Virus record (IMG/VR): IMGVR_UViG_3300032163_000052
Span: 1 to 38,248 of that record
From: a virus
Reading direction: 5' to 3' (one strand)
Length of the DNA: 38,248 nt
The translations under genes were made by a program, and so were the position numbers. Below, in pieces: positions 1 to 38,248 of the stretch. Below the pieces are notes generated by a model that saw nothing but the letters and a program-made list of their open reading frames with translations, made no database searches and was not told where the DNA came from. Positions within the stretch are counted from its first letter, which is position 1. Each line of letters starts with the position of its first letter.

Positions 1-127
1 ATTGCCCGTATCATCGGCCCGACAAAAGCGGCCATACCTGGCCTTCTCGCGGCGATTAAAAGCAGGGAGACCGAAGACTACGACGTCAAGACGATTCAAT
101 CGCCGTCAGCCCCGACTGTCCGTATCG
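1..127. repeat. Terminal direct repeat closing the genome
   Basis: Bases 1-127 are identical to 38122-38248. The repeat lies inside the portal coding sequence, and the reading frame continues through the join without a shift. A repeat of exactly 127 bases is what a short-read assembler with k=127 leaves at the ends of a circular or circularly permuted molecule. It is therefore best read as an assembly overlap rather than a biological terminal repeat. The unit genome is 38,121 bp. Confidence 0.93.
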
Positions 128-375
128 AGAACTGGCAGAAGCTGGAAGGGCTGCTGAAGATGCCGAATGTGGCACAGTTCATCCCTCCGGACCTGGTTGT
201 CGAGGCCTCGGACGTGCCGCAGAAGGACCAAATCATCGCGGCCATAAAGGCAAAGACGCAGCAACCCCCACCACAAGTAGCACCCTCGGGAGCAGGTCCC
301 GTTATGCGTCCTGCAAATCCGGGCGCCGGCCCCGCACTGCCGGCAGCGGGAACGCAACCCGTACAAGCGAGGTAG
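1..375 (+). CDS. Portal protein, C-terminal part (continues from 36664-38248)
   Basis: This is the last 124 codons of the portal gene that begins at 36664 and crosses the circular join; the closed gene is 1833 bp (610 residues). The frame is open from base 1 to the TAG at 373-375. The tail is rich in Pro, Ala and Gly with several Gln, a flexible segment of the kind found at portal C termini. No separate start is needed: the ATG at 160 is internal. The scaffold gene follows after 4 bases, as expected for a head-assembly operon. Confidence 0.9.
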   Translation: MARIIGPTKAAIPGLLAAIKSRETEDYDVKTIQSPSAPTVRIENWQKLEGLLKMPNVAQFIPPDLVVEASDVPQKDQIIAAIKAKTQQPPPQVAPSGAGPVMRPANPGAGPALPAAGTQPVQAR

Positions 376-379
376 AGCA

Positions 380-1171
380 GTGGAAAAACAAGAGCAAAAG
401 GAAACCTTCACTTTCGAGAACGAACAGGTCAATGGCGAAGCAACGGAAACAGCGCCCGATGCCGCAGCGCCGAATGCAGACGGGGCCGGCGCACCCGCAG
501 CGACACAAGGGACGGAAGAAAACACAACTCCGCCAGCAGTAGAGGTAGAGCCGGACTGGAAGGTTGAAGTAGGAAAACTCAAAGGTGAACTGAGCCGGGT
601 CAACGAGCACGCCCAGAGACTGAACGGGGCGCTCGGGGAAGAACGGTTCAAACGCAAAACCCTATCGGAGCAGCTTGCCGCTTTGCGGCAAGACCCGAAG
701 GAGCAAACGAATAGTTCTCTCATTGATCCTGAGGTGGCGGCGGTCGTCAAGACGTTGGTTTCTGAGCAGATACGTCCACTCAGAGACACAATCCAGGCCA
801 GACTCCGGCAGGACGAGGAAAACCGGCAGCTTTTCTTTAGTGAAAAAGTCACGGAGGCAACAAAGCGACATGAGAATTTTGAGCCTATCGCGGCTATCGG
901 CTTTGAGCGCATCCAAAGCGACAAGGAGCTTTTTCGCCGGTGGACCGGATCCACGGACCCCGCACAATTTATGTATGACGAAGGACTGCGGGAGCACAAG
1001 GCGCGGAATGTAGACCAGTTTCTAGCGGAGGCGAAAACCGAAGGCATGAAGGCGGGCCGGGAAGCGCTCCTGAAGGAACTCCAAACCAAGGGCGCATTAC
1101 CGGCGTCGCTGTCTATGGTCGGAAGCGCGAGCCACATGCAGGCAAAAGAGGGAGAGGACTTTAGATTTTAA
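380..1171 (+). CDS. Scaffolding-type protein
   Basis: A 263-residue acidic protein with a GTG start 4 bases after the portal stop. Residues 1-55 are low complexity (Glu, Ala, Pro, Asn). Residues about 55-105 form a likely coiled coil (KLKGELSRVNEHAQRL region), and the rest is helical and charged. The position between portal and major capsid, the acidic N terminus and the coiled coil all fit a P22-type internal scaffold that directs procapsid assembly and is then lost. The call rests on gene order and composition; I recognise no specific family motif. A prohead protease is not visible nearby, so release rather than cleavage is the likely fate. Confidence 0.72.
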   Translation: MEKQEQKETFTFENEQVNGEATETAPDAAAPNADGAGAPAATQGTEENTTPPAVEVEPDWKVEVGKLKGELSRVNEHAQRLNGALGEERFKRKTLSEQLAALRQDPKEQTNSSLIDPEVAAVVKTLVSEQIRPLRDTIQARLRQDEENRQLFFSEKVTEATKRHENFEPIAAIGFERIQSDKELFRRWTGSTDPAQFMYDEGLREHKARNVDQFLAEAKTEGMKAGREALLKELQTKGALPASLSMVGSASHMQAKEGEDFRF

Positions 1172-1183
1172 GGAGTAAAAAAC

Positions 1184-2395
1184 ATGGGCGCAATACTGGG
1201 ATTGATGGGCACAGGCGCATTCGCTGCGAATGCCGATGCGGAGGCGTGGGAACGGCGGCTCTTTATAGAGCGGCCGAACAATAAAGCCATTCTGACAACG
1301 CTGCTTTCGATGATATCCAAGGGCAAAACGGACGGAGACCGAAACCCTATATTCAACTGGTGGGAGGAGACCTTTCAGTCGCAGAGGCTATGTATAAACA
1401 ACGCCGCCGGGTATAACGATACCGACGCGACGTTTACCGTGGACACCACTTCACAGACTACCGGCATAAGCGGCTCAAAGTACGTGAGGAAAGGCACTGT
1501 GTTGCTGGTCGAGTCTACGGGGGAGCATCTGTACGTTACGACCGACCCGACCACGGATACGAGCGTTGTTGTGACCAGGGGGTTCGGCACGACAGCGGCT
1601 GCGGCCATTGCGGACAATGCGTGGCTGACGATCATCGGCACGGCGCATGAACACGGCGGCGCGGTGGCAACGGCGCAGAACTACACGCCGACGCAAATGA
1701 CGAACTACTGCCAGATTTTTAAGGAGACGGTCAACTTAACCAAGTCGGCGGCTAACATCAACACGCTCAGGTCGGGCGATGAGTACAAGGATCAGAAGCG
1801 CCGGGCAATGGAAAACTACGCTATACGCAAGGAAATGGCGTACCTGTTCGGGGAGCTTAAGGCCACGACCGGAACCAAAAGCCAGCCACTTTACACCACG
1901 CGGGGGATAAAGGCCACCATAGAGACATATGCCTCCGACAACATTATCACCGGCGTGGGGAACTTCACTGAGCGGCAGTGGGATAATTGGGTGCGCCAAG
2001 TTTTCACCTACGGGTCCGAATCGAAGCTCCTCCTTGCGGGCAATACGTTTCTGATGGCGCTCGACACAATGGCGAAGAACGGTGGCATAAAGATGCAGAC
2101 CACACCCAAGGAGCAGACTTATGGTATGAGCCTGTCCACTCTTGTAACGTCCAGCGGAGAGTTGCAGGTCAAGTCTCACCCGCTCTTTAATGTTCACCCG
2201 GTGTATTCGGGTTGTGGGTTCATCCTGGACATGGAGAACATCAGCGAGGTGGATTTCAGGGCGACGAAGTACAACAAGGACCTCCCGACCTCAGACGATA
2301 TGATCCTGGATGAGTATATCGGTGAGTCCGGAATAAAGGTCAAATCGGTGCGGGCCAATATGTACATAGCCGGCGTTACCGGGTTTGCCGGGTAA
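1184..2395 (+). CDS. Major capsid protein (SU10/DUF5309-like)
   Basis: A 403-residue protein preceded by AAGGAG and an ATG at 1184. The RPNNKAILTTLLSMISKG segment near the N terminus, the NWWEE motif, the TQI-type central block (NYCQIFKETVNLTKSA) and the RKEMAYLFGE segment match my memory of the DUF5309/SU10 family of HK97-fold capsid proteins. It forms the icosahedral shell. It lies directly after the scaffold gene and is followed by a 24-bp perfect palindrome (2419-2442). No signal peptide is evident; the Ala-rich start reads as the cytosolic N terminus of a shell protein. Asp-Asn pairs here are not followed by sequons, unlike in the next two genes. Confidence 0.88.
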   Translation: MGAILGLMGTGAFAANADAEAWERRLFIERPNNKAILTTLLSMISKGKTDGDRNPIFNWWEETFQSQRLCINNAAGYNDTDATFTVDTTSQTTGISGSKYVRKGTVLLVESTGEHLYVTTDPTTDTSVVVTRGFGTTAAAAIADNAWLTIIGTAHEHGGAVATAQNYTPTQMTNYCQIFKETVNLTKSAANINTLRSGDEYKDQKRRAMENYAIRKEMAYLFGELKATTGTKSQPLYTTRGIKATIETYASDNIITGVGNFTERQWDNWVRQVFTYGSESKLLLAGNTFLMALDTMAKNGGIKMQTTPKEQTYGMSLSTLVTSSGELQVKSHPLFNVHPVYSGCGFILDMENISEVDFRATKYNKDLPTSDDMILDEYIGESGIKVKSVRANMYIAGVTGFAG

Positions 2396-2418
2396 CGGAA
2401 ATACTATAACAATCAATA

Positions 2419-2442
2419 TGGACGCGGCCGCGGCCGCGTCCA
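2419..2442 (+). promoter_or_regulatory. Perfect 24-bp GC palindrome after the capsid gene
   Basis: A perfect inverted repeat centred between 2430 and 2431 (left arm TGGACGCGGCCG). It lies in the 67-base gap between the capsid stop and the next start. RNA could fold it as a 10-bp stem with a 4-base loop. No T-run follows, so it is not a classical Rho-independent terminator. A 3'-end stabiliser or attenuator lowering expression downstream of the capsid gene is a reasonable inference. Confidence 0.55.
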
Positions 2443-2462
2443 AACATAGGGAGGGCTTGGAA

Positions 2463-3182
2463 GTGAAAAGAAATTCGATATTAATTATGACCATTGTGGC
2501 GATCCTGATCCCCGTCCTGGTCTTTGGGGTGACCGTCAATATTACGCGGTACGCGGCCGTAGACAGGGAGAAGGTCAGGGAAGGCTATTTCACCTGGGTC
2601 TATCCTACGGACAACTATACCACGGGCGGAGAAGTTATTACGGCGTCCAGCTTCGGACTCACCGGCTTGCGCTGGCTGGACATACAGCCACAAGTGCTGA
2701 CTTCAGACAACGCCTCAATGTACAGTTTCCAGTTTGTCCCCGAATATAGGAGTTACGGAGCGTGGGCGGACAATATGTCGTCGGACAACACTACGGGCTG
2801 CACCATCGACAATGTTTCGCTGATAACGTGTAACTTCACTACGGCACACGGTTTGTCGGCAGGCGACAAATTTACAGTCATGGGATTCACCAGCGCCAAG
2901 TACAACGGGGACAAGATTGCCTGGAAAGTGGACAACACCACAAAGGCTCGGTGGAAGATAGACGATATGTCTGCCGGAGACAATATCAGCAGGACCGGAG
3001 GGAAGATAAACAAGTACACGACCTCCATGAGAGTCCGGGTATTTGCGGACAACGCCTCCGGCAACGGCCTGACCAGAGAGGTGTCGAACAATGCGGACCT
3101 CTCTGACAATGCCACGAGCCAGGGGCTGGCTGGCGGGACCAACAAGATTTGGCGCGTTTATTTCCGCGCCTGGGGATACTGA
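2463..3182 (+). CDS. Membrane-anchored or exported head-region protein rich in DNx[S/T] sequons
   Basis: A 239-residue protein. I chose GTG 2463 because AGGGAGGG lies 8 bases upstream; the frame is open back to a TTG at 2385 that overlaps the capsid gene. Residues about 4-22 (NSILIMTIVAILIPVLVFGV) form a transmembrane or signal-anchor helix. The following GGEVITASSFGLTGLRWLDI block resembles small structural proteins encoded next to the capsid gene in other podophages. Nine Asp-Asn pairs occur and all nine are D-N-x-[S/T] (for example DNYT, DNAS, DNMS, DNTT, DNVS), with different synonymous codons. Role inferred: a surface-exposed or exported head-associated protein that could be N-glycosylated. 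No enzymatic motif is seen. Confidence 0.7.
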   Translation: MKRNSILIMTIVAILIPVLVFGVTVNITRYAAVDREKVREGYFTWVYPTDNYTTGGEVITASSFGLTGLRWLDIQPQVLTSDNASMYSFQFVPEYRSYGAWADNMSSDNTTGCTIDNVSLITCNFTTAHGLSAGDKFTVMGFTSAKYNGDKIAWKVDNTTKARWKIDDMSAGDNISRTGGKINKYTTSMRVRVFADNASGNGLTREVSNNADLSDNATSQGLAGGTNKIWRVYFRAWGY

Positions 3183-3183
3183 C

Positions 3184-3615
3184 ATGCGGCGGGCGTTGGT
3201 AGTCACGGCCCTGATCACGGCAGCGCTTGTCCTTGCTGCCCTGCCCGCCGTCTCGGCCATGCATGTGTACACCGTGCTGTCGAAGGACAATGCGAGCAAG
3301 AACGATAACGGCTCAGTAGTCTCGTTTCTTGATTCGTATTCCACTATGACATGCGACGCTGTGGCCTATGGGGACAACCTTACGGCGCTCGGCGTTCATG
3401 TTGAGGGGAACCTCGGCAAGTATTGGGACAACGGCACAACGGCATGGGACAACACATCTATGGGGTCCTGCCAGTTCACCGCCGCGCAGCTTACGAATAA
3501 GTTGTGCTCCTTCCAAACGACCGACAGGCCGGTCAATATCATGCGCGGCGTGGTGGACAATGTGACCAAAACAGGCGCATACAACGTCCGCATTTACTGT
3601 GGAGGGGTGAAATAG
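3184..3615 (+). CDS. Secreted small protein with six DNx[S/T] sequons
   Basis: A 143-residue protein starting at ATG 3184, two bases after the previous stop. The upstream in-frame extension back to 3091 overlaps the previous gene and would bury the signal peptide, so I reject it. A canonical Sec signal peptide covers residues 1-25 (two Arg, then a Leu/Ala/Val core, ending AVSA). The mature part has six Asp-Asn pairs, all D-N-x-[S/T] (DNAS, DNGS, DNLT, DNGT, DNTS, DNVT), and four Cys, compatible with periplasmic disulfides. No known family recognised. It is probably co-translated with 2463-3182 and shares its motif, suggesting a common partner or modification. Confidence 0.72.
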   Translation: MRRALVVTALITAALVLAALPAVSAMHVYTVLSKDNASKNDNGSVVSFLDSYSTMTCDAVAYGDNLTALGVHVEGNLGKYWDNGTTAWDNTSMGSCQFTAAQLTNKLCSFQTTDRPVNIMRGVVDNVTKTGAYNVRIYCGGVK

Positions 3616-3780
3616 ATGGCTGAGGATAACAACGTAAAAAATAAAGAATGCGACCTGAAGCATAAACCCATTGACGAGAGTGTGGCCGCCTTGTGGAAGA
3701 AAATCAACGCTATGGACAACAGGCTATGGGTACTGGTCGCCGGAGTCTTGGCAAGCCTGGTATCCATCTGGCTGAAGTGA
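3616..3780 (+). CDS. XhlA-like small membrane protein (54 aa)
   Basis: A 54-residue ORF with its ATG directly after the previous TAG. It has a charged N-terminal half, a short helix (ESVAALWKKINAMDNRL) and one C-terminal transmembrane helix (WVLVAGVLASLVSIWL). This arrangement matches the XhlA (haemolysin XhlA) type of small phage protein that lies next to lysis genes and assists or restrains the holin. The endolysin starts one base after its stop. Holin, antiholin or XhlA accessory are all possible; the topology is clear, the role inferred. Confidence 0.65.
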   Translation: MAEDNNVKNKECDLKHKPIDESVAALWKKINAMDNRLWVLVAGVLASLVSIWLK

Positions 3781-3781
3781 A

Positions 3782-4243
3782 ATGAGAGAGAACTTCGACG
3801 TAGCGCTGCATTTCACATTGGGCGCGGAGGGTGTTTTCAGCGACGACCCTGAGGATTCCGGTAACTGGACGGGCGGAAAAAAAGGTGTGGGCACCCTAAA
3901 GGGGACAAAGTATGGAATCTCTGCGAGAGCGTATCCTGATTTGGACATTAAGGACCTGGCACCTGAGCAGGCGGCGGCCATTTATCGGCGTGACTATTGG
4001 GACAAGTGCGGCTGTGATAGTCTCGCTTATCCTTTGGACGTTGCAGTTTTTGACACGTCAGTAAACTGCGGAGTGGGCGGCGCGGGGAAGATTCTGGCCC
4101 GCTCAAGCGGCTTCATTGATTTCCTGTTCAAGCGCATTGCGTATTACATCAGCCTCAAAGGCGATGCCCCGGACGGCTGGTTTCAGCGGTGCGTGGACCT
4201 GTACGAACGGTTTGTAAATCCAAGGGGGACGCATGACTTTTAA
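3782..4243 (+). CDS. Endolysin, GH108 lysozyme family
   Basis: A 153-residue protein. The N-terminal F-x-x-A-L-x-F-x-L-x-x-EG segment with Glu16 is the conserved catalytic region of glycoside hydrolase family 108. It is followed by YGIS-type and IYRRDYWDK motifs and the FDTSVNCG segment typical of that family. It cleaves the N-acetylmuramic acid to N-acetylglucosamine bond of peptidoglycan. There is no signal peptide, so release depends on the holin gene that overlaps its 3' end by 11 bases. It is somewhat shorter than usual family members (about 160-180 residues) at the C terminus. Confidence 0.87.
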   Translation: MRENFDVALHFTLGAEGVFSDDPEDSGNWTGGKKGVGTLKGTKYGISARAYPDLDIKDLAPEQAAAIYRRDYWDKCGCDSLAYPLDVAVFDTSVNCGVGGAGKILARSSGFIDFLFKRIAYYISLKGDAPDGWFQRCVDLYERFVNPRGTHDF

Positions 4244-4772
4244 CTGGAAGCAGATAGTGGGAACGGTGGCCCCGACGCTGGCAACGGCGCTCGGCGGACC
4301 ACTCGCGGGGGCGGCGGCCTCAGCAGTGTCGCAGGCGATCCTTGGGAAGCCTACAGGCACTGATACGGAGATAGCGGAAGCCCTGGCCGGCACGTTGACG
4401 CCGGACGACTTGGTAAAGCTTAAAGAGGCCGAGCTTAATTTCAAAACGCAGATGAGACAGTTGGACATAGACCTTGAGAAGATTGCAGCCGGGGATAGGG
4501 AGAGCGCCAGGCAGCGCGAGGCGGCAGTTAGGGACGAAACGCCGCGCAACCTGGCCTATGGCTACACTTTCGGATACTTTGCCGTCCTGGCCCTTATCGC
4601 GTTCAACGGTGATGCTATCAACGCCGGAGTCAAGGACATGATAAATGTGCTGCTCGGGGTCCTGTCGGCGGCGGAGGTTGGGATAATAACGTACTATTTC
4701 GGGAGCAGCGCCGAGAGTGCGAACAAGACGGATATGCTTTACAAGTCTACGCCGATGGAGGGGAAAGAATGA
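4233..4772 (+). CDS. Holin of the 3TM (GTA-type) family
   Basis: A 179-residue protein whose N-terminal motif (W-K-Q-I-x-G-x-x-A-P-x-L-A-x-A-L-G-G-P-L-A-G) is that of the 3TM holin family also found in gene-transfer agents. A charged helix (TPDDLVKLKEAELNFK to AAGDRESARQREA) follows. Two hydrophobic helices lie near residues 108-122 and 136-156. It would form holes in the inner membrane at lysis time. Its start overlaps the endolysin stop, as expected for a coupled lysis cassette. Confidence 0.82.
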   Translation: MTFNWKQIVGTVAPTLATALGGPLAGAAASAVSQAILGKPTGTDTEIAEALAGTLTPDDLVKLKEAELNFKTQMRQLDIDLEKIAAGDRESARQREAAVRDETPRNLAYGYTFGYFAVLALIAFNGDAINAGVKDMINVLLGVLSAAEVGIITYYFGSSAESANKTDMLYKSTPMEGKE

Positions 4773-5131
4773 TAGTACGTTTTGTCTATGGCATATTCCC
4801 GGCCGTCATTTTCTTTACAGACAAGTTGGTAAGGTCCGGTTTTAAAGGGACTACCAGGGGGGCCGTGATAGGCATTGCCCCCGATAAGCGCAGCGATCAG
4901 GGGCTTATCGAACATGAACTGACGCATGTCAGGCAGTGGTACAGAACCCTGGGTCTGCACTCCTTCCTGTACCTATTCTTTGGTGACTACAGGCTTGAGG
5001 CCGAGGTTGAAGCCTATAGGAAGCAGTTGAAATACAATCCGGACGATGCCTGGACTTTTGCGGGATTCATAGCGACTCGCTACGATCTGTTAATAACTCA
5101 GGAGGATGCATACAAACTCTTAACAACATAA
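4769..5131 (+). CDS. Small HExxH zincin-like protein
   Basis: A 120-residue protein that starts in an ATGA overlap with the holin gene. Residues 49-53 read HELTH, a zinc-protease signature, followed by VRQWYR and a downstream YRLEAEVEAYRKQ helix whose Glu77, Glu79 or Glu81 could be the third metal ligand. Small proteins of this type often lie in phage lysis modules, but their substrate is not known to me. It could help peptidoglycan or envelope breakdown, or process a virion protein. No signal peptide. Motif firm, function open. Confidence 0.6.
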   Translation: MIVRFVYGIFPAVIFFTDKLVRSGFKGTTRGAVIGIAPDKRSDQGLIEHELTHVRQWYRTLGLHSFLYLFFGDYRLEAEVEAYRKQLKYNPDDAWTFAGFIATRYDLLITQEDAYKLLTT

Positions 5132-5145
5132 GGAGGATTCGGATA

Positions 5146-5463
5146 ATGGCAAGGTTCAAAGCAAGTCTACCAAGTGTTGAGGTGTGCGGGTGCCGTTTCG
5201 ATTGCGGTTTTTTCGTTACGTTCAACAAGAATGAGATTGAGAAGCTCAGGGCTCACATAGCCGATCCCAGCGGTTGGCACGGGGTCGTTGTCTCGGAACT
5301 TATCCCAGCGGAAGGGCCTGAGCAGACAGAACAGGAGCGGGAGGAAGTCAAGGGCGTCGAAGCCGAGTCGGCTGGAGACGGGGCCCCGCCCGAATTGCCG
5401 ATGGGTGATGAGGACCTGCCGGACCCTCCGGTACAGAAAGGAAGGCGCGGAGGGCGGGCATAA
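5146..5463 (+). CDS. Hypothetical protein with acidic tail (105 aa)
   Basis: Good AAGGAGG ribosome site 8 bases before ATG 5146. Residues 1-65 look folded: three Cys (CGCRFDC) and a FNKNEIEKLRAHI helix. Residues 65-105 are a disordered Glu/Pro-rich tail ending in a basic GRRGGRA. The stop abuts the GTG of the connector gene. No family recognised. The position between lysis and connector genes suggests a minor structural or assembly role. Confidence 0.6.
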   Translation: MARFKASLPSVEVCGCRFDCGFFVTFNKNEIEKLRAHIADPSGWHGVVVSELIPAEGPEQTEQEREEVKGVEAESAGDGAPPELPMGDEDLPDPPVQKGRRGGRA

Positions 5464-6126
5464 GTGAACGCCCTTGATTTAGTAAACGCGGTCCTGCGCG
5501 ACAAGTTGAAGTTCTCCAACGAGGCCGGAGATCTGTCCGTAGTTACAGGCGAAGCCCGGAGTATCCTCCGCGCCCTGAACGAGATCAAAGACGAACTGTT
5601 GGAACGCCACGAGTTCCCCAGTACGAAGAAAAAGGGGACGCTGACCCTGGCAACCGGCATGGATACCTATCCCCTGGCCTCTGACGTTAACAGGCCGCTA
5701 AGTTTTTACTATGCCAGGGATTTCAGCGTCAACGCCGCGTATCCCAAGTTCAACTATGTAGGCGACGACGAGTTCCTGGACCATGAGGGGATAAACACCA
5801 CTGAGGGCCTGCCTTACATAGGCCGGTCGTTCGGTCAGGACGGCAGCGGGCATAAGGTTGTACAGGTCTACTTTGTGCCGTCGTCGGGGTTTAATGGGTC
5901 GTCGCTGTACTATGATTATGTCAGATCCTGGCCCGATGCCGCAGCGAATGCCGACCTGTTTCCATTCCCGGACAGTGTCATGATCGAGGGGGCGTTTATG
6001 AAGCGCCGGAGCGGGGCCGGGACTATGAGCACTGAGGATTTTAAATGGTTCAACGATTTGGTCCAGCAGCACATAAGGAACACCGTGAAGGGCACGCGGA
6101 AACGCATACCGTACAGGGACATATAG
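5464..6126 (+). CDS. Head-tail connector / adaptor protein
   Basis: A 220-residue protein with a GTG start directly after the previous TAA. The layout matches podovirus adaptor proteins that sit under the portal (T7 gp11 / P22 gp4 role): an N-terminal helical segment (SILRALNEIKDELLERHEF), a TYPLASDVNRPLSF strand, a GLPYIGRSFG turn, a YFVPSSGF strand, and a closing helix. It lies directly before the gp10-like hub. Assigned by architecture and order rather than an exact motif. Confidence 0.65.
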   Translation: MNALDLVNAVLRDKLKFSNEAGDLSVVTGEARSILRALNEIKDELLERHEFPSTKKKGTLTLATGMDTYPLASDVNRPLSFYYARDFSVNAAYPKFNYVGDDEFLDHEGINTTEGLPYIGRSFGQDGSGHKVVQVYFVPSSGFNGSSLYYDYVRSWPDAAANADLFPFPDSVMIEGAFMKRRSGAGTMSTEDFKWFNDLVQQHIRNTVKGTRKRIPYRDI

Positions 6127-6128
6127 GC

Positions 6129-7613
6129 ATGGCAAGGGCAAACACTAGAAGGCTTACGGATTTCACAGGAGGAGAGGCGGCAATATTCGCGGCCTCGGCC
6201 ATGAATCCCAAGTATTCCATGCTCCTACAGAATGCCTACATCACCGAGCGCGGCGGTCTTGCGAAGATTCCGGGATATACCGCGCTCAATACCGCGGCAG
6301 TGGCCGAAACGCTTCGGGAAGGTTACGACTACCGCAAGTCTGACGGAACATTGCAGGTCCTGGTCGCCGGAGGCGGGACGGTCTACAAAAAGGCCGGCGC
6401 GGCCCTGACTGCCATTGTGATAAATCTTGACGCCTCTGCTATTATGCGGTTTGAGTCCATGCAGGACAAAGTAGGAATATTCAACGGCGTGAATGCGCCG
6501 ATGATCTACGACGGCGTGAGCGTTTCAGCAATGGGAGGAACTCCGCCGGCAACGGCCTTTAAGGGGCATGTGTTCCAGGGGCGCATGTGGCTGATAGATA
6601 AGACCAACAAGATGCAGGCAACGTACTCCGCGCTCAACGATATGGAAGATTACGTTACTGCGTCCAACGCCGGGTATTACGACTTCAGGGACATCCTGGG
6701 GACTGGAGATGAGTTAGTGGACCTCTGCACATACCTCAGTATGCTGGTGTTTGTGTTCCTGAACCATATTGTTATCTATTCCGGAACGAACCCGACAGAG
6801 GCGGGGGACTTTCAACTCGTGCAGATCGTCAGGGGTGTGGGCGCCCTGGAAACGGGCCTTGTGCAGAACCTGGGGACGGACAATGTAGTGCTCGGACGCT
6901 CAGGCCTGCAATCGTTCAATCAGGTGGTAACAACGGGCAATTTGAAGACGAACCAGCTTTCCAGGGTAGTGCAGCCGACTATCGAACAGCTTATCCGCGA
7001 CAACACTGACGACATTTACGCCTCGTGCCATTATCCGGCACGGTCCTGGTATATGGTCCTGATAGGCGCAACGGTGCTTATTTACAGCTATGTATTCAAG
7101 GCATGGGTGGGCCGCATAGTCGGAGCGGACATTAAAGGGATGTTCACGGACGCGGACGGAAACCTGTATTTCTGCGGGACCGGCTACCTGTACCAGTTTG
7201 CGCCGAATGACAATACGTTTGATTTCAACGGCAACGACATAACATGGCTGTGGAAGTCGGCCTGGGTACAGTTGAACAAGGGCGGACAAAAGGGCTATCC
7301 GTCCATGATGGACATTGTATTCACGCCGGGCGACATTGTGGACATCGGCACGCAACTGCTTTACGACCTGACCTTTGTGGCCAACGGAGAGACCTTCACT
7401 TTAGAGCCGGGGGCGTCGCTTATGGACACCGCCGCGACCACGGACATTTGGGACGCGGCGTTCCTTATGGACAACGGGACGGTTGACCCCGTGAGGATAG
7501 GGCTGGACGGCGGGGGGCGGACGCTTCAGTTGATATTCAGTAATGTATCGTCAGACGGACCGTTTGAAATAAACGATATTACCATACAGGTGAATCCGGG
7601 AGGTATGAACTAA
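6129..7613 (+). CDS. Tail hub / packaged-DNA stabilisation protein (P22 gp10-like)
   Basis: A 494-residue protein. I chose ATG 6129 because it lies two bases after the previous stop; the frame is open back to 6045 but that part overlaps the connector gene. The MLLQNAYITERGGLAKIPGY segment near the N terminus and the repeated beta-strand and Gly pattern are typical of the beta-propeller hub that plugs the portal vertex in P22-like phages. It would bind the adaptor ring and the tail spike or needle proteins downstream. No catalytic motif. Confidence 0.72.
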   Translation: MARANTRRLTDFTGGEAAIFAASAMNPKYSMLLQNAYITERGGLAKIPGYTALNTAAVAETLREGYDYRKSDGTLQVLVAGGGTVYKKAGAALTAIVINLDASAIMRFESMQDKVGIFNGVNAPMIYDGVSVSAMGGTPPATAFKGHVFQGRMWLIDKTNKMQATYSALNDMEDYVTASNAGYYDFRDILGTGDELVDLCTYLSMLVFVFLNHIVIYSGTNPTEAGDFQLVQIVRGVGALETGLVQNLGTDNVVLGRSGLQSFNQVVTTGNLKTNQLSRVVQPTIEQLIRDNTDDIYASCHYPARSWYMVLIGATVLIYSYVFKAWVGRIVGADIKGMFTDADGNLYFCGTGYLYQFAPNDNTFDFNGNDITWLWKSAWVQLNKGGQKGYPSMMDIVFTPGDIVDIGTQLLYDLTFVANGETFTLEPGASLMDTAATTDIWDAAFLMDNGTVDPVRIGLDGGGRTLQLIFSNVSSDGPFEINDITIQVNPGGMN

Positions 7614-8137
7614 TGCCAGCATTTTACAGGGAGAGCACTACCACACGCTTCCAGGTCCGCTCAGCGGCCAAGCTGGGGCTCCCGTCCGCATGGCTGGACG
7701 GGGAACTGAATCACCTAATAAATCTACTAAACACCTTTACGTCCATAACGCAGAATATCAGCGTTTGGGCGTTCCATGCCGTTCCGCCGACGTTCAGCGA
7801 CTCCGATACTTTTACCGTGGCCGGCGACCAGACGGACGTATTTACAGTAGGGCGGGCGGTGCGCTCCAATCTGAACGGCACTTATGCGTATGCCCACGTT
7901 TACACGTCGTCCTACGCGGCTGGGCCGGGAGTTACCGCTGTGAACCTGGACGATACCGTGCTAACGGCAGCGCTGACGGAGATATACTACAGCATCATTG
8001 ATGCCACGGAAGCGGAGTCGGCCATACCTGTGACGATAGCGAGACAAGCTGATATAACAAACTTACAGACTCTCATCAATAATTTAACAACTCGCATTGA
8101 CGAGTTAGAACTACAAATCAGGCGCAAGGGCGTATAG
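7613..8137 (+). CDS. Tail-associated hypothetical protein with C-terminal coiled coil
   Basis: A 174-residue protein. Its ATG shares a base with the hub stop (TAATG), so the two are translationally coupled. Residues 1-60 are helical, 60-130 strand-rich (Ser, Thr, Asp), and residues 140-172 form a coiled coil (ADITNLQTLINNLTTRIDE region), suggesting a trimeric tail component. No signal peptide, in contrast with the next three genes. No family recognised; a tail needle or fibre base is possible. Confidence 0.6.
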   Translation: MPAFYRESTTTRFQVRSAAKLGLPSAWLDGELNHLINLLNTFTSITQNISVWAFHAVPPTFSDSDTFTVAGDQTDVFTVGRAVRSNLNGTYAYAHVYTSSYAAGPGVTAVNLDDTVLTAALTEIYYSIIDATEAESAIPVTIARQADITNLQTLINNLTTRIDELELQIRRKGV

Positions 8138-8150
8138 GGAGGATATGGAA

Positions 8151-8585
8151 ATGAGAGAGAAATATTTAAGGGGTTTCAGCAGCCTGGTCCTTGCAGTAAT
8201 GGCCCTATCCTTTGCTGGCGTGGTATGGGCGGCCACGGCTACGGATTACTGGCTGTCCGGGCCGACGACCCTGAATAACACGCCGAAGTCTATTTACATC
8301 AACCTGCCGGGGGTCAAGAGCTACATCACTTTGATAACGACCCACAACACGGACAACGTAACGTCCTGTTACCTGCGCCTGTTTCGCAGTCGGGACAACA
8401 GTACTTACTCGGATAACGGGACGCGGATATATTATTCACTCGGTACGCCCATCGGCCCCGGCCTGGTAATGGTTTGGGACAACGGCGGGAAGGGCATGAT
8501 ACTGAGTGACAATTATTCATCTATCGGCGCTGCAGACAATTCGACTAAGTGCGTCATATCTATTGATGGCTACAAGCTTCAATAA
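8151..8585 (+). CDS. Secreted small protein with five DNx[S/T] sequons
   Basis: A 144-residue protein. I prefer ATG 8151 (GGGAGG 8 bases upstream) over ATG 8145 (2 bases). A Sec signal peptide covers residues about 1-28 (REKYLRG, then SSLVLAVMALSFAGVVWA). The mature part has six Asp-Asn pairs, five of them D-N-x-[S/T] (DNVT, DNST, DNGT, DNYS, DNST) and one DNGG. Two Cys may pair. It shares this motif with 2463-3182 and 3184-3615 some 5 kb away, although I see no alignable backbone. Function unknown; a virion surface or periplasmic role is inferred. Confidence 0.7.
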   Translation: MREKYLRGFSSLVLAVMALSFAGVVWAATATDYWLSGPTTLNNTPKSIYINLPGVKSYITLITTHNTDNVTSCYLRLFRSRDNSTYSDNGTRIYYSLGTPIGPGLVMVWDNGGKGMILSDNYSSIGAADNSTKCVISIDGYKLQ

Positions 8586-8594
8586 GGAGGAAAC

Positions 8595-9473
8595 GTGAAA
8601 AGGTATATTGTAGCAATTGTAATTGGTTTCTTCTTGCTGTCTGCCATGTCGGCAGGTGCGGCAGGGCCGGTGACGTACCCGATAGCGACGGCAAGCCTGA
8701 CTCTCTATTCTCAAGTCTTTACCAGTAGTGGCACATTCACTGTTCCCTCGGGTGTTTCTACTATATATGTCAGCGGCGTAGGTGGAGGTGGCGGTGGTGG
8801 GGCAGCGCCAGGAGAGGGGGCCTCACCTGGCGGCGTAGGTGGAGGCGGCGGACAATCTTGTTTCAAACTTCCGATTAATGTTACATCAGGAGCATCATAT
8901 ACCGTTACCATTGGCACATCCGGAGCGACTAATGCAAATGGGGGGACTACAACTTTAGGCTCGTTGCTCACCTTGGAAGGCGGGAAGGCCACCGGCATGG
9001 GTGGTGGCGCTTGGTCAGTCGCGGAAGAAGGAGTTGGATATGCTTCTCGCACAGATGTCGGTTTTATATCAGCAGTTATGCCGGGAATGGTCGGTTGGAG
9101 GGTAAGTGGAGGAGGATATGTAAATTTGGGGCTCGGCGGTCAGGCTGTTTTTACGGGTTATTTTATGAATGGGGGGGGTGGTGGGTTTGGGGGAGTTGCT
9201 GATTGGGGCGGTGGTGGAAATGGATCAAAGGGCGGCAGTTCCTTTGTTTATTCAGGGGGAGCCGGTGGTACAGGTGGAACAACCAAAAAAGGATCGGGCG
9301 GTGGTGGTGGAGCGACCCTATATGGTGCTGGTGGTCGCGGCGGTAATGTTGATGGAGGCACAGGCACGGCAGGGGCAGCCAATACAGGAGCTGGTGGAGG
9401 CGGCGGCGCGGTGGAGTGGGGTGCGGGCGGCCCCGGCGGAACGGGTTATCTTTCAATTGAGTGGCTGAAATAG
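8595..9473 (+). CDS. Glycine-rich adhesin-like protein with a signal peptide
   Basis: A 292-residue protein with GTG start and AAGGAGG 4 bases upstream. Residues 1-22 form a signal peptide (KRYIVAIVIGFFLLSAMSAGA). The FTSSGTFTVPSGVSTIYVSG block followed by long Gly runs is the start of the glycine-rich domain found at the tips of many phage tail fibres, where it packs as polyglycine-II helices and binds receptors. The C-terminal half is Gly-Gly-x repeats and ends in YLSIEWLK, a usual closing strand of this fold. A Sec signal on a tail adhesin is unusual, since virions assemble in the cytoplasm. Confidence 0.75.
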   Translation: MKRYIVAIVIGFFLLSAMSAGAAGPVTYPIATASLTLYSQVFTSSGTFTVPSGVSTIYVSGVGGGGGGGAAPGEGASPGGVGGGGGQSCFKLPINVTSGASYTVTIGTSGATNANGGTTTLGSLLTLEGGKATGMGGGAWSVAEEGVGYASRTDVGFISAVMPGMVGWRVSGGGYVNLGLGGQAVFTGYFMNGGGGGFGGVADWGGGGNGSKGGSSFVYSGGAGGTGGTTKKGSGGGGGATLYGAGGRGGNVDGGTGTAGAANTGAGGGGGAVEWGAGGPGGTGYLSIEWLK

Positions 9474-9487
9474 GAGAGGAGGGCAAT

Positions 9488-9946
9488 ATGAAAAAGATGA
9501 TACTCATAATAATGATGCTACTGTTTGCAAACAACGCACAGGCTGTAACCTATGCCCAGGTCAGGAGCGGGGAAGTGATAAATATTGTTCCGTGGACAGA
9601 AGCAAGGCAGCCGCAAATCGAGGGTCAGCAGTTTATCACAATACAGGAGCCTCTAACGGTAAGGGTTGGCGATACATATAAGGATGGGACATTCACGCAT
9701 CCTGTTGTTGTCCCACCCCCCGTCAACAGAACAATCTCCATTGATGAGTTTCGTAGCCGGTTCACATTTAACGAAAGGGTCAGCATTAAGAGTCAGGCAA
9801 AAACAGACAGTCAGGTTGCGGTCGTGGATGAGGATTTCTCCGCTGCAACAATCAATCTGGACTCTCAGGCGATTATTGACGACCTGATTTTGCTGGTATC
9901 CAAAGGACTGCTGGACGCCGGCAGGCCGGCAGAGATAAGGAAGTAA
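9488..9946 (+). CDS. Exported tail-region protein (152 aa)
   Basis: I chose ATG 9488 (GGAGAGGAGGG upstream); the frame extends to 9461 but that overlaps the previous gene and hides the signal peptide. Residues 1-19 form a signal peptide (KKMILIIMMLLFANNAQA). The VRVGDTYKDGTFTHP segment resembles short proteins encoded next to fibre genes that carry a V-G-D-x-y-x-D-G-x-F-x-x-P motif. A helical C-terminal half follows (DEFRSRFTFNERV and later). It may partner the Gly-rich adhesin upstream. Function not established. Confidence 0.6.
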   Translation: MKKMILIIMMLLFANNAQAVTYAQVRSGEVINIVPWTEARQPQIEGQQFITIQEPLTVRVGDTYKDGTFTHPVVVPPPVNRTISIDEFRSRFTFNERVSIKSQAKTDSQVAVVDEDFSAATINLDSQAIIDDLILLVSKGLLDAGRPAEIRK

Positions 9947-9960
9947 TAGGGGGGCAACCA

Positions 9961-11226
9961 ATGGGACTGTTTAAGTTTATCAGCAATATCCTGGGCGACG
10001 TGAAGGACGCGGGAACACACCTGGCAAAACAGGTGCCCGTTGTCGGGCACCTGTTGAGCGAAGCTGTGGATATACCTTTAAGTTCCACACAGCATTTCAT
10101 TAAGAATCCGCTAAAAACCATAGCCAATGCAGCGTCCGGGGCGGCGGCGGGATTTGCAGCCGGGGGGCCGGTCGGTGCTTTTGCCGGAGGCGTTGCCGGG
10201 GCCGACATAAACCCCAATGAACGCTTTAAACCTTTAAAGGCAGCACTCAAAGGCGCGGAGTATGGCGGAGCGGCATCGCTTACAGGGCAGGGCATAAATT
10301 ACCTTGCGCCTGAGACGATACCGGCGACGTATATTACATCGCCCTTTTTATCAAAGCCAGGCCCGTCATCCGCCGTGAATAACGCAGGCAGTTCTTTCAT
10401 ACCGGACAATGTCAGTGAACTGTTTTCCAAGGGCGCGGACTATGCCGGGAGTACCGCAGGCAGTTCTTCCATACCGAACAATGGCAGTGGACTGTTTTCC
10501 GAGGGCGCGGACTATGCCGGGAGTAACGCAGGCGGTTCTTCAATGCTGGACAAGGCCAGTGGACTGTTTTCCAAGGGCGCGGACTATGCCGGGAGCCTGG
10601 CCTCCAAAAGTGCTGATTGGATTATGAAAAATCCCGCCAAGGCCGCCCTCCTGGGACTCACGGTAAAGAACGTATTGACGCCCGCCCCTAAGATTGACAC
10701 GGGTGCGGAGCCAACCGGGGGAGGACCGGCAGCAGCAGGCAATAAGGCCGCGCAGGATGCACTAACTGCGGCCAAGGCAAGGTGGGCGACTTCCAGTCAA
10801 ACGTTAGCGCAAGGGCCGGCGGCATTGACAGCAATGAATCCGTTCGGGATTCAAAAAACAATGGATACGGGCTACAACAATAAAAGCATAGCTGAAGTAC
10901 TGCAAGAAACAAGAAACCAGCCGTCGCCCCTGCCGGGCGCAACAACGACAAGCGCGGTCCCGGCCGCCCCTGAACCTGGCCGGACAGGCGGGACAACGCC
11001 TTTAAGCATGAGTAGTGCCCGGCAAGCTGTAGCACAAGAAGGCGGGATGCCGATGCCGGAGAGCGTGCAGCCGAATATGGAATCGGCGAGGACTGCTTAC
11101 ATGAGGGGCATTGCAAATATCCAGCCGCCCGGACAGCCAATGTCGAATCAAAACACGCAAAGCAGGATATTGACCCACGCCGACACGGAATATCTAGAAT
11201 ATCTACAGTCTCGCGGACTGATATAG
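9961..11226 (+). CDS. Ejection (injection) protein with three tandem repeats
   Basis: A 421-residue protein after GGGGGGC and ATG 9961. Residues 55-80 are a small-residue hydrophobic stretch (ASGAAAGFAAGGPVGAFAGG) suited to membrane insertion. Residues 142-213 hold three 24-residue repeats with the core FSKGADYAGS, encoded by a 72-bp tandem repeat. The C-terminal part is Pro/Thr/Ala-rich and ends in a helix. It is the first of three consecutive long, helical, low-complexity proteins after the tail genes, the position of the P22 gp7/gp20/gp16 or T7 internal proteins that enter the host with DNA. Assigned by order and composition. Confidence 0.6.
   Translation: MGLFKFISNILGDVKDAGTHLAKQVPVVGHLLSEAVDIPLSSTQHFIKNPLKTIANAASGAAAGFAAGGPVGAFAGGVAGADINPNERFKPLKAALKGAEYGGAASLTGQGINYLAPETIPATYITSPFLSKPGPSSAVNNAGSSFIPDNVSELFSKGADYAGSTAGSSSIPNNGSGLFSEGADYAGSNAGGSSMLDKASGLFSKGADYAGSLASKSADWIMKNPAKAALLGLTVKNVLTPAPKIDTGAEPTGGGPAAAGNKAAQDALTAAKARWATSSQTLAQGPAALTAMNPFGIQKTMDTGYNNKSIAEVLQETRNQPSPLPGATTTSAVPAAPEPGRTGGTTPLSMSSARQAVAQEGGMPMPESVQPNMESARTAYMRGIANIQPPGQPMSNQNTQSRILTHADTEYLEYLQSRGLI
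10384..10599 (+). repeat. Three tandem 72-bp repeats inside the ejection gene
   Basis: Three in-frame copies (10384-10455, 10456-10527, 10528-10599). The last half of each copy is nearly identical, and differences concentrate in the middle codons. Each codes 24 residues ending in GADYAGS. Being a multiple of three, copies can be gained or lost without breaking the gene. Confidence 0.9.
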
Positions 11227-11235
11227 GGAGGGGAA

Positions 11236-13245
11236 ATGGCATCATACAGTTACTCGACGACAGCGCTGCCCGGATATATGTGGGGGGTCAAAAACAATAC
11301 GGAGGACTGGGCGAAAGCGTATATAGGCGCATGGACGCACAAGGGGGATGTTGCAAATCCGGATACGGGCATGGATACCTATGACCCACAAGAAGGCATC
11401 TATCTCATACGGGACAATGATAGTGACGGCGTTAATGACTCAAGCTTCACCAATGTGGGCAATACCGAAGCGGCACCCGGCACGAAGATAGACGATACGG
11501 GAGACAACCCTGCTTACTGGTCTGCCGGGGCCCAGGGGGCCAAAAGAAAGACAAGCGCCGGCACGGAATACATATATTCAGGCAACTCCTGGATAATAAA
11601 TACCCATACCAGCACTGGAGGCGATACTGACAACACTGGAGGCGATACGGGGTCCCCACAGGGCTGGGAAGACCCATATGCGAAAGACTACCTGGACGAT
11701 TCAACTCCGCCCGATTTAACGCCTCCGCCTGCTGTAACAGCGGCTGAATACAAGCCAACCCTTACGGTGCCGGACAAGATAAACACCACGGTGGCCCCGG
11801 TGGATTACACGAAAACCGACATCAAGGCCCCGGCGCCGGTAACAATGACAACCCAGGACCCCGGCGCATACGATTTAAAAGACGCGACTCTTAAGCCTGT
11901 GGATGCGTATTCACGTCAAGACATAACAATGCCGACCTTTAAGCCGTATGTCCCCACGAAGATAGACCTTCCGACCTTCGATAAGTTTCAGGCCCAAAAA
12001 TACACGCCGGAGGGTTTTGACGCCGCAAGGGAGGCGTGGAGCGCTCAGATAATGAACGAACTTTCAGACCCCAATGCCATAGCCGCCAAGTATGGCGATT
12101 ATGAAACGGCTCTCTCGCAGTCCCTGCATAGTCAGGTGGACCCGCAGATGCAAAAAGAGCAGCGGGCCTTGGAGGAAGCCCTACAGCGACGCGGTATTAC
12201 GCCGGGCTCGCGGGCCTACGTGGATGCAGGGGACCTTTTCAGCAAGCGTGTCGAAAAACAGAACGTGGACATAGCCTTACAATCCACGCTTAAGAAATAC
12301 GACCTGGCCGATGCGGAAATAAAGAACCTGCAAACTCAACTGGGGCTGAACGATGCCCGATACGCAACCATGCTGCAAAATAATGTACAGCTTCAACAGC
12401 TTGACGTGACGGCCCGTGGACAGGATATGTCCTATGCTGAAAAGCAGGGCGAGCTAGACCAGGCGCAGGAGGCCCTCGGAGTGACGGCCAGGGGGCAGGA
12501 CATAACCTACGCCCTGGGAGTGGGCAATATTAAGACCAAGAGCGAAGAGAATTACCTGACCGGCAGGGATCAGGACCTCGGTTTAATTAAAGCGCAGGGG
12601 GCCTTGGATGTTCAAAACGCTGCGAACAAAATTAACGCCGCCGAGTCTAAGGGCAAAGAAGCATATAACGCCGCAGTGATAGCCGGACAGACAGCCGACC
12701 GCTCCCTTACGGCACAACAACTGCAAACTGCCGAGAATTATAACGCAGCAAAAATAGCAGGGGAGAACGCCGGCCGGGAGCAAACGGGCATAGGGCAACT
12801 CATTAACCAAAGACAGATAGATGCGGACATACAGAGCAAGATAGACCAAAATCAGCTCACAGCCGACAGGGATGCCGCAGCTATAAAACAAGCCGGAATA
12901 GAAACCACTTTCAAATATGCGGAGCTTGCCGGAAAGGTAGCCAATGACATTAAGGGGTATAACCTGGGACTGATGCAATTATCGCAAAAAGACAAGGAAG
13001 CATATGGAAACTACCTGATAAATGTCTACGCTCAGTCTTTGGCGTGGGAAAATATTCTTACCAACCGCGAACAGATCGAGATGCAGGCCATACTGGGTAT
13101 GACTGAGGCGCAGATCAAGGAATATGCGGTAGATAAGGGCTATTGGGCGCAGATACAGGCCTCAAATGCGGCAAGCGCGGCGGCCAATAGTAATAAATTG
13201 ACCGCGCTGATAACTACGGCCGCGTTAATAAGCGGGAAGAACTAG
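11236..13245 (+). CDS. Large Gln/Ala-rich ejection-type protein (669 aa)
   Basis: Start ATG 11236 with GGGAGGGG upstream. Residues 1-165 are an Asp/Gly/Thr-rich region including a Ca-loop-like stretch (DNDSDGVNDSSF). Residues 165-250 are Pro/Thr-rich linker with repeated short strands. From about residue 260 to the end it is almost all helix, with the QRRGITPGSRAYVDAGDLF motif that recurs in podovirus internal virion proteins, and many repeated ARGQD and AAKIAGENAG-like segments. It would form part of the ejected complex spanning the periplasm. No enzymatic motif seen. Confidence 0.62.
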   Translation: MASYSYSTTALPGYMWGVKNNTEDWAKAYIGAWTHKGDVANPDTGMDTYDPQEGIYLIRDNDSDGVNDSSFTNVGNTEAAPGTKIDDTGDNPAYWSAGAQGAKRKTSAGTEYIYSGNSWIINTHTSTGGDTDNTGGDTGSPQGWEDPYAKDYLDDSTPPDLTPPPAVTAAEYKPTLTVPDKINTTVAPVDYTKTDIKAPAPVTMTTQDPGAYDLKDATLKPVDAYSRQDITMPTFKPYVPTKIDLPTFDKFQAQKYTPEGFDAAREAWSAQIMNELSDPNAIAAKYGDYETALSQSLHSQVDPQMQKEQRALEEALQRRGITPGSRAYVDAGDLFSKRVEKQNVDIALQSTLKKYDLADAEIKNLQTQLGLNDARYATMLQNNVQLQQLDVTARGQDMSYAEKQGELDQAQEALGVTARGQDITYALGVGNIKTKSEENYLTGRDQDLGLIKAQGALDVQNAANKINAAESKGKEAYNAAVIAGQTADRSLTAQQLQTAENYNAAKIAGENAGREQTGIGQLINQRQIDADIQSKIDQNQLTADRDAAAIKQAGIETTFKYAELAGKVANDIKGYNLGLMQLSQKDKEAYGNYLINVYAQSLAWENILTNREQIEMQAILGMTEAQIKEYAVDKGYWAQIQASNAASAAANSNKLTALITTAALISGKN

Positions 13246-13261
13246 TAGGAAGGAGGGATAT

Positions 13262-14572
13262 ATGGACCAAATACAGAACGACCTGGTAGCCCGCGCCTGG
13301 GCATCACGGCAGAGGAAGAACCCATACACGGACAATGCCAATGCTATGTCCAAAATGATAAATATACAGGACAACCCCTGGGGCTCGCCCATTGCCGCAT
13401 ACATGCTGGGGCAGTCCATGAAGCAGGGCGACGAGTGGGAGGCGCAAGAGCAGACCAGGCAGGATTCCGCGTATCGGGCGTATCTAACGGCTGAACAAGG
13501 CAAAGAGGCGGCAGCGCAGCAGAAAGCAGACCTTGATGTTGTCTACAAATTGGCCGGAGACACGGAAAGGCTCGCAGGCAATCACGAGCAACTCAATGCC
13601 CTGGTTGAAGCGACAAAGCAAGGGATAAAGTCCCCCGGGTTACAAGGATTAGCGGACAGCTTCAAGTCGGTAGCCGACGTAAGGGAAGGCGGTTATGTTA
13701 TGTCCCTGCCGGACAGGAAGACCTATTGGATGCCTAAAGTGGAAGGCGCGGTCAGGGCCATTGTGAATGCAACGGAGGCCGTTAAAAACCAGGACGTTCA
13801 TGCCCTAACAAAATTCCTGCTTGACGATAACGCGACCAGCGCAGACTATAACAAATACTTCACAGGATACGACGACTCGGGGAATATCACTCTTGACGAG
13901 GACGCTATTCGAGAGGCCGTTACGCAACGCTTAATGGCCCGGACTGCGGGGATTCGTGAGTACAAGGGGCCACAGGAAGAAATGACCGGGAACGTAAGTC
14001 GAAACGGGCTTTTTTACGATAAGTTTGCAAAGGAAATACCTGAAGCCTACGCGAAAAAACAACCGCCGAGGGTCGAGACTTTTGAGGTGGGCGCAAACAT
14101 TGAAAAAAGACAGTGGGACGAGAACACAGGAGTGTGGAAGACGCTTACTACTGCGCCAAGAAAAATGCCGGGAGAGGGCGAAACGGACCCAAACAAGGCG
14201 CTGAAAAGCAATCTTGGCGTGCAACAACAGGCGGCAAGCCTGGCTAAAAATGCAATTATGATGAAGTACGGCGGTCTGAAAATAGACCCGCTTACCGGAG
14301 ATTTGATAAACGACGGCAGTGTTGACCAGGCGGTAATAAACCAGGCCTATAGGAACTATTTCAACTATTACCTGGACCGGGGGGTGAACCCCGACACGGA
14401 GCCCGACGCCGCAGCCTGGGCTAAAATCAACAAACTGGCAGAGCCGGCACGACAGAGAAGGGTTCAAGCACTACAGGGCACGTCAGCTATCGCGCCCCCC
14501 GTAGCAAGGCCGGCCCTTAGCAGGGAAGAGGCCCTGGCCGAAGCACGCAGGAGAGGTCTTTTCCTTAAATGA
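13262..14572 (+). CDS. Third ejection-type protein (436 aa)
   Basis: Start ATG 13262 with GGAAGGAGGG 5 bases before. Mostly helical and charged; the N terminus (NPWGSPIAAYMLGQSMKQG) and a long Gln/Ala helix resemble internal virion proteins of podophages. Residues about 290-400 contain a helical block with AIMMKYGGLKIDPLTGD. The C terminus reads LSREEALAEARRRGLFLK, a short motif echoed in the start of the next protein. The stop overlaps the next start (ATGA). Function inferred from order. Confidence 0.58.
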   Translation: MDQIQNDLVARAWASRQRKNPYTDNANAMSKMINIQDNPWGSPIAAYMLGQSMKQGDEWEAQEQTRQDSAYRAYLTAEQGKEAAAQQKADLDVVYKLAGDTERLAGNHEQLNALVEATKQGIKSPGLQGLADSFKSVADVREGGYVMSLPDRKTYWMPKVEGAVRAIVNATEAVKNQDVHALTKFLLDDNATSADYNKYFTGYDDSGNITLDEDAIREAVTQRLMARTAGIREYKGPQEEMTGNVSRNGLFYDKFAKEIPEAYAKKQPPRVETFEVGANIEKRQWDENTGVWKTLTTAPRKMPGEGETDPNKALKSNLGVQQQAASLAKNAIMMKYGGLKIDPLTGDLINDGSVDQAVINQAYRNYFNYYLDRGVNPDTEPDAAAWAKINKLAEPARQRRVQALQGTSAIAPPVARPALSREEALAEARRRGLFLK

Positions 14573-17500
14573 GGGACCTGGCCGCCTACTCAGATGCTGA
14601 GATACTCGAGCAAGCCGGGCTGATTGCGCCGCCTGAATTTACCGCGCCAAGTCGGACCCGGTCGCTGTCCGACTATTCGGACGATGAAATATTAAGGGCG
14701 GCGACCGCTGCGCCTGAGTTTCGCCGCAAGGAAGCTCCCATAAGTCCTTACGTTCAGAGCGTTACCGACTATCTGAAGGACAATGACAATCTCCCGGCGG
14801 TGCCTCTTAATGACAAAAGGATTACCGGTGCTTTCGAGACTCCGGCCCCGACTATAAAGGAACTGCAAAGCGAGAAGGGTATCACGCTTCAGGAAATCCC
14901 GACCATTGAGCAAAACCGCATGGCGCTGCCGACCGGCATTGTTCATTCAGTCGGAAGGGAGTTGCCGCAACTTATCGGGAAGTCGATGGAATTCACCGGC
15001 GTGGCTCCCGATATCGGTAAAAAAATCGTAAATAAGACAGACGAATTATTCCCGAGGCCCAATTACGAGGGCGCGGCAAAGGTGCTTTATGAAGCCGGGT
15101 CCATGATGGCCCCGCCGTTTGGTCCTACATTACTTGTCAGTACGGGGACAAAGGTTCTAACCAGGGCCAACAAGTTCATGGACTTAGCTCGGGCGGCGCA
15201 GGAAGCCGGGAAGATTGAAGAGGCGGCTGCCTTTGCAAAGCGGGCCGAGTTCGGCTTTAAGCTGTCCGAAGAGTTATCCAGCCTATCGACCGGTACGCTT
15301 TTTGGGTTAGCGCAAGGACAGGACACCCTGGAGAACGCAAAGAAGGCAGGCGTGGAGCCTGGGGCTGCGCCGTATATTAATGCGCTTATTGAAAGCACAG
15401 GTGAATATCTGGGGACTAAATACCTGGGCCGGGCCTTGAACTTCAGGGAAGGCAAGCCGATTCAGACGGCAAAGGACTTCAGTAAGATGCTCGGCGTTGA
15501 AACCGGTACGGAGTTTGCGCAGCAGTACGGTGAAGCCGGGATCGAGAAAGCGTACAACATACGACCCGACGCCGATCCGTTACAGGAAGGCCTGGATGTT
15601 TTAGCGCCTACAGCCGTTTTGACAGGCCTAACGTTCGGACTGGGTAAGGCTATGGGCCGGAGAGGCAATAAGGAAAGCGCACCGATACAACAGGGCGCGA
15701 TGCCTACTTTTGACATACAGCGTCTTGACGCGCTGGCCGCGAAGGTCCAGAACCGCGAGCCGTTGACGGCTGTTGAAAACGCAGACCTTGAAGCATTGCT
15801 GAAACAGGCAGGGCTTATTAAGACGAACCCTGCGGACGCTGAGACCGAATCACTACTCCACGAAACGGAAAAGGAGGTGATGCCCAGCGGGATTAAAGTA
15901 GTCTCGGAACAACCCATAGGAAAGGAGGTGATGAATAATGGCACCCAAGAAGGGCGGCAAAATGCCGATGATGCCCAAGGGCAAAGGCAAGGGCTGTTAA
16001 GAGGGGAAGCACAGGAAGGACCTGTGCAGCAGCCTGTAACGGGGCCGGTCCTTGCCACTGAAACGCCGCCCGTTGAGGTTTCCACGGTCGAGGACTGGGG
16101 GACCGGCGAAACCGCAGTACAGTCGAAAAAAGATAAGGTCCGGGCCGCGATACTCGGAGAGAAGGCCGGAGCCGGCAGGGGCCCCGCCGCCCTTGCAAAG
16201 ATGGGGCTTGGGCCGGATATAAGCACCGCGCCGACAGCCGCCGAACCACTCACCATGAAGACTATTACCGAGCGGATCAAGGGGCCGCAGAGACCACCCA
16301 GGACCATTATTGACCTGGTGAGGCAGTCAGGCGGCATCAATATCAAAAACGAGCCGCAGGCCGGAGAGGTCAGGCACCTTATGGAGAATAATCCGCAACT
16401 GCAATTCTATGTGACCAAAACGCCCGGCAAGGGCATAAGACTTGATGATCTTGCGCTCAAGGCCCTGGAGTACGGCTTTATCCCCGAGCGAAATATTCAG
16501 ATGCTGCTTGATGCGATTGACCGGAAACAAGCCTCTTCTGACGAACTGGAGCGGCGCGTAGCGGCAGAAGCGGCCAAACAAAAGAAAGAAATCGTTCTTG
16601 ACGATATGCAGCCGGGGGATAGTTTTAAGGTTGACGATGAGACATTTAAGCACCTCGGGTACGACGAGAACGGCAACGCCATAATCAAGGACGGCATTAC
16701 CTATAAGATACCGCCCTTTGACCGGACGGTTGTCAAGGTAGACGAGTTTACCGCCGGGGAGAACCCCGTAACGTTCTCACGGCAGAGACAGGACACGGGG
16801 ACCGGAGACCTGTTTACAGGGCCGGCAGTTCCGGAAAAGACAGCGCCGGAAGCGCCTCGAAGGGTCACGCAGGCGGATATGTTCGGCCTGAGAAATGCGC
16901 TGGAAGGCCCGCTAACGTCAAAGCAGGTTGAAGAGGACCTGCCGCTTGAGCGGGCCGGGGCCGACGAAAAGCAAAGGGAGGCGCAGAAGGGGCAGGGGGA
17001 TTTGTCTTTTCAGCGTTCCGTCGCGCCTTTCTACTCGCAACTGCGCCGGACGGTTGAGGCCCTGCCGGATGTTATATCCCGTAAGACCCTCAAGGCTGCG
17101 CTCAACGATCCCCGAAATAACGTCAAAGCCGAGGAGATAGCGGACAGCGGGGTCATGACTGTGTTCGAGGACCAGGGCATTATAAGCAAGAAGGCGGTCC
17201 TGGAGTACTTGGACGCTGTGGCCCAAGGCCAGCCGATATTTCAGAAGGCGGCTACTGGCGTGGGTATTCCGATTGACCAGGCGCAGGCGGTTGTGGACCG
17301 ACTGAAAGCCAACTGGAAGGGCGCTCCTGATATTCGCGTGTCTACCGTTGAGACCCTGCCGGCGCACCTACGGGCCGATATGACACCCGACGTTAAGGCC
17401 TTTGTCATGAACAGGTCGGGCCGCGTCTACATCCTCCCCGAGCACATGGACAACCTCGCGGAGGTTGAAAGCGCCGTGCTGCATGAAGTAATCGGACATT

Positions 17501-20500
17501 ATGGTATCCGCTCGACCTTCGGTGAACAACTGGACAGCCGCCTTGCGCAGATTTACATGGTACACGCCCTTGACATCAAGGCCGTCATGTCCCGGAAGGG
17601 CTACGACTTCGACTATACAACCCGCGCCGGCAGGCTTGACGCGACGGAGGAATATGTATCGCATACCGCCGAAAGCGGCGAGACCCCAGGCTGGTTTACG
17701 CGCCTGGTCGCGCAGGTCCGGGACTGGCTGCGGAACATGGGCGTATCCATAAAGTACAGCGTGAACGACATCAAGGCCATGCTGGCCGTATCGCGCAGGG
17801 CCGTGGAACGCGGGGACATATCGTATGTGCCGCCGCAGAGATTGATGGAAACGGGCGAGCCTGTCTATGAATCCAGGTCGGGACTGTCCGACGAAACGGC
17901 GAAGGGCGTAACAGCCAGAGAGGAAATAAATAAAACCGATCCGGATTGGAAGGCCGGAAAAGAAGACGGCGATATTGAGGCGGCGAACAGGTTTGTCAGA
18001 AAAACATGGACGACAAGGGCCGAAGAGAAACTGGCCGATAAGATTAAGGGCGTTGCGCCTGACAGTCTGGTTTTTCTGTCTCAACCAAGCACAAGTCAAA
18101 TGAATGTTCACCCTATGGCCCTGGCCCAAATACTGGCTGAAAGGTTTGGCGGCGAGGCATTGATTGGCGCAGATTACTTTGACGCAAAGCACGTTGAGGA
18201 AATGAAAAATATAAAAAAGTACGAACGTGTTTTTAATTCGCCGCGATATGCCGGGCACGATCTGGAAGGTCTCAGGGGAAAGACCGTGGTTATCGTTGAC
18301 GATATTTATACCACCGGCGGCTCGGTCGGCGCGCTTAAGCGTGGATTGGAAAGACACGGTATAGATGTGAGGACATTTACAGGACTTTCGGGCGATGCGC
18401 GCTTAAGCGTTGATCCGGCTACAAAGAGCAAGCTGGGCAATGCGCTGGAGCAGGCCGGACTGTCGTTTCGTGCTAATGATCTGGCCGGCGTGTTGACACG
18501 TTCGGAAGCTAGGTCTATAATTGATAATATATATTGGAGGCGCGGCAATGAAGGCAAGCTCAGAGAACTTACCGGCAAAATACAAAGGGTACTTGACGAA
18601 AGAACTGGTGGACATTCTGAATATGAGAATGAGCCACAAGCCGCTGCGCGGAGTGCCGGAGGACAAGATAGCGGCAATGTGCCAACTGAGCAGGGAGTAC
18701 AAACTGAGCCCCGAAATGAAAGTTTTAATGAAGTAGCCCGCCTCAAAGACACTGCCCAAGACAACGACTTTTCAGCCATGCGTAAAGAGCATCTTACGCA
18801 GGACCTCTACCTTGGCATTCCAGTCGAAGACGTGCAATCGGCCCTGGCAGGCCTCAAAAAACGCTGGAACGCCAAAGACCCCACGGTAAACATAATCCCC
18901 GATAAGGACATGACCCTTGCCATGCAGATAATGGGCAATCCGGAGTTCTGGGGCCGCGCCTATAAAGACTTTGCCCGCATCCGTGACGTGCAGGAAAAGC
19001 GGCAGGAAGACCGCTCCAGCATGGCGCACCGCCTTATCAGTAGTCCCGACGAGCCCGGAAAGACCCATGAGTTCTTTGAACTATCCCGGCAGGAGCGCCT
19101 TGACCTTTTCCAGAAGGCCATGCTCCCGTCCACCTTTGAAAACCGGATCATGGAGCAGCCCGAATTGAAGCGCCTGGGCATGAACGACGCACAGGTAAAG
19201 GCATACGGCAAGTGGAAAGAGAGCATGGACGAAGCGCTCAACCTGATAGTGAAGTACGCCAAGGACATGACCCTGAAACCCTACGAGGGCACGGACTGGC
19301 ACGAATACATAGCCGCCGTTTTCGACATGCAGCCCCGCGAACAGCGCAGCGTCCTGGCCTATATGGAGCGCCTGACCGGGACCCCGGCAATCCATCAGTC
19401 CGACATGTTTAAAAACGAGGACGTCAAGTCGGTAGTAAAGAAGGCACAGACCATGAAGAAGGCCGACATTATAGCCTTCCACGACGCTCTGAGGCAGGTT
19501 ATAGGCAGGAGCGAGGAAATAGCCGGGATACGGCAGGAGATAGGCCGGATACAGTATTACGTCCCGCTGGACCACGGGCAGGGCGATTACATGGTCACCG
19601 GGTATGACTTCGACCCGTCAACGCTCGGGATCGGCAAGCAGAAGTGGGCGATCATGACGCCCGAGCATCGTAAGAGCATATTAATGGAAGCGGGCTCGCT
19701 GCGGTATCTCAGGCGGGCAACTTTTCTGAATAAGCACGGGACCCTTAAGCAAGCTCAAAAGGAAAACCCACAACTGCAATGGGTGGTAGAACGCAATCCT
19801 GGGACACCGGAACACTTGTATGAAGAGGTTTCACAGGTGGCCCTGGAGAAGTTCGTTGACAAGGCCCTGGGGAAGGTTGAGGGTAAAATTAAGCCCAGCG
19901 ATATGAACGAACTGACCAAGGCCGTGCTTCAGGCCCTTGCCGACGACCTCAACGCCCGCGGCTTCGGCAAGCACAAGATCAAGCGCACGGCGGGGGAACG
20001 GGTGAAGGGCTACCAGACCGACAACCCGGAGCAGATATTTGTCGGGTACATGTCCGGCCTGTCCGGCTATCTGACCAAGCAGGCGGCGGCCTGGGACTTT
20101 GCCATGGAATTGAAGAATATAGACCCGTCAAAGAAGAGCAGGCTGTATAAGGAGTCCTCGCAGTACATCCGCGACATGCTCAGGAACACGACGAACTGGG
20201 ACCGGGCAAGCGGAGTAGCCCGGCACCTGGCCTTTGTGTGGTACATAGCCGGCCGCGTTTCTATGGCGGCAATACAGTTGGGCCAGAATTTCCAGACCGG
20301 CATCCCGATGCTCACGCGCTACACGAAGTATGCCGAAGCCAAATACGGCAAGGCCATGAAGGACGTTGCGACCCGGAACTATACCGAGGCAGAGAAAAAG
20401 GTAATGGGTGAGGCCTTTGACTCGGGGATTACGCAGGCGCAATATCTGAAGGACATCAACTCTGATATGAAAAACAGGCTGGGAAGGGTCTATGATAAGG

Positions 20501-21585
20501 CCATTGACGTGGTATCGTTCCCATTTAGCGGCATGGAGGAATTCAACCGCAAGTCCGCATTCCTGGCAATGTATCGCGTGGCGACGAATGAAAAGGGTAT
20601 GGACCATGCGGCCGTAATAAAAGCGGGGCGCGATTTCGTCAACCTGACCCATTATGAAATGAGCAAGTCAAACCTGCCGACGATTGCCAGGGGCGGTAAT
20701 TGGTACAATGCAGCGGCGCGGACGGCCTATACCTTCATGCCCTACATGCACAATTACGTGCTCTCGATAGCCGACACCATCAAAAGCAAGGACCTCTCGG
20801 TACGGACAAAGGGCTTGGTCGTAGGTAAGGCCCTGGCATATCTGTTTCTGTTGGGCGGCGCCGCATCACTGCCGTTCCTGGACGACCTGTTGGACCTGCT
20901 GGAGAGGAAAACGGGCATTCCTTTCCGCGCTCAAATGCGGCACAAATTACAAGCAATCGGTGGAGATTGGATGGCAAAATTCGGCATGGAGGGCTTGCCC
21001 GCATTGATCGGTATAGATATATCCGGCAGCATGGCCCTGAACGTTCCGAAGCCGGGAAGTATGTATTATTCCATGTACGACAAGGGCGCGAAGGCGGTAG
21101 ACTTAGCCTTTAAGGGCCAATACGGGCGGGCGCTGGAGAAGGCTGGACCGACCTTTACCGAGAACATAGGCCGGGCCTACCGTGAAGCCACCGAGGGCGC
21201 GACGACCGAACACGGCAAGGTCATGAGAGACGAGAAGGGACGGCCCATAAAAATGACACCGGGGGAGGCCGTCGGCAAGGCCCTCGGGTTCAGACCGGAG
21301 AGGATTGCGGAGATACAGAAAGAGCGCTGGACTATGGGCAACGTGGCGAGTTACTTCAAGGATAAGCACGACGACCTACTTGACAGATACGCCTTTGCCA
21401 AGCCTGGAGCGGAGAGAGCGGCCCTAAAGCAGGAGATGAAAGCCTACAACGACGAGGCCAAGCCGTTCGGGGGTGCGGTCCCGCTTATAAAAGGCGATAC
21501 GCTCCTTAAGGCCCTGATGAACAGAAGACGGCCTGATAAGCGGTTTATGAGGTTCGAGAGGGTGATGGACAGGGAGGCGGAATAG
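14569..21585 (+). CDS. Giant polyvalent protein with zincin and PRTase-like domains (2338 aa)
   Basis: A single uninterrupted frame from ATG 14569. Two short N-terminal repeats (YSDAEIL at 7-13, YSDDEIL at 36-42) resemble capsid-targeting tags. Next is a helical membrane-active-looking region, then linkers. HEVIGH at 972-977 is a zincin metallopeptidase signature. Around 1240-1252, VVIVDDIYTTGGS is a type-I phosphoribosyltransferase PRPP loop. The C-terminal 900 residues are helical, with a FNRKSAFLAMYRVA region resembling an LPD38-type polyvalent-associated domain. Such Large Polyvalent Proteins are packaged and delivered with phage DNA and act on the host early. It is the fourth member of the ejection module. 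Domain assignments are from motifs only; activity is untested. Two other-frame ORFs lie inside it (15938-16000, 18548-18736). Confidence 0.75.
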   Translation: MRDLAAYSDAEILEQAGLIAPPEFTAPSRTRSLSDYSDDEILRAATAAPEFRRKEAPISPYVQSVTDYLKDNDNLPAVPLNDKRITGAFETPAPTIKELQSEKGITLQEIPTIEQNRMALPTGIVHSVGRELPQLIGKSMEFTGVAPDIGKKIVNKTDELFPRPNYEGAAKVLYEAGSMMAPPFGPTLLVSTGTKVLTRANKFMDLARAAQEAGKIEEAAAFAKRAEFGFKLSEELSSLSTGTLFGLAQGQDTLENAKKAGVEPGAAPYINALIESTGEYLGTKYLGRALNFREGKPIQTAKDFSKMLGVETGTEFAQQYGEAGIEKAYNIRPDADPLQEGLDVLAPTAVLTGLTFGLGKAMGRRGNKESAPIQQGAMPTFDIQRLDALAAKVQNREPLTAVENADLEALLKQAGLIKTNPADAETESLLHETEKEVMPSGIKVVSEQPIGKEVMNNGTQEGRQNADDAQGQRQGLLRGEAQEGPVQQPVTGPVLATETPPVEVSTVEDWGTGETAVQSKKDKVRAAILGEKAGAGRGPAALAKMGLGPDISTAPTAAEPLTMKTITERIKGPQRPPRTIIDLVRQSGGINIKNEPQAGEVRHLMENNPQLQFYVTKTPGKGIRLDDLALKALEYGFIPERNIQMLLDAIDRKQASSDELERRVAAEAAKQKKEIVLDDMQPGDSFKVDDETFKHLGYDENGNAIIKDGITYKIPPFDRTVVKVDEFTAGENPVTFSRQRQDTGTGDLFTGPAVPEKTAPEAPRRVTQADMFGLRNALEGPLTSKQVEEDLPLERAGADEKQREAQKGQGDLSFQRSVAPFYSQLRRTVEALPDVISRKTLKAALNDPRNNVKAEEIADSGVMTVFEDQGIISKKAVLEYLDAVAQGQPIFQKAATGVGIPIDQAQAVVDRLKANWKGAPDIRVSTVETLPAHLRADMTPDVKAFVMNRSGRVYILPEHMDNLAEVESAVLHEVIGHYGIRSTFGEQLDSRLAQIYMVHALDIKAVMSRKGYDFDYTTRAGRLDATEEYVSHTAESGETPGWFTRLVAQVRDWLRNMGVSIKYSVNDIKAMLAVSRRAVERGDISYVPPQRLMETGEPVYESRSGLSDETAKGVTAREEINKTDPDWKAGKEDGDIEAANRFVRKTWTTRAEEKLADKIKGVAPDSLVFLSQPSTSQMNVHPMALAQILAERFGGEALIGADYFDAKHVEEMKNIKKYERVFNSPRYAGHDLEGLRGKTVVIVDDIYTTGGSVGALKRGLERHGIDVRTFTGLSGDARLSVDPATKSKLGNALEQAGLSFRANDLAGVLTRSEARSIIDNIYWRRGNEGKLRELTGKIQRVLDERTGGHSEYENEPQAAARSAGGQDSGNVPTEQGVQTEPRNESFNEVARLKDTAQDNDFSAMRKEHLTQDLYLGIPVEDVQSALAGLKKRWNAKDPTVNIIPDKDMTLAMQIMGNPEFWGRAYKDFARIRDVQEKRQEDRSSMAHRLISSPDEPGKTHEFFELSRQERLDLFQKAMLPSTFENRIMEQPELKRLGMNDAQVKAYGKWKESMDEALNLIVKYAKDMTLKPYEGTDWHEYIAAVFDMQPREQRSVLAYMERLTGTPAIHQSDMFKNEDVKSVVKKAQTMKKADIIAFHDALRQVIGRSEEIAGIRQEIGRIQYYVPLDHGQGDYMVTGYDFDPSTLGIGKQKWAIMTPEHRKSILMEAGSLRYLRRATFLNKHGTLKQAQKENPQLQWVVERNPGTPEHLYEEVSQVALEKFVDKALGKVEGKIKPSDMNELTKAVLQALADDLNARGFGKHKIKRTAGERVKGYQTDNPEQIFVGYMSGLSGYLTKQAAAWDFAMELKNIDPSKKSRLYKESSQYIRDMLRNTTNWDRASGVARHLAFVWYIAGRVSMAAIQLGQNFQTGIPMLTRYTKYAEAKYGKAMKDVATRNYTEAEKKVMGEAFDSGITQAQYLKDINSDMKNRLGRVYDKAIDVVSFPFSGMEEFNRKSAFLAMYRVATNEKGMDHAAVIKAGRDFVNLTHYEMSKSNLPTIARGGNWYNAAARTAYTFMPYMHNYVLSIADTIKSKDLSVRTKGLVVGKALAYLFLLGGAASLPFLDDLLDLLERKTGIPFRAQMRHKLQAIGGDWMAKFGMEGLPALIGIDISGSMALNVPKPGSMYYSMYDKGAKAVDLAFKGQYGRALEKAGPTFTENIGRAYREATEGATTEHGKVMRDEKGRPIKMTPGEAVGKALGFRPERIAEIQKERWTMGNVASYFKDKHDDLLDRYAFAKPGAERAALKQEMKAYNDEAKPFGGAVPLIKGDTLLKALMNRRRPDKRFMRFERVMDREAE
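15938..16000 (+). CDS. Embedded 20-residue Lys/Gly/Met-rich mini-protein
   Basis: In the +1 frame relative to the giant gene. AAAGGAGGTGAT (15921-15932), almost perfect anti-SD complement, ends at an ideal distance (9 bases after AGGAGG) from ATG 15938. The product begins MAPKKGGKMP and ends KGKGKGC. Tiny Lys/Gly/Met-rich proteins of this style are common in tailed phages. The giant gene gains nothing obvious from such a strong ribosome site, which argues for real translation of the small frame. A second AAGGAGGTGATG (15871-15882) lies 50 bases upstream without a well-spaced alternative start. Confidence 0.5.
   Translation: MAPKKGGKMPMMPKGKGKGC
18548..18736 (+). CDS. Embedded 62-residue ORF in the +1 frame
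   Basis: ATG 18548 has TTGGAGG 8 bases upstream and the frame runs to TAG 18736 inside the giant gene. The product (MKASSENLPAKYKGYLTKEL at the start, ending SPEMKVLMK) has the composition of a small folded helical protein. Over the same bases the giant protein reads a Gly/Glu/Gln-rich linker (residues about 1327-1390) just after its PRTase-like motif. This suggests either overprinting or a former separate gene now read through. No family recognised. Confidence 0.42.
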   Translation: MKASSENLPAKYKGYLTKELVDILNMRMSHKPLRGVPEDKIAAMCQLSREYKLSPEMKVLMK

Positions 21586-21593
21586 GGGGTGAT

Positions 21594-21680
21594 ATGAAAG
21601 GCATGAAAGAAGGTATGAAAGTTGACCGGGCAATTATGATGATAATCCTGGCCGGCATTGTTGCCATGTTCTTTAAGTAA
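21594..21680 (+). CDS. 28-residue single-pass membrane peptide
   Basis: ATG 21594 with AGGGGGTGAT 1-8 bases upstream, 8 bases after the giant gene stop. The N terminus is basic (KGMKEGMKVDR) and the rest is one hydrophobic helix (AIMMIILAGIVAMFF) ending in Lys. A tiny inner-membrane peptide; accessory holin, lysis regulator or superinfection-related function are all possible. Below the usual ORF length limit and easily missed. Confidence 0.55.
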   Translation: MKGMKEGMKVDRAIMMIILAGIVAMFFK

Positions 21681-21695
21681 TGGTAAACTACCGGA

Positions 21696-22214
21696 ATGGA
21701 TGATTGTACGGTTACATGTCCTTGGCGCGGCAATAAAAACGTATGCCAGGCGTGCAAATCAGCGGGAGTCCTGGGTACGGCCGGGCCTCATAAGCCTAGC
21801 GAGGCGGGTTCGGCTCCCGCTCCCGCAACTTTAGCGCGATACGATTTAAGCCCCGTCCCCAAGCCCCGGCAAACCAGGGCGGACAAATGGAAGAAGCGCC
21901 CGGCAGTAATGCGCTACAGGTCTTTTGCCGATGAATGCCGGGCAAAGGGCGTGGTCCTTAACAATGGCGACAGTCTCCGGTTCATTATCCCTATGCCTGC
22001 ATCGTGGAGTAAGGCCAAAAAGGCACGATACGAGGGACGGCCGCATATGCAGACCCCCGACCTGGACAACCTGCTTAAGGCCCTATTGGATGCCCTGTAC
22101 GGGCAGGACTGTTTTATATGGAACATAGGAAACATACAAAAGATATGGGGCCAAACAGGCGCCATTGAGGTATTCAGTAATGAAAAATATCCAGGACATA
22201 ATCACACGGCATGA
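21696..22214 (+). CDS. rusA: RusA-like Holliday junction resolvase
   Basis: A 172-residue ORF from ATG 21696. The C-terminal 100 residues carry the RusA pattern: F-I-I-P-M-P-x-S-W-S-K-x-K then H-x-x-x-P-D-L-D-N-L-x-K-A-L-x-D-A-L with acidic Asp122, Asp124 and Asp132, the metal-binding residues of this nuclease. It would resolve branched replication and recombination intermediates before packaging. Residues 4-20 have a C-x3-C-x8-C-x2-C pattern that may be a zinc knuckle, but codons 22-45 are also a tRNA-like sequence. The true start may therefore be ATG 21909, giving a 101-residue protein close to the RusA core. The 3' end overlaps the GH24 fragment by 35 bases. Confidence 0.8.
   Translation: MDDCTVTCPWRGNKNVCQACKSAGVLGTAGPHKPSEAGSAPAPATLARYDLSPVPKPRQTRADKWKKRPAVMRYRSFADECRAKGVVLNNGDSLRFIIPMPASWSKAKKARYEGRPHMQTPDLDNLLKALLDALYGQDCFIWNIGNIQKIWGQTGAIEVFSNEKYPGHNHTA
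21761..21828 (+). tRNA. tRNA-like remnant with CAU anticodon (D-arm short)
   Basis: The acceptor strands 21762-21767 (GCGGGA) and 21821-21826 (TCCCGC) pair perfectly; the 1-72 position is an A-A mismatch. The anticodon loop CTCATAA at 21787-21793 is the usual Met/fMet/Ile2 loop with three good pairs in its stem. A 5-base variable loop follows, then a perfect 5-bp T stem (21804-21808 with 21816-21820) and a TTCGGCT loop. About 8 bases of the D arm are missing, and position 58 is G rather than A. It resembles a decayed initiator or elongator tRNA-Met. It lies inside the RusA ORF. CCA is not encoded. Confidence 0.42.
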
Positions 22215-22404
22215 GGGCCGAAGGAAGTTCAGATACAGGGATTCCAGGGGCATCTGGACTATAGGCATTGGGCGTACTTTTATTTCTTTAATATTCTCTG
22301 TATATTCCCACCGCTCCCGCCGCCCGGCACGGTATGCCCGTAGCCCTTTGAACTTCCTTAATCATGCGCCGTTCGTCGCTATTGCCGTCCGACAGGTGCA
22401 GTAG
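22180..22404 (+). pseudogene. Truncated GH24 (T4-type) lysozyme
   Basis: From ATG 22180, residues 1-32 match the start of GH24 muramidases: I-I-T-R-H-E-G, Y-R-D-S-R-G and W-T-I-G-I-G. Glu12, Asp21 and Thr27 have the same spacing as Glu11, Asp20 and Thr26 of T4 lysozyme. After Arg32 (22275) similarity stops abruptly and the frame continues antisense to the MBL gene until 22404. A full enzyme needs about 150 residues, so this looks like the stump of a gene cut by recombination with the convergent block. A GH108 endolysin is present elsewhere, so the loss is tolerable. Confidence 0.72.
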
Positions 22405-23025
22405 CCATATCTCCCGGCAGCGGCTCAGGTCATTTGCTTTGAGCATTTCAATGAGCGTTGCCAGGCTCATGTGATTGCGGCGCGTCCGGTGTCCGAGGAC
22501 GGCAGGCAGGCCCTTGGCTATGTTCGCGGCCAGGATTTCCTCAATATGGTTGCACTCCACGGCCAAAATAGTAACGCCTCTCCAGCGGTTCCTGACGTAT
22601 CCCGTATCGGGAATGAACAAAAGACACTCCGGCGCGGCGGAGACTAAGAAACCAACCGGCTCAGTGGCGTCATGTTGGAGGGGTATTGTTTTTACTTCCC
22701 AATCCAAAAACCGTGATGATATGAAGTTGGGATTTAAAGGGTCCAGTTCTGAAAACCGGTGATGATGTTCAACCCCTAACGCTTCTGCCGTCCCGGCGCT
22801 CATGAAACAATCCAGCCCCAACTTCAGCAGGCCGGGCACGGCCTGTGAGTGGTCAAGATGTTCATGACTGATGAGACACCCGGCCAGTCCTGACAGTCCG
22901 AAGGCAAGCCTTTCCCGCAATTGCTTAATAGGTATTCCCGCTTCAATCAGGAGCGGCTGAAGGTCCTTTGCCTCCAATAAGTACGCATTGCCTTTGCTCG
23001 AGCTGGCAAGTGGTGTAAATTTCAT
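22288..23025 (-). CDS. Metallo-beta-lactamase-fold hydrolase (YycJ-like)
   Basis: A 245-residue protein starting at ATG 23025 with GGAGAGG upstream. It begins M-K-F-T-P-L-A-S-S-S-K-G-N, typical of YycJ/VicX-like MBL proteins, and has the metal motif HEHLDH at 54-59. Further candidate ligands are His near 118, Asp in FIPDTGY and His in LLHLSDGN. MBL-fold enzymes of this branch act on nucleic acids or cyclic nucleotides; the substrate here is unknown. It is the last gene of the leftward block and convergent with the late genes. A nuclease role or signal-molecule removal are both possible. Confidence 0.82.
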   Translation of the reverse strand: MKFTPLASSSKGNAYLLEAKDLQPLLIEAGIPIKQLRERLAFGLSGLAGCLISHEHLDHSQAVPGLLKLGLDCFMSAGTAEALGVEHHHRFSELDPLNPNFISSRFLDWEVKTIPLQHDATEPVGFLVSAAPECLLFIPDTGYVRNRWRGVTILAVECNHIEEILAANIAKGLPAVLGHRTRRNHMSLATLIEMLKANDLSRCREIWLLHLSDGNSDERRMIKEVQRATGIPCRAAGAVGIYREY

Positions 23026-23028
23026 GAG

Positions 23029-23082
23029 TTATGCCTCTCCGCCGCGTCGGTAGCGCACGACAAATGACCATATGTTTTTCAT
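23029..23082 (-). CDS. 17-residue leader ORF before the MBL gene
   Basis: ATG 23082 follows AAAGGTGAAAC and the frame ends at TAA 23029-23031, three bases before the MBL start codon. The product (MKNIWSFVVRYRRGGEA) is short and basic. Its last codons contain the GGAGAGG ribosome site of the MBL gene, so its translation could open or block that site. Real peptide or chance cannot be told from the sequence alone. Confidence 0.33.
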   Translation of the reverse strand: MKNIWSFVVRYRRGGEA

Positions 23083-23226
23083 GTTTCACCTTTGAGTTTT
23101 TACTTCTAAATAAGCCCTGTTTTGCTGTCTTGGACTAAATTGTTTTTTAATGGAATAAATCTTTCCTTTGTGGGAAAATTAATTTTTTTGTTACTACGCA
23201 CCGGCCAAACATAGTTTTTACAGGTT

Positions 23227-23433
23227 TTATCGTAGCCGTACACGTAGCCAACGCAATATAATGCCGCGGTTGTGGACAAACGTCCTGATCTGAGCCTGCG
23301 TCTTTTCGGTTTTAAAATGGGCGTTAAACAACTCGGTCAATTCCGCACAGCTTCTCCCCGTATACTTCTCCATCAGGAACTGCCGTTGTTCCTTAGAGAG
23401 CCGCTCAGGCTTCTCATCTGCTTTTTTTGTCAT
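23227..23433 (-). CDS. HNH-endonuclease-type N-terminal DNA-binding fragment
   Basis: A 68-residue ORF; I chose ATG 23433 because it overlaps the previous stop (ATGA) and GAGGAG lies 8 bases upstream. The segment (LSKEQRQFLMEKYTGRSCAELTELFNAHF, then QIRTFVHNRG) is the helical region that precedes the catalytic part in many phage HNH endonucleases. The His-Asn-His part is absent. After codon 60 the frame runs into WLRVRLR and stops; in the +1 frame an open stretch of about 48 codons continues to TAG 23106. The gene may therefore be frameshifted near 23253. Probably a remnant or small DNA-binding protein. Confidence 0.55.
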   Translation of the reverse strand: MTKKADEKPERLSKEQRQFLMEKYTGRSCAELTELFNAHFKTEKTQAQIRTFVHNRGIILRWLRVRLR

Positions 23434-24452
23434 GCCCCACACTCCTCAAGTTCTTCTTCAACTGTCCACAACAGCGGGCTGCTGTCGTCGGCCACGTTGT
23501 GGATATCACTGTCGAGGTCCCACAGCCTAAAAATCTCGACTTCCTCAGCCTGACTGATCAATCGCCAGCCGGTTTCCGCCTCAAGACGCTTCAAAGCCCT
23601 GTAGAGGTCCTCACGGACCGACACAAGGAACGGCCCTGGGGCTATCTCTCCATTTCTCCGGATGCGCGACCGGTAGGCGGGCGCGGACATGGCGCAGTAG
23701 ACCTCCTTGTAACGCTTCAACTCCAGATACCGGGCGTCACCGGTGAAATAGCTGATCATCCGCAACTGAGCGTCTTTTTGCAGCGGGCATATCCAGCAGC
23801 CATACCGGGCATTGCCTATACAGACGCCCTGCTTCTCTCCGTAGACACACTCATCCGAGGCGTACCGGTACACCTGGACCAACTCACGATGATCGTCTCC
23901 CCAAGGACAAGGCTCGGTCAGGAGGTACGACCATACTTCCTCTGTGCTCCAGTGTACGATCGGCGCGTATTTCGTCGGGCTCACGTCGGCGTCCGGATAG
24001 ATCCTCTCGCGCAGTTCCGACTCGGCGCGGCGCACTCCTATGAAAGTCATGAATTCCTGCCCGGCCGTCATGCGGCCCGTCGCCTCTTCAATCGGCTTTG
24101 TCTTGATCGCGCCGGTACACCACCTGAAGCCCATATGCGGGGCCGGATAGCCAAACCCGAGGGAGCGGACCCAATAGGTCTTGAGCGTAGACGGCCGGAC
24201 AGTGACAATCTCGGCATTTATGCCGCTCCGTTTGATGTAGGCCTGGAGTTTCTCGCGCTGCCGGTCCATGTAGTCCTGGTAAAACGGAATCTCCATCATA
24301 GTGTCGGCCGTCACTATATAGAGCTGCTTGTGGGTTCCCCTCAGGGCCTCCAGGACCAACTGCAAGACGCTCGTGGAGTCCTTCCCGAACGACAAAGAGA
24401 CCAGGTTAATGTCCCTCAGCCTGGCGCGTATTTCCTGAACCTCTTTCATCAT
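23430..24452 (-). CDS. DndC-like PP-loop protein (PAPS reductase family)
   Basis: A 340-residue protein starting at ATG 24452 (9 bases after the RecT stop). SFGKDS at 21-26 is the ATP pyrophosphatase PP-loop. Cys202, Cys211, Cys219 and Cys222 in the CVYG to GCWICPLQKDA region match the iron-sulfur cysteine cluster of DndC, which moves sulfur into DNA backbones in phosphorothioation. No DndB, DndD, DndE or cysteine desulfurase is encoded, so the phage protein may use host sulfur donors or act on a nucleotide or base. The frame is open upstream through the RecT 3' end, with a possible -1 frameshift site there. Confidence 0.72.
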   Translation of the reverse strand: MMKEVQEIRARLRDINLVSLSFGKDSTSVLQLVLEALRGTHKQLYIVTADTMMEIPFYQDYMDRQREKLQAYIKRSGINAEIVTVRPSTLKTYWVRSLGFGYPAPHMGFRWCTGAIKTKPIEEATGRMTAGQEFMTFIGVRRAESELRERIYPDADVSPTKYAPIVHWSTEEVWSYLLTEPCPWGDDHRELVQVYRYASDECVYGEKQGVCIGNARYGCWICPLQKDAQLRMISYFTGDARYLELKRYKEVYCAMSAPAYRSRIRRNGEIAPGPFLVSVREDLYRALKRLEAETGWRLISQAEEVEIFRLWDLDSDIHNVADDSSPLLWTVEEELEECGA

Positions 24453-24460
24453 TCCATCCA

Positions 24461-25486
24461 CTAAAAAAAAACCGGCAGCTTTTTTTTGTCGGGCTGCGTA
24501 CCGGCCCAAGCTTCGCATTGGGACTTTGCTTCACAATCTGTACACCCTTCAGCGCGTACAAAGGAACTGCCGGCCATAGGACATCGGACCATTTTCCCGT
24601 CCGGCAGTTCCTGCAACGGCTCGGGCTGTTTTTCTATTTCTATGACCGGCCCGGTGTTTGCGTTATCGGCTATCTCGCCCTTTGCCCGGTCTGCATCCAT
24701 CATATCCTCGTCTCTCTCTATGGCTAGGTATGAGGCATTAACTTTTTGCGGGTCTACGGCAAGTTTGGCCGTAGTCCTGTGTACCACGGTCTTCATCTGC
24801 ATCATTTCGGGATATTTGTCCCAAAAATCTTTGCTTGCCGCCGCTGCCCTGGACTTGTTAAAGTCCGCAGCGGTCACTATTACCAGCCGGTTTTTTTCGG
24901 CTTCAGCGTAGATTATATACCCGAACCCGCCTACCACTTCGCCCCGGTCAAAGGGATTAGCAGGCAATAAAAAATCGTAGGACTCAACGGGCCGGGCAAG
25001 GGACCGTTTGAAAACGGTGAACGTGTCCTTTTTATAGACGAGTTCGTAAATAATGTCTACCGGAGCCTCAACGGCCACTTTCCGACGATAATAGTCCTGC
25101 CCGGCGTATCCAATACGCAGGTCTAGGTCATATAATTTTGTCCTCCCATTTAAGTACGGAATGGGCGAAAGATGATTGGGGATCAAGGCATCGAGCCCCA
25201 GCTCGATACTGTGCATGGCGTCTACCGCCAGTTTCGGCATGTTGATATTTGCCCACACGATGGGCGGCTTTGAGTTGTCGGTGCGCTTCTTTTCGTACTC
25301 CGTCAGGGCGGCATCTATTTTGAGAAACAGATGCTGCGCCAGCTTTTTGTGATAGCCTGAGAGTACGGGGGTATTACCGGCGAGGGTCCCGAATTCTTTA
25401 AGCACCGCAAATGTAAAACGTTCAGAAATAGGAGCCTCTGTTTTTTGGAGTTCACCCTTATCCTTGTCTTTTTTTTCCTCAGCCAA
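24461..25486 (-). CDS. recT: RecT-family single-strand annealing protein
   Basis: A 341-residue protein starting at ATG 25486. Central motifs (LAQHLFLKIDAAL, NMPKLAVDAMHSIELGLDAL, SKDFWDKYPEMMQMKTVVHR, LAVDPQ) fit RecT/Bet-type annealing proteins that pair complementary strands during phage recombination. The C terminus has four Cys (CPMAG to CTDCEAKSQCEAW), an extra zinc-knuckle-like tail not found in classical RecT. It is sandwiched between the SMC-like ATPase (1 base away) and the DndC-like gene. Eight residues (AVDAMHSI) and their 24 bases recur in the DUF1874 gene. Confidence 0.8.
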   Translation of the reverse strand: MAEEKKDKDKGELQKTEAPISERFTFAVLKEFGTLAGNTPVLSGYHKKLAQHLFLKIDAALTEYEKKRTDNSKPPIVWANINMPKLAVDAMHSIELGLDALIPNHLSPIPYLNGRTKLYDLDLRIGYAGQDYYRRKVAVEAPVDIIYELVYKKDTFTVFKRSLARPVESYDFLLPANPFDRGEVVGGFGYIIYAEAEKNRLVIVTAADFNKSRAAAASKDFWDKYPEMMQMKTVVHRTTAKLAVDPQKVNASYLAIERDEDMMDADRAKGEIADNANTGPVIEIEKQPEPLQELPDGKMVRCPMAGSSFVRAEGCTDCEAKSQCEAWAGTQPDKKKLPVFF

Positions 25487-25487
25487 T

Positions 25488-27425
25488 TTACACCTCCACC
25501 CTTAATTTTTTATCCGGCTCGCTAACTACGAGCCGGATAACCTGACAGTCCATATTTAGAAGCTTTACTACTGACTCGGCATTATCTATAAACACCGGGG
25601 CTTGCAGCCCGTAATGTTTCGAAAATGTCCGGCAGCAGTCCAGCCCACCGTTTAATTTTGCGGCAGCGTTGAGACCTCCGCTGGACGGTATGCCATTAAC
25701 GGTCATTTCGCAGCACTCAGACAGTGCCCCGTTGACCTGCTGGGCAAAGAGCTTAAAACTCACCAACTCAAACCGGCTGTTTATCCGCTCGGTCAGGAGC
25801 GTAACCTTTGTTCTAAGGAACTCCTCACACAGGTACAATTCCTTTTCGAGCCGTTCTATTTCTCCGGCTAGACGCTTTTCGCCGGCCAACAGCTCGACGA
25901 TGCGTTTTTCCCCAGCCTCCCGTAGGGAAAACTTATTCATGCCTTCTTTCGCGCCCTTCAATTGGCCTTCCATCTCGGCGAGCTCTTGTTTTATTTGCCC
26001 AGCCTCCCGAACGTGCCCGGCTTTTTCGTTCTCTATCGCCGCGCTGACCTTCTCCCATTGTTTTTTCAGCGCGGCATAGTCGCTAGTACCGAATGACTCT
26101 TGGACCTTGTCCCTTACAATGTTCCGCGCTTTATTTATACGGGCTAATTCCGTTTCATCGGCTTCTAGGGCCTCCCGAACCGTGACCCTTTCGGCCTCCA
26201 GGGCCGCGAGCTCTTCCCTTAGCCCATCCAGTTCAACTTTGAGGTACATGCCTCTGTCGTTTAACCCTTTCAGTTTTATGGCCTTTTCCAGGCTGAACGC
26301 CGCTTGTGCTTTTTCCCGTGCCGCCTGGACGAGCTCAGTAGGCAGGGACTGCCCGCAGGACGGACAGGTATCTTCCAGGCTGTCCTGAAACTCCTGCGCG
26401 TTTGCAGTTATCCACCCGCCACGCACCGGGGTGAGGTCAGCAAGAATCATTGCGCTTCTTTTTTTATTCCGCCCCACTGCGGCGGATAAATCTATTGTCC
26501 GGCGATACCCATTAGAACAGTTCGCCGAGAGGTCGGCGATTTCGGCATCCAGCCCCGCGACAAGCTTTGCCTCTTCCGCCCGCCTGGCGTCCTCGATTTT
26601 AAGGAGGTCGGCATTGATGCCGGATAGTTTTTTCGAGAGTCCGGCAATCGTTCCACCGGTGTCGATCCCGAGGAGCTCTTGTTTTTTAGAGTCCAGGGCG
26701 GTTTCGAGGTCGGCGATTTCTTTTTTTATCTCCTGGAGAATGAGGCCGGTTATGTCCGGCTGTCCGCGCCGCACTTCGTCTATCCTCACGGGTATTTTTT
26801 CCAGTTCTTTGTTTATCTCCCCCCGCCGGGCCGCTATCACCTTTTTATGGTCGTCCAGTTTGCGCGTACCCAATATTTCGGCCAGCCCGGACAACTTATC
26901 GCTGGACTCCATTACCTGACTATCGGACAGGTCCCCGCAGACCTCTAGTAGTATCGCTCGCTGCTTAGTCCAATGCAGGGTGGAAAAAACAGTCGGTGAG
27001 GTCAGGAGCCGGAAAACCTCCTCGTCCCCGGATACCTCCGCAACTCGGGCTGTATATTCCTTTTTCTGGCTTGGGACTCCATCAATAAAATAGTCCGTAG
27101 TGTTCCCGGTGAACGTCCGCGCAGCTCTTCCGCGCGTCTTAGTCCATATCTCCCGATAGACCTTTTTCAGGGAGATATGGACTCCATCAACGGACAGAAC
27201 TGCCTCAACCTCATGTTCCAGGCCGCTTTCAGCCCGGCCCAGAGCATCGAGGTTTTTAATCTCAAAATCGGCCCGGCCCAGGCTGTCCTTGCCAAACAGC
27301 AGCCACTGGAAGGCGGAAAAAACACGGGTTTTACCCGTGCCATTATCTCCATAGATGCTGACATTTCCACCCTTGGTATGGAGCATCAGGCTTCCGCCTT
27401 GAAAATTACTCAGCCGTAAACTCAT
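25488..27425 (-). CDS. SMC/Rad50-like ATPase with CxxC hook
   Basis: A 645-residue protein. I chose ATG 27425 because it overlaps the stop of the preceding small ORF (TGATG); the 45-codon in-frame extension upstream is covered by that ORF. It begins L-R-L-S-N-F-Q-G-G and has Walker A GDNGTGKT at 26-33. Long coiled coils flank CPSCGQ (Cys354, Cys357), a zinc-hook motif. The C-terminal SSGG and VFIDNAESV segments are signature and Walker B regions. It would tether or process DNA ends with a nuclease and RecT, as SbcC-type proteins do. No SbcD-like partner nuclease is encoded in this window. Confidence 0.82.
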   Translation of the reverse strand: MSLRLSNFQGGSLMLHTKGGNVSIYGDNGTGKTRVFSAFQWLLFGKDSLGRADFEIKNLDALGRAESGLEHEVEAVLSVDGVHISLKKVYREIWTKTRGRAARTFTGNTTDYFIDGVPSQKKEYTARVAEVSGDEEVFRLLTSPTVFSTLHWTKQRAILLEVCGDLSDSQVMESSDKLSGLAEILGTRKLDDHKKVIAARRGEINKELEKIPVRIDEVRRGQPDITGLILQEIKKEIADLETALDSKKQELLGIDTGGTIAGLSKKLSGINADLLKIEDARRAEEAKLVAGLDAEIADLSANCSNGYRRTIDLSAAVGRNKKRSAMILADLTPVRGGWITANAQEFQDSLEDTCPSCGQSLPTELVQAAREKAQAAFSLEKAIKLKGLNDRGMYLKVELDGLREELAALEAERVTVREALEADETELARINKARNIVRDKVQESFGTSDYAALKKQWEKVSAAIENEKAGHVREAGQIKQELAEMEGQLKGAKEGMNKFSLREAGEKRIVELLAGEKRLAGEIERLEKELYLCEEFLRTKVTLLTERINSRFELVSFKLFAQQVNGALSECCEMTVNGIPSSGGLNAAAKLNGGLDCCRTFSKHYGLQAPVFIDNAESVVKLLNMDCQVIRLVVSEPDKKLRVEV

Positions 27426-27583
27426 CAGCCTAATATTTTTAATGACATCTCCTCTTCTTCTTTCCTTAAATCCATTGGCGGCTGCCTCTTCGGCAGCCGC
27501 TTGACGTGATACTCCGAGCAGAGCCGCGCCACGAGCCACCGGCATAGCCGGAGCCGCCACGAGCTTTCAGTTTTGCCCCCCAT
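27425..27583 (-). CDS. Small basic protein coupled to the SMC-like gene (52 aa)
   Basis: ATG 27583 has AAGGGGG 7 bases upstream. The product (MGGKTESSWRLRLCRWLVAR, later LCSEYHVKRLPKR and KEEEEMSLKILG) ends in TGA overlapping the ATG of the ATPase gene. Coupling and the ribosome site support translation. No family recognised; it is basic with two Cys, so nucleic-acid binding is possible. Confidence 0.5.
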   Translation of the reverse strand: MGGKTESSWRLRLCRWLVARLCSEYHVKRLPKRQPPMDLRKEEEEMSLKILG

Positions 27584-27722
27584 ATTTAACCCCCTTCAGG
27601 CATTGCAGGAACACCCCGAACTGTTTATTGCTGCCGCTGAAGCAGCATATCATTCGGGGCGGAGGCTTAGGTTTGCTCATTGCCGCATACACGGCGTTTA
27701 ATGCTATCAGCATTGCCCTCAT
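27567..27722 (-). CDS. Small Cys-containing protein (51 aa)
   Basis: ATG 27722 has GGAGGAAG 6 bases upstream; the stop overlaps the next small ORF by 17 bases. The product starts MRAMLIALNAVYAAMSKPKP and contains CC and a third Cys. It is the first of a chain of coupled small ORFs leading into the ATPase gene. No family recognised. Confidence 0.48.
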   Translation of the reverse strand: MRAMLIALNAVYAAMSKPKPPPRMICCFSGSNKQFGVFLQCLKGVKYGGQN

Positions 27723-27968
27723 TTTTTTCTTCCTCCATCGTTAAATGCAATGACATCAATATTTGCCGGATGCCGCAGTTTTGACCCGTCCGGCGCGAAT
27801 CTTCATGACCGTTCAGCGGCTTACGTTGGTGATTGCCTTAGCCCCGGACGCTTTCGCTCCAGTTATTACCTTAGTGCGCGTTCAGCAATCACCTTGTCCA
27901 TGTAATTACTACCGGGTGTTCCCGGCAAACTCAGACTATCTCAGCCGCCTGAAAGCTGGACTGACCCC
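27723..27968 (-). other. Leader-like gap with inverted repeats, no confident gene
   Basis: Only very short frames occur here. A 9-bp inverted repeat (GGTGATTGC at 27828-27836, GCAATCACC at 27885-27893) encloses a hairpin with a GCGAAAGC core (minus strand, about 27849-27863). On the minus strand this would form a branched RNA between the HTH gene and the small ORFs. It could be a regulatory leader of the recombination block. Confidence 0.35.
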
Positions 27969-28220
27969 TCACCATTGCCGCCCACATGGGGGCTTACGCT
28001 TGGGCGAAAGTAGTTTGACGAAAAAATAATCAAATGGAACATTGAAAAGCTTCATTATTTTCAGTATATTATTGGTGGACGGCCTGCGAAAGAAGAGTCG
28101 AGACTCCCATAGGCTCACGGCCTGCCTGCTTACCCTGCATTCTCTCGCGAGTTGCTTCTGCGTATAACCGTTTTCCTTGCGTAGGAGTCGCAAGTTATCG
28201 GGACGATATTTCATATTCAT
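27969..28220 (-). CDS. HTH XRE (Cro/cI-type) regulator
   Basis: An 83-residue protein from ATG 28220 (or ATG 28214). Residues 8-62 form a helix-turn-helix of the XRE family: NLRLLRKENGYTQKQLA, then VSRQAVSLWES as recognition helix, then NNILKIMKLFNV. It would bind operators in the divergent promoter region and set the balance between the leftward recombination block and the rightward replication block. A promoter 28227-28255 places the transcript start on the start codon, so the mRNA is probably leaderless, as for lambda cI from PRM. No integrase accompanies it, so a Cro-like timing role is more likely than lysogeny control. Confidence 0.82.
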   Translation of the reverse strand: MNMKYRPDNLRLLRKENGYTQKQLARECRVSRQAVSLWESRLFFRRPSTNNILKIMKLFNVPFDYFFVKLLSPKRKPPCGRQW

Positions 28221-28226
28221 GAATTT

Positions 28227-28255
28227 ATTATGTCATACTATTTTGAGAAATGCAA
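28227..28255 (-). promoter_or_regulatory. Promoter of the HTH gene
   Basis: On the minus strand, TTGCAT (28255-28250), 17-base spacer, CATAAT (28232-28227). The expected start site is about 28220, the first base of the HTH start codon. Confidence 0.6.
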
Positions 28256-28279
28256 GCTTTTTCTTTCGGCATATTTTTG

Positions 28280-28309
28280 TTGCTTTTTCCCTCCTGATTA
28301 TTCTATACT
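28280..28309 (+). promoter_or_regulatory. Rightward promoter of the replication block
   Basis: TATACT at 28304-28309 is a good -10 with TTGCTT 18 bases upstream. A perfect TTGACA also lies at 28311-28316 but its possible -10 (TATAGT, 13-base spacer) is poorly placed. It faces away from the HTH promoter, giving a lambda-like divergent control region. Confidence 0.45.
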
Positions 28310-28366
28310 GTTGACAAGCATAAAATAATTATAGTAGCCTGTTTTATCTAAAGGAGGCGCGAGCAG

Positions 28367-28489
28367 GTGCCAAAAATTAAACATAGAAATCCCCGCAGGA
28401 ACTCCCGGTCGCGCAATGCGGCCAGGGTAGGAAGGGCTGCTCCCCTTTCCATTATCCTGCGGGGATTTGTGTATTTAAGATATGTCTGA
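28367..28489 (+). CDS. Leader ORF, basic 40-residue peptide
   Basis: GTG 28367 has AAAGGAGG 8 bases upstream. The frame crosses the structured element at 28387-28468 and ends at TGA inside the first codons of the replisome organiser (8-base overlap). The product is rich in Arg and Asn (PKIKHRNPRRNSRSRN). Ribosomes moving through would melt the RNA structure, so it may act as a translated regulator rather than a protein. Confidence 0.38.
   Translation: MPKIKHRNPRRNSRSRNAARVGRAAPLSIILRGFVYLRYV
28387..28468 (+). ncRNA. Three-way-junction RNA element in the replication leader
   Basis: A perfect 14-bp stem (28387-28400 with 28455-28468) closes two further hairpins: 28404-28412 with 28418-28427 (9 bp, one bulged A, loop GCAAT) and 28430-28436 with 28444-28450 (7 bp including one G-T). 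The start codon of the replisome organiser lies 14 bases after the outer stem. A segment (CCAGG, then GGAAGG) faintly recalls the SRP RNA loop, but the base pairing does not fit. Attenuator, protein-binding leader or origin element are possible. Confidence 0.55.
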
Positions 28490-29225
28490 CCAAGGAAGGT
28501 GGTTTAAATTGTGGACATCAGCCCTCACGGACCTGGCCCTCGACAACCTCGACATCTCGGATTTTGGCCGGTGGTGTAAATTTGGGACGTATCTCAAGGA
28601 GCACGGGGAACAGGGTCAAATTACACTGTTACCGCCTGCCCGTTCGCTCCTCTCAAAACTGCAAATAATAGCGTTTCATGATTTAATTTTATGTTTACAA
28701 AGGTTTCCGAATTGCACTGTTACAAAAACCGTTACAGACGGCGTTACATGTAACGGTGAGTATGTTGTAAAATGGAAGAACTGGTTTAAATATCAAGGAG
28801 ATATGAGCAATCACAGGGTGAAGCGTTTTAGGGAAAAGCAAGTGTTACAAAATGCCCTAAATGTAACGACTAAGAGGAGAGGAGAGGAGACGAGAAGAGA
28901 AGAGAAGAGAGAAGAAGAGAAAAAGAATAAAGATTTACCCCCTACCCCCTTAAGGGGGAATTCTGTTTCAGACAAAAAAAAACAGAAAATTACTGATGAT
29001 GAATTTTTTGTTGAAGCATTAAAAAAAAGCCCTGCTTATGAAGGAATAAACATTGAAAAAGAATTGTTGAAAATGGACATGTGGCTGTTGACCCCGAACG
29101 GGAAGGGCCGAAAAAAAACCCATAAATTTATTTTGAGTTGGTTAAATAGGGCGGAAAGAAACATAAACACTGGCCTTTCACGGAAAGATTACAATGAAGG
29201 GGTAGGTGATGATGGAAAATTTTAA
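28482..29225 (+). CDS. Replisome organiser / replication initiation protein
   Basis: A 247-residue protein from ATG 28482. The N terminus (W-F-K-L-W-x-S-A-L-T-D, then S-D-F-G-R-W) and the VKWKNWFKYQGDMSNHRVKRFRE segment are typical of phage replisome organisers with a winged-helix N domain. Residues 130-150 are an Arg/Glu-rich linker encoded by a purine-only tract. The C-terminal DDEFFVEALKKSPAYEGI to FILSWLNRAERN region resembles helicase-loader-binding ends of such proteins. It would bind the origin and recruit the loader encoded next. Codons are A/T-richer than in the late genes, suggesting a different recent source. Confidence 0.72.
   Translation: MSDQGRWFKLWTSALTDLALDNLDISDFGRWCKFGTYLKEHGEQGQITLLPPARSLLSKLQIIAFHDLILCLQRFPNCTVTKTVTDGVTCNGEYVVKWKNWFKYQGDMSNHRVKRFREKQVLQNALNVTTKRRGEETRREEKREEEKKNKDLPPTPLRGNSVSDKKKQKITDDEFFVEALKKSPAYEGINIEKELLKMDMWLLTPNGKGRKKTHKFILSWLNRAERNINTGLSRKDYNEGVGDDGKF
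28872..28927 (+). repeat. 56-base purine tract within the replication gene
   Basis: All A and G except one C at 28891, made of repeated GAGA/GAAGA units. It codes an Arg/Glu linker. Such tracts can form triplex or easily unwound DNA and are prone to slippage; a part in origin melting is possible. Confidence 0.6.
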
Positions 29226-29916
29226 ATGTTTACAGCATGGCTGTGCTTTTGAGCAAACGGGGGTTGGAGAGTTTGCTGTACAGATATGCCCTATGTGCAG
29301 CGAGGAAAAGGACCAGGAGCCCGGCAAAAGGAGACAGGCAAATATTAATTCTGCGATAGAGAATGCTGCCGTTCCCCCGCGATTCAGGAAAAAAACGTTG
29401 GACAATTACTACTGTGAGCCGGGCAGCAAACAGGCTTTTACTGTTCAGACGGCCCGGTGGTTTTTAGAAAACATGAAAACATGTGCAGGACTTATTCTTA
29501 TTGGGAATCCCGGCACGGGGAAAACCCACATAGCAGCCGGTATTGTGAATGAACATTTGCAGGTTTCAGGACAGAGTGCGCTGTGTATTGAGGCTGTAAA
29601 GATAATCCGGGCCGTAAAGGAGATATGGAACCATAACGGCAAAACGGAGACGGAAGTTTTAAGGTCTTTTTTGGCGCCGGATATACTCGTCGTGGATGAA
29701 ATCGGAATGCAGTTTGGGAGCCCGACCGAAAAACGGTATCTGTCAGAAATAATTAATGACCGCTACAATTGGCTGCGACCTACCGTCATTTGCGGAAACG
29801 TCAGTATAGGCGACTTGATAGGAATATTGGGAGGAGAGGTAGTAGACCGCTTTAGGGAAGGAGGCAAGGCAATCATATTTGATTGGGAATCATACAGGGG
29901 AAAAAACGCGACATAA
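29209..29916 (+). CDS. DnaC-like helicase loader
   Basis: A 235-residue AAA+ protein. I chose ATG 29209 (AAGGGGTAGG upstream); ATG 29212 is an alternative. Residues 7-30 hold a C-x4-C and C-P-M-C zinc-ribbon-like N terminus. Walker A GNPGTGKT is at 99-106 and Walker B LVVDEIG around 160-166, followed by sensor-1-like NVSIGDL and VVDRFREG. It would load the replicative helicase (host DnaB) on the phage origin together with the upstream organiser, whose 3' end it overlaps. No phage helicase is encoded, so host DnaB is the likely target. Confidence 0.83.
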   Translation: MMENFKCLQHGCAFEQTGVGEFAVQICPMCSEEKDQEPGKRRQANINSAIENAAVPPRFRKKTLDNYYCEPGSKQAFTVQTARWFLENMKTCAGLILIGNPGTGKTHIAAGIVNEHLQVSGQSALCIEAVKIIRAVKEIWNHNGKTETEVLRSFLAPDILVVDEIGMQFGSPTEKRYLSEIINDRYNWLRPTVICGNVSIGDLIGILGGEVVDRFREGGKAIIFDWESYRGKNAT

Positions 29917-29928
29917 GGAGAAAATGCT

Positions 29929-30141
29929 ATGAGGAAAATGGAAAAGGAAGAAATTGAAAATTTTCTAAGGAGGAACGAATTCAGGAAAGGAAACAGAGGG
30001 GACTATGAAGAGGCGATGGAGCTATTTTGCGAAGACTACAAGGACGAGGACGAGGAATTTTCACTGTATGAGGAGCGCTTGAAAACTATATCGGATTATT
30101 TTTTTAAAGAATCTGATGAGTCTGACGGATTATTTTTTTAA
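29929..30141 (+). CDS. Acidic hypothetical protein with duplicated 3' end (70 aa)
   Basis: ATG 29929 has AAGGAG 8 bases upstream. A highly acidic helical protein (EEAMELFCEDYKDEDEE). Its last codons come from a 34-bp tandem duplication. Without the second copy the frame would read on as SDGEVKT and stop on a TGA overlapping the next start codon (ATGA), so the duplication has replaced the C terminus and uncoupled the two genes. Function unknown; DNA mimicry is only a guess from the charge. Confidence 0.58.
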   Translation: MRKMEKEEIENFLRRNEFRKGNRGDYEEAMELFCEDYKDEDEEFSLYEERLKTISDYFFKESDESDGLFF

Positions 30142-30159
30142 AGAATCTGATGAGTCTGA
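30092..30159 (+). repeat. Perfect 34-bp tandem duplication
   Basis: Copies 30092-30125 and 30126-30159 are identical, followed by four more matching bases. The unit is not a multiple of three and contains a T7 run, so the second copy introduces a TAA stop. Identity of the copies indicates a recent event. Confidence 0.92.
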
Positions 30160-30174
30160 CGGAGAGGTTAAAAC

Positions 30175-30399
30175 ATGACGACAATTGATGTAATTGTAGG
30201 ACTATTCGCACTGGCTGCAGCCTTTTTTTTCGGGGTCGGCTCGTTCCTGGCCGTGAAGTGGAAGAGAGGGCGTAAAAAGGAAATGGCTGAGGAACGGCTT
30301 TGCGATACTTGCAAATGGAGGGAGAACGGCCTGCGGTACTGCCTGGATAATTGCCGGGACATGGGACATTGGACAGGTGAAGGTGAAAAAAATGAATAA
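30175..30399 (+). CDS. Small membrane protein with Cys-rich C terminus (74 aa)
   Basis: ATG 30175 has GGAGAGG 8 bases upstream. An N-terminal transmembrane helix (VIVGLFALAAAFFFGVGSFLAV) is followed by a basic stretch and a C-x2-C ... C-x3-C set (CDTCKWRENG, then YCLDNCRDMG) that could bind zinc on the cytoplasmic side. It overlaps the next frame. No family recognised. Confidence 0.55.
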   Translation: MTTIDVIVGLFALAAAFFFGVGSFLAVKWKRGRKKEMAEERLCDTCKWRENGLRYCLDNCRDMGHWTGEGEKNE

Positions 30400-30625
30400 A
30401 TTTATTCAAGTAAAAACTTGGGCGCTCGTCCTGGCCCTGCTGCTGAGCCTATCGGCGGGTGCCGCGCTGTGCCTACTCGCTCGGATGGAACTATCGTTCG
30501 ACGCCGGATGTAAGGTCTGCTCGGAGGACATCGTTCAGCAGGTCCGGGACGCGGTTAACGAGGGGACCCCCTTTTTTTTAAAGGGCACGGATATTAAAAT
30601 CACGCCGGGGAGGCATAAAAAATGA
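30392..30625 (+). CDS. Small signal-anchored protein (77 aa)
   Basis: I prefer ATG 30392 (GGTGAAGGTG upstream) to the in-frame GTG 30377. Residues 8-30 are a hydrophobic anchor or signal (TWALVLALLLSLSAGAALCLL); two more Cys (GCKVC) follow and the end is basic. The stop overlaps the next start (ATGA). Possibly an accessory envelope protein. Confidence 0.5.
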   Translation: MNKFIQVKTWALVLALLLSLSAGAALCLLARMELSFDAGCKVCSEDIVQQVRDAVNEGTPFFLKGTDIKITPGRHKK

Positions 30626-30873
30626 TCAGTAGGGGAGCGGCTGAGGAACGGCAGCAGTCTGAGCTTGAGCGCCGCCTCATGAGTCCACTACCGGACATGT
30701 CCTCGGTAAGGCAGGCCTTCTTTGCCGAAAAGGCCCATCGACCCTGCAAATTTTGCGGTGAACTGATTATCGAGGTTGGGCGCAAGGGAGGCGCCCGGAA
30801 GTATCACTCGGCTTGTGCCGTCCTTGCGCGGGCGAGGTACGTTAAAAATTATGGTCTTAGCCGCAAAAAATAA
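30622..30873 (+). CDS. Small zinc-finger-like protein (83 aa)
   Basis: ATG 30622 overlaps the previous stop, with GGGGAGG upstream. C-K-F-C-G-E-L-I, then K-Y-H-S-A-C-A, gives a CxxC...HxxC zinc pattern before a basic helix (ARARYVKNYGLSRKK). A nucleic-acid-binding role is plausible. It is the last gene of the rightward replication block. An antisense ORF (30688-30906) overlaps most of it. Confidence 0.55.
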   Translation: MISRGAAEERQQSELERRLMSPLPDMSSVRQAFFAEKAHRPCKFCGELIIEVGRKGGARKYHSACAVLARARYVKNYGLSRKK

Positions 30874-30906
30874 CTTGTTCAGCAGGTCCTTCAGGTTTTG
30901 TTCCAT
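30688..30906 (-). CDS. Antisense ORF at the block junction (72 aa), possibly a truncated gene
   Basis: ATG 30906 has AAAGGAGAT 6 bases upstream, a better ribosome site than chance would give, and it follows the leftward small genes. The first 20 residues (MEQNLKDLLNKLFFAAKTII) look like a real helix. The rest runs antisense to the zinc-finger gene and looks like shadow. It is probably the 5' stump of a gene whose end was replaced when the two convergent blocks were joined. Confidence 0.28.
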   Translation of the reverse strand: MEQNLKDLLNKLFFAAKTIIFNVPRPRKDGTSRVILPGASLAPNLDNQFTAKFAGSMGLFGKEGLPYRGHVR

Positions 30907-31007
30907 TTTTTATCTCCTTTTTTTCTCAGCAATATCATAGCGGTCGGAATTCCTATTTTGCCGGTCGCTAATTTGTGCTCGATGATTTCACGGGCAATTT
31001 TTCTCAT
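30891..31007 (-). CDS. 38-residue basic protein
   Basis: ATG 31007 (GGAGGGG 6 bases upstream) overlaps, as ATGA, a TGA in the frame of the preceding region. The product (MRKIAREIIEHKLATGKIGI, then MILLRKKGDKKWNKT) is basic and helical. Its stop overlaps the next ORF start. Coupling supports translation; function unknown. Confidence 0.48.
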   Translation of the reverse strand: MRKIAREIIEHKLATGKIGIPTAMILLRKKGDKKWNKT

Positions 31008-31064
31008 TTTAGCCCCTCCGCAACGCGAATTACGCGCCGGCCCTCCTCATCCCAGGCGTTACAT

Positions 31065-31244
31065 TCAGCATTTTTCTCCCTCCCACGGTTCGACCGTGAT
31101 ATTTTCTATTCCGTTCCTCAGCATTCCTCGGATAAATGCCGGGATGCTTTCCTCCGCCATTACGCAGGGGTAGGTTTTCAGGGAGGGAGCAGCCTCCCAT
31201 GGGTATTTTTCCATTTTTTGGCCGGTCACTTTTATTAGATTCAT
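31065..31244 (-). CDS. 59-residue ORF, probably frameshifted at an A5 run
   Basis: ATG 31244 has GGAAGG 9 bases upstream and overlaps the DUF1874 stop region. The product starts MNLIKVTGQKMEKYPWEAAP and ends VEPWEGEKC. In the +1 frame, right at the end, an open stretch (ECNAWDEEGRRVIRVAEG) continues to TGA 31004-31006, which overlaps the next start as ATGA. One base fewer in the A run (about 31070-31074) would join them into an 80-residue protein. A recent frameshift, a programmed shift or an assembly error could explain this. Confidence 0.5.
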   Translation of the reverse strand: MNLIKVTGQKMEKYPWEAAPSLKTYPCVMAEESIPAFIRGMLRNGIENITVEPWEGEKC

Positions 31245-31245
31245 T

Positions 31246-31626
31246 CTATTCTTCCTTCCGCATAATGCCTATCTCGGAATTTTTCAAAATAAAATCTAGA
31301 TTGGATATTCTCCCTTTCAATGCCGGGTCGGACAGCCGGCACGTAAGCCGGAAAACCAATGCCTCGTCTCCCGCCTGCATCCGAATAAGCTTTCGGTTGC
31401 AAGCCACCTTCTTGATACTGTGCATGGCGTCTACCGCGACGCCGCTTATTATTTCAAGGGCGTCGCAGGTTTCCTGGTAGCCTATTGTGCTCTCAAATTT
31501 CCCGGCTGCCAACCACTTTTGCGCCTTCTCTGCGTCTATAAGAACGTACGAATACGTCCCTGGAGTCGTAATGACGGCCGAATTCAGGACATATCGCCTC
31601 GGCGATTTTCCATTCACTTCTTCCAT
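31246..31626 (-). CDS. DUF1874 (viral ring nuclease / AcrIII-1 family) protein with Tyr for His
   Basis: A 126-residue protein; I chose ATG 31626 because AAGGAGGT lies 8 bases upstream. Y-V-L-N-S-A-V-I-T, then F-E-S-T-I-G-Y-Q-E-T, N-R-K-L-I-R-M-x-x-G-D-E-A-L-V-F and R-L are the DUF1874 landmarks. Members such as SIRV1 gp29 cleave cyclic tetra-adenylate and block type III CRISPR immunity, using a His in the I-G-H motif; here that residue is Tyr50. Residues 64-74 are an extra loop before Asn77-Arg78. It could bind cyclic oligoadenylate without cutting it, or have lost the function. The start overlaps the 3' end of the peptidase gene. Confidence 0.78.
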   Translation of the reverse strand: MEEVNGKSPRRYVLNSAVITTPGTYSYVLIDAEKAQKWLAAGKFESTIGYQETCDALEIISGVAVDAMHSIKKVACNRKLIRMQAGDEALVFRLTCRLSDPALKGRISNLDFILKNSEIGIMRKEE

Positions 31627-32323
31627 GTGCGCCACCTCCTTCCTGTATTATTTTAACTGCGGCCTGCATAGTATAATGCAAGTCCTTCTCTATTAAATAT
31701 TCCGCCCGGGTGTGTTGATTGTAGTACCCGGCGGAGAGGTTGACTCCGACAATTCCCGTCTCTCGGCTCAATATTGAGATGTCGGAAAATGAACCGGGCT
31801 TTTCGCGGAACCCGAACCCCCCTATGAACGCTTTAAAGGCCGGGCTTTCACCGTTATAAAAGACCATCTCTCCCCTCTCCTTACGATCTATTTCCAGGAA
31901 AAAAACGACCTTCTTGAAATACGACCTGAAGATTTCTGCCGCCTCCCTTGCGCCACCTCCTCCGCACTCCTCATGGTCGGTCAAAAGCACCATGCATCCG
32001 GTTTGTCGGCGCAACTCCATGACAGCATAGACCCCGGCCCGGTCGTCTGCCCCAAGGCCCTCGGGGGACCAATAGACCTGTTTCTTAGTGTCATGGTAGA
32101 TTTTTTTATTACCTCGGGGAGCATGGCCATAAAAATCCCCGTAAAAATCACCGTCAAAAACGGTGTCCACATGTGCGACGAGACAGATATGCCGAGACTT
32201 ACACTTTTTTGTCGGCATCCATAGCCATGATTCCCGGCCCTGGTGGTCTGCTGTTGAGCAAGCCCGTTCAATAATATCCTGCTTGCCCATGGCAAGAACG
32301 GACGGTAATGCCCAGTTTGTCAT
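31493..32323 (-). CDS. Zinc peptidase of the M28/M42/M20 type
   Basis: A 276-residue protein from ATG 32323 with AAAGGAGGTG 4 bases upstream. Metal and catalytic motifs: H51-V-D53, G-A-D93-D94-R-A-G, D-H-E118-E119-C-G-G-G-G and F-L-E-I-D. These are the ligands of co-catalytic aminopeptidases or carboxypeptidases. Residues from about 230 lie in a tail that overlaps the DUF1874 start by 134 bases and may be dispensable. A cytosolic peptidase or amidohydrolase in a phage accessory block is uncommon; it could cut a host peptide, or an amide in a signalling or cell-wall molecule. Confidence 0.75.
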   Translation of the reverse strand: MTNWALPSVLAMGKQDIIERACSTADHQGRESWLWMPTKKCKSRHICLVAHVDTVFDGDFYGDFYGHAPRGNKKIYHDTKKQVYWSPEGLGADDRAGVYAVMELRRQTGCMVLLTDHEECGGGGAREAAEIFRSYFKKVVFFLEIDRKERGEMVFYNGESPAFKAFIGGFGFREKPGSFSDISILSRETGIVGVNLSAGYYNQHTRAEYLIEKDLHYTMQAAVKIIQEGGGAHGRSEWKIAEAICPEFGRHYDSRDVFVRSYRRREGAKVVGSREI

Positions 32324-32640
32324 AACACCTCCTTTCCAGCATTTGTTCACGCTCCGCTCACGCCTTCACGCGAGGGTATCAGCGGAGCGTGACTTTGCCC
32401 GCTGTTGGCGATGCGCCAACCATGAGGCGGAACCTTTGTCTTGCCGTCGGATAGTCCGCCTATTTAGCAGACAGCAAGCATTCGTCCTTTTCAGCCACGA
32501 TTTTAGCCGAGAAACAGTCTCAAGGGGGGACTGCCAATCGTGGAATAGTTGCGTTTCAGAAGAGACACGGATTTTCTCCATTGGCCCCCGCAGGGGCTAC
32601 TTCAGCGCATAGCATCACCTCCTTTGATACCCTGCAGAAC
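32324..32640 (-). ncRNA. Hairpin-rich non-coding stretch between RT and peptidase
   Basis: At least five inverted repeats occur in about 300 bases: 32347-32358 with 32381-32392 (12 bp perfect), 32404-32410 with 32414-32420 (7 bp, 3-base loop), 32425-32431 with 32455-32461 (7 bp), 32495-32502 with 32536-32543 (8 bp) enclosing 32515-32521 with 32527-32533 (7 bp), and a GCCCC/GGGGC hairpin near 32585-32598. No frame here has protein-like character. It is co-oriented with the RT gene just upstream, so it is a candidate RT-associated RNA or a structured leader of the peptidase gene. Confidence 0.5.
32602..32625 (-). promoter_or_regulatory. Strong ribosome site followed by a two-codon minigene
   Basis: On the minus strand AAAGGAGGTG (32625-32616) is followed, 7 bases after AGGAGG, by ATG CGC TGA (32610-32602). 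An ATG closer in (32615) opens a 19-codon frame but is only 2 bases from AGGAGG. Start-sense-stop minigenes with strong ribosome sites are known from lambda bar, where they trap tRNA. Confidence 0.4.
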
Positions 32641-32839
32641 TGATACGACCTACTTAGAAAAAAACCCCACATGCTATGTGACGAGCGAAAGGGTTTGACT
32701 TTCGACGACCTCGCAGCGGAGCGAGAATGGTGAGGAGAAACCAAACCCGAAGCGAGGATGTCTTCGTCAGCCGGTCGGAACGGCTCAGGCGTCGAAACAA
32801 CGCCCTCCTTTCCGGCATTCCATGTGAGTAGGGGGGCCA

Positions 32840-34195
32840 TTATCTGAGCCTCACCCTGTACGCCTTCGTTTTAGATTCCGAAAGCGTTACTGTTTCCACG
32901 TGCGCGTTGTCGAAAAACGGCAACGGACACGGCTGTCGAACATTGCCCGCAACCAACGCCCCCCGGCATTCGGTTGCGGGCACAAAACCCTGCTCGGAGA
33001 GCGCGACTGCCAACGCGTGTTCGTTCGGACCGTACATCCGATGGCCCGCCCCGCTGTATATGTCGCCGTAGGCTTTCCGCCCATCGCGCAGAGCATAAAT
33101 CAGACATCGAGCCTGCATTTTCGGCCGGCGGACCCCAGCCACTGTGGTCGTCCCCTCACCGGCTATGTATGCCAGCGCGCAGCCGGAAAGGCGCTGCCAA
33201 AAGGCGACGCCCTTCCGGTATGTGTGCGTGCTACGGGTGATGGACATACATGAGGTCCAGCCGGTCGTATATGCTGACATGCCGTAAATCATCGCCGGGT
33301 CGGTCGTAATGCAGACCGCGCTACCTAGGGCCTGATCGGGGATGACCTTACGCCCCGGCTGAGGGGCACGGAGATTGTATTCTGATGCGATTTTCTGAGC
33401 ATCGGAGATCCGGCCGGCAGCGGCGCGGTCGGCCTCGGTTTTTTCGACGGGCTGCTTGAGCAACGAAAACTCCAGGAGCCCGACAAATTTGCGCTCCAGC
33501 CGGGAGAGTTCTTTTTTGTCCGCGCCTGCTTTGGAGGCGCGGACATAATTATGCCGTGCCGCCCGGAGCTTGCGGGCCATGCGGCGGGGGATGTGGACCG
33601 ACTCGTCCACTGTGAGACCGCACACCTCGCGCCGACCTGCTGAGGAGCGCTGGATTCGGGTCTTTTTGTCGTTCATTTTGAAGCCACACCGGCAAACTAT
33701 TTGCCGGACCTCGGCTATGATTTTCTCCGCGGTGGCCTGATCGTCCACGTCGGATGAGATGCTGAGGTCGTCGGCATAGCGGGTATATACCCAGCCCGCT
33801 ATTTGCATTTTTTGAAGGCGCTTGCGGATCGCCTCGTCCAGCCCGGACGCCGCGAGATTTGCAATCGCCGGGGAAGTCGGCAGGCCCTGCCGCGCTGCGC
33901 CGCCCGGGAAGCATTTTTCGAGGCACACGGCAGGGATTTTCCCCATGACCATTGCGGGGACGACGGAATCGAAAAAATTAGATAAGTCAATAGATATTGT
34001 CATGTTTTTTTCAACATGAGGCGTCGCGTTGGTGACAATATTTCGGCCGGGCATGAAGCCGTGGGCGGATTTGAGCTGAACGAGAGGCTGCGCTATTGTC
34101 GAGAGTATTTGTCTCAATTCGCGCTTTTCCGCTCGGTCAGGAGCGTATATTGTTCGGACGCCGCCGGAGTGCTTGGGGACCGAAAAAACTTTCAT
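32840..34195 (-). CDS. Retron-type reverse transcriptase fused to an unknown C-terminal domain
   Basis: A 451-residue protein from ATG 34195. Residues 1-240 are an RT of the retron-like group: V-P-K-H-S-G-G-V-R-T-I at 6-16, N-A-T-P-H, I-D70-L-S-N-F-F, Q-G-L-P-T-S-P-A-I-A-N at 103-113, and catalytic Y140-A-D-D. The segment before motif 1 is short. It is not DGR-type (SP, not SQ, after the Q-G motif) and has no maturase or endonuclease part. Residues about 290-451 form a separate domain with W-T-S-C, K-M-Q-A-R-C-L-I-Y and R-M-Y-G motifs that I cannot name. Operators and a hairpin lie upstream, and a hairpin-rich region lies downstream. A phage retron or another RT defence/counter-defence unit is the likely class. 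Confidence 0.8.
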   Translation of the reverse strand: MKVFSVPKHSGGVRTIYAPDRAEKRELRQILSTIAQPLVQLKSAHGFMPGRNIVTNATPHVEKNMTISIDLSNFFDSVVPAMVMGKIPAVCLEKCFPGGAARQGLPTSPAIANLAASGLDEAIRKRLQKMQIAGWVYTRYADDLSISSDVDDQATAEKIIAEVRQIVCRCGFKMNDKKTRIQRSSAGRREVCGLTVDESVHIPRRMARKLRAARHNYVRASKAGADKKELSRLERKFVGLLEFSLLKQPVEKTEADRAAAGRISDAQKIASEYNLRAPQPGRKVIPDQALGSAVCITTDPAMIYGMSAYTTGWTSCMSITRSTHTYRKGVAFWQRLSGCALAYIAGEGTTTVAGVRRPKMQARCLIYALRDGRKAYGDIYSGAGHRMYGPNEHALAVALSEQGFVPATECRGALVAGNVRQPCPLPFFDNAHVETVTLSESKTKAYRVRLR

Positions 34196-34224
34196 TTTAT
34201 CCCCGTCGTCTTTAGGTTCTTCAT
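34192..34224 (-). CDS. Ten-residue leader ORF coupled to the RT gene
   Basis: ATG 34224 has GAGGAG about 12 bases upstream and the stop overlaps the RT start (ATGA). Product MKNLKTTGIK. A longer in-frame version from ATG 34374 would cover an operator and a hairpin and is less likely. Confidence 0.28.
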   Translation of the reverse strand: MKNLKTTGIK

Positions 34225-34318
34225 TTTTCTCTTTTCTCCTCGCGAATCTATTTTATATAATGCAAGCCCCGTGCCAGGCAAAAAACATAGTAAAATCAAT
34301 ACTGCATATTCTGCATCA

Positions 34319-34448
34319 TGACAATATTTGTCACCGCAAATGCCTAAAAAATAGGCAAACAGTGAGTTATGCACAGCATTTTCCCTTGTAAATCAACGTA
34401 AATTAACAATGTGACATAATTTGTCACATTGGTGACAATAGTTGTCAC
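34319..34448. promoter_or_regulatory. Three GTGACAA-n3-TTGTCAC type operators
   Basis: Copies at 34319-34333 (TGACAA-TAT-TTGTCA), 34408-34430 (9-bp arms AATGTGACA) and 34432-34448 (GTGACAA-TAG-TTGTCAC). A half site recurs at about 34028-34036 inside the RT gene. The copies share arms but not spacers, as expected of binding sites for a dimeric repressor. The HTH protein at 27969-28220 or a host factor could bind. Confidence 0.65.
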
Positions 34449-34489
34449 ATTGAAACTTATGTCGCACCCTTCTGAAAACTGTTTACACC

Positions 34490-34541
34490 ACCACTAGATG
34501 TTGTAGTAACGCTCCGCGTTAGCAACTACCTGAATAGTGGT
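34490..34541. repeat. Compound hairpin upstream of the RT gene
   Basis: Outer arms ACCACTA (34490-34496) and TAGTGGT (34535-34541), a GTAG/CTAC segment, and a perfect inner TAACGC-TCC-GCGTTA hairpin (34507-34521). It could be an RNA hairpin on the RT transcript, but it is short for a retron msd. The outer arms recall the GTTAGTGG operator sequence. Confidence 0.5.
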
Positions 34542-34595
34542 CTATGCTTAAATCTCCCGGATTATTCTTTAAAATCAACGGCCCGGCATTTAAAA

Positions 34596-34701
34596 TGTTA
34601 GTGGTCACTAACAAAAGCCGCCAAATAAGGGTTTGCGGGTCGTTTGACAGTATTAGCCCTTACTCGTTGATATTTATCAAATGTTAGTGGTCACTAACAT
34701 T
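34596..34701. promoter_or_regulatory. Two TGTTAGTG-GT-CACTAACA operators flanking a promoter-like sequence
   Basis: Copies at 34596-34613 (8-bp arms) and 34680-34701 (10-bp arms), 84 bases apart, both with the same GT centre. TTGACA at 34644-34649 with TTGATA 17 bases later lies between them. The arrangement suits repression by looping between two sites about eight helical turns apart. Confidence 0.65.
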
Positions 34702-34771
34702 GAGTCAATCTGTATCAACTCGCGGCGCCTGATACATAAAGAATATAATGTAGTTTTTAAAAACAGCCGCT

Positions 34772-34798
34772 AAAAAAAAATGGTGGCCTTCGTCCACC
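34772..34798 (-). terminator. Rho-independent terminator for leftward transcription
   Basis: On the minus strand GGTGG-ACGAAGG-CCACC (34798-34782) is followed by A and nine T (34780-34772). It would stop leftward read-through before the control region. Confidence 0.55.
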
Positions 34799-34918
34799 TG
34801 CCTGCGGCAAGCGTCGTCGAGGTACAAAAATAATCGAGGTACAATAAAAAAAAAGTGGGTAAATAGAAAACAGGCGGTGTATCCTAGAATTCTGGAGCGG
34901 CGTTCTTAGGAATCTGAC

Positions 34919-34947
34919 GTATTCCTTCGTATTCCTTCGTATTCCTT
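34919..34947 (+). repeat. Triplicate 10-bp direct repeat at the late promoter
   Basis: About 2.9 copies of ATTCCTTCGT in tandem, one per helical turn; the last runs into the -35 box. The spacing would place activator-binding half sites on one DNA face next to RNA polymerase. Confidence 0.7.
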
Positions 34948-34974
34948 GACAAAATATGCAGCATGTAATACACT
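34946..34974 (+). promoter_or_regulatory. Promoter of the packaging/late genes
   Basis: TTGACA (34946-34951), 17-base spacer, TACACT (34969-34974), directly after three direct repeats of ATTCCTTCGT. The terminase small subunit starts 64 bases downstream. Confidence 0.55.
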
Positions 34975-35037
34975 GTGAACATGCGAATGACCACAGTTTA
35001 CCTCTTCGGCGGGAAAATCTAGTTGACAAGTAATTGA

Positions 35038-35367
35038 ATGGCACGCGGAAACCCGGACATAAGCAAGTTCGCAAAAGGCAGGCCCAAGGGGTCCAGAAAC
35101 GTTAGGAAGTCTTTTGATGAACTCATACTGACCGCGGTGCGCCGGCTGTTTCCGAATGACGGCAGTGTGACGCAGTTCATCGACCTTCTCGCGGAGGACC
35201 CGAAGAAGGGGAAGGTCTATAAGCTGGAATTACTGAAGGCTGCGGCGAAGATTGAGCGGGATAAGCTGGACCGCGAAGGAAGGCAGATGCGGTTTCCCTT
35301 TACCGTGCCTGCCAATGATCCGGTAGATGTAAGGGTCGAGTTTGTGAGGGCGGTTAATGGAAAGTAG
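35038..35367 (+). CDS. Terminase small subunit-like protein
   Basis: A 109-residue protein from ATG 35038. The basic N terminus with K-G-R-P-K-G-S-R-N is common in phage proteins encoded just before the large terminase. A helical middle (FDELILTAVRRLF, QFIDLLAEDPKK, LELLKAAAKIERDKL) suits an oligomeric DNA-recognition subunit. The 3' end overlaps the large subunit gene by 11 bases. No convincing ribosome site precedes the start, so translation may be weak. Confidence 0.68.
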   Translation: MARGNPDISKFAKGRPKGSRNVRKSFDELILTAVRRLFPNDGSVTQFIDLLAEDPKKGKVYKLELLKAAAKIERDKLDREGRQMRFPFTVPANDPVDVRVEFVRAVNGK

Positions 35368-36667
35368 GGTACAAATTCCGGACAAATTTCAACCGTTGTT
35401 CCAGCCGGCGCGGTACAAGGTCTATTACGGCGGGCGGGGCGGCGCAAAGTCGTGGAATTTTGCGCGGGTGCTTTTGATTCTGGCCTATCAGGGGCCCATC
35501 CGGGTGCTGTGTGCGCGGGAAATCCAGAACACAGTTAATGATTCGGTCCACGCAATCCTGAAACAGCAGATCAAGGATATGGGTCTTCAGGACTACTATG
35601 CGGTGACGGACAAGAGTATTATCGGGCACCTGGGGTCGGAGTTTTCATTTAGAGGTCTCAGGCACAATGCTGACGGGCTGAAGTCGTTTGAGGGCGCCGA
35701 CATTTGCTGGGTCGAGGAAGCGCAGAGTGTGTCGGACGAGTCTTGGGACATCCTGATCCCGACAATTCGTAAGGAGCGGTCGGAGATTTGGGCGTCGTTC
35801 AACCCCGATTGGCAGACGGACCCGGTTTGGCAGCGGTTTGTAAAGATGCAATTGCCGAACAGCATCGTCCAAAAGGTCGGATATGAAGACAATCCGTTTC
35901 TGCCGGAGACATTGCGGCTGGAGGCGGAACAATGCAGGTTGACGAATCCGGCGAAGTTTAAGCATATATGGGGAGGCGGCTTCGGCGTGCGTATCCTGGG
36001 CAAACAGGTCTATCCGGAGTTTGTACGTGATGTGCATGTATCGAGCAGGCCGCTGGAGATAGAGGATGCGGCGGTTGTTCGGGGCTGGGACAACACCGGT
36101 CTATCGCCCGCGTGCGTCATTACACAGCTTTCACCGACGGGGCAATGGCTAATACTTCACGAGTTCACGGGCGAGGATGTGGGCATTATGGATTTTGGAG
36201 AGGGTGTCAGCCAATGGTGCGCGGTCACGTTCGGAAGCAAGGCCAAAATCAGGGACATCGGAGATCCGGCAGGGAAAAACAGAGATAGCAGCAAGATGTC
36301 GCCGGCTGACTATCTAAGAAAGATCAATATCAACGTCGAGGACGGTATCCAGACGTTCAAGGCCCGCCGGGAAGCGGTCGCGGGCAGACTCACCAAGCTC
36401 ATTCAGGGAAAGAGCGCATTCCTTATAGACCCATCGTGCGAGAGGCTGATTGACGGGTTCGAGGGGGCATACGCATACCCCGAAATCGGCAAGACAGGGA
36501 TTTTTAAGACGGAGCCGGAGAAAAACAGGTGGTCGCATGTGCATGACGCGCTACAGTATCCGGCGACACGGCTGTTCATTAATTCAGCAGCAGCCAATGG
36601 AGATACCGCCGCAATAGTCGAGGCTGCCCGCAAGGCGCGGCTGGAACGTCAAAGGATGGTAGCATGA
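35357..36667 (+). CDS. terL: Terminase large subunit (ATPase-nuclease)
   Basis: A 436-residue protein. Walker A-like GGRGGAKS at 25-32; Walker B and catalytic Glu in ADICWVEEA (114-122); the coupling motif follows in ASFNPD. The RNase H-like nuclease domain has acidic residues Asp245 (GWDNTG), Asp303 (IGDPAG) and Asp397 (HDALQYP). It packages DNA into the procapsid through the portal encoded next and cuts the concatemer. The sequence style is Terminase_3/PBSX-like. The stop overlaps the portal start (ATGA). Confidence 0.92.
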   Translation: MESRVQIPDKFQPLFQPARYKVYYGGRGGAKSWNFARVLLILAYQGPIRVLCAREIQNTVNDSVHAILKQQIKDMGLQDYYAVTDKSIIGHLGSEFSFRGLRHNADGLKSFEGADICWVEEAQSVSDESWDILIPTIRKERSEIWASFNPDWQTDPVWQRFVKMQLPNSIVQKVGYEDNPFLPETLRLEAEQCRLTNPAKFKHIWGGGFGVRILGKQVYPEFVRDVHVSSRPLEIEDAAVVRGWDNTGLSPACVITQLSPTGQWLILHEFTGEDVGIMDFGEGVSQWCAVTFGSKAKIRDIGDPAGKNRDSSKMSPADYLRKININVEDGIQTFKARREAVAGRLTKLIQGKSAFLIDPSCERLIDGFEGAYAYPEIGKTGIFKTEPEKNRWSHVHDALQYPATRLFINSAAANGDTAAIVEAARKARLERQRMVA

Positions 36668-38248
36668 ACGCGGAAGTCACAAATCTAGCCTGGACGGATA
36701 CGCCGGAGGCGGCGAGGACGGAATCAGCACTCGCGCAGTTGGTAAACGACTTCTACCGGGACGATATGGATTACCACCAGGAGTTCATAGCGAGCGTCCG
36801 GGAGACCTGGGGGTTTTACGACGGGTCCCGTCAGTGGTTCGAGCGGCACCCGGTGGACAATTCATGGATAGACAAGGCAGCGGCGAGGCGGAAGGCGGGG
36901 CTACCGGTGGAACAAATCAACCTGGTGTTCCCGATAGTCAACTTAGTGTGCGGTATCCAGGCGCAGGAGCCGCTCGAAACGTCGTTCCTGCCCAGGACGG
37001 AGGAAGACTCTCAGATAGCCGAGGCGAAGACTGAGGTTATACGGTTCATCCATGAACGGGCCTCCGGAGCGCGGCGCATATCACAGGCGTTCAAGAGCAC
37101 GGCAGTAACGGGGCGGGGCTGGATAGGCGTGGAGCAGGTCGAGGACGAAGCTACGATGTTTGGAACCAGGACAGCGCTCACGTCGCTGGACGCCGACGAG
37201 ATTCTATACGACCGGAGGAGCAAGGAGCACGATCTGACGGACTGTGATCACTTGTTGAGGTTCAGAACGATGTCCATGAGCGACGCCGTGGCCCTATGGC
37301 CGGACAAGGCGGCGGAACTCAGGTCCTATTTTACCGATATGGACAACGGATTCAGCGCCAGGGTGGACAACGGCGGCAGTCTCGGGACGATGGGACGGCA
37401 GGCGCATATTGTGGAGTGCTACTACCGGGTGCTTCAACTTAAAACGTTTGTTATTGATCCGCAATCGGGCATGGTGCATGACGTGTCGGACCTACCGCCC
37501 GAGCAATTGGGCCTCATTATCATGCTGAATCCCGAGACAAAGCCGATCCGAAAGCGCGTCAAGGTCATGAAGTTTGTCCGGACGTGCGGTACAAGCAGAG
37601 GCGTAGTGCTGGACAGCGGTAACTCGCCGTATGACGACAACTATTATCCGTATGTGCCCTTCTGGGCGTACCGCTCGCGGGACAAGGATTTTGGGGTGGT
37701 AGACCAGATCATGGAGCCGCAGCGGGCGGTAAACAAACGGGAAAGCTCTATACAGGAGTGGCTCGGCAAGGCCCCGCGGATGCGGGTGATAACCTCCAGC
37801 GCGGAGGACGCCGCCACGTTCAGGTCCGAGGACGAAATAGCGGTGCTCACCGGACAGTTCCAGGTAGTCCAGCCTCCGGCGTTTCCGGCCTCATACGCCA
37901 ATTTAAGTAATCAGCGGCGTGAAGATGTGAAACGTGTGTCGGGCATTTCAGATGATCTCCAGGGCATCAGACAGGCGAACGAGCCGGGCATAGTGGTAGG
38001 CCTCAGGCAGAAGCAGGGCATGGCTATGATCGCCTCGTTGTTTGACCAGCTTCAGGATTCCCACGAGTTGTTGACCAAAATCGAGCACAGCCGGATGAGG
38101 CAATTCATGCCGGAAAGCGAAATTGCCCGTATCATCGGCCCGACAAAAGCGGCCATACCTGGCCTTCTCGCGGCGATTAAAAGCAGGGAGACCGAAGACT
38201 ACGACGTCAAGACGATTCAATCGCCGTCAGCCCCGACTGTCCGTATCG
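36664..38248 (+). CDS. Portal protein, P22-like (N-terminal part; continues at 1-375)
   Basis: ATG 36664 overlaps the terL stop. The frame is open to the end of the window and continues at base 1, giving 610 residues. The WGFYDGSRQWFE segment, NLVFPIVNLVCGIQAQEP, the TAVTGRGWIGVEQV block and the long C-terminal helix (GLRQKQGMAMIASLFDQLQDS) are typical of P22-type portals. Twelve copies would form the ring at one capsid vertex through which DNA passes, binding terminase first and the connector afterwards. Confidence 0.9.
   Translation, partial: MNAEVTNLAWTDTPEAARTESALAQLVNDFYRDDMDYHQEFIASVRETWGFYDGSRQWFERHPVDNSWIDKAAARRKAGLPVEQINLVFPIVNLVCGIQAQEPLETSFLPRTEEDSQIAEAKTEVIRFIHERASGARRISQAFKSTAVTGRGWIGVEQVEDEATMFGTRTALTSLDADEILYDRRSKEHDLTDCDHLLRFRTMSMSDAVALWPDKAAELRSYFTDMDNGFSARVDNGGSLGTMGRQAHIVECYYRVLQLKTFVIDPQSGMVHDVSDLPPEQLGLIIMLNPETKPIRKRVKVMKFVRTCGTSRGVVLDSGNSPYDDNYYPYVPFWAYRSRDKDFGVVDQIMEPQRAVNKRESSIQEWLGKAPRMRVITSSAEDAATFRSEDEIAVLTGQFQVVQPPAFPASYANLSNQRREDVKRVSGISDDLQGIRQANEPGIVVGLRQKQGMAMIASLFDQLQDSHELLTKIEHSRMRQFMPESEIARIIGPTKAAIPGLLAAIKSRETEDYDVKTIQSPSAPTVRI

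What the first reader, a model, noticed from the sequence alone, without database searches (positions are those of the whole stretch)
32840..34195. Retron-type RT fused to an unrecognised domain in a phage accessory block
Residues 1-240 are an RT with intact YADD. Residues about 290-451 form a distinct domain with W-T-S-C, R-C-L-I-Y and R-M-Y-G motifs. The RT is flanked by a hairpin upstream and a 300-base hairpin-rich stretch downstream, and followed by a zinc peptidase and a DUF1874 protein. This could be a phage-borne retron-like or other RT system.
Basis: partly seen in the sequence, partly recalled or inferred. Interest (0 to 1): 0.78.

Follow-up and report, generated by a model that had tools for sequence, protein, structure and literature searches.

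The report
Phage retron fused to unknown domain
A small phage carries a gene that joins a retron-type reverse transcriptase, from a distinct branch found mainly in phages, to a domain of unknown function otherwise seen in very large phages; it may be a one-gene defence or counter-defence device with a DNA-making RNA next to it.

Summary
In detail: one intact 451-aa ORF at 34195-32840 (-), with an RT (residues 1-250, YADD, retron motifs NATPH and VCG) and a separate C-terminal domain. The RT is retron-type: the top 18 PDB fold matches are retron RTs. It belongs to none of the PADLOC retron types it was scored against. It sits in a fully supported clade of 24 compact RTs, 20 from IMG/VR viral contigs and 4 from bacterial contigs. 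Several clade members carry clear retron ncRNA anatomy: long a1/a2 repeats with an AGC branch motif, a small stem-loop and a long hairpin. In the window itself a similar arrangement is predicted upstream (34549-34283), but DNA palindromes that look like repressor operators blur the signal. The C-terminal domain recurs after two other clade RTs (L026, L027) and is homologous to an unannotated family of large-phage proteins. Its predicted fold gives weak GNAT-type and PcfJ-like matches. Best reading: a single-gene phage retron whose fused domain is the effector; msDNA and effector activity are untested. The downstream hairpin-rich stretch is not shown to belong.

The parts
33446..34195 (-). Compact retron-type RT domain (residues 1-250): NATPH, QGLPTSP, YADD, VCGLTV, thumb ending in GLLEFSLLKQP; no N-terminal extension and a shortened stretch between motifs A and B
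   Evidence: AlphaFold2 block-mean pLDDT about 70-97 for this part (91); top PDB fold matches are retron RTs (113)
32984..33325 (-). C-terminal domain core (residues 291-404; WTSCM, ARCLIY, RMYG), homologous to an unannotated family of large-phage proteins
   Evidence: hhalign probability 97, E 2.8e-11; no Pfam or PDB sequence match (16, 17, 98, 99)
32840..34195 (-). Whole RT-CTD gene, 451 aa; the ATG overlaps the stop of a short upstream frame (ATGA)
34283..34549 (-). Candidate msr-msd ncRNA: a1 AAGCATAG (34549-34542) pairs with a2 CTATGTTT (34290-34283), pair probabilities 0.84-0.97; a1 ends in UAG; contains a stem-loop with a 3-nt loop (34522-34507) and a long hairpin (about 34453-34407)
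   Evidence: prediction only. An ungapped a1/a2 search was not significant (P 0.16)
34407..34452 (.). Two of three TGACA-N5-TGTCA palindromes (third at 34319-34334): operator-like, also the core of the predicted long hairpin
   Evidence: nowhere else in the record
34593..34699 (.). Two identical palindromes AAATGTTAGTGGTCACTAACA (34593-34613, 34679-34699): operator-like sites between the RT gene and the oppositely directed gene at 35038
32351..32839 (-). Hairpin-rich stretch downstream of the RT, mild folding excess; role and membership unproven
   Evidence: no Rfam family

Best explanation
This is a single-gene retron carried by a phage. The RT reverse-transcribes part of an RNA encoded just upstream into a branched RNA-DNA (msDNA) that stays bound to the RT. 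The fused C-terminal domain is the effector: held inactive by the RT-msDNA complex and released or activated when a competing phage or a host nuclease disturbs it, most likely serving a resident prophage as superinfection exclusion. Shown by computation: the RT is retron-type, in a distinct, mainly viral clade; clade relatives carry retron ncRNAs; the fused domain occurs with this RT in three different phages. Inferred: msDNA production in this phage, the exact ncRNA, that the domain is an enzyme or toxin, and the trigger.
For: Retron motifs, and retron RTs as the top 18 PDB fold matches. Clade of 24 RTs with support 100/100 (again 100/100 against outgroups). Retron-style RNA next to the RT in relatives: inverted repeats of 22-37 nt (z 4.5 to 14.8) in L107 (upstream) and L187, L191, L192 (downstream), with the AGC branch motif at the end of a1 in L107 and L187; small stem-loops and long hairpins in L026, L027, L028, L106 and L187. 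Upstream regions of 23 clade RTs fold more stably than those of 99 control genes (Mann-Whitney p 0.0006). The window has a long-range a1/a2-like helix ending in UAG (pair probabilities 0.84-0.97) and a 3-nt-loop stem-loop. RT fused to the same domain in L026 and L027. Fused effectors are an established retron design (RT-Toprim, RT-TIR and RT-protease entries).
Against: The ncRNA in the window is not proven: the strongest ungapped inverted repeat is not significant (P 0.16), operator-like palindromes inflate the folding score, and no relative is close enough for a covariation test. In L034/L035 the upstream gene runs into the RT start, leaving no upstream room for an ncRNA. The CTD-bearing RTs do not group together in the tree, although one origin is not rejected (p-AU 0.228). 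The effector role of the domain is inference; its activity is unknown.
Confidence: 0.5

Rival explanations
1. The RT makes msDNA, but for the phage's own use: the single-stranded product or the RT-CTD complex is a decoy or inhibitor against host defences (counter-defence), and the CTD is a binding or modifying domain rather than an abortive-infection toxin.
For: The clade comes mainly from viral contigs of 24-170 kb and its members share no neighbouring effector gene. The CTD family occurs as a normal gene in many large phages. The neighbouring DUF1874 gene belongs to a family known, from my own knowledge, for AcrIII-1 anti-CRISPRs.
Against: Fused or adjacent effectors in characterised retrons serve abortive defence. 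Nothing here shows expression during lytic growth.
Confidence: 0.27
2. The RT uses another template (de novo synthesis, own mRNA or a DRT-like RNA) and no msr-msd exists in this phage; the upstream palindromes are only repressor operators.
For: Operator-like palindromes explain much of the folding excess. The ungapped a1/a2 search is not significant in the window. L034/L035 have no upstream room.
Against: NAxxH and VTG-like motifs, retron-first fold matches, and retron ncRNAs in the same clade.
Confidence: 0.15
3. A diversity-generating retroelement or a group II intron remnant.
For: It is an RT in a phage with structured flanking DNA.
Against: No template/variable repeat pair in the whole record; group II models score far lower than retron models; no Rfam hit; no DGR-type target or Avd-like gene noticed.
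Confidence: 0.02

Closest known systems
Retrons with RT-fused effectors (PADLOC RT-Toprim I-C, RT-Protease XI, RT-TIR XII; Ec67/Eco2)
   Same: RT with retron motifs followed in one polypeptide by a second domain; retron RTs are the nearest folds
   Different: RT lacks the N-terminal extension and about 18 residues between motifs A and B, falls in a separate clade, and the fused domain is unrelated by sequence to Toprim, protease or TIR
Retron type XIII (PADLOC RT_XIII)
   Same: Best single PADLOC profile for the window RT (185 bits)
   Different: RTs that score 453-637 bits on this profile (L147, L124, L137) group in the other half of the tree and carry a long N-terminal part; the other clade members tested score only 137-155 bits on it
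Unannotated large-phage family (Alexandravirus, Salmondvirus, Lu11, Atu_ph07 proteins; phrog_17056 weakly)
   Same: The CTD is homologous to their WTSCM-containing core
   Different: In large phages it follows a conserved stretch of about 100 aa and precedes variable C-terminal parts; there is no RT, and the H and YD of the HPYDIAGMST motif are replaced in the window
PcfJ-like proteins (PF14284) and the GNAT fold
   Same: Collinear weak profile match to PcfJ (E 0.0006 with 3 sequences, 0.004 with 9; controls no better than 0.03); the leading PDB matches of the family model are GNAT-fold enzymes
   Different: Scores are below the level that shows kinship (Z 6.8 at best; probability 29 at most); the window CTD alone gives no PcfJ match

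Membership tests
Retron | RT of the retron lineage (NAxxH, VTG, YxDD) | tested here: met
   NATPH, VCGLTV, YADD; retron RTs are the top 18 PDB fold matches; retron profiles lead PADLOC and NCBIfam
Retron | Adjacent msr-msd RNA with a1/a2 repeats and a branch G | tested here: inconclusive
   Window: predicted 8-bp a1/a2 helix ending in UAG plus stem-loop, confounded by palindromes and not significant in an ungapped search. Significant repeats in clade members L107, L187, L191, L192
Retron | Effector gene or fused effector domain | tested here: inconclusive
   A fused domain is present and recurs, but its activity is unknown
Retron | msDNA product | not testable with these tools
   Needs expression and nucleic-acid isolation
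PADLOC retron type XIII | Strong full-length match to RT_XIII, including the N-terminal region | tested here: not met
   185 bits for the window in partial matches, against 453-637 bits for members grouping outside the clade
Diversity-generating retroelement | TR/VR repeat pair | tested here: not met
   No such repeat in the 38-kb record
GNAT acetyltransferase (C-terminal domain) | GNAT fold with an acetyl-CoA-binding loop | tested here: inconclusive
   Family model pLDDT 90.5; best Z 6.8 to Hat1, leading rows are GNAT-fold. The window CTD itself was not modelled confidently
PcfJ-like (C-terminal domain) | Profile match to PcfJ | tested here: inconclusive
   Family A6 versus PcfJ E 0.0006-0.004, controls no better than 0.03; the CTD alone does not match

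The most novel reading that the evidence does not exclude
A new retron class specific to phages: a compact RT lineage, with ncRNA on either side, that has joined a previously undescribed large-phage domain as effector, forming a one-gene weapon in phage-phage or phage-host conflict.
Probability: 0.38. Interest if true: 0.8.

Novelty: new variant of a known kind. Interest (0 to 1): 0.62.

Why it matters
Retrons are known mainly as bacterial defence systems that kill or arrest phage-infected cells. A phage lineage with its own compact retron RTs, one branch of which carries a domain otherwise kept by very large phages, would show phages using retron chemistry for their own ends. It would also give a first functional handle on a widespread unannotated protein family of large phages, and small RTs may be useful for making DNA in cells.

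Tried and rejected
Single-sequence searches of IMG/VR and GTDB with the RT or CTD found no relatives. A profile of all CTD rows had no stretch conserved enough to scan with. A DNA pattern for MSxxxGWTSCM gave two chance hits. The terminase search gave relatives but no host. Rfam found nothing in the window, even permissively, and no retron RNA in relatives. DGR rejected: no TR/VR pair. Type XIII membership rejected. A nested-hairpin descriptor hit the operator palindromes in the window and gave mixed results across loci. Comparing upstream with downstream folding in the clade was not significant (p 0.19); upstream against control genes was. AlphaFold2 on the full protein left the CTD unresolved. 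A shared effector neighbour was sought in 13 related loci and not found. No paper describing such a phage retron clade was found in the open library, which holds only part of the literature.

Full report
Observation. The ORF at 34195-32840 (-) is intact, 451 aa, in a 38,248-base IMG/VR record. The first and last 127 bases are identical, which suggests a complete, circular or circularly permuted genome of about 38.1 kb. The RT gene, a peptidase-like gene (31493-32323) and a DUF1874/STIV B116-like gene (31246-31635) lie on the minus strand, between plus-strand genes that include the terminase large subunit.

The RT. Residues 1-250 carry the RT core. Pfam RVT_1 matches at 3.6e-19. In PADLOC many retron RT profiles match; RT_XIII is best at 185 bits, while RTs that score 453-637 bits on that profile group outside the window's clade. 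Other clade members score about 140-155 bits almost equally on types II, III, XI and XIII, so the clade belongs to no PADLOC type tested. In the AlphaFold2 model the RT part is confident (block-mean pLDDT about 70-97) and the C-terminal part is not. The top 18 PDB fold matches are retron RTs, followed by group II intron RTs and other bacterial RTs. Compared with ordinary retron RTs it starts directly at the first finger strand and lacks about 18 residues between motifs A and B.

A mainly viral clade. An alignment-based scan of IMG/VR found close relatives, and one of GTDB found four more, in Helicobacteraceae, Methylococcales, Ursidibacter and Psychrobacter contigs. The tree puts the window and 23 others in one clade (100/100), on a long branch away from ordinary retron RTs. 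A reduced tree agrees, with the window branching first in the clade when rooted on the outgroups. No neighbouring gene is shared around the 13 loci compared.

RNA next to the RT. In several clade members the retron layout is plain. L107 has a 23-nt a1/a2 pair upstream whose a1 ends in TTTTTAGC (z 4.5). L187, L191 and L192 have 22-37-nt a1/a2 pairs just downstream of the RT (z 7.4, 10.2, 14.8); the L187 a1 is followed by GC to give UAGC, and a second similar unit follows. Small stem-loops of the type GGCG-UUU-CGCC and long hairpins occur in L026, L027, L028, L106 and L187. Taken together, the 300 nt upstream of 23 clade RTs fold more stably than those upstream of 99 control genes from the same loci (median best z -3.2 against -2.0, p 0.0006); downstream regions as a whole do not (p 0.11). 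L034/L035 have no upstream room. An upstream versus downstream comparison was not significant. In the window, 842 noncoding bases separate the RT from the oppositely directed gene at 35038. Sub-stretches fold with z -4.0 and -3.8. The predicted structure has a helix between 34549-34542 and 34290-34283 (pair probabilities 0.84-0.97), whose 5' arm ends in UAG, a stem-loop with a 3-nt loop at 34522-34507, and a long hairpin. The hairpin consists of TGACA-N5-TGTCA palindromes found only here, which also look like repressor operators, and an ungapped inverted-repeat test is not significant. The window's ncRNA is therefore a candidate, not a result.

The C-terminal domain. No Pfam or PDB sequence match. 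It recurs after the RT in L026 and L027. One origin of the fusion is not rejected (p-AU 0.228), though the three RTs do not group in the tree. A weak tblastn hit led to an unannotated family of proteins in large phages, widespread in IMG/VR. Profile comparison of the RT-fused domains with 54 family members gives 97% probability, E 2.8e-11 (an earlier comparison agrees). The family model (pLDDT 90.5) has no strong PDB match. The leading ones are GNAT-fold acetyltransferases and malonyl-CoA decarboxylase (Foldseek E 0.066 at best; Z 6.8 at best, below the level of 8 that would count). Several weak matches in the viral structure library are PcfJ-like, and PcfJ profiles align collinearly with the family at E 0.0006-0.004, better than column-shuffled controls. 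I treat GNAT-like or PcfJ-like as a lead only. The large-phage motif HPYDIAGMST loses its H and YD in the window copy, so shared chemistry should not be assumed.

Mechanism. The simplest reading is a one-gene retron: RT, RNA and a fused effector, by analogy with RT-Toprim, RT-TIR and RT-protease retrons. Retron, phage clade and fusion are computed; msDNA, effector activity and trigger are inferred. The main rival keeps the retron but gives it a counter-defence role for the phage.

Novelty. I found no description of this clade or fusion in the open literature held here, which is incomplete. I file it as a new variant of a known kind.

Noticed in passing
window 1-127 and 38122-38248: Identical 127-bp ends: the record is probably a complete circular or circularly permuted genome of about 38.1 kb.
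   Followed up: partly
window 31246-31635 (-): DUF1874/STIV B116-like gene (also weakly Csx16). Aligned with AFV3-109, the IGHQAT motif reads IGYQET; the histidine that I recall as catalytic in AcrIII-1 ring nucleases is a tyrosine here.
   Followed up: partly
window 34319-34448 and 34593-34699: Two kinds of perfect palindromes, three and two copies, found only between the RT gene and the gene at 35038: likely operators of a phage regulator.
   Followed up: partly
window about 32605-32635 (-): A very strong ribosome-binding site (AAAGGAGGTGATGCT) in front of ATG-CGC-TGA, a two-residue frame, inside the hairpin-rich stretch.
   Followed up: no
window 32556-32840 (-): A 94-aa frame starts on the RT stop codon (TAATG overlap); coding or not is unknown.
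   Followed up: no
window 10372-10595: Tandem repeat of about 72 bp within a 421-aa ORF (9961-11226).
   Followed up: no
L187, about 0.25-0.42 kb after the RT: A second retron-like RNA follows the first in tandem.
   Followed up: no
L190 3782-4078: Group I intron downstream of the phage retron RT.
   Followed up: no
L193-L272: A large unannotated family of large-phage proteins: about 100 aa plus a WTSCM core, then highly variable C-terminal parts, sometimes in neighbouring copies.
   Followed up: partly
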